From Desulfatibacillum sp. (GTDB lineage Bacteria > Desulfobacterota > Desulfobacteria > Desulfobacterales > Desulfatibacillaceae), in assembly GCA_016342355.1 (NCBI GenBank), contig JAEINP010000049.1:1-35370 (forward strand): a stretch of DNA of 35,370 nt. Reading direction: 5' to 3'. Both the position numbers and the translations under genes were made by a program. This document shows, piece by piece, positions 1 to 35,370 of the stretch (within the stretch, counting starts at the first letter, position 1; each line of letters starts with the position of its first letter). Under the pieces are notes generated by a model that saw nothing but the letters and a program-made list of their open reading frames with translations, was not told the origin of the DNA and did not search any database.

Positions 1-306
1 GACAGCCTGAATAATCGCCTCCATTTCCGAATACCCGGTAAGCAGAAACCGAATGGCGTCAGGCACGATTTCCCGGGCTTTTTCTAAAAATTGGGCCCCG
101 GTCATGCCCGGCATCCGCTGGTCGGAAATGATAAGGGAAATCATGCTGTCCCGGTTCTTTAACATGTCCAGGGCGCGGGGGCCGTCCTCAGAGGTCAGGA
201 TTTGCAGGCCTTCTCTGCGCAAAATCCGCTGGATCGCCTTGGTGATGCCCGGTTCGTCATCCACCAGCATGACAGTATGTTCATATTTGGGTTTCGTGTC
301 GTCCAT
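1..306 (-). CDS. Response regulator receiver protein, C-terminal part beyond window
   Basis: The first 102 codons of a minus-strand gene that runs off the left edge are visible; the ATG is at 306. They form a nearly complete CheY-like receiver: the acidic pair is D16-D17 (LVDDEPG), the phosphoacceptor is D62 in SDQRMPGMTG, and T90 sits in FLLTGYSE. The SDQRMPGM...LLTGYSE style is common in receivers joined to HD-GYP or other output domains, but any output domain lies outside the window, so the output is unknown. The start lies 20 bases downstream of the stop of the 243-residue regulator, so the two are probably co-transcribed. Confidence is high for the receiver and low for anything beyond it. 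Confidence 0.9.
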   Translation of the reverse strand, partial: MDDTKPKYEHTVMLVDDEPGITKAIQRILRREGLQILTSEDGPRALDMLKNRDSMISLIISDQRMPGMTGAQFLEKAREIVPDAIRFLLTGYSEMEAIIQAV

Positions 307-326
307 GCAACCTTTCCGGTTTCGCG

Positions 327-1058
327 TCAGGACTTCAGGGCCATGGCGATCTGGTTTTCAAATTCTTCGGGATTTACGGGTTTTTCTATAAATCCTGCTA
401 TGTTGTAGAATTTCAGTTCTAAATCGTCTTTCATGCCCGGATAACCGGAGCAAACAACAATGGGCAAGTCCTTGTGCTCTTTTCGTATGCGGGCGATCAA
501 CTCAATTCCGTGGATGCCCGGCATTTTAATGTCCGTGACCACCAAATCAACCTTTTCAACCCCCAGGAGATTCATGGCTCTTTCTCCATGGGTGACGGCA
601 TAGACATTCCACGGTGATCCCCGAAGCAACCGTGTGAAGGATTTAAGCACCTGGTTGTCGTCGTCCACAATCAGGACGGTCTTTCGCTCCTGGCCCTCGA
701 TGCTGTCGGTGTTCAGGGCCAGGGCCGCAGCTTGGCTTGCATTGCGGGCCACATAGAGGTTGGCCTGGGGACAAATCCTGGCCATGCCTTTCGGGATCGC
801 CAGGAGGGGAGAATACAGGATTATCTGGGTTCCGGGATACACGGCCAGGGTCTGGACCATAGCTTCCAGCCAGATGAGAGAGTCCACCCCATGCTCCACA
901 ATCAACACTTCCCGCCCCTTTCCCCGGAGCTTGAAAGTGTCTTTCTCATGGAAAATCACGGAGACCTGGTCTTCAAAACCCGCCATTTCCGTTTTCAACT
1001 TGGCCGCTTCTTCCGGGGAATCCACAAGGACGTGGACAAGTTTTCCGGTGGTTTTCAT
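327..1058 (-). CDS. Response regulator with C-terminal receiver and uncharacterised N-terminal domain
   Basis: A 243-residue cytoplasmic protein. Residues about 126-243 are a canonical receiver: D132-D133 acidic pair (VLIVDDDN), D176 phosphoacceptor (VVTDIKMPG), S204 and K226 (IEKPVNP). Residues 1-120 have alternating hydrophobic strands (VHVLVDS, VSVIFHEK, EVLIVEHG, QIILYSP) suggesting another alpha/beta, receiver-like fold. This part lacks an obvious acidic pocket or phosphoacceptor Asp, so it may be a degenerate receiver; that is inference. No DNA-binding or enzymatic output is visible, so it probably acts by protein contacts in a phosphorelay. On the minus strand the ATG at 1058 is preceded by an AGGAAGGG ribosome binding site. 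It is the first gene of a two-gene unit and is divergent from the kinase at 1406. Confidence 0.88.
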   Translation of the reverse strand: MKTTGKLVHVLVDSPEEAAKLKTEMAGFEDQVSVIFHEKDTFKLRGKGREVLIVEHGVDSLIWLEAMVQTLAVYPGTQIILYSPLLAIPKGMARICPQANLYVARNASQAAALALNTDSIEGQERKTVLIVDDDNQVLKSFTRLLRGSPWNVYAVTHGERAMNLLGVEKVDLVVTDIKMPGIHGIELIARIRKEHKDLPIVVCSGYPGMKDDLELKFYNIAGFIEKPVNPEEFENQIAMALKS

Positions 1059-1405
1059 ATCGGGTTCCCTTCCTTATGTTTACAAACGGAAATCATCTTT
1101 AACGTTAAGGGAAGCAAAATGCGGGCCAACATACTGTCTGCTTGCCGAATCCAGCATTCTATAAAGAAGAATGGTCAGGATAGGCTATCCTTTTAAAGAA
1201 AAGGCCCTCCAGCCAAAATAAATAGTCATAAACCTGACAATTAGCCATGATATTGACAAGGAGCCTGTGCCGGAAAGACCTGTGGTTCTTCCTCCACAGA
1301 GCGCCGATGAAAATTCCATGTGAAAAAAGGTATGTAAATTGCATGTTTTAAGTCGAGATTTGAAAGCACAGGAATAGGATTTCTAATATTGAATGGAGCA
1401 AACCC
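1059..1405. promoter_or_regulatory. Divergent intergenic region between two phosphorelay units
   Basis: These 347 bases separate divergently transcribed signalling genes and should hold both promoters. I see no gene. A 10-base palindrome TTAACGTTAA lies at 1099-1108, close to the start of the minus-strand regulator. A TTGACA hexamer lies at 1253-1258 on the plus strand but no convincing -10 follows it at 16-18 bases. A TTGAAA (1360-1365) / TAATAT (1384-1389) pair would start transcription almost on the ribosome binding site, so I do not rely on it. Promoter positions are therefore unresolved. Confidence 0.4.
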
Positions 1406-2626
1406 ATGCGCGTACTTGTTGCTGAAGATGATGATGTGGGCCGGATTGTCATTTCCAAACTCCTGAGCCGATGGGGCCATGAGGTGATCCTGGCTGAAGA
1501 CGGAGAAAGGGCCTGGCGCCTTTTTCAGGAAAACCCGGCGCGGATCGTGATCACCGACTGGAGCATGCCCAAGCTCAGCGGTCTGGAACTGTGCGAACTT
1601 ATCCGCACCCATAAATTCCCACATTATGTATATATCATCATCCTGACCTCCAGAGAGGGCAAGGAGAGCACTGTGGAAGCCCTGGGGGCCGGAGCGGATG
1701 ACTACATGAACAAGCCAATCAATTCCCCCGAATTGAATGCCAGACTCAGGGTGGGGCTCCGTATCATCCAACTGGAGGAGGATCACCAGCAGGCGAAAAT
1801 CCATCTGCTTCAGTCGGAAAAAATGGCTTCCGTAGGCCAGCTGGCCGCAGGGGTGGCCCATGAAATCAACAATCCCACCGGGTTTGTCAGCAGCAACCTC
1901 AAAACTCTGGGGGACTATTTCGATGATTTAAGCCGCTTGTTGGAGCATTACAAAAAGTTGGCGGGGCTGGTACAGGAATTTCCGCCACCCCTACCCAATT
2001 CCCTGGAAAAAACTCTATCGGATATCGCCCAATTCGAATCTCAGATTGATCTGGAATACATCCTGGGCGATACCGGGGAATTGATCCAGGACTGCAGGGA
2101 GGGCACGGAACGCATTAAAAAAATTGTCAACGATCTGAAAGATTTCGCCCACCCTGACGAGGATGAGATCAAACCGGCTGACATCAATCAGGGCCTGGAA
2201 TCCACCCTGAACGTGGTGTGGAACGAGATCAAATACAAGGCCGAGGTGGAAAAGGATTTAGGGGACCTTCCCTTGGTGGAATGCTACCCCCACCGCCTCA
2301 ATCAGGTTTTTATGAATATCCTGGTCAATGCGGCCCAGTCCATAGAAGATAAAGGTGAAATAAAAATCCAGACCCGCGCCGAAGGCTCCCATGTGGTGAT
2401 TAAAATTCAGGACAATGGAAAGGGAATCTCCGAGGCCCATTTGGCCAAGATATACGACCCCTTTTTCACTACCAAGGAAGTGGGCAAGGGGACCGGACTT
2501 GGGCTGAACATGGCCTATAATATAATCACCAATCACGGAGGAACCATCAAGGCGGAGAGCACCGTGCGAAAAGGAACCACCTTCACCATCCGTATCCCGG
2601 TAAACCAGGATAAGAACTCCTCCTAA
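1406..2626 (+). CDS. Receiver-histidine kinase hybrid, cytoplasmic
   Basis: A 406-residue protein. The N-terminal receiver (about 1-120) has phosphoacceptor D51 (ITDWSMPK), T81 and K103. A short helical linker (120-140) leads to the dimerisation/phosphoacceptor helix with H152 in GVAHEINNP, then a long helical insert. The ATPase domain has an N box at 304-308, G1 DNGKGI at 336-341, DPFFTTK at 351-357 and G2 GKGTGLGL at 360-367. There is no transmembrane segment or sensor domain, so its input is presumably phosphorylation of its own receiver by another kinase, as in two-step bacterial phosphorelays (inference). The ATG is preceded by GGAG at 1395-1398 with a 7-base spacer. The DHp resembles the ZraS/NtrB-like AHEINNP group. 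It is divergent from the regulator pair on its left. Confidence 0.93.
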   Translation: MRVLVAEDDDVGRIVISKLLSRWGHEVILAEDGERAWRLFQENPARIVITDWSMPKLSGLELCELIRTHKFPHYVYIIILTSREGKESTVEALGAGADDYMNKPINSPELNARLRVGLRIIQLEEDHQQAKIHLLQSEKMASVGQLAAGVAHEINNPTGFVSSNLKTLGDYFDDLSRLLEHYKKLAGLVQEFPPPLPNSLEKTLSDIAQFESQIDLEYILGDTGELIQDCREGTERIKKIVNDLKDFAHPDEDEIKPADINQGLESTLNVVWNEIKYKAEVEKDLGDLPLVECYPHRLNQVFMNILVNAAQSIEDKGEIKIQTRAEGSHVVIKIQDNGKGISEAHLAKIYDPFFTTKEVGKGTGLGLNMAYNIITNHGGTIKAESTVRKGTTFTIRIPVNQDKNSS

Positions 2627-2919
2627 AATCCAAACTCCCCGGGAATTGATTGTTCCTGCTCTGGTCCCCCTGGCCTCTCCCAAGGGAAAAAAATGTGGCC
2701 TTGCGAAAAAAGGTCATGCTACTATGGTAATGTACCGTCATAGGGAATTGTTCTTTTTTGGCAGGGAGAAATATCAGCCAAGGTGGTTTAGTGTTTCATA
2801 TCGCCTCGCACTATCGCTTTGCCGTATCCAAACCCTGGCCTCCAGGCAAAGGCCCTGAAACCCAAGGGGGCCGGGCATTTGAGTAGGGCAGGCCGTCCCT
2901 TTGTAAAAAGGTGTGATCT
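2627..2919. other. Intergenic region before the triple-SBP kinase
   Basis: These 293 bases contain no convincing gene; the short open frames on either strand look like chance. The last 100 bases are GC-rich with several short complementary tracts, such as AGGCAAAGGCCCTG around 2843-2858 and GGGCAGGCC around 2885-2893. They could form a structured leader, but I could not match them to a known riboswitch class. No terminator with a U-tract is evident after the upstream kinase. Confidence 0.3.
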
Positions 2920-5900
2920 ATGCGTTGTTTCACCTCAAAAACCGAACGCATTTTAGTAAATATTTCTGTGGCCGCTATTACCCTGGCCATGACCCTCCTG
3001 CTGGGTTCAGGCAGCTTGGCCGGACCCCTCCAATCTCCTTCTCTTGCACCTCCTCCACCCGAGGCGCCTTTTGAGCAGGTGAAGGAAATTGTCATCGCCC
3101 ATAACCTCAACCATCCTCCCTTTAAATTTGTGGATGAAAACGGACAGTCCGCCGGACTGATCATTGACCTTTGGCGCTTGTGGTCGGAAAAAACAGGTGT
3201 GCCTGTACGCTTTGTGGGCGCTCCCTTTGAGGAAACTGTCACCATGGTCCGGGACGGCCAGGCCCACATCAATGCTGGCCTTTTTCAAACCACGGAACGG
3301 GATCAGTTCATGGATTTCACCCTGCCCATCCATGGGGTGGCCTATTATATTATTTTTCATAAAAGCATCATGGGTGTTTCCGGGCCTCAAGATCTTGCAG
3401 GCTTTAAGGTGGGCGTTCCATTAGCAGGATATACAGAGTTTTACATGAAACAAGAACACCCGGAGGTGGACCTGGAGGTCTATCCCGATTACCCCCAATT
3501 ATTCGCCGCCGCCCAAAAGGGGGAAATTCGGGTCTTTGTGGCTCCAACGGAAAACCTTCGGGATTACCTGCAGGAAATGCATCTGAACAATGAATACCGG
3601 TACAACACGGGCCAGCCCCTTTTCCTCCGGAATTATCGGGGGGGCATTCAAAAAGGCAATCCAGCCTTTTTGGATTGGATTAACCAGGGGCTGGAAAAAA
3701 TTACCCCGGAAGAACGGGGAGTCCTAGAAGAAAAATGGTTGGGCTGGACCCGCATCCGGCCTTCCCAAGACACCCTGTTGATTTCCCTCAGCACTGATTA
3801 TCAGCCCCTTTCCTTCCGGGACCCTTCCGGACACCCTGCCGGCTTGCTGGTGGATTTTTGGGAACTCTGGGGAGAAGTGACAGGCCGGAAAATGGCCTTC
3901 AACATGGCGGATTGGGGGCAGAGTATAGAGCTTGTCAAAAACAAGGAGGCGGATTTTCACTCCGGCCTGTATTCCAGCGAAATACGCAGGGAATGGATGG
4001 ATTTTTCCCACACCATTTATGAACTGGAAACCTCCCTATACCATCTGCCGGGCATGGATTTTCCTCCCACATTGGAAAACCTGGAGCATGTGAAGCTGGG
4101 CGTCGTCAAAGGATCTTACCAGGAGGAATACGCCTCCCACACCCTGCCCCAATCCAGTTCCATAGAAACCTTTTCCGATGCCGAAGATATGCTCTACGCC
4201 CTCATTCAAGGCCAGATTGACGCCTTTATCGATGAAACCCTGGTGATCAACCTTCTCCTGACCCAGGACCGGTTTGCCGGGCAGGTTGTAGGCCATTCCA
4301 AGCCCTTGTTTTCCCGAAACCTGCGCGCAGGCCTGCCCAAGGAAAATCAGGACCTGCTCAACACCGTCAATGAAGGCATTGGGGCCATGCCCAAGGCCCG
4401 GCTAGCGGAGATCGAAAAGCGCTGGATTATGGACTCTGAGTCCCGGTTTTTTGAAAAAATCGCCCAAAAGGAAACTGATTCCACTGTGTATCTCACCCCT
4501 GGCGAAAAAATGTGGATCGATGAGCATCCTGTCATTCGCTTGGGGGTAGACCCTGGTTTTGAACCTTTTGAATTCCTGACGGAAGAGGGACAATACGCCG
4601 GAGTGGCTTCGGAATATGTGGACCTGCTGAACAAGCGCCTGGGAACCAACCTCAGAGTGGTCCCTTACAAAACCTGGGGCGAGGTAATTCAATTCGCCAA
4701 GGAAAAACAGATTGATGTCCTGCCCGCGGTCATGGAAACCCAGAGCCGTAGGGAATATCTCACATTTACAAAACCATATCTTACTTCGCCGGAAATGATC
4801 TTCTGCCGCAGAGACGCCCCCTTCATTGGTGGAGTGGAGGACCTCCATGGAAAGTTCATCGCTTTGAAACGACACAGCTACATGGAGGACCGGATTCGTA
4901 AGAACTACCCGGAATTGAGTCTGGTTTTGTACGATACTACGGTCCAGGCCTTGGAAGCTGTCGCTTCCGGCGAAGCCGACGCCTATATAAACACCTTGGC
5001 CCATGGATCATATGTTGTGGCTAAATACAACCTCTCCAACATCAAAGTAGCCGCCCCTATGGACGGAGCAGTGGACGGCATCACCTTCGCCGTGCGGAAG
5101 GACTGGACCATACTCAGGGATATCCTGCAAAAAGGCCTGGATTCCGTCACCCAGGAAGAGGCGGCCGCCATCCGGAGCCGGTGGATAACCGTCCGCTTCG
5201 AACACGGACGGCAGGTTCAAACCATCCTCAAGTGGGCCGGGGTAGCCCTTGTTGTATTTCTTTGCATCATGTTTGTGGGCGTTCTCTGGAATCGCCGTCT
5301 GGCCCGGGAAATCGCCCGCAGGGAAGAGGTGGAGGCGCATTTGAAAACAGCCAAGGAGCGGGCTGAATCTGCGGACCGTCTGAAATCCGCATTTTTGGCC
5401 ACCATGTCCCACGAACTGCGCACTCCCCTTAACTCCATCATCGGATTTTCATCCATTGTCCTTCAGGAACTGCCCGGTCCTCTCAACGGGGAGCAGAAAA
5501 AACAGATGGGCATGGTCCGGAACAGCGCCCGCCATTTGCTGGCCCTCATCAATGATGTGCTGGATATTTCCAAAATCGAGGCCGACCAATTGGTTCTGGC
5601 GCCGGAGGAATTTGATCTGGCCCGGTCCGTCAGGGAGGTTGTCCAGTCAATCCGGCCCCTGGCGGAAAAAAAGGGGCTGGCCCTGGATCTGGATATGGAT
5701 CTATCTGAGCTGAAAATTTATTGCGACAAGCGGAGGTTGGAGCAGGTATTCATCAACCTCATAAACAATGCCATCAAGTTTACGGAGCAGGGTAGGGTGG
5801 TGGTTTCCGTCAGCGGACCGTCATCCCGCAACGCCCAAGGGATAGAAATGGTAATGATTCAGGTGACGGACTCCGGCATAGGGATCAAGCCCGGTGACTT

Positions 5901-6099
5901 TTCCAAGTTGTTCAAGCCGTTCCGGCAAATTGAAATCGGCCTGGACAGAAAATATGAAGGAACTGGCCTGGGTCTCTCCATCTGTAAAAAACTATTGGGA
6001 CTCATGGGAGGGGAAATCACCGTGGAAAGCGAGTTCAACCGCGGTTCCCGCTTTACCATTAGCCTTCCCGTCACATGCCCGGAACCTGTGGAGGAATAA
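2920..6099 (+). CDS. EvgS/BvgS-like sensor histidine kinase with three tandem periplasmic solute-binding domains
   Basis: A 1059-residue protein. A signal peptide or anchor at about 15-34 is followed by three family-3 periplasmic binding-protein (Venus flytrap) modules at about 55-275, 285-505 and 525-757. Each begins with the characteristic beta strand and a P(L/F)(K/S/E)F...G...G(L/V)..(D/E)(L/F/Y) pattern. One transmembrane helix lies at about 769-789. The kinase core follows: H831 in ATMSHELRTPLNS, N box 945-953 (INLINNAIKF), G1 DSGIGI 984-989, G2 GTGLGL 1014-1019. It probably senses amino acids or similar small polar ligands, or responds to redox or pH as in EvgS/BvgS; the ligand is unknown. 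Unlike BvgS and EvgS it ends after the ATPase domain, with no receiver or HPt. A stand-alone receiver starts 2 bases after its stop and is the obvious partner. Confidence 0.93.
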   Translation: MRCFTSKTERILVNISVAAITLAMTLLLGSGSLAGPLQSPSLAPPPPEAPFEQVKEIVIAHNLNHPPFKFVDENGQSAGLIIDLWRLWSEKTGVPVRFVGAPFEETVTMVRDGQAHINAGLFQTTERDQFMDFTLPIHGVAYYIIFHKSIMGVSGPQDLAGFKVGVPLAGYTEFYMKQEHPEVDLEVYPDYPQLFAAAQKGEIRVFVAPTENLRDYLQEMHLNNEYRYNTGQPLFLRNYRGGIQKGNPAFLDWINQGLEKITPEERGVLEEKWLGWTRIRPSQDTLLISLSTDYQPLSFRDPSGHPAGLLVDFWELWGEVTGRKMAFNMADWGQSIELVKNKEADFHSGLYSSEIRREWMDFSHTIYELETSLYHLPGMDFPPTLENLEHVKLGVVKGSYQEEYASHTLPQSSSIETFSDAEDMLYALIQGQIDAFIDETLVINLLLTQDRFAGQVVGHSKPLFSRNLRAGLPKENQDLLNTVNEGIGAMPKARLAEIEKRWIMDSESRFFEKIAQKETDSTVYLTPGEKMWIDEHPVIRLGVDPGFEPFEFLTEEGQYAGVASEYVDLLNKRLGTNLRVVPYKTWGEVIQFAKEKQIDVLPAVMETQSRREYLTFTKPYLTSPEMIFCRRDAPFIGGVEDLHGKFIALKRHSYMEDRIRKNYPELSLVLYDTTVQALEAVASGEADAYINTLAHGSYVVAKYNLSNIKVAAPMDGAVDGITFAVRKDWTILRDILQKGLDSVTQEEAAAIRSRWITVRFEHGRQVQTILKWAGVALVVFLCIMFVGVLWNRRLAREIARREEVEAHLKTAKERAESADRLKSAFLATMSHELRTPLNSIIGFSSIVLQELPGPLNGEQKKQMGMVRNSARHLLALINDVLDISKIEADQLVLAPEEFDLARSVREVVQSIRPLAEKKGLALDLDMDLSELKIYCDKRRLEQVFINLINNAIKFTEQGRVVVSVSGPSSRNAQGIEMVMIQVTDSGIGIKPGDFSKLFKPFRQIEIGLDRKYEGTGLGLSICKKLLGLMGGEITVESEFNRGSRFTISLPVTCPEPVEE

Positions 6100-6101
6100 C
6101 T

Positions 6102-6470
6102 ATGGCAGGCAAAAAGGTTCTGGTAATTGAGGATAATGAACAGAATCTCTACCTCATTACGTATCTGTTGGAAAATAGCGGCTACGAGGTTTTTCAGGCC
6201 TGGGACGGCAAACAGGGGTGCGCCTTGGCGGAAACGGTCATGCCCGACATCATCCTCCTGGATATCCAGTTGCCGGGTATGGATGGATACGCCGTGGCAA
6301 GGGAGATCAGGAAACAGCCCCGGATCAAGGACATCCCCATGGTGGCGGTTACCTCCTACGCCATGCCAGGAGACAAGGAAAAGGCTCTGAGAGCAGGCTG
6401 TACAGGTTATATCGAAAAACCCATCAATCCTGAAATATTCATAGACCAAATAGAGAGCCACTTATTATAA
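6102..6470 (+). CDS. Single-domain response regulator (CheY/DivK-like)
   Basis: A 122-residue receiver and nothing else: E10-D11 acidic pair, phosphoacceptor D54 (ILLDIQLPGMDG), T84 (VAVTSYAM) and K106 (IEKPINP). The QLPGMDGYAVAREIR and TSYAMPGDKEKAL stretches resemble DivK-type and hybrid-kinase receivers. I chose the ATG at 6102 over a longer in-frame start because GAGG at 6091-6094 lies 7 bases upstream and the upstream stop ends at 6099. Its placement suggests it takes phosphate from the triple-SBP kinase and passes it on, replacing the receiver usually fused to BvgS/EvgS kinases. It has no output domain. Confidence 0.92.
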   Translation: MAGKKVLVIEDNEQNLYLITYLLENSGYEVFQAWDGKQGCALAETVMPDIILLDIQLPGMDGYAVAREIRKQPRIKDIPMVAVTSYAMPGDKEKALRAGCTGYIEKPINPEIFIDQIESHLL

Positions 6471-6496
6471 AGGAAGTGCCCCAGGAGGGGCTGAAT

Positions 6497-8536
6497 ATGT
6501 CAGATTTATTGATTGTGGACGACAATGAACAAAACCGGTACTTTTTGGACGCCCTCCTGAAAGGCCACGGCTTTGAGACCCTATCCGCTGAAAACGGGCG
6601 ACAGGCCCTGGAACTGGCTGCGGCTAATCCCCCCGCCCTGGTAATCACCGATTTACTCATGCCGGAAATGGACGGTTTCGAACTGTGCCGCCGGTGGAAA
6701 TCCGATCCTGTGCTGAAACACATTCCCTTTGTGGTTTATACCGCCACCTATACTGAACCCCAGGACGAAAAACTGGCCCTCAGCCTGGGCGCGGACCGTT
6801 TCCTGATTAAACCCATGGAACCCGATCTGATTGTCGGCGTCATCAGGGAAATGCTGGAAAAGGTCCGGGAAAAGCAGCCCCCTGGAAATCCTCACCTGGA
6901 TGATATACCTCAGGAGTTTCATAAGGAATACAGCCAGGTGGTGGCCCGGAAGCTGGACAAAAAAGTCCGGCAACTGGAAGCGGAAATCAAGGAGAAACAA
7001 AAGGTTGAAAAAGCTCTCCGAGAGAGCGAGGAACGCTTTAGGATGGTGGCTGAGGCGACCACCGACCTCATTTACGAATGGGAGCCTGATTCCGACGCCG
7101 TGAAATGGTTCGGAGACATAGACAACGCCCTGGGTTTTGCTCATGGTGAATTTCCTCCCACTGTTAGGGCCTGGACCAAACAAATTCATGGGGATGATCA
7201 AAAAAAACTCTTCGCGTTAAAGAATACTCCCGTGCAGGAAGCAGGACCCATCCTGGACCAATACCGCATAGCCATGGCCGACGGTTCCTGGCGGCATTGG
7301 GTGGATAAAGTGGTTCCGGCAGACACAGGAGAGGGCCGGGTAACCCGCTGGATCGGCGCCTGTGTGGACATCACAGCTCAAAAAAATCTGGAAGCCCAAT
7401 TATACCAGGCTCAAAAAATGGAGGCTGTGGGGCAAATTGCTGGAGGTCTGGCCCATGATTTCAACAATCTCATCCAGGTAATTATGGGATACTCCGACCT
7501 TATCCTGTGGGACTCCCAATTGACCCCCCAGCAAAAGGAGCATTTTGAACAGGTCCACAAGGCTGCCCAAAAAGCCTCGGCCATGACCCGCCAGCTTCTG
7601 GCTTTCAGCCGCAGACAGGTCATACGCCCCATGTATCTGGCGCTTAATGACCTGATTTCCGATCTGCATAAAATGGTGCAACGGCTTATGGGGGAACAGG
7701 TTCAGGTGGAATGGCGGCCATATGACAATCTGGGAACCATTCATGCCGATCCCGGACAAATTGACCAGGTGCTTATCAATTTATGCGTCAATGCCCGTGA
7801 CGCCATGAACGCCCACGGCGCCATGACCATTTCCACCACAAACATAGACCTGGACCAGGATTTCTGCGCTATGAATCTTTGGGCAAAGCCTGGAAAATAC
7901 GTCATGCTTGCAGTGGAAGACTCGGGTTGCGGCATGGATGCCAAGACCATGGAGGACATTTTTCAGCCCTTTTACACCACCAAGGAAACAGGCAAGGGCA
8001 CGGGCCTGGGCCTGTCCACGGTCTATGGCATTGTCAAACAACACGAAGGGTTGATCCAGGTGACAAGCAAACCCGGTTGCGGAGCAACTTTCCGCATCTT
8101 TTTTCCCAGGGTGGAAAGCCGTGCCCAATCCCTGGGTAAATATATCCCGGGGGACCGGTTGGGTGGTTCGGAAACCATCCTGGTGGCCGAAGACCAGGAA
8201 ATGCTCCTGGATCTGACCCAGCATATTTTGGAAAGGGAGGGGTACAAGGTCCTCAATGCATGCAACGGCCAGGAAGCCATCAGCATCGCCAGGGCCAGCA
8301 AGGACTCCATTGACCTAGCCATTCTGGACATGGTCATGCCCCTGGTAGGCGGCAAAGAGGCCATGGAAGAAATTTCCCGCATTAATCCGGCCATCAAATT
8401 CCTGTTCACCAGCGGTTACAGCCAGGACGGCATTCACATCAATTTTGTCCTGCAACAAGGCCTGCATCTCATCAACAAACCCTATCCCAGCGAACAACTC
8501 TTGCAAAAGGTCAGGGATATTTTGGATAACGGCTGA
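6497..8536 (+). CDS. Hybrid histidine kinase: receiver-PAS-kinase-receiver
   Basis: A 679-residue cytoplasmic protein. The N-terminal receiver has D52 (ITDLLMPEMDG), T82 and K105. A charged coiled-coil linker lies at 145-180. A PAS/PAC domain spans about 180-297, ending with the typical GACVDITAQK. The DHp has H320 in GGLAHDFNNL. The ATPase has an N box LINLCVNARDAM (426-437), G1 DSGCGM 475-480, FQPFYTTK 489-496 and G2 GKGTGLGLS 499-507. The C-terminal receiver has D611 (AILDMVMP) and K661. I chose the ATG at 6497 because AGGAGG (6483-6488) lies 8 bases upstream; a GTG at 6476 lacks such a site. It starts 26 bases after the single-domain receiver, so the 2920-8536 genes are probably one operon. 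The PAS ligand is unknown. Confidence 0.93.
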   Translation: MSDLLIVDDNEQNRYFLDALLKGHGFETLSAENGRQALELAAANPPALVITDLLMPEMDGFELCRRWKSDPVLKHIPFVVYTATYTEPQDEKLALSLGADRFLIKPMEPDLIVGVIREMLEKVREKQPPGNPHLDDIPQEFHKEYSQVVARKLDKKVRQLEAEIKEKQKVEKALRESEERFRMVAEATTDLIYEWEPDSDAVKWFGDIDNALGFAHGEFPPTVRAWTKQIHGDDQKKLFALKNTPVQEAGPILDQYRIAMADGSWRHWVDKVVPADTGEGRVTRWIGACVDITAQKNLEAQLYQAQKMEAVGQIAGGLAHDFNNLIQVIMGYSDLILWDSQLTPQQKEHFEQVHKAAQKASAMTRQLLAFSRRQVIRPMYLALNDLISDLHKMVQRLMGEQVQVEWRPYDNLGTIHADPGQIDQVLINLCVNARDAMNAHGAMTISTTNIDLDQDFCAMNLWAKPGKYVMLAVEDSGCGMDAKTMEDIFQPFYTTKETGKGTGLGLSTVYGIVKQHEGLIQVTSKPGCGATFRIFFPRVESRAQSLGKYIPGDRLGGSETILVAEDQEMLLDLTQHILEREGYKVLNACNGQEAISIARASKDSIDLAILDMVMPLVGGKEAMEEISRINPAIKFLFTSGYSQDGIHINFVLQQGLHLINKPYPSEQLLQKVRDILDNG

Positions 8537-8571
8537 CCTCGCGGACTTACAGATTTTAGGGCCTTTGCTGG

Positions 8572-8606
8572 GCGGCGGGGCAGACAATGTCCCGCCGCTG
8601 CTTTTT
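8572..8606 (+). terminator. Hairpin terminator after the phosphorelay operon
   Basis: An 8-bp perfect stem GCGGCGGG/CCCGCCGC (8572-8579 with 8591-8598) with an 11-base loop is followed by TGCTTTTTG. It sits 35 bases after the kinase stop. Its right half recurs near 12901 (see findings). Confidence 0.6.
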
Positions 8607-8804
8607 GCGCGTCGGGCATGTTAGGGAGCGGCCTGGCAGGCATAATCCCGCCCGCCTGGAAACAAGGCCTCTGCTATAAAAATCAAACAGGAGCCGCTGC
8701 AATAACAAAACAGGCGGGACCGGTTGCGCCAAATGGGAGGCTGCAGGAAACTTACCTGCCCGATTTTTACAGGCTCATGTGTTAGGGGAAGGCAGGGGCG
8801 TCTG
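8607..8804. other. Intergenic region upstream of tetR-type gene
   Basis: I see no gene here. A 10-bp inverted repeat (TCCCGCCTGT-like, about 8650-8660 against 8710-8719) brackets roughly 50 bases and could form a weak stem. The rest shows nothing recognisable. Confidence 0.3.
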
Positions 8805-8833
8805 TTGACATCCGATCGAATTTAATTTACTAA
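8805..8833 (+). promoter_or_regulatory. Candidate sigma-70 promoter of the TetR gene
   Basis: A perfect -35 TTGACA lies at 8805-8810. With a 17-base spacer the -10 would be TACTAA at 8828-8833, a weak match. The -10 lies inside the left arm of the palindrome at 8820-8851, so bound repressor would block polymerase. Confidence 0.5.
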
Positions 8834-8851
8834 ACGTTAAGTAAATTAAAT
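8820..8851. promoter_or_regulatory. 32-bp palindromic operator, probable TetR autoregulatory site
   Basis: The arms ATTTAATTTACT (8820-8831) and AGTAAATTAAAT (8840-8851) are exact reverse complements around A-AACGTT-A. Only one position pair in 32 bp is unmatched. It overlaps the presumed -10 and ends 10 bases before the chosen start codon, immediately before the GGAGG site. Length, AT-rich symmetry and position fit a TetR-family autoregulatory operator; binding is inferred. Confidence 0.75.
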
Positions 8852-8861
8852 GGAGGACATG

Positions 8862-9515
8862 ATGCCCAGAGAAAAGCAGACGCGTAATGCAGAAAAAACG
8901 AAAAGGCTTATACTGAATGCTGCGGAAATCCTTTTTGCGGAAAAGGGATTTGCCGGGACTTCTGTCCGGGAAATCTCGGAAAGGGCGGGGGTGTCCGGAC
9001 CTTTGATCCTGTTTCATTTCCGGAGCAAGGAAGGGGTGTATGAAGCGGTGAAGGCCGCCATTATCGGAAGGTATGCCAGCGCTAACTCCCCTGCTCCAAG
9101 GCCCAATGCCCCAGCCGGCGAATTCATCCGTGATTTTGTGGGCTCCATGTTTGCCTTTTACAGGGATAATCCTACCATGTTGCTTCTTGCAAAATGGGGG
9201 CATCTGGAAGGGGAGGCGGATCCCTGGCCAGGGGAAGATGAGTGGCATCACATGTATGAGGAATATTTTGTGAGCGCCCAGGCAAGGGGTGACATCAGGG
9301 GGGATTTGACCCCCATGAATATCTTTTCTTTTATATGCGGCTCGATTCATATCTGGTGGGAGTATCATGAGCATTTTGTAAGGCATGCTGAAAACGAGGG
9401 GCTGAGAGCCCGGGCAGATGACCGGTTTTTAAATGATCTGCTTGGCTTTGCTTTGAGGGGACTGTCCCCTTCTCCCGGGGATTTGGAATATTCGGGAACT
9501 GGACGGAAATGTTGA
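8862..9515 (+). CDS. TetR/AcrR-family transcriptional repressor
   Basis: A 217-residue regulator. The N-terminal helix-turn-helix (about 10-55) reads TKRLILNAAEILFAEKGFAG...VREISERAGVS...LILFHFRSKEGVYEAV, the classic TetR pattern, and is followed by a helical ligand-binding/dimerisation domain. I chose the ATG at 8862: GGAGG at 8852-8856 sits 5 bases upstream. The in-frame ATG at 8850 would place its start codon inside the palindrome with no ribosome binding site, and the ATG at 8859 is too close. The gene is followed 34 bases later by a methyltransferase gene that it probably controls together with itself. The inducing ligand cannot be told from sequence. Confidence 0.92.
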   Translation: MPREKQTRNAEKTKRLILNAAEILFAEKGFAGTSVREISERAGVSGPLILFHFRSKEGVYEAVKAAIIGRYASANSPAPRPNAPAGEFIRDFVGSMFAFYRDNPTMLLLAKWGHLEGEADPWPGEDEWHHMYEEYFVSAQARGDIRGDLTPMNIFSFICGSIHIWWEYHEHFVRHAENEGLRARADDRFLNDLLGFALRGLSPSPGDLEYSGTGRKC

Positions 9516-9549
9516 CACAGGTAATGCAAAGAATATGGAGGCCGAAAGA

Positions 9550-10581
9550 ATGAAAAAATCACTGCCCAAGATAGGGCCTGACGCTGGTGAATTGTCCTTG
9601 CTCCCGTACGAGGTTATTAAATGGGAACTGTTGAAAACCGCCCTGGAACTGGATGTTTTCAGACACCTTGAAGAACCGGTTTCCGCAAACGATCTGGCTG
9701 CCAAACTATCCGCTCATCCGCAAAATACCGAACTCATGTTAAATGCACTGGCCACCCTGGGCTGCCTGAATAAATCAAATGGCTTGTTCGAGATGACCCC
9801 TTTGGCAAGGGCATATTTCAATCCTTCCAGTGAACTCTATATTGGACCCATCCTGTTGTTTTCGGAAAACTGGAACAAGCCAATGTTGAACGGAGGCATG
9901 AAAGATCTGATATGCAACGGCCCCAAACCCGTGGAGAACATTGGCGGGGAAGAAATTTGGGAGCAAGGGGCCAGGGCGAGCATAAACCACGCCCGATGCG
10001 GTCGCGCCCAGGAAATTGCGGCTTGTGTGGCGGCTTTGCCTGAATTTGGGGCTTTTAAACGGATGTTGGACATGGGAGGCGGTCCTGGCATGGTGGCCGT
10101 TGCCGTTGCCGCCGCCCACCCTTCCATGACCGGCGTTATCATAGAACAGCCCGCAGTGTGCCGGGTGGCAAGGGAACTGATAGCAGAGTATGGCATGGAA
10201 TCCCGGATAAGCACTGTCTCCGGAGATTATATGGAAGACCCCCTGGACGAAAATTACGATTTTGTAATGGCCAATTATACCTTGAACTTTTATAGGCACA
10301 GATTGGACGAACTGATGTCCAAGGTCTATAAAGCCATCAACCCCGGGGGGGTGTTTTTAGTCACATCCGACGGCCTGAGTAAAGAAAAGACCGCTCCCTC
10401 GCTGTCAGTCATCACTTGGCTGTCAACTGCATTGCAGGGGATGGATATGTCTTTTGAACGCGGTTTTGTGGCTGATGCCATGATAAGGGCAGGGTTTGAA
10501 TCCACCCAAAGCACCATGGTGTGGGACTTGCCCTTAGCCAGTCATGGTCCAATGGATGTGATTGTCGCCAGAAAGGCGTGA
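9550..10581 (+). CDS. SAM-dependent O-methyltransferase, family 2 type
   Basis: A 343-residue protein with the layout of the O-methyltransferase 2 (plant caffeate OMT-like) family. A winged-helix dimerisation domain spans residues about 15-95 (LLKTALELDVFRHL...LAAKL...LMLNALATLGCL). The Rossmann SAM-binding domain has motif I LDMGGGPGM at 173-181, the acidic loop end IIEQPAV (E199) and GDYMED at 225-230. A general-base His, expected near FYRHR (about 247-252), is only tentatively placed. Bacterial relatives methylate hydroxyls of pigments or polyketides, or act in unknown reactions; the substrate is unknown. I chose the ATG at 9550 because GGAGG (9537-9541) lies 8 bases upstream; the ATG at 9535 lacks one. 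It is probably in one transcript with the TetR gene. Confidence 0.88.
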   Translation: MKKSLPKIGPDAGELSLLPYEVIKWELLKTALELDVFRHLEEPVSANDLAAKLSAHPQNTELMLNALATLGCLNKSNGLFEMTPLARAYFNPSSELYIGPILLFSENWNKPMLNGGMKDLICNGPKPVENIGGEEIWEQGARASINHARCGRAQEIAACVAALPEFGAFKRMLDMGGGPGMVAVAVAAAHPSMTGVIIEQPAVCRVARELIAEYGMESRISTVSGDYMEDPLDENYDFVMANYTLNFYRHRLDELMSKVYKAINPGGVFLVTSDGLSKEKTAPSLSVITWLSTALQGMDMSFERGFVADAMIRAGFESTQSTMVWDLPLASHGPMDVIVARKA

Positions 10582-10639
10582 TAGCCTGAAAATCAGGTGT
10601 TTGACGATAGAAACATACGGAAATCTTTGCGTTATCAAG

Positions 10640-10694
10640 CGTGTATGTCCGGTAGTGTGAGAGGGGGAACCGCAAGGAAGCCCCGTGCTCGATT
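10640..10694 (+). mobile_element. Possible 3' remnant of a group II intron (domain V half plus domain VI)
   Basis: A GTATGTCCGGT segment (10643-10653), like the 3' strand of intron domain V, is followed by GTGTGAGAGGGGG and a hairpin. That hairpin has GGGG/CCCC (10664-10667 with 10681-10684), an inner CC-GCAA-GG tetraloop, an outer GAG/CTC, and an end of CTCGAT. This order resembles the 3' ends of bacterial group II introns. The 5' strand of domain V, the reverse transcriptase and the rest of the intron are not visible, so at best it is a scar. The call rests on remembered consensus only. Confidence 0.3.
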
Positions 10695-10812
10695 TTGATA
10701 TGATGCGGTTTGAAAATTTGGGAGTAATTTCATAGTTTACCAAAATTTGGGAATTGGGTATTATAGCGGCATCAGGAACTCCATTAAAAACCTTGGCAAG
10801 GAAATTCTGAAA

Positions 10813-12255
10813 ATGAAGATAAGCCGTAACGCTCCCTGTCCTTGCGGCAGTGGAAAGAAATTCAAAAAATGCTGCATGGAAAAGACATCCGGGCCAATAG
10901 ATTTATTGTACCGAAGGCTGAATGACGCCCATGCCAGATTAGCTCCCAAACTACTGGAATACGGGGAAAAGAATCTTGGATATTTGGCTGTTGAAGCCGC
11001 CCTGGATGAGTTCATGCTTTGGCCGGAAGGCGGTTTTGGTCCTGAGGACATGGAAAAGCATGAGTCCATTTTTATTCCATGGCTGCTTTATAACTGGGAA
11101 TACGCGCCAGATGATTATGTTGAACGGCTTCCAATTCCGCCATTTGAACCCATCGCCGGGATATATGCCCGGGAACAAGGGAAATCTTTGGAAACATTGG
11201 AACGACGGATTGTTGAAGCGACCGTGAGACAACCTTTCAGCTTTTTCGAGGTCGTGGACACCAAGCCGGGAAACAGTTTTCGCCTGAAAGACGTGTTTAC
11301 CCATCAGGAAATGGAAGTCTTTGAGCGGCTTGGGTCCGAAAACACCCATAAGGGGGACATTTTATTCGCAAGGCCCGTTTCCATAGACCATGTGACCATG
11401 ATCATGGGTTGCGGCCCAATCATTATTCCTCCTGGTCATAAATTGGAAATCCTTAATTTTAAAAAGGAGGTATTTAGTAATATTAAAAAAATCTCAAAGA
11501 AAACATTGATTGATTACAGCATTGAAATCAGGGAGCTATACTTATTTATTTATGAAAGCCTTCATCAAAGGCCGGTCATGCAAAATTCCGACGGAGAGTT
11601 ACTATGCTTTCACACACTGCATTATGAAATAGAGTCTCCCGAGATTGCTTTTTCCAAACTGCATTCGTTGAGCGTTCCGGATACCGAGGATCAATTGCGG
11701 GAACAGGCAGAGCTCGATGCAAATGGAAATATTTCCAGGGTGGAGATTGCCTGGGGCCGTAAAGGCTCCAAAGTCAACAAGGCTCTTGACAACACGGTCC
11801 TCGGAAAAATTTTTATTGACGATAAAAAGCTGAAAGTTGAAGTAAATTCTGCTGAAAGAGCCGAGAAGATAAAGAAAAAAATTAAAAAACTGCTCGCTGA
11901 ACATGCTGTTTATCGAACCACGGAAATAATGTCCCTTGAAAGTATGCTGGCAGAGCCCCAGGACCCTGCTCTGTTGAAACAGCAAGAGGCTGAACAGGAA
12001 GCGCTTTGGAACATTCCCGAGGTTCAGGAGCAAATGGAAGAAATGCTGATGTCACATTGGGAAAACTGGGTTAATATGCCGATTCCTGCGCTGCAAGGCA
12101 AAACTCCCATGCAGGCAATTAAAACGCCTGAAGGCCGCGAAGCTGTGGAAGCCCTTCTTGTCCAGGATCAGCGCAATACGCAGCCCCAAAAAAAAATGGA
12201 CGAGATTACTCTTAAGGGAATCCGGAAAGCCAGGGAGTTGCTTGGGATGGAATAG
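10813..12255 (+). CDS. SEC-C zinc-motif protein of unknown function
   Basis: A 480-residue protein. It opens with a SEC-C motif, NAPCPCGSGKKFKKCC (residues 6-21), the C-x-C-x8-C-C zinc site also found at the SecA C-terminus, here N-terminal. The middle is unrecognised. A lysine-rich helix (KIKKKIKKLL) lies near residue 360. The last 80 residues contain WENWVNMPIPALQGKTPMQAIKTPEGREAVEALL, a motif seen in other SEC-C proteins and resembling the toxin-binding domain of Xre/MbcA/ParS antitoxins (inference). I chose the ATG at 10813 with AAGGAA 9 bases upstream; a TTG 22 codons earlier would put residues before the motif and lacks a site. The region is more AT-rich than its neighbours. No catalytic motif is visible. 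Confidence 0.8.
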   Translation: MKISRNAPCPCGSGKKFKKCCMEKTSGPIDLLYRRLNDAHARLAPKLLEYGEKNLGYLAVEAALDEFMLWPEGGFGPEDMEKHESIFIPWLLYNWEYAPDDYVERLPIPPFEPIAGIYAREQGKSLETLERRIVEATVRQPFSFFEVVDTKPGNSFRLKDVFTHQEMEVFERLGSENTHKGDILFARPVSIDHVTMIMGCGPIIIPPGHKLEILNFKKEVFSNIKKISKKTLIDYSIEIRELYLFIYESLHQRPVMQNSDGELLCFHTLHYEIESPEIAFSKLHSLSVPDTEDQLREQAELDANGNISRVEIAWGRKGSKVNKALDNTVLGKIFIDDKKLKVEVNSAERAEKIKKKIKKLLAEHAVYRTTEIMSLESMLAEPQDPALLKQQEAEQEALWNIPEVQEQMEEMLMSHWENWVNMPIPALQGKTPMQAIKTPEGREAVEALLVQDQRNTQPQKKMDEITLKGIRKARELLGME

Positions 12256-12291
12256 CTGCTCCCCACCACTTTGCGATTGATTTCGGCTTTG

Positions 12292-12352
12292 ATACGGAAA
12301 ATTCTTAGGCGAAAGCAGTGGTTGAACGGAGTAGAGAATACAATGTCCGTAT
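12292..12352. repeat. Imperfect inverted repeat between SEC-C gene and the next gene
   Basis: ATACGGA (12292-12298) pairs with TCCGTAT (12346-12352), and ATTCT (12301-12305) pairs with AGAAT (12335-12339). This gives a two-part stem of about 60 bases ending 20 bases before the next start codon. It could be an mRNA leader structure or an operator; its role is unknown. Confidence 0.35.
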
Positions 12353-12372
12353 GAAGAGAGGGGCAGAAGGCT

Positions 12373-12846
12373 ATGGGTGACCCTAAAGTTGGCAAATGGA
12401 GCCAAAGAGGACATGTTTACATATGGAACTACAAAGAAGAAAAGAAGAATTTCCCTGGGTTTCATATTACCGCTGACAAAGATGAGGGAGAATCACTGAG
12501 TAAGCTGCTGAACTTAATGAAAAATGCAAAATGGCCATCTTTTGCTGACCTGAAAATTAGTCAGCCGTCCCTTGATATTCTGAGAGTGCCTAATGCCCTG
12601 GGGGGGCATGCCAAAATATTGAGTTTGGATAGCCTGCGGATTAAATATCCAAAGGGTGATGTCCAACCGGACCATTGGTCTCTGACAAATAGTATGAGGA
12701 GTGGTTTATTGGTGCTTGGTAAAAATAAGATTTCGCAATTGGAAAAAGGGATTCATGACGTGCTCGCCAGTAAGGGAGACTATGCCATAGGTCCTGACTC
12801 TGATGAACAAAGGGAGATGTTGCTATGGTTTTGGTGGCGACTGTGA
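12373..12846 (+). CDS. Conserved-looking hypothetical protein, 157 residues
   Basis: I do not recognise this protein. It is soluble, with no signal peptide or membrane helix, an aromatic-rich N-terminus (KWSQRGHVYIWNYKEEKKNFPGF begins within residues 8-30) and an unusual C-terminus ending LLWFWWRL. Codon use and the lack of a competing frame support real coding. The ATG at 12373 follows a purine-rich GAGAGGGGCAGAAGG stretch. It lies 117 bases after the SEC-C gene in the same direction, separated by an inverted repeat, and both are AT-richer than the flanks. They may have been acquired together, but no mobile element is seen. Confidence 0.65.
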   Translation: MGDPKVGKWSQRGHVYIWNYKEEKKNFPGFHITADKDEGESLSKLLNLMKNAKWPSFADLKISQPSLDILRVPNALGGHAKILSLDSLRIKYPKGDVQPDHWSLTNSMRSGLLVLGKNKISQLEKGIHDVLASKGDYAIGPDSDEQREMLLWFWWRL

Positions 12847-12960
12847 AGCAATGATGAATATTGAGTTGGAATCCATATATCCTTAGAGCTGAATTTTTAT
12901 CAGAAAATGTCCCGCCGTTGTTTTTGGATGAATTTTTATTTCGTCTGATTTGCATTGCGA

Positions 12961-13860
12961 TCATTGGTTGCTTGGTTCCAAAATTTTGCGGGTTTCCCGA
13001 ACCAGGTGCCGGGTAAACCGATCCAAAAGAGCGGAAGACAAATTCCAGCAATGCCAGTACAAATGCACCGGCACCTTGTGGGGATGGGCTATGTCCAGCA
13101 ATCTTCCCGTTTCCAAATACTCCCGGCTTTGCTGGTCCGGCAGCATCCCGTAACCCAGGCCCGCCTCAATAAAGGCCACAAACTGCTCCGAAGAGGGCAA
13201 GTAATGGGCTGGCAAAGGGTCGGGAACCTCTCCCAGGGCCAGGGGAAACATCTTGTAATGAAGATGGTCCTTGCGGTTGAATATGAAAAAGGGCGCCTTT
13301 GCAGCCGTTTCCGGGGTCAGACCTTGGGGGAACCATTTTTTTGAAAATCCCGGGGAGGCGATAAGCCGATAATCCATCTGGCCTAGGTATTCCATGAGGC
13401 AACCCTGAATGGGCCGGTCCTGGACGCTGATGCACCCGATAACCTCCCCGTCCCGCAGCATTTTGTGGGTTTCGTCCTGGTCGTCCCCCCGCAGGTCCAG
13501 AAGCACATGCTCCCTGACCAAGAAATCCCGCACCGCTGGCAAAAACCAGGTGGACAGGCTGTCTCCGTTGATGCCCAAAGCCAGGGTGGTGAACAAATCC
13601 TTCCCGGAAAGATCCAGAGATTCCTTCAAATCCCCTTCCAGCCGGTTCACCTGCAAAAAATGCTTGATCATCTGCCGGCCCGCAGGGGTGGGGCGGGGCG
13701 GGGCGGCCCGGGCCATGAGCACCTGGCCGGTCTGTTCCTCCAGGAGTTTCACCCGTTGGGACACGGCGGACTGGGTGATGCGCAGCTTTGCCGCCGCCTT
13801 TTCAAAACCCCCTTCCTGGGCTACCGCAGCCAGGGCTTCCAATAGTTTGTAATCCAGCAT
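12961..13860 (-). CDS. argP: ArgP/IciA-type LysR-family regulator
   Basis: A 299-residue protein, the usual length for ArgP. The N-terminal winged helix-turn-helix reads LLEALAAVAQEGGFEKAAAKL followed by ITQSAVSQRVKLLEE, very close to the ArgP/LysG pattern. Further ArgP-like marks are the PPRPT after the HTH wing and DSLSTWFLPA, EVIGCISVQ and SSEQFVAFIEAGLGYGMLP in the effector domain. ArgP/LysG proteins sense lysine or arginine and activate amino-acid exporters (argO, lysE). Here an EamA-type exporter is divergent, which fits that role. On the minus strand an AGGAG site precedes the ATG at 13860. The effector is inferred, not shown. Confidence 0.9.
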   Translation of the reverse strand: MLDYKLLEALAAVAQEGGFEKAAAKLRITQSAVSQRVKLLEEQTGQVLMARAAPPRPTPAGRQMIKHFLQVNRLEGDLKESLDLSGKDLFTTLALGINGDSLSTWFLPAVRDFLVREHVLLDLRGDDQDETHKMLRDGEVIGCISVQDRPIQGCLMEYLGQMDYRLIASPGFSKKWFPQGLTPETAAKAPFFIFNRKDHLHYKMFPLALGEVPDPLPAHYLPSSEQFVAFIEAGLGYGMLPDQQSREYLETGRLLDIAHPHKVPVHLYWHCWNLSSALLDRFTRHLVRETRKILEPSNQ

Positions 13861-14013
13861 GGCAGACTCCTGTCAGCGTGTTTGCAAAGGGACTCCCGAG
13901 CATATTAACAAAACTTATGGTGTTGTAAAATAATTAATTTTACTTTTACATCCGGGAGCCCTATCTTTGCCCGGTGCAAAGAGGATCATTGGAATACTGG
14001 ACGGAGGACGATT
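13861..14013. promoter_or_regulatory. Divergent control region with palindrome, likely ArgP-type operator
   Basis: The 153 bases between the LysR gene and the exporter contain a 19-bp palindrome: GTAAAAT (13925-13931) and ATTTTAC (13937-13943) around AATTA. It stands in a markedly AT-rich patch within GC-rich surroundings. LysR-type regulators typically bind such T-N11-A dyads between themselves and a divergent target. The exporter start at 14014 has GGAGG 6 bases upstream. Confidence 0.55.
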
Positions 14014-14859
14014 ATGGGGTCGGAAATTTGGGCCATAGCCTACGGCGTGGGCTCAGCCCTTACCTGGGGCGCGGCGGATTTTAGCGGAGGCATGGCCTCC
14101 AAACGGGGCAATGTTTACGGGGTGGTTTTGTTCTCCCAGTTTGTGGGCCTGTTTTTCATTTTGGGGGTTTTGGGAGTCACGGGAGAAGCCTATCCGGGAG
14201 CGGCGTCCATGGTTTATGGGGGGCTGGCGGGTTTGTCCGGCGCTTTGGGCCTGATCTGCCTGTACAAGGGGTTGTCCAAAAGCCCCATGGCATTGGTCGC
14301 GCCTGTGTCAGCCGTGGTGACGGCCATGCTTCCTGTATTGGTGGCGGTGATTGTCCATGGCTTGCCCCCCATTATGCAGATTGCGGGATTCGCGCTGGCC
14401 TTGGTTTCCATTTGTCTGGTTTCGTGGACAAAGCAATCCATGGCATTCAGTCAGGAGGACCTGCTTTTGCCGGTTCTGGCCGGGATGGGCTTTGGCGGAT
14501 TTTTTGTGGGAATCCATTTTGCGGGTTCCAACGGGCTTGTCTGGCCCTTGTTGTCTGCTAAGCTGGTGGGCCTGAGCGTTTTGGGCTGTGTCCTGGGCTT
14601 CAAACTCAGGGGCCGGAGTCTGGGCCGTCCTCCCTGGAAGTGGATTCTGGTTGCCGGAATCCTGGACGTGATCGGGAACGCCTTGTTTGTCATGGCCTCC
14701 CAGACAGGCCGCCTGGATCTGGCTTCCGTGCTGGCCTCGTTGTATCCGGCATCCACGGTTTTGTTGGCGTGGCGCATATTGAATGAACGGATGTCCCGGA
14801 GCCAATGGACAGGCATGGCCACCACACTGGGCGCCCTTGCCCTTATTTCCATGGGATAG
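14014..14859 (+). CDS. EamA/DMT-superfamily exporter
   Basis: A 281-residue integral inner-membrane protein with about ten hydrophobic helices in two EamA-like repeats. The first repeat starts AYGVGSALTWGAADFSGG and the second begins near residue 150 (LLLPVLAGMGFGGFFVG). The C-terminal half has the family pattern ASVLASLYPASTVLLAWRILNERMSRSQWTGM. Drug/metabolite transporters of this class export amino acids, nucleobases or other metabolites by proton antiport. Divergence from an ArgP-like regulator suggests an amino acid such as lysine or arginine, or a toxic analogue (inference). It is followed 22 bases later by an aminotransferase gene, probably in the same transcript. Confidence 0.88.
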   Translation: MGSEIWAIAYGVGSALTWGAADFSGGMASKRGNVYGVVLFSQFVGLFFILGVLGVTGEAYPGAASMVYGGLAGLSGALGLICLYKGLSKSPMALVAPVSAVVTAMLPVLVAVIVHGLPPIMQIAGFALALVSICLVSWTKQSMAFSQEDLLLPVLAGMGFGGFFVGIHFAGSNGLVWPLLSAKLVGLSVLGCVLGFKLRGRSLGRPPWKWILVAGILDVIGNALFVMASQTGRLDLASVLASLYPASTVLLAWRILNERMSRSQWTGMATTLGALALISMG

Positions 14860-14881
14860 AATTATTGCGGAGACGAATTTC

Positions 14882-16000
14882 ATGAACATTCCGGCCTTTG
14901 ACTTGGAGCGCTATTTCGCCAAATACGAGTTCACCGCCAAGTATCTTTTGTCCTGTTCCGATTGCCAGACCATGCCCGTGCGCGAGCTGGTGGGTATGGC
15001 TTCGGAAACCACCCGGCGGTTGTGGGATAACCTGGCTTTGGGTTACACCGAGACCATGGGCCACCCCCTGTTGCGGCGGGCCATTGCAGACCTGCACAAG
15101 GGATTGGGGCCGGAAAACACTCTGGTGGTGGTTCCCGAGGAGGGGATTTTCCTGCTTATGAACTCCCTGTTGAAAGCGGGAGATCATGTGGTTTGCATAA
15201 GTCCCGCCTACCAGTCTCTTCATGAGATAGCCAGGGCCATGGGATGTGAGGTGTCGGACTGGGTGCTGGACGAAACCGATGCATGGGCGCCAAACCTGGA
15301 TGCGTTGGAACGACTGCTAAGGCCGGAAACCAAACTGGTGGTGGTAAATTTTCCCCACAACCCTACGGGCAGTGTTCCCGGGCCGGGATTTTTGACATCC
15401 CTGTACGCTCTGCTGGAAGAGCGCGGCATTTATTTGTTGTCTGACGAGATGTACCGGTTTCTGGAACCGGGGGATGCTCCGGTTTTGGTTCCCGCATGTC
15501 AGGAGTACTCCAGGGCCGTGACTCTGGGAGGCTTGTCCAAGGCCTTTGGCCTACCCGGCCTGCGCCTTGGGTGGTTGGTGACCCGGGATGCGGATCTGCT
15601 CCATCGCATGAGCCGTTTGAAAGATTACACCACCATTTGCCACAGCGCACCCAGCGAGGTTTTGGGTGTCATGGCGCTGGAAAACAGGGAGGCCATCATT
15701 GCCCGGCAAAAAGGCCTGGTTTGGGACAACCTGAAAATCCTGGACAGCTTTTTCAGGACGCACCAGGATTTTTTCCAGTGCGCGGTTCCCAAGGGAGGTT
15801 CCATGTGCTTTCCCCGGGTGACTGGCGTGGACAGCACCCTGGCGTTCTGCGAAAAGCTGGTGGAGGACACCGGTATTATGGTGGCGCCGTCCGCCATGTT
15901 CCGTTTTGGGGATCATCATGTGCGGTTTGGTTTTGGCAGGCGGGATTTTCCCCGGGTTCTTGAAATTCTTTCCCATTATATATCTACACACTTCAAATAG
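14882..16000 (+). CDS. PLP-dependent aminotransferase, class I/II fold
   Basis: A 372-residue cytosolic enzyme of fold type I. The Schiff-base lysine is K220 in LGGLSKAFGLPGLRLGW. N160 lies in NFPHNPTG and contacts the pyridoxal ring; D188 and Y191 (SDEMYR) are the usual cofactor ligands; Y110 stacks near the ring; a C-terminal Arg in VRFGFGRRDF is the expected carboxylate clamp. The ATG at 14882 has GGAGA (14869-14873) 8 bases upstream. A longer in-frame start lies inside the exporter gene and would add 33 atypical residues. The substrate is unknown. Coupling to an ArgP-like regulator and an exporter suggests catabolism or detoxification of an amino acid. Confidence 0.9.
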   Translation: MNIPAFDLERYFAKYEFTAKYLLSCSDCQTMPVRELVGMASETTRRLWDNLALGYTETMGHPLLRRAIADLHKGLGPENTLVVVPEEGIFLLMNSLLKAGDHVVCISPAYQSLHEIARAMGCEVSDWVLDETDAWAPNLDALERLLRPETKLVVVNFPHNPTGSVPGPGFLTSLYALLEERGIYLLSDEMYRFLEPGDAPVLVPACQEYSRAVTLGGLSKAFGLPGLRLGWLVTRDADLLHRMSRLKDYTTICHSAPSEVLGVMALENREAIIARQKGLVWDNLKILDSFFRTHQDFFQCAVPKGGSMCFPRVTGVDSTLAFCEKLVEDTGIMVAPSAMFRFGDHHVRFGFGRRDFPRVLEILSHYISTHFK

Positions 16001-16032
16001 TCTTTCTGCACAATTTTGTCCTGTTTTTCCCA

Positions 16033-16054
16033 GGAGGTGGACATGTCCGCCTCC
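16033..16054 (+). promoter_or_regulatory. 22-base hairpin holding a ribosome binding site and ATG
   Basis: GGAGGTGGA (16033-16041) pairs fully with TCCGCCTCC (16046-16054), counting one G-U pair, leaving loop CATG. No T-tract follows, so it is a poor intrinsic terminator for the aminotransferase gene. It could be an operator or a translational switch for the short frame beginning at 16043. Confidence 0.35.
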
Positions 16055-16096
16055 CCATTGTATACTGTCTCCCGAATGGAATATATATTGGTTTGA
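16043..16096 (+). CDS. Possible 17-residue small ORF
   Basis: ATG at 16043, stop at 16094-16096, encoding MSASPLYTVSRMEYILV. An exact AGGAGG lies 5 bases before the ATG. Both elements sit inside the hairpin above. There is no similarity I know of; it may be chance or a leader peptide. Confidence is low. Confidence 0.15.
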   Translation: MSASPLYTVSRMEYILV

Positions 16097-16276
16097 ACCA
16101 TCATGCTTTGCAGGAAAAGTGTGGCGGCTTTTGTCCCGAAAGACCAACAAACCATGGGGAGGACGCAATGCACAAGGGACGGGCGGGTTTGAAGCCGCAA
16201 AAAATTCCCTTGCAACCACGTAACCATTTCTGGTCTATTTGTATGGAATTCAAAAATTTATCCTTGGAGGAATTTG

Positions 16277-17248
16277 ATGAAAAAGTGGAAATGCCTTGTT
16301 TGCGGATATATTCACGAGGGCGATGAACCGCCTGAAGTCTGCCCGGTTTGCGGTGCTGACCAAAGCCAGTTCGAGGAAGTCATGGAAGAGGACGCTCCTG
16401 CGGACGAGGTGAAAACGGAACAGGTTCCGGAGGAAGACGCCCCTGAGGAGGAAATGGCCGCAGAGGAAGTCTCTGTGGAAGAGGTTATCCCTGAGGAAAC
16501 CCAGGAGGAAGAGGTCGTTGCCGAAGAAGCCCAGGCGGAAGAGGTGGGGGCCGAAGAGATTTCTGCGGAAGAAACACCTGTGAAAAAGTGGCGGTGCACG
16601 GTTTGCAATTACATCCACGAAGGCCCCGAACCTCCGGACGTCTGCCCGGTGTGTGGTGCGGACAAGAGCAAATTCGTAGAGGTTAAGGAAGGGGATGAGC
16701 CTGTTCTCGCCGGGAAAAAGCCTGCTGACAAGCCCCAGGCCACTTACAAGGTGGAGGATCCCCCGCCCGGAACCGGTGCTCCCATTCCCGAGCCTTTGGG
16801 CTTTATGGAAAAATATGATCCCTGGCTTTCCCTTTTGACTCAGCATCATGCCCATCCCATTGCCGTGCATACACCCAATGGAGTGGTTCCCCTGGCCGTG
16901 GCTTTTATGGTGCTATCCATGCTTTTTCAATCCACCACCCTGGCCCAGGTATATTTTTATAATATGGTGGCCGTGTTGCTGATCATGCCTTTGGTTCTGT
17001 TCACCGGATATGTGGATTGGAAAAGGGTGTACCAGGGAAATATGACCCCTGTGTTTTCTTCCAAGATGGTTTGCGGGGGCATTGTCACGGCGATTGCCTT
17101 TATTGCAGTGGTCTGGAAGCTGTTTCAGCCGGAGATTCTTGTTCCTGGCGCCTCGGGCCGCTGGTTTTTTGTACTCCTTAACTTCATTATGGTGGGGGCT
17201 GCGGGATATGCCGGATTCCAGGGGGGCAAGCTGGTTTTCAATAAATAG
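16277..17248 (+). CDS. Membrane protein with two rubredoxin-like knuckles, acidic linker and DUF2231-like domain
   Basis: A 323-residue protein. Rubredoxin-like iron/zinc knuckle 1 has C6, C9, C22, C25 ([10 protein letters not shown] and CPVCGADQS). Knuckle 2 has C107, C110, C123, C126. The two copies, about 34 residues each, are nearly identical. Between them residues 36-101 are a Glu-rich low-complexity linker. After a Pro/Gly-rich hinge comes a four-helix membrane domain (about 202-316) starting [20 protein letters not shown], which resembles the DUF2231 family. Knuckles of this kind terminate rubrerythrins and carry electrons. Membrane placement suggests electron transfer between a cytoplasmic redox partner and the membrane (inference). 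GGAGG at 16266-16270 is 6 bases before the ATG at 16277, preferred over a TTG one codon earlier. Confidence 0.88.
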
Positions 17249-18242
17249 TTGCAGGGCCAATACCGGAAAAATTTTGCTGGCAGTGTGTTTATTGGTGTTT
17301 GCGGGAGCCCTTGGGGCTCCCGCCACCCATGCCAGGGAAGTGAGGCTTATCCCCCAATGGGTGCCTCAGGCCCAGTTTGCCGGGTATTATATGGGCCTGG
17401 AAAAGGGCTTTTATAAAAAGCGGGACATTGACCTCACCATTATTGCAGGCGGCCCGTTAAAACAGTCTTCCGAGTATCTGGCTTCGGGCAAGGCGGAGTT
17501 CGCCACCTTGTGGCTGGCCTCGGGCATCCAGATGCGGGACCATGCCGTGCCCGTGGTGAACATCGCCCAGATGGTCCGGCGCAGCGCCCTTATGCTGGTG
17601 GCGAAAAAAAGCACGGGTATCCGCACTCCCCAGGACTTGAACGGAAAAAAGGTCGGGCTGTGGGAGCCTGTATTTCAGATTCAGCCCACGGCGTTCATCG
17701 AAAAATACGGCCTGGACGTGACCATCGTCCGCCAATCCTATTCCGTGAACCTCTTTTTGCGGGGGGGCGTGGATGTGGCTTCGGCCATGTGGTACAACGA
17801 ATATCACACCATCCTCAACGCAGGTTTAGACCCCGACGATCTGGTCACTTTTTTCTTCCACGAGCACGGCCTGAATTTTCCTGAAGACGGCATCTATGTG
17901 CTGGAGGATACCTTCAACCAGGACCCTGAAATGTGCCAGGCCTTTGTGGCGGCTTCCATAGAGGGATGGCGGTATGCCTTCGCCCATCCCGAGGAAACCA
18001 TAGACCTGGTGATGAAAAACCTTAAGGCGGAGCACATTCCCGCCACCAGGGTGCATCAGAAGTGGATGTTGGAGCGGATGCAGGACTTGATGTATCCTGC
18101 GGGAGAGGTTTTCACCCCCGGAGAGTTGAAATATGAGGATTATGCCAGGGTGGCATATGCCCTCCAGGATTTCGGCCTGATCAACTCGGTCCCGGACTAC
18201 AACACTTTTTACCGGAAATGCTACGATGATACTCAAAAATAG
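17208..18242 (+). CDS. NMT1/THI5-like periplasmic substrate-binding protein
   Basis: A 344-residue exported protein. A hydrophobic signal core ([17 protein letters not shown], residues 21-37) leads to a likely cleavage after A42 (PATHA-R). The mature part starts [38 protein letters not shown], diagnostic of the NMT1/THI5-like (taurine/thiamine-precursor binding) family, with later [12 protein letters not shown] and [12 protein letters not shown]. No ABC permease or ATPase is adjacent. Instead its 3' end overlaps by 17 bases a gene for a transmembrane SpoIIE phosphatase. It may therefore be the ligand-binding partner of that sensor, as with periplasmic-binding-protein-assisted chemoreceptors (inference). 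The start is uncertain: ATG 17208 overlaps the preceding gene by 41 bases, and a TTG near 17272 would give a shorter signal peptide. Confidence 0.85.
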
Positions 18243-20151
18243 GGGCATAGCCTTTAAGCTCAATCTGCTCATCCTCACGAGTGTGACCCTTATCTTTGCG
18301 GCCATATTCACCTACACCTATCTTTTCACCCGGGATATGTTGGTTCAGGAGATTGAGCAGGGCGCCTTTAATCTGGCCAGAGCCACAGCAAAGGAGATTG
18401 ATTCTGTCCTGCTGGCGGTGGAGAGGACTCCGGAAAACGTGGCCATCGCCATGGAGCAGTTCCGGCCCCAAAGCACTGATTTTACAGGCCTCATCGAGTC
18501 CTCTATTCAGCATAGCGAGGAGATCTACGGGGCCACCGTGGCCTTTGAGCCCTATGAATACAGCCCCACCATACGTTTTTTTGCCCCCTATTATTACAAG
18601 GGAAAGGAGGGGATGGACTTCACCTACATCCCCTACGACTATATCTACGAGGATTGGTACCAGATTCCCAAGGAACTGGATCGCCCTGTCTGGAGTGAGC
18701 CTTATTTTGACGAGGGCGCAGGCAACATTCTCATGTCCACCTATTCGGTTCCTTTTTATGATCTGGAGGGGCCTGAAAAGATCCTGGTGGGCATCACCAC
18801 CGCCGACATCTCCCTGGCTTGGCTTCAAAACATTGTCCAGGCCATCAAAATTGGCAAGACAGGGTACGGATTCCTCATTACAAAAAACGGAACCTTTGTG
18901 ACCCATCCCAACTCCCGGCTCATCATGAACGAAACCATTTTCAGCCTTGCGGAAGCCAGACAGGATGCGCGTCTGCGGGAAATCGGCCAAAGCATGGTCC
19001 GGGGGGAAACCGGTTTTGTGTCCATGAACTGCGAGTTCACCGGACAGCCCTGCTGGATGGTCTATGCGCCCCTGTCGTCCAATGAATGGTCCCTGGGGGT
19101 TATGTTTCCCAAACAGGAACTCATGGCAGGAGTGTTCCGGTTAAACAAGATCGTCCTGGCCTTGGGCATCGTCGGTTTTTTTGTGATCATGATTCTGATT
19201 ATGGCCATTTCAGGCACCATCACCCGCCCCCTGCGGGCCCTCACCCGCGTGGCCGAAGACGTGGCCACCGGTAATCTGGACGCGGAAATGCCCAAGATCA
19301 AGTCCCGGGACGAGGTCGCCAGACTGGCGGGTTCCCTTGAATACATGAAGACCTCCCTGAAGGACTACATCCGGGACCTTACGGAACTTACCGCTGCCAA
19401 GGAGAGAATCGAAAGCGAACTGCAGATCGCCCGGGATATCCAGATGGGTATCCTGCCCAAGGTTTTTCCACCCTTTCCCGACCGGGATGATTTTGATCTT
19501 TACGCCGAGGTGGAGCCCGCCAAGGAAGTGGGCGGGGATTTGTACGATTTCTTCTTCCTTGACAACGAACACCTGTGCGTCACCTTGGGGGATGTTTCGG
19601 GCAAGGGCGTGCCCGCGGCCCTGTTCATGACTATCACCCAAACCCTTGTCAAAACACGGGCCACTCAGGGGCTTTCCGCTGCAGAGGTCATCGAATGGGT
19701 TAACCGGGACCTATCCCAGGAAAACCCCTCCTTCATGTTCGTGACCATGTTTTTCGGCATATTCAACCTCAATACCGGCGTCATGGATTATGTCATGGCC
19801 GGGCATAACCCGCCCTATATTGTGCGGGCCAACGGCGATCTGGAAATTGTGGAGTCCACCAAGGGCATGGCCCTGGGCATCCGGGAGGAAGCACGGTACG
19901 AGTCCGCCAAGCTCACTCTCCAAAAAGACGACATGCTGTTTTTGTTTACCGACGGCGTGACCGAGGCCATGAATCCGAAAAACGACCTGTTTTCCGAGGA
20001 ACGGCTGGAGGATCTTCTTAGGGTGATTGGCCGCAAGCCCATCAAGGAAGTCATCGCCCGGGTCATGGCCCAGGTGCACCACTTTGCAGACACGGCGCCC
20101 CAGGCCGATGACATCACCATGCTGGCCCTCAAACACAAAGGCAACGATTAA
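18226..20151 (+). CDS. Transmembrane dCache-HAMP-SpoIIE (PP2C-type) serine phosphatase
   Basis: A 641-residue inner-membrane signalling protein. TM1 is at about 12-34. An extracytoplasmic double-Cache sensor spans about 35-305 (WYQIPKELDRPVWSEPYFD, then KIGKTGYGFLITKNGTFVTHP). TM2 is at about 308-330 and HAMP at 331-385. A coiled-coil signalling helix carries the RsbU-like ELQIARDIQMGILPK (398-412). The SpoIIE phosphatase has metal ligands D438 (EVGGDLYD), D456 (GDVSGKG), D576 (FTDGVTEA) and D628/D629 (DDITML), plus AGHNPP (525-530). Family members dephosphorylate anti-sigma-factor antagonists (RsbV/SpoIIAA type). No such antagonist or anti-sigma kinase is in the window. The overlap with the binding-protein gene suggests the two act together. 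Confidence 0.93.
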   Translation: MILKNRGIAFKLNLLILTSVTLIFAAIFTYTYLFTRDMLVQEIEQGAFNLARATAKEIDSVLLAVERTPENVAIAMEQFRPQSTDFTGLIESSIQHSEEIYGATVAFEPYEYSPTIRFFAPYYYKGKEGMDFTYIPYDYIYEDWYQIPKELDRPVWSEPYFDEGAGNILMSTYSVPFYDLEGPEKILVGITTADISLAWLQNIVQAIKIGKTGYGFLITKNGTFVTHPNSRLIMNETIFSLAEARQDARLREIGQSMVRGETGFVSMNCEFTGQPCWMVYAPLSSNEWSLGVMFPKQELMAGVFRLNKIVLALGIVGFFVIMILIMAISGTITRPLRALTRVAEDVATGNLDAEMPKIKSRDEVARLAGSLEYMKTSLKDYIRDLTELTAAKERIESELQIARDIQMGILPKVFPPFPDRDDFDLYAEVEPAKEVGGDLYDFFFLDNEHLCVTLGDVSGKGVPAALFMTITQTLVKTRATQGLSAAEVIEWVNRDLSQENPSFMFVTMFFGIFNLNTGVMDYVMAGHNPPYIVRANGDLEIVESTKGMALGIREEARYESAKLTLQKDDMLFLFTDGVTEAMNPKNDLFSEERLEDLLRVIGRKPIKEVIARVMAQVHHFADTAPQADDITMLALKHKGND

Positions 20152-20268
20152 ATAATGGATCAGTGGAGGAGAAGTCTTTGATGAAGATATAAAGATGGAA
20201 GTCTTGTCAGTATGAAATATACTCGGCAGGAAGGCGGACAAGTCCTTTTCCTGCCCATTGATTTTTAG

Positions 20269-20300
20269 GGCGGCCAGGGAATTTGACCCTGGCCGCCTTT
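20269..20300 (+). terminator. Strong hairpin terminator between convergent genes
   Basis: An 11-bp perfect stem GGCGGCCAGGG (20269-20279) / CCCTGGCCGCC (20287-20297) with a 7-base loop is followed by TTTGCTATCTT. It ends the phosphatase transcript. The converging acyl-CoA synthetase ends at 20358; on that strand no U-tract follows the stem. Confidence 0.75.
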
Positions 20301-20357
20301 GCTATCTTGTCTGTTAATCCGTTTCAATTTTTTGATCCGGCTTTGTCTCTACCGCGC

Positions 20358-21989
20358 TTATTTCTTGCCCCATTCCTGGTTGCGGAGCTGGACCCGGCGG
20401 ATTTTACCGCTTACGGTCTTGGGCAGGGTTTCCACGAATTCGATCTTCCGGGGATATTTATAAGGCGCAGTCACATTTTTCACATGCTCCTGGAGTTCCC
20501 TGGCCAATGCGTCGCTGGCCGTATATTTCCCGGCTAAAACCACGAATGCCTTGACCACCTCACCTCGGGTTTCGTCCGGGCTGGACACCACGGCGGATTC
20601 GGCCACTGCAGGATGTTCGATGAGGGCGCTTTCCACTTCAAAGGGGCCGATACGGTATCCTGAGGTGAGGATCACGTCGTCGGCCCGGCCCACGAACCAG
20701 AAGTATCCGTCTTCGTCCACATAGGCCCTGTCGCCGGTGAGGTAATAGTCGCCCCGGTATGCGGCGGCGGTGCGGTCGGGCTCTTTCCAGTATTCCTTGA
20801 ACAGGCCCACGGGCCGGTGGGGCTTGACCCTGACGGCAATGTCCCCTTCGGTATTGGGGGGCAGGATATTGCAGTTCTCGTCAATGACCTTGAGATCAAT
20901 CCCCGGGGTGGGCTTGCCCATGGACCCGAACCGTGGCTCGATACAGGGAAAACTCCCGGCCAGAAGTACGGTTTCTGTCTGGCCGTATCCGTCGCGGATG
21001 GTGCAGCCTGTGGCCTTTTTCCAGACTTCAATGATTTCGGGGTTCAAGGGTTCGCCCGCGCCCACGCAATGCCTGAGGGTGGGGAATTTGAACTTGCCCA
21101 GATCCTGGAGCACCAGCATACGATAGATGGTGGGCGCGCCGCACATGGTGGTGATAGGGTACTGGGCCAAAAGCTCCAGGGTCTTGATGGGATCGAACCG
21201 GTCCGTATGATGGATGAACTGGGCCGCGCCCATGTTCCAGGGGCCGAAATAACTGCTCCAGGCGGCCTTGGCCCAGCCTGTGTCGCTTACGTTCCAGTGC
21301 ATGTCCCCGGGTTTGAGGTCAAGCCAGTATTTGCCGGTAACCTGATGCCCGATGGGATAGGACGCATGGGTGTGGAGGGCCATTTTGGGAAAGCCCACCG
21401 TGCCGGATGTAAAATACACCAGGCAGTTGTCTGCGCTTTTGGTCTTTGCGGTTTCAAAGGCCTCGGATTCCGCTTCCACGGCTTCGGTGTAAAATGTCCA
21501 GCCTTCCTTGGCCTGGGTGATGATGATTTTAGACGTAACCGAGGGGCAGTCTTCCGCCACCTTATCAAACTTGGCGGCAAGTTCGGGATTGGTGATGATG
21601 CAGGTTGCTCCGGCCTTGTTAGCCCTGAATTCCAGGTCCTTGGAGGTAAGCTGGGTGGTGCCCGGAGCAATGAGAGCGCCCATGCGGATGCAGGCTGTAA
21701 AGATTTCCCACCATTCGATGTTCCGGGGCAGGACGACCATGACCACGTCCCCCTGGCCCACGCCCAGGCGGGTGAACAGGTTGGCCAGCTTTTTGGAAGC
21801 GGCGCTCAGTTGGGCGAATGTTTTCCGTACTTCGTTTCCGTCATCGTCCACCCACAGCATGGCGAGTTTGTCCGGGTCTTGCGCCCACCTGTCTATGACA
21901 TCCCCGGCAAAATTGAAATATTCCGGAACGTTCCAAGCAAATGCGTCATACTCTTTCTGGTAGTCGGTCATGTTGGGAGTTGTGCCCAT
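20358..21989 (-). CDS. Acyl-CoA synthetase, medium-chain (MACS/ACSM) type
   Basis: A 543-residue ANL-superfamily enzyme that activates a carboxylic acid with ATP to an acyl-AMP and then the CoA thioester. It has the adenylate loop YFTSGTVGFPKMALHTH (192-208), GYGQTET (334-340), TGD (418-420), the hinge GRADDVILTSGYRIGPFEVE (434-453) and catalytic K529 in TVSGKIRR. HWNVSDTGWAKAAWSSYFGPW (231-251) is typical of the ACSM/medium-chain group rather than acetyl-CoA synthetase. The acid may be a medium-chain fatty or aromatic acid. I chose the ATG at 21989 with an upstream AGGAGG and 9-base spacer; a longer frame to 22088 would add 33 basic residues without a site. It is monocistronic and convergent with the phosphatase gene. 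Confidence 0.92.
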   Translation of the reverse strand: MGTTPNMTDYQKEYDAFAWNVPEYFNFAGDVIDRWAQDPDKLAMLWVDDDGNEVRKTFAQLSAASKKLANLFTRLGVGQGDVVMVVLPRNIEWWEIFTACIRMGALIAPGTTQLTSKDLEFRANKAGATCIITNPELAAKFDKVAEDCPSVTSKIIITQAKEGWTFYTEAVEAESEAFETAKTKSADNCLVYFTSGTVGFPKMALHTHASYPIGHQVTGKYWLDLKPGDMHWNVSDTGWAKAAWSSYFGPWNMGAAQFIHHTDRFDPIKTLELLAQYPITTMCGAPTIYRMLVLQDLGKFKFPTLRHCVGAGEPLNPEIIEVWKKATGCTIRDGYGQTETVLLAGSFPCIEPRFGSMGKPTPGIDLKVIDENCNILPPNTEGDIAVRVKPHRPVGLFKEYWKEPDRTAAAYRGDYYLTGDRAYVDEDGYFWFVGRADDVILTSGYRIGPFEVESALIEHPAVAESAVVSSPDETRGEVVKAFVVLAGKYTASDALARELQEHVKNVTAPYKYPRKIEFVETLPKTVSGKIRRVQLRNQEWGKK

Positions 21990-22133
21990 AAATAAAAACC
22001 TCCTGGAGAATTTGCGGCCGTAAAAAGGGGCTATGTCCTTGGGGCCGAAAAAAGGAATTGTGTGGTTCGCACTGCTTGGCAGTGGCAAGGTTAATCGGGG
22101 AAATGTTTCAGTAATTGGTTGATTGAATTTATG

Positions 22134-22172
22134 AAAAAAAGCCTTGGCCCAATCGGGCGACAGTGTTGCCCG
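22134..22172 (-). terminator. Possible secondary terminator or leader hairpin between sulfotransferase and synthetase genes
   Basis: Read on the minus strand, an 8-bp stem (CGGGC arms at 22154-22158 and 22168-22172, extended by three pairs) with a 3-base loop is followed, 13 bases later, by a run of seven T (22134-22140). The distance to the T-run is long for an intrinsic terminator. It could also belong to the leader of the synthetase gene. Confidence 0.3.
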
Positions 22173-22237
22173 TAGGAGAATTTTTATATCAAATCACTTG
22201 ACCTCAGGTCTACTGATTAATCCCTATTCATAGATAA

Positions 22238-22276
22238 AAACAGGCGGGATGCCTTCTCAATGTCCGGAGGCATCCC
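22238..22276 (-). terminator. Terminator of the glycan operon, overlapping the last stop codon
   Basis: A 9-bp perfect inverted repeat, GGGATGCCT (22246-22254) and AGGCATCCC (22268-22276), brackets the sulfotransferase stop at 22257. On the minus strand it is followed by GCCTGTTTTTATC. Stem plus T-run fit an intrinsic terminator. Confidence 0.5.
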
Positions 22277-23012
22277 CTAACGTCCGGTATAGCTTCAAAA
22301 GGCTTTGAGGGGGATCTGCTTGCAACAGATCCCCCATGCTTGAATGATGACTGATAAGGCGGGGTTGCACGGAAGAGGCGGCGGCTTTAATGGCCGTGTC
22401 GTCAGCGGAAATGCCCATGGTTTTTGCGATGCGTCGGAACTGAATCTCCGGATCGCAAACCAGATCATCAAAATCGACCACCGTCAAGGGCGTAGGGGAA
22501 ATGTCCCCTAAAACCTGGCTGTAATGAAGCTCCCACAGGGTGAAGCTTTTTTGAAGGGAAAACCCGTTGCGGTGCTTGAGGGATTGGGCCACATCCAGGG
22601 GATTGCGGACCATGAGCACTGCGTTCAACAGCGTATTCTGCCTTGCCACGGCCCGGCTCCATAAAGGCAGGAGCAAACAGGCCCGGGGGTCCTTAAAGGC
22701 CCATAAGGATTGGTGCTTGAAAATGAAATCCAGCATTTGTTCGAGTTGTATTTGATATGTCGCTGCCTGGGGCAGGGCGTCCCAAATAGGCAAAGCTGCT
22801 GTATCGTGCCAGGTCCGGCCCATGGCGTGCAATATCTTGTCGTGGAATTCCATCAGATCCCACCGCTCCCAAAAACCCGCCGGGTTATCGCGGGCCGGTC
22901 CCATAAGGGCGCTTTCCTCCCCCATCCAGGCCCCCAGGAGGTTTATTCCCCGGGCAGCCAGGGAGGTCCCGCTCCGGTGCATGCCCAATATGGCAATGGC
23001 TCTATTCTTCAT
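22257..23012 (-). CDS. Sulfotransferase-family protein
   Basis: A 251-residue protein with the P-loop-like 5'-phosphosulfate loop GMHRSGTSLAA (10-20), a FKDPR motif (106-110) typical of bacterial polysaccharide sulfotransferases, and a 3'-phosphate-binding segment LMVRNPLDVAQSL (R136). It lacks membrane helices or a signal peptide, so it would act in the cytoplasm using PAPS. As the last gene of the glycan operon, overlapping the Wzt-like gene by 4 bases (ATGA), it probably sulfates a sugar or glycolipid made by the locus. Enzymes of this fold also sulfate other small molecules. No PAPS-synthesis gene is nearby. Confidence 0.85.
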   Translation of the reverse strand: MKNRAIAILGMHRSGTSLAARGINLLGAWMGEESALMGPARDNPAGFWERWDLMEFHDKILHAMGRTWHDTAALPIWDALPQAATYQIQLEQMLDFIFKHQSLWAFKDPRACLLLPLWSRAVARQNTLLNAVLMVRNPLDVAQSLKHRNGFSLQKSFTLWELHYSQVLGDISPTPLTVVDFDDLVCDPEIQFRRIAKTMGISADDTAIKAAASSVQPRLISHHSSMGDLLQADPPQSLLKLYRTLGDASGH

Positions 23013-24346
23013 GGTTCGTCTTTATACTCGATGCTGATGCGGGAGGTGTTGTCCAGGTGTACGGAGAAATCCGTCAGCCCGGTAGCCAGCAGGCCCTTTA
23101 CCGGCATGACCCGGAACATGACTGCGTCCACCACCCTGTGCAGGAAGATCGTGGTGTTGTCCTGCAAGCCCTGGACCCCGGCGTTGAAAAAATAAGCGTT
23201 CGGCGTAAGCTGGCATTTGAATGTAAAGCGCAGACGAATCACGGCGCCCTTTTTGACAAGGGGAATGCCGTCATCCAAGCCATGGGAAATGGCGCCGCCC
23301 GCCTCCAATCCGCTTTGGGTTTTGATCATCATGCCAAAACGGACATGTTCCGCATCCCGGTCAAAGGCCACGTCATAGGTGTAAATATAGTCCTGGCCCA
23401 TGATCAGGTCGCTCACGGCTTGGCCTTCCCGGGTGAGTATGCGGGGGTTCAGGATGCGCGTCCCGTAGTGTTCGTAAATGCGAGGCTGGTGGAGGCCTGC
23501 CTGTTCCTCCACCAAAGGGGCGCCATGGGAAGGAACAGGGGCCTTGCCAGTTTTTTGAATATGGTCCAGGATGATTGTTTGGTTTTCATACGAGGCGTTG
23601 GCGAATCGTTCGTATTCGCCCACCACAAAGGCGGGAGCGCCCTGGAGGATTATCCGGCCTCTTTCGATCCACAGGGCAGTGTGGCACAACTCCACAACAT
23701 TTTGCAGGGAATGGGATACCAGGATGACGGTGCCACCGTTCCGGCGGATCTGGTTGATCCGGGCAAAGCATTTTCGGCGAAACGCTTCGTCGCCCACGGC
23801 CAGGGTCTCGTCCACCACCAGGATGTCGGGGTCGGCATGGATGGCCACGGCAAAGGCCAGCCTGACGTACATGCCGCTGGAATAGGTTTTGACAGGCCTG
23901 TGTATGAACTCCCCAATATCCGCAAAACTGAGGATACCCGGTATTTTTTTGTCCATTTCAGCTTTTCTAAAACCCATGAACGCGCCGTTCATATAGGCAT
24001 TTTCCAGGCCCGAAAACTCCGGGTCAAAGCCCGCGCCAAGCTCCAGGAGGGTGGAAACACTCCCCCGCATTTCCACTTCTCCCCGGGTTGGGGTCATAAT
24101 GCCGCAAATGATTTTTAGTAAAGTGGTCTTGCCTGAGCCGTTCCGGCCCACAATGCCCAGAGTAGTGCCTTTGGGGACGTCAAAACTCACATTGTTCAAG
24201 GACCGGAAGGTTTCGCTGAGTCTCAGGGAAGAGGGAAGAAACCGGCGGAAAAAGCCTGGCTTCCCGGGACCCCATACCTTGAAATCCTTGGTGAGTCCAC
24301 GCACGGAAACCGCGGAGACGCATTCTTTGGGAGCATTGTCACGCAT
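23009..24346 (-). CDS. Wzt-like polysaccharide ABC transporter ATPase with C-terminal carbohydrate-binding region
   Basis: A 445-residue protein. The ATPase has Walker A GRNGSGKTT (67-75), the signature TYSSGMYVRLAFAVA (154-168), Walker B ILVVDETLAVGDE (175-187) and switch H212 (LVSHS). The signature and the NNVSFDVPKGTTLGIVGRNGSG lead-in (starting at 51) are those of O-antigen/teichoic-acid exporters (Wzt, TagH). Residues about 290-445 form a beta-rich extension (LIMGQDYIYTYDVAFDRDAEHVRFG...) matching the Wzt C-terminal domain that reads the chain terminus in ABC-dependent O-antigens such as E. coli O8/O9a. The gene overlaps the preceding GT4 gene by 8 bases and the next by 4. The Wzm permease is not in the window. 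Confidence 0.92.
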   Translation of the reverse strand: MRDNAPKECVSAVSVRGLTKDFKVWGPGKPGFFRRFLPSSLRLSETFRSLNNVSFDVPKGTTLGIVGRNGSGKTTLLKIICGIMTPTRGEVEMRGSVSTLLELGAGFDPEFSGLENAYMNGAFMGFRKAEMDKKIPGILSFADIGEFIHRPVKTYSSGMYVRLAFAVAIHADPDILVVDETLAVGDEAFRRKCFARINQIRRNGGTVILVSHSLQNVVELCHTALWIERGRIILQGAPAFVVGEYERFANASYENQTIILDHIQKTGKAPVPSHGAPLVEEQAGLHQPRIYEHYGTRILNPRILTREGQAVSDLIMGQDYIYTYDVAFDRDAEHVRFGMMIKTQSGLEAGGAISHGLDDGIPLVKKGAVIRLRFTFKCQLTPNAYFFNAGVQGLQDNTTIFLHRVVDAVMFRVMPVKGLLATGLTDFSVHLDNTSRISIEYKDEP

Positions 24347-25385
24347 AAAGGCCTTTGTAGACCTCCTTCATGGTTTTGGCTATCTTTTTCCAGTCAAACT
24401 CCAGGGTCTTTTGTCTGGTCGCCTTGGCCATGGAGGCGCATTGATCCGGGTTTTCCTTCAAAGCCATCAAGGCGTCCAGGGCGCGATCCATATTTTTTGG
24501 AGGTATCAACAGGCTGCCCGAAGAATCACAATAATCCCTCACCCCGCCCACATCCGACGCCACCACGGGCAGGCCGCAGGCCATGCCCTCCAAGAGGGCG
24601 TTGCTGGCGGTAAAATCATGAACCGGCATGAACAAGGCGTTGGCGGACTGGTACTGCTCCAGGAGATCTATGTCCGGCAGGTTTGAAAACACCCGGGTGT
24701 CGGGTAGTCTGTCAAACTGCCTGGCTTCATCCCGGGGGAGAACCAGGTTGAACCCAATGCCTGTGTTTTGTTTGGCCGCCCTCTTGATTACTTTGGCGAG
24801 CAGGGGAAAGTCCCGCAGCCAGGCGCCCACCATCAGGACCGTGAAACGCGATTTATGTTCCGTGGTTTCCGGGGCGGGCATAAAATAGTTTGTATCCACC
24901 CCGTGGGGAATCAGTTGCACCTTGCGGTCTCCCAGGATGTCCTGCAAAAAATCCCTTTGGCTGGAAGCGCAGGCAATGACTGCGTCAGCCATTCGCAGGG
25001 ATTTGCTGCTATGAAAAATACTTTTAAAGACCTCCGGGGGCTGGTGCAGGCTCACAACCACCCTGCTGTTTTTATGGCGCGGAAATCGTCCGGCCCAACG
25101 GAAGTCATTCTCGCCATATAGCCAGTGATAAACAGCCCCCTCAAAAGGAAGGCAGGCCATGGCCTGGAACTCCCGGGCAAGTTGTTGGGGCCTCCAATAC
25201 CAGGCATAGGGCGGAGTGTCCAGCAAGGGCGCAATAACAGGGGAGGGGAGGGTTTTTAAAATTCCGGACAATGCCCTGTGGGGCATGGCCGAAAGGTCCC
25301 GGGACCGGATAAATTTCCTTAGCTGGTCGTACCCTGAGCAAGCGGCGTGGTGTTTGATGCGTTCCCCGATATAGACCACCCTCAT
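24339..25385 (-). CDS. Glycosyltransferase family 4 (first of two)
   Basis: A 348-residue GT-B fold enzyme. The C-terminal half shows the GT4 donor-binding pattern: LIPHGVDTNYF (near 163), FTVLMVGAWLRDFPLL, and the E-x7-E region ASNALLEGMACGLPVVASDVGGVRDYC (near 263-289). The N-terminal acceptor domain starts MRVVYIGERIKHHAACSGYDQL. Such enzymes transfer a sugar from a nucleotide sugar at the cytoplasmic face with retention of configuration; sugar and acceptor are unknown. It lies 19 bases after the membrane protein gene and overlaps the ABC gene. Confidence 0.88.
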   Translation of the reverse strand: MRVVYIGERIKHHAACSGYDQLRKFIRSRDLSAMPHRALSGILKTLPSPVIAPLLDTPPYAWYWRPQQLAREFQAMACLPFEGAVYHWLYGENDFRWAGRFPRHKNSRVVVSLHQPPEVFKSIFHSSKSLRMADAVIACASSQRDFLQDILGDRKVQLIPHGVDTNYFMPAPETTEHKSRFTVLMVGAWLRDFPLLAKVIKRAAKQNTGIGFNLVLPRDEARQFDRLPDTRVFSNLPDIDLLEQYQSANALFMPVHDFTASNALLEGMACGLPVVASDVGGVRDYCDSSGSLLIPPKNMDRALDALMALKENPDQCASMAKATRQKTLEFDWKKIAKTMKEVYKGLYA

Positions 25386-25404
25386 GGCCTTTTTCCTTCC
25401 GGTG

Positions 25405-27135
25405 TCAATATTCCTCTCCCTGACCCATTATACGGTATAGGACCCGTTTTTCAAGGCCATGAATCGTATCAGCCCCTTTTGGCTTGGGAATGATCCCTGC
25501 CAGGGATTCCCATCCCGGACGATCCAGGGAATTCAAACGGGTTATCCCGGTTGCATTCAATTCCAGGGCAATGACCTTGTCAGGATCAATAGGACGGATT
25601 TCCCGGCTCTCTCCCGGGATGATCAGATGCCAAGTGTTCCGGATTTTATCATGCCGAATACTGGAGGCAATCTCCCCGGTCAGGGCAAACAGGGCTGGCG
25701 GATTGTCCCAGTCCTTGGGAAAGGAAAAAAGCTGCCCCAGGACCAGACGCACAGACCATGCGTTGGAGACAACAAAGTCCGTTCTTGTTTTGATGTTTTC
25801 TTTGACAAACAGGGTTGTTCCGTCTTCCAGGTCCGGGCTCTGGGTGAGTACGTTTTGCCAGAATTGGCGCTGGAAGCAGGCGCTATTTACAAAGTCTTTT
25901 TGCACGGCCATGGAAAACCCCAGGAGAAGGGCCAGGTACATGGCCAAAATTCCTGTGGTCAGCCTTTTAAGGGAAACTATTTGTCCCATTTCCAAAAAGA
26001 TCCAGGCAAGTCCGGTCATTATTATAGATGCCCCGAAAGTGGCTGCCAGATGCACACAGGTATCCCGACCGCCCAGGCTGACCGGTGGCCAGCGCGTGAA
26101 GGTGAGGGCATAGCCTATTGTCAGGGCGACTGCACCGGCAAGAACAAGTCGGAGTCCTTCCATCACTCCTTGAGGCAGGGTAAGCCTGCAATCCATTTTC
26201 AGAAAATACTTCCTGGAAACTGTTGAAAAGGTAATATGCTGTAATGGTATATCATTGGATATTTTCAGGATTCCCCACCAAACCGCTGCGGCAAAAATCG
26301 GCATGGCAGCGAGGGAGGCAGCGTCGGCGTGCGCCAGGGCGAACCAAGGCCTGATGAAAAAAGCCTTTGCCACGGTCAATGGCCCCAAAATCATGCCCGA
26401 AAAAATGTGGTGCAGGGTCAGCCAGGGGTTTTGGGTCAGGAGTTCGCCCATGCGGGTTTCGTGCATGGCGGTTCTAAGTAAGGCATGGGCCAGGATGGCC
26501 AGAATCACCATGGAAAACACGGCAAACAGGTTTTTGAGGGTTTGGCGGTTCCAGGGGGCCTTTAACAAAGGCACGGCCAGGAATGGAATGATTGATGTTT
26601 CGTAGGTGATCAGGGTTCCGGTGATGAGGGCGAAGGACAAAATTTTGCGGCCATCCAGATATGCAAGGGACGCGCCCAGCAAAAAGGAAAGGGAAGCCTG
26701 AAGGGCCATGTTGTGAGTCAGCATGACATGGGTGGTGTCGGCGGGAAACAGACAAAAGGCGCAGGCGCCCGCAAAGGCCGGGCCTGCTGGAGCTGCTTTT
26801 TTTGCCGCAAAATAGAAAAGAATCGCATTGGCGGCCACAATCAGGTATCCAAACAGATACACCCAGGCCAGTCCGCCCAGGGCCATGCCCAGGAATGTGA
26901 AAACCGGCATGAGTGAAAAATGAAGGGGACGGCCCTGGGGCCACGCTTTCCAGGCCCAACGGAGGAGATGCCAAATCTGCACCCACCCGGACTCCAGGTG
27001 TTTGCCGACATGGTTATAATCGTCCTCATAAAGGAGAAAATCCCGAACCCACAAAAAATGGGCGGTCCATGCAACAGCCGCCAGGGCCAGAATAATCAGG
27101 ATGTTTTGCTTGCTTGAGGCGGAAAGGTTCATCAT
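25405..27135 (-). CDS. Multispanning membrane protein, GT-C-like
   Basis: A 576-residue protein with about ten hydrophobic helices in the first 410 residues and a soluble C-terminal domain of about 160. The first loop after helix 1 carries FLLYEDDYNHVGKH (34-45). An acidic pair in that position is the hallmark of GT-C glycosyltransferases (PMT/ArnT/GtrII-like), which use polyprenyl-phosphate sugars on the periplasmic side. I cannot assign a named family, so a polymerase-like or flippase-like role is possible. It starts at ATG 27135, or at the adjacent in-frame ATG 27132. An 88-base gap with a hairpin separates it from the preceding GT4. Confidence 0.75.
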   Translation of the reverse strand: MMNLSASSKQNILIILALAAVAWTAHFLWVRDFLLYEDDYNHVGKHLESGWVQIWHLLRWAWKAWPQGRPLHFSLMPVFTFLGMALGGLAWVYLFGYLIVAANAILFYFAAKKAAPAGPAFAGACAFCLFPADTTHVMLTHNMALQASLSFLLGASLAYLDGRKILSFALITGTLITYETSIIPFLAVPLLKAPWNRQTLKNLFAVFSMVILAILAHALLRTAMHETRMGELLTQNPWLTLHHIFSGMILGPLTVAKAFFIRPWFALAHADAASLAAMPIFAAAVWWGILKISNDIPLQHITFSTVSRKYFLKMDCRLTLPQGVMEGLRLVLAGAVALTIGYALTFTRWPPVSLGGRDTCVHLAATFGASIIMTGLAWIFLEMGQIVSLKRLTTGILAMYLALLLGFSMAVQKDFVNSACFQRQFWQNVLTQSPDLEDGTTLFVKENIKTRTDFVVSNAWSVRLVLGQLFSFPKDWDNPPALFALTGEIASSIRHDKIRNTWHLIIPGESREIRPIDPDKVIALELNATGITRLNSLDRPGWESLAGIIPKPKGADTIHGLEKRVLYRIMGQGEEY

Positions 27136-27184
27136 GCCTTGGCTAACGGCGCGTTGAGGTCAGTGTTTGTAAAGTGTCATGAAA

Positions 27185-27213
27185 AGCAGGATGATCGGCC
27201 CGGCAATCCTGCT
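27185..27213 (-). terminator. Intercistronic hairpin within the glycan operon
   Basis: An 8-bp perfect inverted repeat AGCAGGAT (27185-27192) / ATCCTGCT (27206-27213) with a 13-base loop. On the minus strand it is followed by TTTTC. It may partly terminate transcription or stabilise the upstream mRNA; it sits in the largest gap of the operon. Confidence 0.4.
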
Positions 27214-27223
27214 ATGGCAAGGC

Positions 27224-28426
27224 TTATCTGTTGGACAAAAGATCCTGGAGGACTGTCTCCACCTTTTTACTCAATATTTTCCAGTCAAATTTTTCTGCAA
27301 CATAAGCATATCCGGTTTTACGCATTTGCACCCGCAGGTCAGGATTGCTTAGGGTATCCCAGACAGCTGTTGCGAAACCGTCCAGATCGGAAATGACCAC
27401 ATGCGTCTTGTTTTTCAGGTCCAGGCCCCTGCATCCAAAGGGGGTTGAGACCGTGGGAATGCCCGCGGCCATATAGTCCAGCATTTTAATATTCACGCCC
27501 GAGCCCTTGGACATGGGGTTCAAGGCCAGGTCAGCGGCGCGCAAGTAATGGGCCAGGTAGTCGTCGGTCAGGATTCCGACAAAATTTACATTATCCGGGG
27601 CCTGGCTGTCTGAAAAGGCATTGGTGACGGTACCCACAATGGCAAACTGGCAGGTGGGCAGTTCCTTGGCCAGATGGTTGACAATAAAATCCACCGCCTG
27701 GATGTTGGGCTTATAATAAGCCCCCACAAAAAGCAGAAGCGGTTGCCTGGCAAAACCCAGCTCCTCCCTGGACTCAAGCCTTTCTTTCAGCGCGGGCAGG
27801 GGCGGGATATCCGTGCCGTTTTCCACAATGTGGATTTTTGCCGGGTCCAGTTTGTACACGTCCAGAAAATTTTGCTTGTCCTCTTCGGAGCAGACAAGGA
27901 TAGCCTTACTGCGCCTGCAAAGATCGCCTTCCAGCTTTTTGGTCCAACGGGTCAGAAGGGGGCGGAATAAATTCCCTTCGGCCAGGGAGCACATAAGACT
28001 GTATTCGCAGTTGTGGGCGTCGTAAATGACGGGGGCATCCATGCGGAATTTCAGGGTGTTCCAGGCCCAAGGATGGCTACACACAATCACGTCGGCGTGT
28101 TGGCTTTCCAATGCGTCCACATAATGTTTGGCCCTATCAATAAAAAAATAGGTATACAGGTCAAAGCTCAGGTCTTTGAACAAACGCTCATGAATGGGGA
28201 GCCAGTACTTATAATAGGATTCCGGCATGGAGAACCGTTTTTCCAGGAAGTTTTCCCCAGCCTCAATGCCTTTGACCAGCTCATACTGCCCCGTATCCAC
28301 ACCCACATACATGAGGTCGTACTTGTGGGTCAGGTTGGAAAACAACCCCCAGATCCTTTTGGGGCCGCCCCAAAGAGGGGGGTAAAGCGGCGCCGTATCG
28401 CTTATGAGTATTTTTTTTCGGATCAT
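27224..28426 (-). CDS. Glycosyltransferase family 4 (second)
   Basis: A 400-residue GT-B enzyme. The N-terminus ILISDTAPLYPPLWGGPKRI contains the Gly-rich acceptor loop. The middle has VIYDAHNCEYSLM and AILVCSEEDKQNFL. The C-terminal Rossmann domain has HIVENGTDIPPLP, LLLFVGAYYKPNIQAVDFI, and SGVNIKMLDYMAAGIPTVSTPFGCRGL in the donor-sugar region. This is standard for GT4 enzymes of capsule and O-antigen loci; specificity is unknown. It starts 12 bases after the second radical SAM gene, so they are co-transcribed. Confidence 0.9.
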   Translation of the reverse strand: MIRKKILISDTAPLYPPLWGGPKRIWGLFSNLTHKYDLMYVGVDTGQYELVKGIEAGENFLEKRFSMPESYYKYWLPIHERLFKDLSFDLYTYFFIDRAKHYVDALESQHADVIVCSHPWAWNTLKFRMDAPVIYDAHNCEYSLMCSLAEGNLFRPLLTRWTKKLEGDLCRRSKAILVCSEEDKQNFLDVYKLDPAKIHIVENGTDIPPLPALKERLESREELGFARQPLLLFVGAYYKPNIQAVDFIVNHLAKELPTCQFAIVGTVTNAFSDSQAPDNVNFVGILTDDYLAHYLRAADLALNPMSKGSGVNIKMLDYMAAGIPTVSTPFGCRGLDLKNKTHVVISDLDGFATAVWDTLSNPDLRVQMRKTGYAYVAEKFDWKILSKKVETVLQDLLSNR

Positions 28427-28438
28427 GGTGTTTGCTTG

Positions 28439-29545
28439 TTACAGGTTCCCAAAAACCACCGTGGTGCTGGAACCTGATTCCTTTCGCGCCTCTGGCTTGA
28501 GTTTTTCCAATCGTTTCAAGAGGGTCTCGTCCCTGTCCGGGCCGTCGAAAAAGTTTTCCCTGTTCCAGATAATCCCACGGATTTTTTGAAAATAGATTGA
28601 ATCCACACCAAGGTGTTTGCCCAGGCGGACAAAATCAACCATTTCTTCCAGGTTGCTGCGCATGACGGTGAAATTTATAAAAAACAGGGGGATCACCCCT
28701 TGCTTGCGAAGATCAGACAAAAACTCCAGGTTGGCCGTCAGGGTATCCCATTTGCCCGGCCTTCTCAGATTTTCGTAGGTATCCCTGGTGGCAGCATCTA
28801 CAGATACATTAACATAATGGAAGGCATTATGCTTGATTTTTTTCCATATTTTCGGTTCAAACAAGAGGCCGTTGGTAAAAAGGGCGATTTTCGGATTGGA
28901 GTTTTTGCGTTTAGAAAACAGAATGTTGCGTGTGTCCTTGCGGAATAGGGGGTCCCCGGCCCCGGTCAGACCCAACACCTTAAGGTCTGGAAGGCCGGTA
29001 TGAACCTCCCGGGCGACCCGCTCCAGTGCGCCCATATCCTCCCCTTCCACTATTTCCCGTTGTTTATCCACTGCACAGGAAAAGGGGGCGCCTAACCTGT
29101 TTTCTGCATAAATTTCCCGAAAAGGGCCGCACATGGGGCATTTTAAGTTGCAGGTCTCCAGGTTGGACATGAGTACATAGGTCGGCGAGGCCTGCATGAA
29201 AGTTTTTGCCGACCCGATGTCCTCAATGTGCCGTTCAGTCAGGGTGAAAAGCCTTGTCTCGTTGCCCTCCAGGGTGAGGTCTTTCCACCCTTCGCTGATG
29301 AGTACAGGACATACTTCGGGCCTGCACACGTCGGTCCATTCCCCGGCATACATTTTTCTGCGGATATACCGGGCTGTATCACTGTTCCAGATTTCCGCCA
29401 GGCTTTGGTACTGCACATTGCCGATATACGGAACCTTGCTCCACTCCACGCAGCAAAAACTCACCTCGCCTCCTGGCTGAAGCTCCAGGGAAGTAAAGGG
29501 CCGAATGCATCGGACCTGCTTATGCCTGATCCCTTGGGAGGTCAT
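28439..29545 (-). CDS. Radical SAM protein with N-terminal SPASM-like segment
   Basis: A 368-residue protein. The radical SAM cluster motif is C132-x3-C136-x2-C139 (ETCNLKCPMCG). The usual core elements follow: LKVLGLTGAGDPLF for the SAM-binding GGE-type strand, and ALFTNGLLF and VNVSVDAA further on. Before the core, residues 13-80 hold five more cysteines (C13, C31, C32, C74, C79) around IGNVQYQSLAEIWNS, a motif normally found in C-terminal SPASM domains that bind auxiliary iron-sulfur clusters. The start is set by an ATGA overlap: ATG 29545 and the upstream TGA share bases, so translation is coupled to the fusion gene; a longer frame to 29704 lies wholly inside that gene. The substrate is unknown, probably a glycan-linked or nucleotide-linked sugar (inference). 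Confidence 0.88.
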   Translation of the reverse strand: MTSQGIRHKQVRCIRPFTSLELQPGGEVSFCCVEWSKVPYIGNVQYQSLAEIWNSDTARYIRRKMYAGEWTDVCRPEVCPVLISEGWKDLTLEGNETRLFTLTERHIEDIGSAKTFMQASPTYVLMSNLETCNLKCPMCGPFREIYAENRLGAPFSCAVDKQREIVEGEDMGALERVAREVHTGLPDLKVLGLTGAGDPLFRKDTRNILFSKRKNSNPKIALFTNGLLFEPKIWKKIKHNAFHYVNVSVDAATRDTYENLRRPGKWDTLTANLEFLSDLRKQGVIPLFFINFTVMRSNLEEMVDFVRLGKHLGVDSIYFQKIRGIIWNRENFFDGPDRDETLLKRLEKLKPEARKESGSSTTVVFGNL

Positions 29546-31674
29546 CGGTTCTGTAAAGCCTCCTCTATAAAATGGCAGCTTAGAATCCGGCAGGTCCGGG
29601 GGCAACGGGCGATTTGCTCCCGCCGTTTTGCCGCTTCCGGGGAGTTCCAGATTTTTGCCGGGGCCTCGTGGAGAATATTGCCAACAGGAGGCAGGTTCCA
29701 GCAAAGGAGCACATCCCCGTTATTCCTGATAATAAAATTTTTATCCCCGGAAAGGCATTGGGTATTGCGGCAGAAATCCTCGGGATCGGCGAAATAGCGC
29801 TGCATGGCCTGCAATTGTGCCGGGCTGTTGTCTATGGGGCAGCCCCTGAGCTTCATGGCCCGCAATTGCCCAGTGGCATGGCTCAGGGCATTCAGATCTT
29901 TTATCCAGAACGGACTGGAAGCAAACCACTTGGGATCGTATGCATGGTGAAAGTTCTGGTCCAGAGGCTGAAAGCAAATGAAATCCGCGCCGCCTTTGTA
30001 CACAAACTCTGCAAGAGCCGGCAGTTCCTCCACGTTGGGCGCCATGACAATGGATGCAACACCTATGGAAAATTCCTTTTGCCGGTAACGCCGGAGTTCC
30101 TGCAAATGTCTGATGGCCCGTGTGGCCCTGGCAAAGGTCCCGGGGACTCCCCGCATGCGGTCGTGCAGGGCGGGTTGCAGGCTGTCCAGGGAGATGTGAA
30201 TGGAATCCAGGCCCGAATCCAGCATTTTCCGCGCCCGGGACTTGGTGATGAGCCCCCCGTTGGAAAGCATGACCGTCTCTATGCCCATATTGCTTGCATG
30301 AGCCACCAACTCATCGTTGTCCTGCCGCAGCAGAGGCTCGCCCCCGGCAATGTCAACCCGATACGGCCCCAGCCAGTCGAATACCTTGTCCATGGAGTCC
30401 ATCCATTGGCGGGTGGTAAGCTCCTCTTCCCGGGCCTGGGACCAGATTCCGCACATGCGGCATTTCAGCTGGCAATTGTTGGTGAACTTCATGCTGATGA
30501 TTTGGGGCAGGGGAGGGTAGGGTAGGGGGGGCGTTTTCAGGACAGCCGGAACAGCAGCCCTCACTCTGTCTGCCGCCTTTTGTACAGGACGCAGGACATA
30601 CCGGTACGAAAGGGATTCCCGTATAAGCCGGAGTTCCTCCTCCCTCTGCAGCACAAGGTCGCGGAGACGGTCGATTTCGCGGTACAGGCGGGTTTCCACA
30701 TCCTTTTGGGCGAGAGCCATTTCCATGGCCTGCCTGACCAGGGCGGCTTTCAATGGGTCCTGGATCTTCTCCAGCTTGGCAAAGACCTCTTTCAGGGCTC
30801 TGCGGGCCTTGCTTTTGGCATGGGCGGCTAAAAGTTTATCACAGGCCTTGGAGACCGCCGGGATAAACGCCTCTCTGGTCTCTTTGCCGGGTTCAAGGAA
30901 AAAGCCTCGGCCCATGAGATTTTCCGCCAGTTTTTCCGGCCAGTGCTTGGCGATCAGGAGTAATCGGTTGGATTCGGCCAGGACCCTGGCTTTTCCTTCT
31001 GCGCCCACCGACCCATGGCCATGGTGGTACACGATACTTTGGGGCTGGCAGGCCAGTTTCCATCCCATGGCCCGGGACCGTAGGGCCAAGTCCACGTCTT
31101 CCAGGAACATGACAAAATCCTCGTCCAGCAGCCCCGCCTGCTCCAAACACTCCCTGCGAAACATGGCGCAGGCGCCGCACAGGCTGTCCGCATCCAGGAT
31201 ATCTTCGCCGTACTGGCCCAGGTCGGGCTCGCCCATGCCCCGGTCCATCCAGTAGTGGTCCGGATGCCGCACATGCCCCAGGCTTTGGAGGACGCCGTCA
31301 AAAAAAAGCAGCTTGGGTTGAACGCCTCCCAGAACCGGGTTTTGCTCCATGGCCCGGACCAGGGGCCAGAGCCAGCCTGGTTCCACCTTGGTGTCGTTGT
31401 TCAACAGGACAATGTAATCGCCCGAGGCGTTTTGTATTCCCTTGTTGTTGGCGGCGGAGTAGTTGTTGGGATGGTTTTTTAACAGTCTGACCCGGGGGAA
31501 TTCCTCCCGGACAAGGTCCTGAGATCCGTCCGTGGAGCCGTTGTCCACACACAGGATTTCCAGCATGTCCTTGGGATAATCGGTTTGAAGCAGGGATGAA
31601 AAACAATCCCGGAGAAACCTCCGGCCATTAAAATTGACCACAACAACGCTGATTTTAGGTGCGGCTTGTTCCAT
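29542..31674 (-). CDS. Glycosyltransferase 2 / radical SAM-SPASM fusion
   Basis: A 710-residue cytoplasmic protein with three parts. Residues 1-245 are a GT2 (GT-A) domain: SVVVVNFNG, VDNGSTDGS (43-51), LLNNDT (90-95, DXD-like) and LEDVDLALR (191-199), close to rhamnosyltransferase-type GT2s. Residues 270-375 are helical and charged, with a likely coiled coil at 325-355. Residues about 392-710 are a radical SAM enzyme: C401-x3-C405-x2-C408 (CQLKCRMC), GGEP at 444-447 and SIHISLDSL. A C-terminal SPASM domain carries C635, C640, C658, C691, C695, C700 with GNILHEAPAKIWNS. A single uninterrupted frame supports a true fusion. It is the first gene of the operon, with no clear Shine-Dalgarno before the ATG at 31674. 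It may add a sugar and then modify it by radical chemistry (inference). Confidence 0.9.
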   Translation of the reverse strand: MEQAAPKISVVVVNFNGRRFLRDCFSSLLQTDYPKDMLEILCVDNGSTDGSQDLVREEFPRVRLLKNHPNNYSAANNKGIQNASGDYIVLLNNDTKVEPGWLWPLVRAMEQNPVLGGVQPKLLFFDGVLQSLGHVRHPDHYWMDRGMGEPDLGQYGEDILDADSLCGACAMFRRECLEQAGLLDEDFVMFLEDVDLALRSRAMGWKLACQPQSIVYHHGHGSVGAEGKARVLAESNRLLLIAKHWPEKLAENLMGRGFFLEPGKETREAFIPAVSKACDKLLAAHAKSKARRALKEVFAKLEKIQDPLKAALVRQAMEMALAQKDVETRLYREIDRLRDLVLQREEELRLIRESLSYRYVLRPVQKAADRVRAAVPAVLKTPPLPYPPLPQIISMKFTNNCQLKCRMCGIWSQAREEELTTRQWMDSMDKVFDWLGPYRVDIAGGEPLLRQDNDELVAHASNMGIETVMLSNGGLITKSRARKMLDSGLDSIHISLDSLQPALHDRMRGVPGTFARATRAIRHLQELRRYRQKEFSIGVASIVMAPNVEELPALAEFVYKGGADFICFQPLDQNFHHAYDPKWFASSPFWIKDLNALSHATGQLRAMKLRGCPIDNSPAQLQAMQRYFADPEDFCRNTQCLSGDKNFIIRNNGDVLLCWNLPPVGNILHEAPAKIWNSPEAAKRREQIARCPRTCRILSCHFIEEALQNR

Positions 31675-31877
31675 AGTTATTTTGGGAGATCGTTAAAATT
31701 GTGGAGTATGGGTATCCGAGGGGGGAATCGTTTGAAATTCCAAACACGGCATGGGATACGGGCGATGGTTTTCCGGGAGCAACTTCCTTAAAAAATTGCG
31801 GCCTTCCCCCGCCCATTGCTTCCCCCCCGGGAGAACACCAAAAAAAACGGTCCCACACTGTTGCACATAATATTTTC

Positions 31878-31906
31878 GTTATATTTGTTAAGCCGGGCCA
31901 TGTCAA
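31878..31906 (-). promoter_or_regulatory. Sigma-70 promoter of the glycan operon
   Basis: On the minus strand a perfect TTGACA (31901-31906) is separated by exactly 17 bases from TATAAC (31878-31883, five of six consensus positions). Transcription would begin near 31871, giving a leader of about 195 bases before the GT2-radical SAM start codon. Confidence 0.65.
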
Positions 31907-32311
31907 GCTGACGCCCGGTGGAATCGCATAAAGGATCAAATGCGACGGAAGAGTTCTCCATATCTGCAAAAGGTACGAAACCGAGAAATACTGGCATTGA
32001 CTGTTCAATTACTATGTCAATTCTATCATTGTTTTTTGGTGTTTTTGCGTTTGATAATTGCATATCCGGCGTCAAAGCGATATGGTGTGCAGGTTGCCAT
32101 ACTAAGAGGGGCAAGCGCAAATTCAACGAATTCAACATTTTGACTGTTTAAATCGTTAACTCATTCCCGCCTTTCAGGAGCGGCGAAAGATGGACTTGAT
32201 TTTCCGGGAATTACGGTTCCGTAGAGCCCGGATTTCTCCGTTTGACACAGGGGCAAGCCTGTGTCTGCACGGAAGTTTCATTCTCAGAGGAATGTGGAAA
32301 CAATCAGGATA

Positions 32312-32342
32312 TTTACTTTTCAGCAAATTTTGCCTATATAAT
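32312..32342 (+). promoter_or_regulatory. Candidate promoter of the four-helix membrane protein gene
   Basis: A consensus -10 TATAAT lies at 32337-32342. The best -35-like hexamer is TTTACT (32312-32317) with a long 19-base spacer. The start codon is about 120 bases downstream. Confidence 0.35.
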
Positions 32343-32469
32343 TGGAGCTATGGGGTGGAACGGGCGGAAACCTGCCGGGGAAGAGAACCTGCCTTTATTC
32401 CCGGAATACCTTGGCATTCCATTTATAAAAACCGGCCATCTGACTTTCGGGCCGAATTCGGGGCAGAAT

Positions 32470-33033
32470 ATGACATCCGTGAAAAAAATGACATTGGGCG
32501 ATAAAGTGTTCGACACCCTGGCATCGGGCAGGCTGTGTTTTATTTTGGGCGGGCTGTATCTGGTCAACCAGATTCTTATTGGGTGGATCGTCCATCCTCT
32601 GGGGGCGGACATGCTCAACCTCCAGCTTACCCTGAACGAAGCCGTGTTTTCAAAAATCGTCCAGGGCTGGAGCCAGGACCAGCTTGCAATCTATTACCGG
32701 CATTTTTACCTGGATTTCCTGCACCCCTTTATTTACGCTGGGTTTTTGGCTTCGGCCATAGCCACGTTGTCCAAACAGGAGGGAACCTCCACAGTTTCCA
32801 TGCACCGTTTTTTGTTTTACCTGCCCTTTGTGGCCGGAACCTGCGACCTGCTGGAAAACTGCCTGCACCTCTTCCTCATTCCCAGGGTCCCGGACATTCC
32901 CGAGGCTTTGGTGGCCCTTAGCGGCGGCGCAACCAATATCAAATGGTTTTTGGCCTGCATGTGCCTGGGCGGCATGGGGTACCTGGGTTTCCGACGGCTT
33001 TTGTACCGGATCGCCATGGGCAGGCAATCCTGA
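32470..33033 (+). CDS. Hypothetical four-helix integral membrane protein
   Basis: I do not recognise this 187-residue protein. It has four predicted membrane segments at about 22-43, 82-101, 114-137 and 157-175. Notable polar residues near the helices are YYRHFYLDFLHPFIYAG (76-91) and GTCDLLENCLHLF (123-135); such buried His/Asp/Glu could bind a ligand or metal. The frame stays open to 32242, but I chose the ATG at 32470 because the protein-like composition starts there, GGGGC precedes it, and a TATAAT lies upstream of it. The longer N-terminus is Cys- and Asn-rich and unlike a membrane protein. It converges on lpxC with a shared hairpin. Confidence 0.65.
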   Translation: MTSVKKMTLGDKVFDTLASGRLCFILGGLYLVNQILIGWIVHPLGADMLNLQLTLNEAVFSKIVQGWSQDQLAIYYRHFYLDFLHPFIYAGFLASAIATLSKQEGTSTVSMHRFLFYLPFVAGTCDLLENCLHLFLIPRVPDIPEALVALSGGATNIKWFLACMCLGGMGYLGFRRLLYRIAMGRQS

Positions 33034-33075
33034 AAATCAAAAGGGCCGCATCACAAATAGTTTGCGATGCGACCC
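33033..33075 (-). terminator. Terminator of lpxC, overlapping the stop codon of the convergent gene
   Basis: A 33-base hairpin (33043-33075) has 13 of 15 positions paired and loop TAG. On the minus strand it is followed by TTTTGATTTT (33042-33033). It lies 36 bases beyond the lpxC stop; its T-tract abuts the plus-strand TGA at 33031-33033. Confidence 0.65.
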
Positions 33076-33111
33076 CATAGTTCCCAATGGTATTTCTTTG
33101 CTTGATATAAA

Positions 33112-33999
33112 TCAGGCATGGACCGCGGCTTTTTCCCTGGCAGGCAGTGTGGTGGTTTCCCAGCAGTTCTTTTCCTGGAAGAATTTCTCCAAAAAGGCGT
33201 GATTGAAGGCGTGGCCGGATTTATGGGTGACGATGTGTCCCAGGATGGGAATGCCTAAGAGCGAAAAATCTCCCAAACAATCCAGGAGCTTGTGGCGCGC
33301 AAATTCATCCTCGAAACGCAGGCCTTCCTCATTGATGACTCGTTCATGATCCAGAACAATGGCGTTTTCCAGGGACCCGCCCTTGGCAAGGCCGCACTGT
33401 TTCATGAATTCAAGTTCCTGGAGAAACCCGAAGGTCCTTGCCCGGCTGATTTCCTCTTCAAAGGCGTTCCCGGAAAGATTGATGGTCACAGACTGTTTTC
33501 CCATGGCCGGGTGGGCAAAGTCGATGTTGCAGGTCACCCGGGCGTTTTCATCGGGATAAATGGTGACGGACCGACCGTTTTCCGACAGCTGGATAGGCTG
33601 CTTGACCATGAAATAATACCTGGGGCTGGCCTGCTCCGTGAGCCCGGCTTCCGCAAGCATACGAGCAAAGGGGGCGGCGCTGCCATCCAGGATGGGGAGT
33701 TCATAGGAGTTGATTTCCACCAGGGCGTTGTCTATTCCCAGGCCCGCAAAACTGGCCATAAGATGCTCAATGGTGGAGACAATGGCGCCATCGCCTCCTA
33801 TGACCGTGGCCAAGCTGGTATCCACCACATTTTTAAACAGGGCGCATATGGTGGGGCGATTGGGCAGGTCAATGCGTGCAAAGCGGATTCCGTGGTTGGG
33901 CGGCGCAGGTTTGATGGTGAGTTCCACCTCCCTGCCCGAGTGCAACCCAATGCCGTTACAACGGGCCTCACTGGCGACCGTATGTTGATATCGTTGCAT
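33112..33999 (-). CDS. lpxC: LpxC, UDP-3-O-acyl-N-acetylglucosamine deacetylase
   Basis: A 295-residue cytosolic zinc enzyme catalysing the committed step of lipid A synthesis, removal of the acetyl group from UDP-3-O-acyl-GlcNAc. Length matches the family (about 300). Zinc ligands are H79 (STIEHLMA), H236 and D240 (ARHKLLDCLGD). Catalytic E78 and H263 (KSGHAFNHAFL) are present, as are the IGLHSG (17-22) and PILDGSAAPF (102-111) motifs. It appears monocistronic rather than placed next to ftsZ as in enterics. No Shine-Dalgarno precedes the ATG at 33999; a TATATAAT box ends 3 bases before it, so the transcript may be leaderless or nearly so. Confidence 0.97.
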   Translation of the reverse strand: MQRYQHTVASEARCNGIGLHSGREVELTIKPAPPNHGIRFARIDLPNRPTICALFKNVVDTSLATVIGGDGAIVSTIEHLMASFAGLGIDNALVEINSYELPILDGSAAPFARMLAEAGLTEQASPRYYFMVKQPIQLSENGRSVTIYPDENARVTCNIDFAHPAMGKQSVTINLSGNAFEEEISRARTFGFLQELEFMKQCGLAKGGSLENAIVLDHERVINEEGLRFEDEFARHKLLDCLGDFSLLGIPILGHIVTHKSGHAFNHAFLEKFFQEKNCWETTTLPAREKAAVHA

Positions 34000-34309
34000 A
34001 ATATTATATATGCCGGACTGGTTTGGTATCCTGTCCCGGCTATACGCCTTGTCAGGCGATCCTTGCTATATAGAGGCCCTTTGGGGGCGATTCTTGTCTA
34101 AGTGGCTCGCCCTTGCCAATCCTGCTGGCGGGCGGGGATAAAAGCCGAACAAAATCCTTAGAAAAACAAACACTAGCCCTATTTAACACCTGCCCGGGTT
34201 CAGGTCAAGCCCTGTAGAATTTTCTCTTATACCTCACAAAAATATTGAAATTTCCCCCGGGTTCATTTAAGGTGGATATATCCGTTAAAAACTGGACAAG
34301 GAGACCAAC
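34000..34309. promoter_or_regulatory. Divergent region between lpxC and yifB
   Basis: 310 bases with promoters for both directions. A TATATAAT sequence (minus strand, 34003-34010) abuts lpxC. On the plus strand an AT-rich stretch (about 34215-34300) precedes yifB, with TTGAAA at about 34245 but no clear -10. No gene is seen. Confidence 0.4.
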
Positions 34310-35370
34310 TTGCTAGCTCGCGTTCTCAGCAGTGCAGTGCTTGGTATCGACGCCACCATCGTTGAGGTGGAAGTGGACATTTCCAACGGCCTGCCCCAGT
34401 TCTCCACCGTGGGTCTGCCCGAAACATCGGTCAAGGAAAGCAAGGACCGTGTGAAGGCCGCCATTGGTAATTCAGGGTATGGTTTTCCCGACGACCACAT
34501 CACCGTAAACCTGGCTCCCGCGGACTTGAAAAAGGAGGGAACCGGCTTTGATCTGCCAATTGCCATAGGCATATTGGCGGCTACCGGAGTGGTGAAACAA
34601 AAATCCCTGGAAAAATATCTGATCCTGGGGGAGTTGGCCCTGGATGGCCGGATCAAGCCGGTGCGGGGCTCCCTGCCCATGGCCCTGGCCGCCCGGGATA
34701 CTACCGAGGCTATTATCGTGCCTTTGGGCAATGCCAGGGAGGCGGCGGTGGTCAGTGGAATCAAGGTGTTCGGGGCTGAAAATCTTTCCCAGGTGGTGGC
34801 TTTTTTAAGGGGCGACGACACCTTGCCTGAAATCACCACGGATGCCATCTCCTATTTCACGCACACAAACGATTACGACCTGGACTTTGCTGATGTCCAC
34901 GGCCAACACCATGTGAAGCGGGCCCTGGAAGTGGCCTGCGCCGGAGGGCACAACGTGCTCATGATCGGCCCTCCCGGGTCGGGTAAAACCATGCTGGCCA
35001 AGCGATTGTCCGGCATTTTGCCTCCCATCACCTTTGAGGAAGCCCTGGAAACCACCAAGGTGTATTCGGTGTCCGGGCTGTTGAGCGAAGGCCAGGCTTT
35101 GGTATCCCGGCGGCCTTTCAGGTCGCCCCACCACACGATTTCCGATGCAGGACTCATAGGAGGGGGGCACATTCCCAGGCCGGGAGAGGTCAGTCTGTCC
35201 CATAACGGAGTCTTGTTCCTGGACGAAATGCCCGAGTTCAAGAAACACGTTCTGGAAGTGCTGCGCCAGCCCCTGGAAGACCGATGGGTGACCATATCCC
35301 GGGCCCGCACAAGCCTGACCTATCCGGCCAACTTCATGCTGGTGGGGGCCATGAATCCCTGCCCCTGCGG
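34310..35370 (+). CDS. yifB: YifB/ComM-type Mg-chelatase-like AAA+ ATPase, 3' end beyond window
   Basis: The first 353 residues of a protein usually about 510 long; the gene runs off the right edge inside the MNPCPCG motif. An N-terminal Lon-protease-like fold spans 1-170 ([29 protein letters not shown] begins near 20; [20 protein letters not shown]). Then comes the AAA+ Mg-chelatase domain: Walker A GPPGSGKT (220-227), [17 protein letters not shown] (270-286), Walker [11 protein letters not shown] (301-310) and LRQPLEDR. Relatives include ComM, a helicase that helps branch migration during natural transformation. The start is TTG at 34310 with AAGGAG 7 bases upstream; no ATG fits. Whether this organism is transformable is not known. 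Confidence 0.93.

Follow-up and report, generated by a model that had tools for sequence, protein, structure and literature searches.

A single gene in the 35,370-nucleotide stretch of Desulfatibacillum sp. DNA analysed here (the window) encodes a GT2 glycosyltransferase, a long predicted helix, and a radical SAM/SPASM enzyme in one polypeptide of 710 residues. The fusion protein is real and is a component of a glycan-export operon. On balance, we think it probable that it is a bifunctional part of an ABC-transporter-dependent surface polysaccharide machine, in which the radical SAM half tailors the growing glycan. No description of such fusions was found in the literature searched, which consisted of open-licence papers only.

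The fusion gene and its operon

The first-pass annotation had described one frame of 710 codons at 29542..31674 joining a GT2 domain to a radical SAM-SPASM enzyme. The frame holds and has no internal stop, but it lies on the minus strand; the same interval read on the plus strand has stops. The three Pfam families proposed for checking (PF00535, PF04055, and PF13186) all score above their curated cut-offs in the protein.

The GT2 module comprises residues 1-286 (30817..31674, minus strand), with PF00535 at residues 9-178 (E 1.2e-25, 90.8 bits vs a cut-off of 23.3). The AlphaFold model of this half matches the folds of ppGalNAc-transferases and GlfT2, with Z about 22-25 over about 250-282 residues, and the module carries NND at 92-94 and E192-D193, which we take to be its catalytic residues. 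The radical SAM core comprises residues 390-610 (29845..30507, minus strand), with PF04055 at residues 395-538 (E 5.6e-22, 79.1 bits vs a cut-off of 29.5). Its cysteines C401, C405, and C408 form the CX3CX2C motif just as had been claimed, and they are invariant in a 30-row family alignment, as are G444-G445 of the GGE at 444-446; E446 is kept in at least 90% of the rows. Judged by their motifs, both catalytic cores of the fusion are intact.

The SPASM-type auxiliary cluster domain occupies residues 640-704 (29563..29757, minus strand), with PF13186 at residues 640-700 (E 5.5e-7, 30.2 bits vs a cut-off of 21.5). Six cysteines had been counted in this region and all are present (C635, C640, C658, C691, C695, and C700); each of them except C635 is conserved, in 82-98% of 108 aligned rows. 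SPASM domains with two auxiliary clusters have the seven-cysteine pattern CX9-15GX4C...CX2CX5CX3C...C. That pattern is absent from the fusion, whose five conserved cysteines are spaced CX17C...CX3CX4C.

Between the two halves lies a helical linker, as the first-pass annotation had expected (residues 287-389; 30508..30816, minus strand). AlphaFold predicts, with low to middling confidence, an 88-residue helix at 287-374. The heptad signal of this linker was equalled by 14 of 200 shuffles, which leaves the coiled coil of the first-pass annotation a candidate feature; that of the Desulfatibacillum alkenivorans linker was equalled by 105 of the 200, which gives a coiled coil no support there. All six GT2-rSAM or GT2-rSAM-rSAM proteins stayed at 5% or above. 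Across the 33 linkers or tails tested, which were 98 to 737 residues long with some ended by contig ends, the signal was equalled by 0 of 200 shuffles in seven, all of them from Omnitrophota.

The gene does head a glycan operon, as the first-pass annotation had it. Seven genes follow one another on the minus strand, beginning with the fusion, and an overlapping ATGA contains both its stop codon and the start of the second. This second gene (28439..29545), whose start we re-set to the overlap from a mechanical 29704, encodes another radical SAM protein in which the SPASM/twitch part precedes the core; it scores 108 bits against NF033640, below the cut-off of 170. Then follow a GT4 glycosyltransferase (27224..28426; Pfam), a 576-residue protein of membrane type as judged by eye (25405..27135), a further GT4 glycosyltransferase (24339..25385; Pfam), a Wzt-type ABC ATPase with a C-terminal, glycan-binding Wzt_C domain (23009..24346; PF00005, PF14524) and, last, a sulfotransferase (22257..23012; PF13469). 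The membrane-type protein has no Pfam or NCBIfam match and is conserved in D. alkenivorans.

By open reading frames and Pfam, none of the seven was recognised as a sugar-nucleotide gene, and no Wzm adjoins Wzt within the window. A permease resembling Wzm sits on another contig. The gaps inside the operon are at most 88 nt, so there is no space for a precursor gene between its members. The 567 nt preceding the operon contain short open reading frames of up to 117 residues; compared by blastn with the 600 nt that precede the D. alkenivorans gene, the region shows no match.

Relatives in two phyla

Desulfatibacillum alkenivorans has the same fusion, as a 724-residue orthologue of 71-73% identity, and shares the gene order. 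Third codon positions account for over half of the nucleotide differences in each part (GT2, 140 of 257; linker, 58 of 111; radical SAM, 128 of 222). A frameshift or sequencing error joining two neighbouring genes had been named as what might undo the finding; because the fusion has this orthologue, and given the excess of third-position changes, we reject it.

The fusion is present in four genomes of the family (4/9); a search of the 389 genomes of the class, with the best two candidates per genome scored, gave four full-length matches among nine matching genomes. Two entries, G389 and G001, represent a single location and were counted once. In genome G004 the fusion gene stands alone, with the glycan operon on neither side, which weakens the case for a strict need for the operon, and in G005 the operon is missing on the one side visible on its contig. 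The GT2 and radical SAM parts can therefore travel as a unit, as far as one side shows for G005. Selenocysteine at a TGA was considered for both copies and rejected. The G004 frame of 769 residues has no internal stop, so the TGA counted there is its own end; the break in G005 adjoins unread bases, and as that assembly is fragmented (740 contigs) we treated it as an assembly gap.

In a wider search of the order with a radical SAM profile (best five candidates per genome), 52 of 389 genomes matched at E 1e-40, and seven matches in six genomes reached 1e-90 or better. Those of the seven that lie outside the family (two in G014 and one in G372) are unfused frames of 381-405 residues. In two Desulfobacterota loci (L015 and L016) a relative of the GT2 half is joined to a GT4 instead. 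As for mobility, six exact peptide patterns, with which a scan of genome contigs is able to find close relatives only, had no match in viral_contigs, and a viral origin was set aside; plasmid carriage was likewise rejected, as none of the 762 matching plasmid records aligns with 80% of the query at a single site.

Fusion of glycosyltransferases to radical SAM parts is repeated in another phylum. Omnitrophota stretches, chosen as matches, hold 12 such fusion open reading frames in 10 loci (the Pfam check covered seven of the 12), with the domain orders GT2-rSAM, GT2-rSAM-rSAM, rSAM-GT4, GT4-rSAM, and multi-GT-rSAM. Some of the proteins reach over 2000 residues and contain several glycosyltransferase and radical SAM parts. 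Relatives of the parts often lie beside Wzt, which is directly upstream of 18 of the 26 Omnitrophota GT2 frames of this kind. A radical SAM part is found within the fetched stretch for 14 of the 26 and not for the other 12, some of whose stretches end at contig ends. The census of architectures rests on 51 sequences (46 of one set and 5 of the 10 in a second), with L105-L108 and L114 omitted as repeats of other loci or as fetched for other purposes. It is important to remember that these fusion counts are not rates, because the Omnitrophota stretches were picked by match and few candidates were scored per genome. The survey of fused against separate homologues that had been called for does nonetheless answer the objection that the two halves might always occur apart: in both Desulfatibacillaceae and Omnitrophota, homologues are found fused or adjacent.

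Three Omnitrophota loci (L013, L065, and L086) hold the closest sampled relatives of both the window's radical SAM part and a GT4 of its operon (27224..28426), and in these loci the two co-occur. The GT4 tree groups the window's protein with D. alkenivorans and the three loci (SH-aLRT 100); the radical SAM tree groups the window's part with D. alkenivorans, G004, and the same three, at an SH-aLRT of 89, which is below the starred level. The radical SAM part so grouped is fused in L013 and L086, and in L065 it is a separate gene adjoining a GT2-rSAM gene. The GT2 tree does not pick out these loci. Sequences that contained more than five X, scored weakly, or covered too little were removed before the trees were built, and the radical SAM tree used 62 of 120 rows, with array loci limited to three rows each. 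The trees describe the sequences fetched, and closer relatives may exist elsewhere.

What the two halves may do together

In the mechanism that we infer, the GT2 half would extend a lipid-linked glycan by a sugar. The radical SAM/SPASM half would generate a 5'-deoxyadenosyl radical, abstract a hydrogen from a carbon of a glycan sugar and then either oxidise an alcohol, as BtrN does, or return hydrogen from the other face, an epimerisation of the NeoN kind. The helix would keep the two halves apart, which would disfavour a simple hand-over between touching active sites and would couple radical tailoring to the building of the chain, not to the making of the donor.

For the comparison of folds, a family absent from the rows listed was not counted as evidence. 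BlsE (PDB 7vob) has the highest Z for the radical SAM half among the matches listed (27.6 over 296 residues, 3.0 A), with peptide-modifying enzymes close behind it; ranked by Foldseek E-value, the matches listed are led by SkfB, with BlsE in sixth place. BlsE, a cytosylglucuronate decarboxylase, shares CX3CX2C and GGEP with the fusion's radical SAM half and acts on a sugar (PMC3715490). It differs in being a single enzyme on a nucleoside sugar, with a second motif C317xC319xxC322 (PMC3715490) in place of CX17C...CX3CX4C. The 2-DOIA dehydrogenase BtrN supplies the only solved matches to the SPASM profile below E 0.01 (two entries, PDB 4m7s and 4m7t; E 0.002); like BlsE it acts on a sugar-like substrate, it has the same CX17C, and its fold matches the radical SAM half with Z 18.9 over 222 residues at 2.9 A. 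In a twitch domain of the BtrN type, CX17C and CX2C ligate one auxiliary cluster. The last motif of the fusion is unlike this, with a CX3C and a fifth conserved cysteine, and there is no glycosyltransferase in the solved entries.

Precedents for the proposed steps exist in separate systems. In ABC-dependent O-antigen machines a coiled coil holds two activities apart, and WbdD, WbbB, and ORF6 of Klebsiella O7 are built with catalytic modules on both sides of a helical stretch and serve an ABC-exported glycan, as we propose for the fusion; the modules named in the available text of PMC11231755 are methyltransferases, kinases, or glycosyltransferases, with no radical SAM enzyme among them. NeoN, which acts in the last step, and an avilamycin enzyme epimerise the sugars of antibiotics by radical SAM chemistry (PMC10991966 and PMC8326336), their targets being small antibiotics rather than surface polymers. 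Cys249, the hydrogen donor of NeoN, could not be mapped in the fusion protein. A plasmid block of Brachyspira hyodysenteriae has several radical SAM genes beside glycosyltransferase and rhamnose genes, thought to serve LOS or glycosylation; the portion of PMC4267127 available lists them as separate genes and states no fusion.

Three other accounts of the protein must be weighed against glycan tailoring. The radical SAM half could modify a nucleotide sugar, the GT2 half then transferring the altered sugar. DesII, which modifies a nucleotide sugar, is among the fold neighbours of the radical SAM half (Z 23.0, 300 residues, 4.1 A), and the action of BlsE on a sugar nucleoside points the same way. 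We nevertheless hold such a maturation of the donor to be unlikely: no sugar-nucleotide gene was found in the operon, and radical SAM parts are joined to GT2 and GT4 alike, which would be odd for a donor-specific step. Rather more doubtful is an arrangement like that of WbdD or WbbB, in which a terminator at one end of the protein stops glycan growth, the helix sets glycan length, and the radical SAM half makes or modifies a terminal residue seen by Wzt_C. The long-tailed Omnitrophota GT2 proteins directly after Wzt, the spread of linker and tail lengths (contig ends included) and the way in which coiled-coil proteins mark ABC-dependent machines and terminators (available parts of PMC11231755 and PMC5082667) all speak for it. 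In a ruler of the WbdD kind, a long coiled coil separates the catalytic part from the polymerase or membrane part. The window's fusion, however, has a short linker in which the shuffles do not establish a coiled coil, Wzt has no Wzm beside it there, and the end modules described in those same parts are methyltransferases, kinases, or glycosyltransferases, not radical SAM enzymes.

There remains a slim chance that the substrate is a peptide or protein, modified by the radical SAM half and glycosylated by the other in the manner of mycofactocin or a RiPP. Of the solved proteins, SkfB matches the radical SAM half best in sequence (E 3.5e-30; fold Z 24.9, 276 residues, 3.3 A), followed in fold by SuiB and anSMEcpe (Z 24.1 and 23.7), and these three SPASM/twitch enzymes act on peptide substrates, their entry titles naming peptide or protein modification. 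The fusion instead has a helix and a GT2 module ahead of its core, not an RRE; no RRE or PqqD domain, which many RiPP maturases carry though not every one, was found with Pfam at E 0.001. NCBIfam gives a distant likeness of the GT2 half to MftF (77.8 bits) and of the radical SAM half to MftC (63) and PqqE (76.7), far from the cut-offs of 280, 265, and 381 bits, and membership of a mycofactocin system was rejected on the first two. Nor does the protein reach a named SPASM equivalog: among the 25 listed of 67 matching families none is over its cut-off, the best listed being NirJ2 (98.4 bits vs 500). Thioether or C-C cross-linking of a peptide, which the first-pass annotation had entertained among other reactions, is less likely because there is no recognised RRE/PqqD domain and the operon, a glycan exporter, leaves no intergenic room for a precursor.

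Possible consequences for surface glycans

Diversity among surface polysaccharides is usually attributed to which donor sugars are used and to the addition of methyl, acyl, phospho, or sulfo groups. The findings suggest that some surface sugar chains of bacteria are assembled with radical chemistry as an integral part of the process. It is plausible, if a little short of probable, that the fusions belong to a class of modular assembly proteins, spanning two or more phyla, whose radical SAM/SPASM part is covalently built into the glycosyltransferase machine and alters the stereochemistry or oxidation state of sugars on the growing lipid-linked chain. If this is true, radical SAM enzymes inside assembly proteins would add an oxygen-free C-H chemistry on the polymer itself, and the resulting sugars would not be readable from nucleotide-sugar genes. 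Many unassigned radical SAM proteins of Desulfobacterota and Omnitrophota would then gain a testable class of substrate.

The fusion gene and its protein

The gene lies at 31674-29542 on the minus strand and encodes 710 residues; the first-pass annotation gave this interval, of which the plus-strand frame is interrupted by stops. The domains it proposed all score above the Pfam cut-offs: GT2 at residues 9-178 (PF00535, E 1.2e-25), a radical SAM (rSAM) core at 395-538 (PF04055, E 5.6e-22), and a SPASM-type domain at 640-700 (PF13186, E 5.5e-7). The full-length AlphaFold model (60-row alignment; mean pLDDT 89.6, pTM 0.54) has two confidently predicted domains joined by a single helix, residues 287-374, whose confidence is low to middling along much of its length, leaving the mutual orientation of the domains undefined. 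Modelled alone, the rSAM half reaches pLDDT 93.0 and pTM 0.90.

A sequencing artefact joining two neighbors is ruled out by the orthologous fusion in Desulfatibacillum alkenivorans (724 aa, 71-73% identity) together with the codon-position pattern. Counted at codon positions 1/2/3, the differences between the two genes are 72/45/140 for the GT2 part, 34/19/58 for the linker, and 59/35/128 for the rSAM half, a distribution that fits maintenance of all three as protein; the claim of a true fusion stands.

Full-length matches occur in four of the nine genomes of the family. At class level 9/389 genomes match (E 1e-45), full length in those same four and over one half only in the other five. The fusion of genome G004 (locus L061, 9300-11606; domains confirmed by Pfam) sits apart from any glycan operon; the genes around it were identified by eye as nuclease-, nudix-, and CarD-like. 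That of genome G005 (locus L062, 82-2436) is interrupted at an assembly gap, and the single flank visible on its contig has a nuclease-like neighbor, as in G004. Two loci of the same order, L015 and L016, join the GT2 part to a GT4 without rSAM.

The operon

The proposed position at the head of a glycan operon is borne out: the fusion is the first of seven minus-strand genes, with glycosyltransferases and a Wzt-type ATPase behind it. Its stop and the following start codon share ATGA, and gaps within the operon are at most 88 nt. The second gene (28439-29545) encodes another radical SAM protein (PF13186 and PF04055), with the SPASM/twitch part before the core, not after; against NF033640, the NCBIfam N-terminal twitch model, it scores 108 bits, under the cut-off of 170. 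There follow a GT4, a 576-aa hydrophobic protein (25405-27135), a second GT4, the ATPase with its Wzt_C domain, and a sulfotransferase. The hydrophobic protein is without a Pfam or NCBIfam match and is conserved in D. alkenivorans; by eye, an acidic pair close to its start is reminiscent of GT-C enzymes.

D. alkenivorans DSM 16219 has the identical seven genes in the same order. The gene preceding the operon differs between the two by eye, and blastn finds no match between them in the sequence immediately upstream of the fusion. No Wzm was seen within the window; a Wzm-resembling permease was found on a different contig. An LpxC-like lipid A gene lies at 33112-33999, on the operon's strand and outside it, and the D. 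alkenivorans operon is flanked by other genes (both by eye).

Relatives in Omnitrophota and beyond

A search of the phylum to which the Omnitrophica genome G390 belongs matched one half or the other in 59 of 384 genomes (E 1e-40 or better; two candidates scored per genome). We took 36 stretches around matches, added five, and mapped domains with window-seeded profiles. Among 26 ORFs with the GT2 part, Wzt is directly upstream in 18 (Wzt_C is present in the single one examined, from locus L013), and the rSAM part lies within the fetched stretch for 14; the other 12 have none there, several being at contig ends.

Across 51 sequences radical SAM and glycosyltransferase parts are fused in several orders and separate elsewhere. 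Twelve GT-rSAM ORFs in 10 loci rule out that they are always separate and unlinked; the window's own family adds four GT2-rSAM ORFs, one broken. Pfam, applied to seven of the 12, agreed in all seven: L013, 1256 aa, GT2 with two rSAM and two SPASM stretches, and a second ORF of 787 aa, rSAM-SPASM-GT4; L065, 871 aa, GT2-rSAM-SPASM; L074 (1842-6827), 1662 aa, GT2-GT2-GT4-rSAM-SPASM; L084 (8469-14966), 2166 aa, GT2-GT2-GT4-rSAM with two SPASM stretches; L072, GT4-rSAM-SPASM; and L069, rSAM-SPASM-GT4.

GT2, GT4, and rSAM/SPASM parts also combine in L083 (7974-14210) and L096 (11604-17099), and these two proteins, like those of L074 and L084 (1662-2166 aa in all), resemble a polymerase built as a single polypeptide and equipped for radical tailoring; a Wzt gene is immediately upstream in L083 and L084. 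In L066 (8473-12048), a single 1192-aa frame carries a Wzt-type ATPase and an rSAM/SPASM part (Radical_SAM below cut-off, SPASM above). Tandem runs of 4-12 consecutive radical SAM genes occur in 12/51 sequences (L097, L088, L110, L087, L099, L089, L100, L080, L112, L098, L092, and L113). Many encode SPASM proteins of ~330-370 aa of the window's rSAM-half type, the L080 and L092 arrays being different; by eye, some are interspersed with or adjoined by SGNH-like, B12-binding rSAM, epimerase, and GT genes. On the Halolamina plasmid NZ_CP054588.1 (123060-124995), a GT adjoins a gene annotated mftC, and parts of both fusion halves are matched at ~25%.

Each module of the fusion is already known. 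In the open-licence literature we found no description of a covalent GT-radical SAM union in a polysaccharide export operon, nor of its repeated re-cutting in another phylum. The nearest published association found is on a plasmid of Brachyspira, where several rSAM genes adjoin GT and rhamnose genes (PMC4267127).

Chemistry and role

Among 30 rSAM rows, C401, C405, C408, G444, G445, N472, S495, R508, I614, C640, G653, C658, G665, W676, R685, C691, and C695 are invariant, and C700 is conserved in at least 90%; the auxiliary cysteine pattern is CX17C...CX3CX4C. By Z score the fold of the rSAM half is closest to BlsE (27.6; 296 residues, 3.0 A), then SkfB (24.9), SuiB (24.1), anSMEcpe (23.7), DesII (23.0), PqqE (22.9), BtrN (18.9), and EpeE (16.9). 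Foldseek E-values place SkfB first and BlsE sixth, sequence comparison with solved structures places SkfB first (E 3.5e-30) and BlsE second, and the SPASM part by itself has BtrN as sole solved match (E 0.002). BlsE is described as a sugar decarboxylating enzyme (PMC3715490), BtrN as a butirosin-pathway dehydrogenase, and NeoN as the epimerase that turns neomycin C into neomycin B, its Cys249 donating the hydrogen (both PMC10991966); a title cited in the latter credits the twitch epimerase HygY with latent dehydrogenase activity on a single-cysteine change. Four of the fusion's five conserved auxiliary cysteines could be cluster ligands and the fifth a hydrogen donor, or all five could bind iron, a choice that bears on epimerase versus dehydrogenase.

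We lean modestly towards a general reading, in which the GT would add a sugar and the radical SAM module would tailor the same glycan. A narrower version draws on ABC-dependent O-antigen proteins, in which a chain-measuring coiled coil has the terminator at one end and the polymerase at the other (PMC11231755, PMC5082667); here the helix would set chain length and one end of the protein would terminate the chain. The layout is similar: GT2 occupies one end and is followed by further modules or an extended tail, and linkers and tails of relatives span 98-737 residues. However, the window's coil is short, and its heptad signal is equalled by 14/200 shuffles (105/200 for D. alkenivorans), so we regard ruler-and-cap as improbable and prefer tailoring of one glycan in the general sense.

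The strongest argument for a shared pathway comes from the trees. The window's rSAM half groups with its D. alkenivorans and G004 counterparts and with a single rSAM from each of L013, L086, and L065 (SH-aLRT 89); the second rSAM type of these three loci forms a separate group (99). In L013 and L086 (the latter truncated by the contig start) both types are fused in tandem after a repetitive charged stretch, while in L065 the second is joined to GT2 and the first is an adjacent separate gene. The window and D. alkenivorans GT4 likewise group with those of L013, L065, and L086 (SH-aLRT 100); the window's GT2 falls in a 33-row group (99) with no specific pairing to these loci. Because the closest sampled relatives of both rSAM and GT4 meet in these loci of another phylum, radical SAM enzymes and glycosyltransferases probably act in a common pathway. 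rSAM and GT4, at least, would form one cassette, its parts fused in some loci and split elsewhere.
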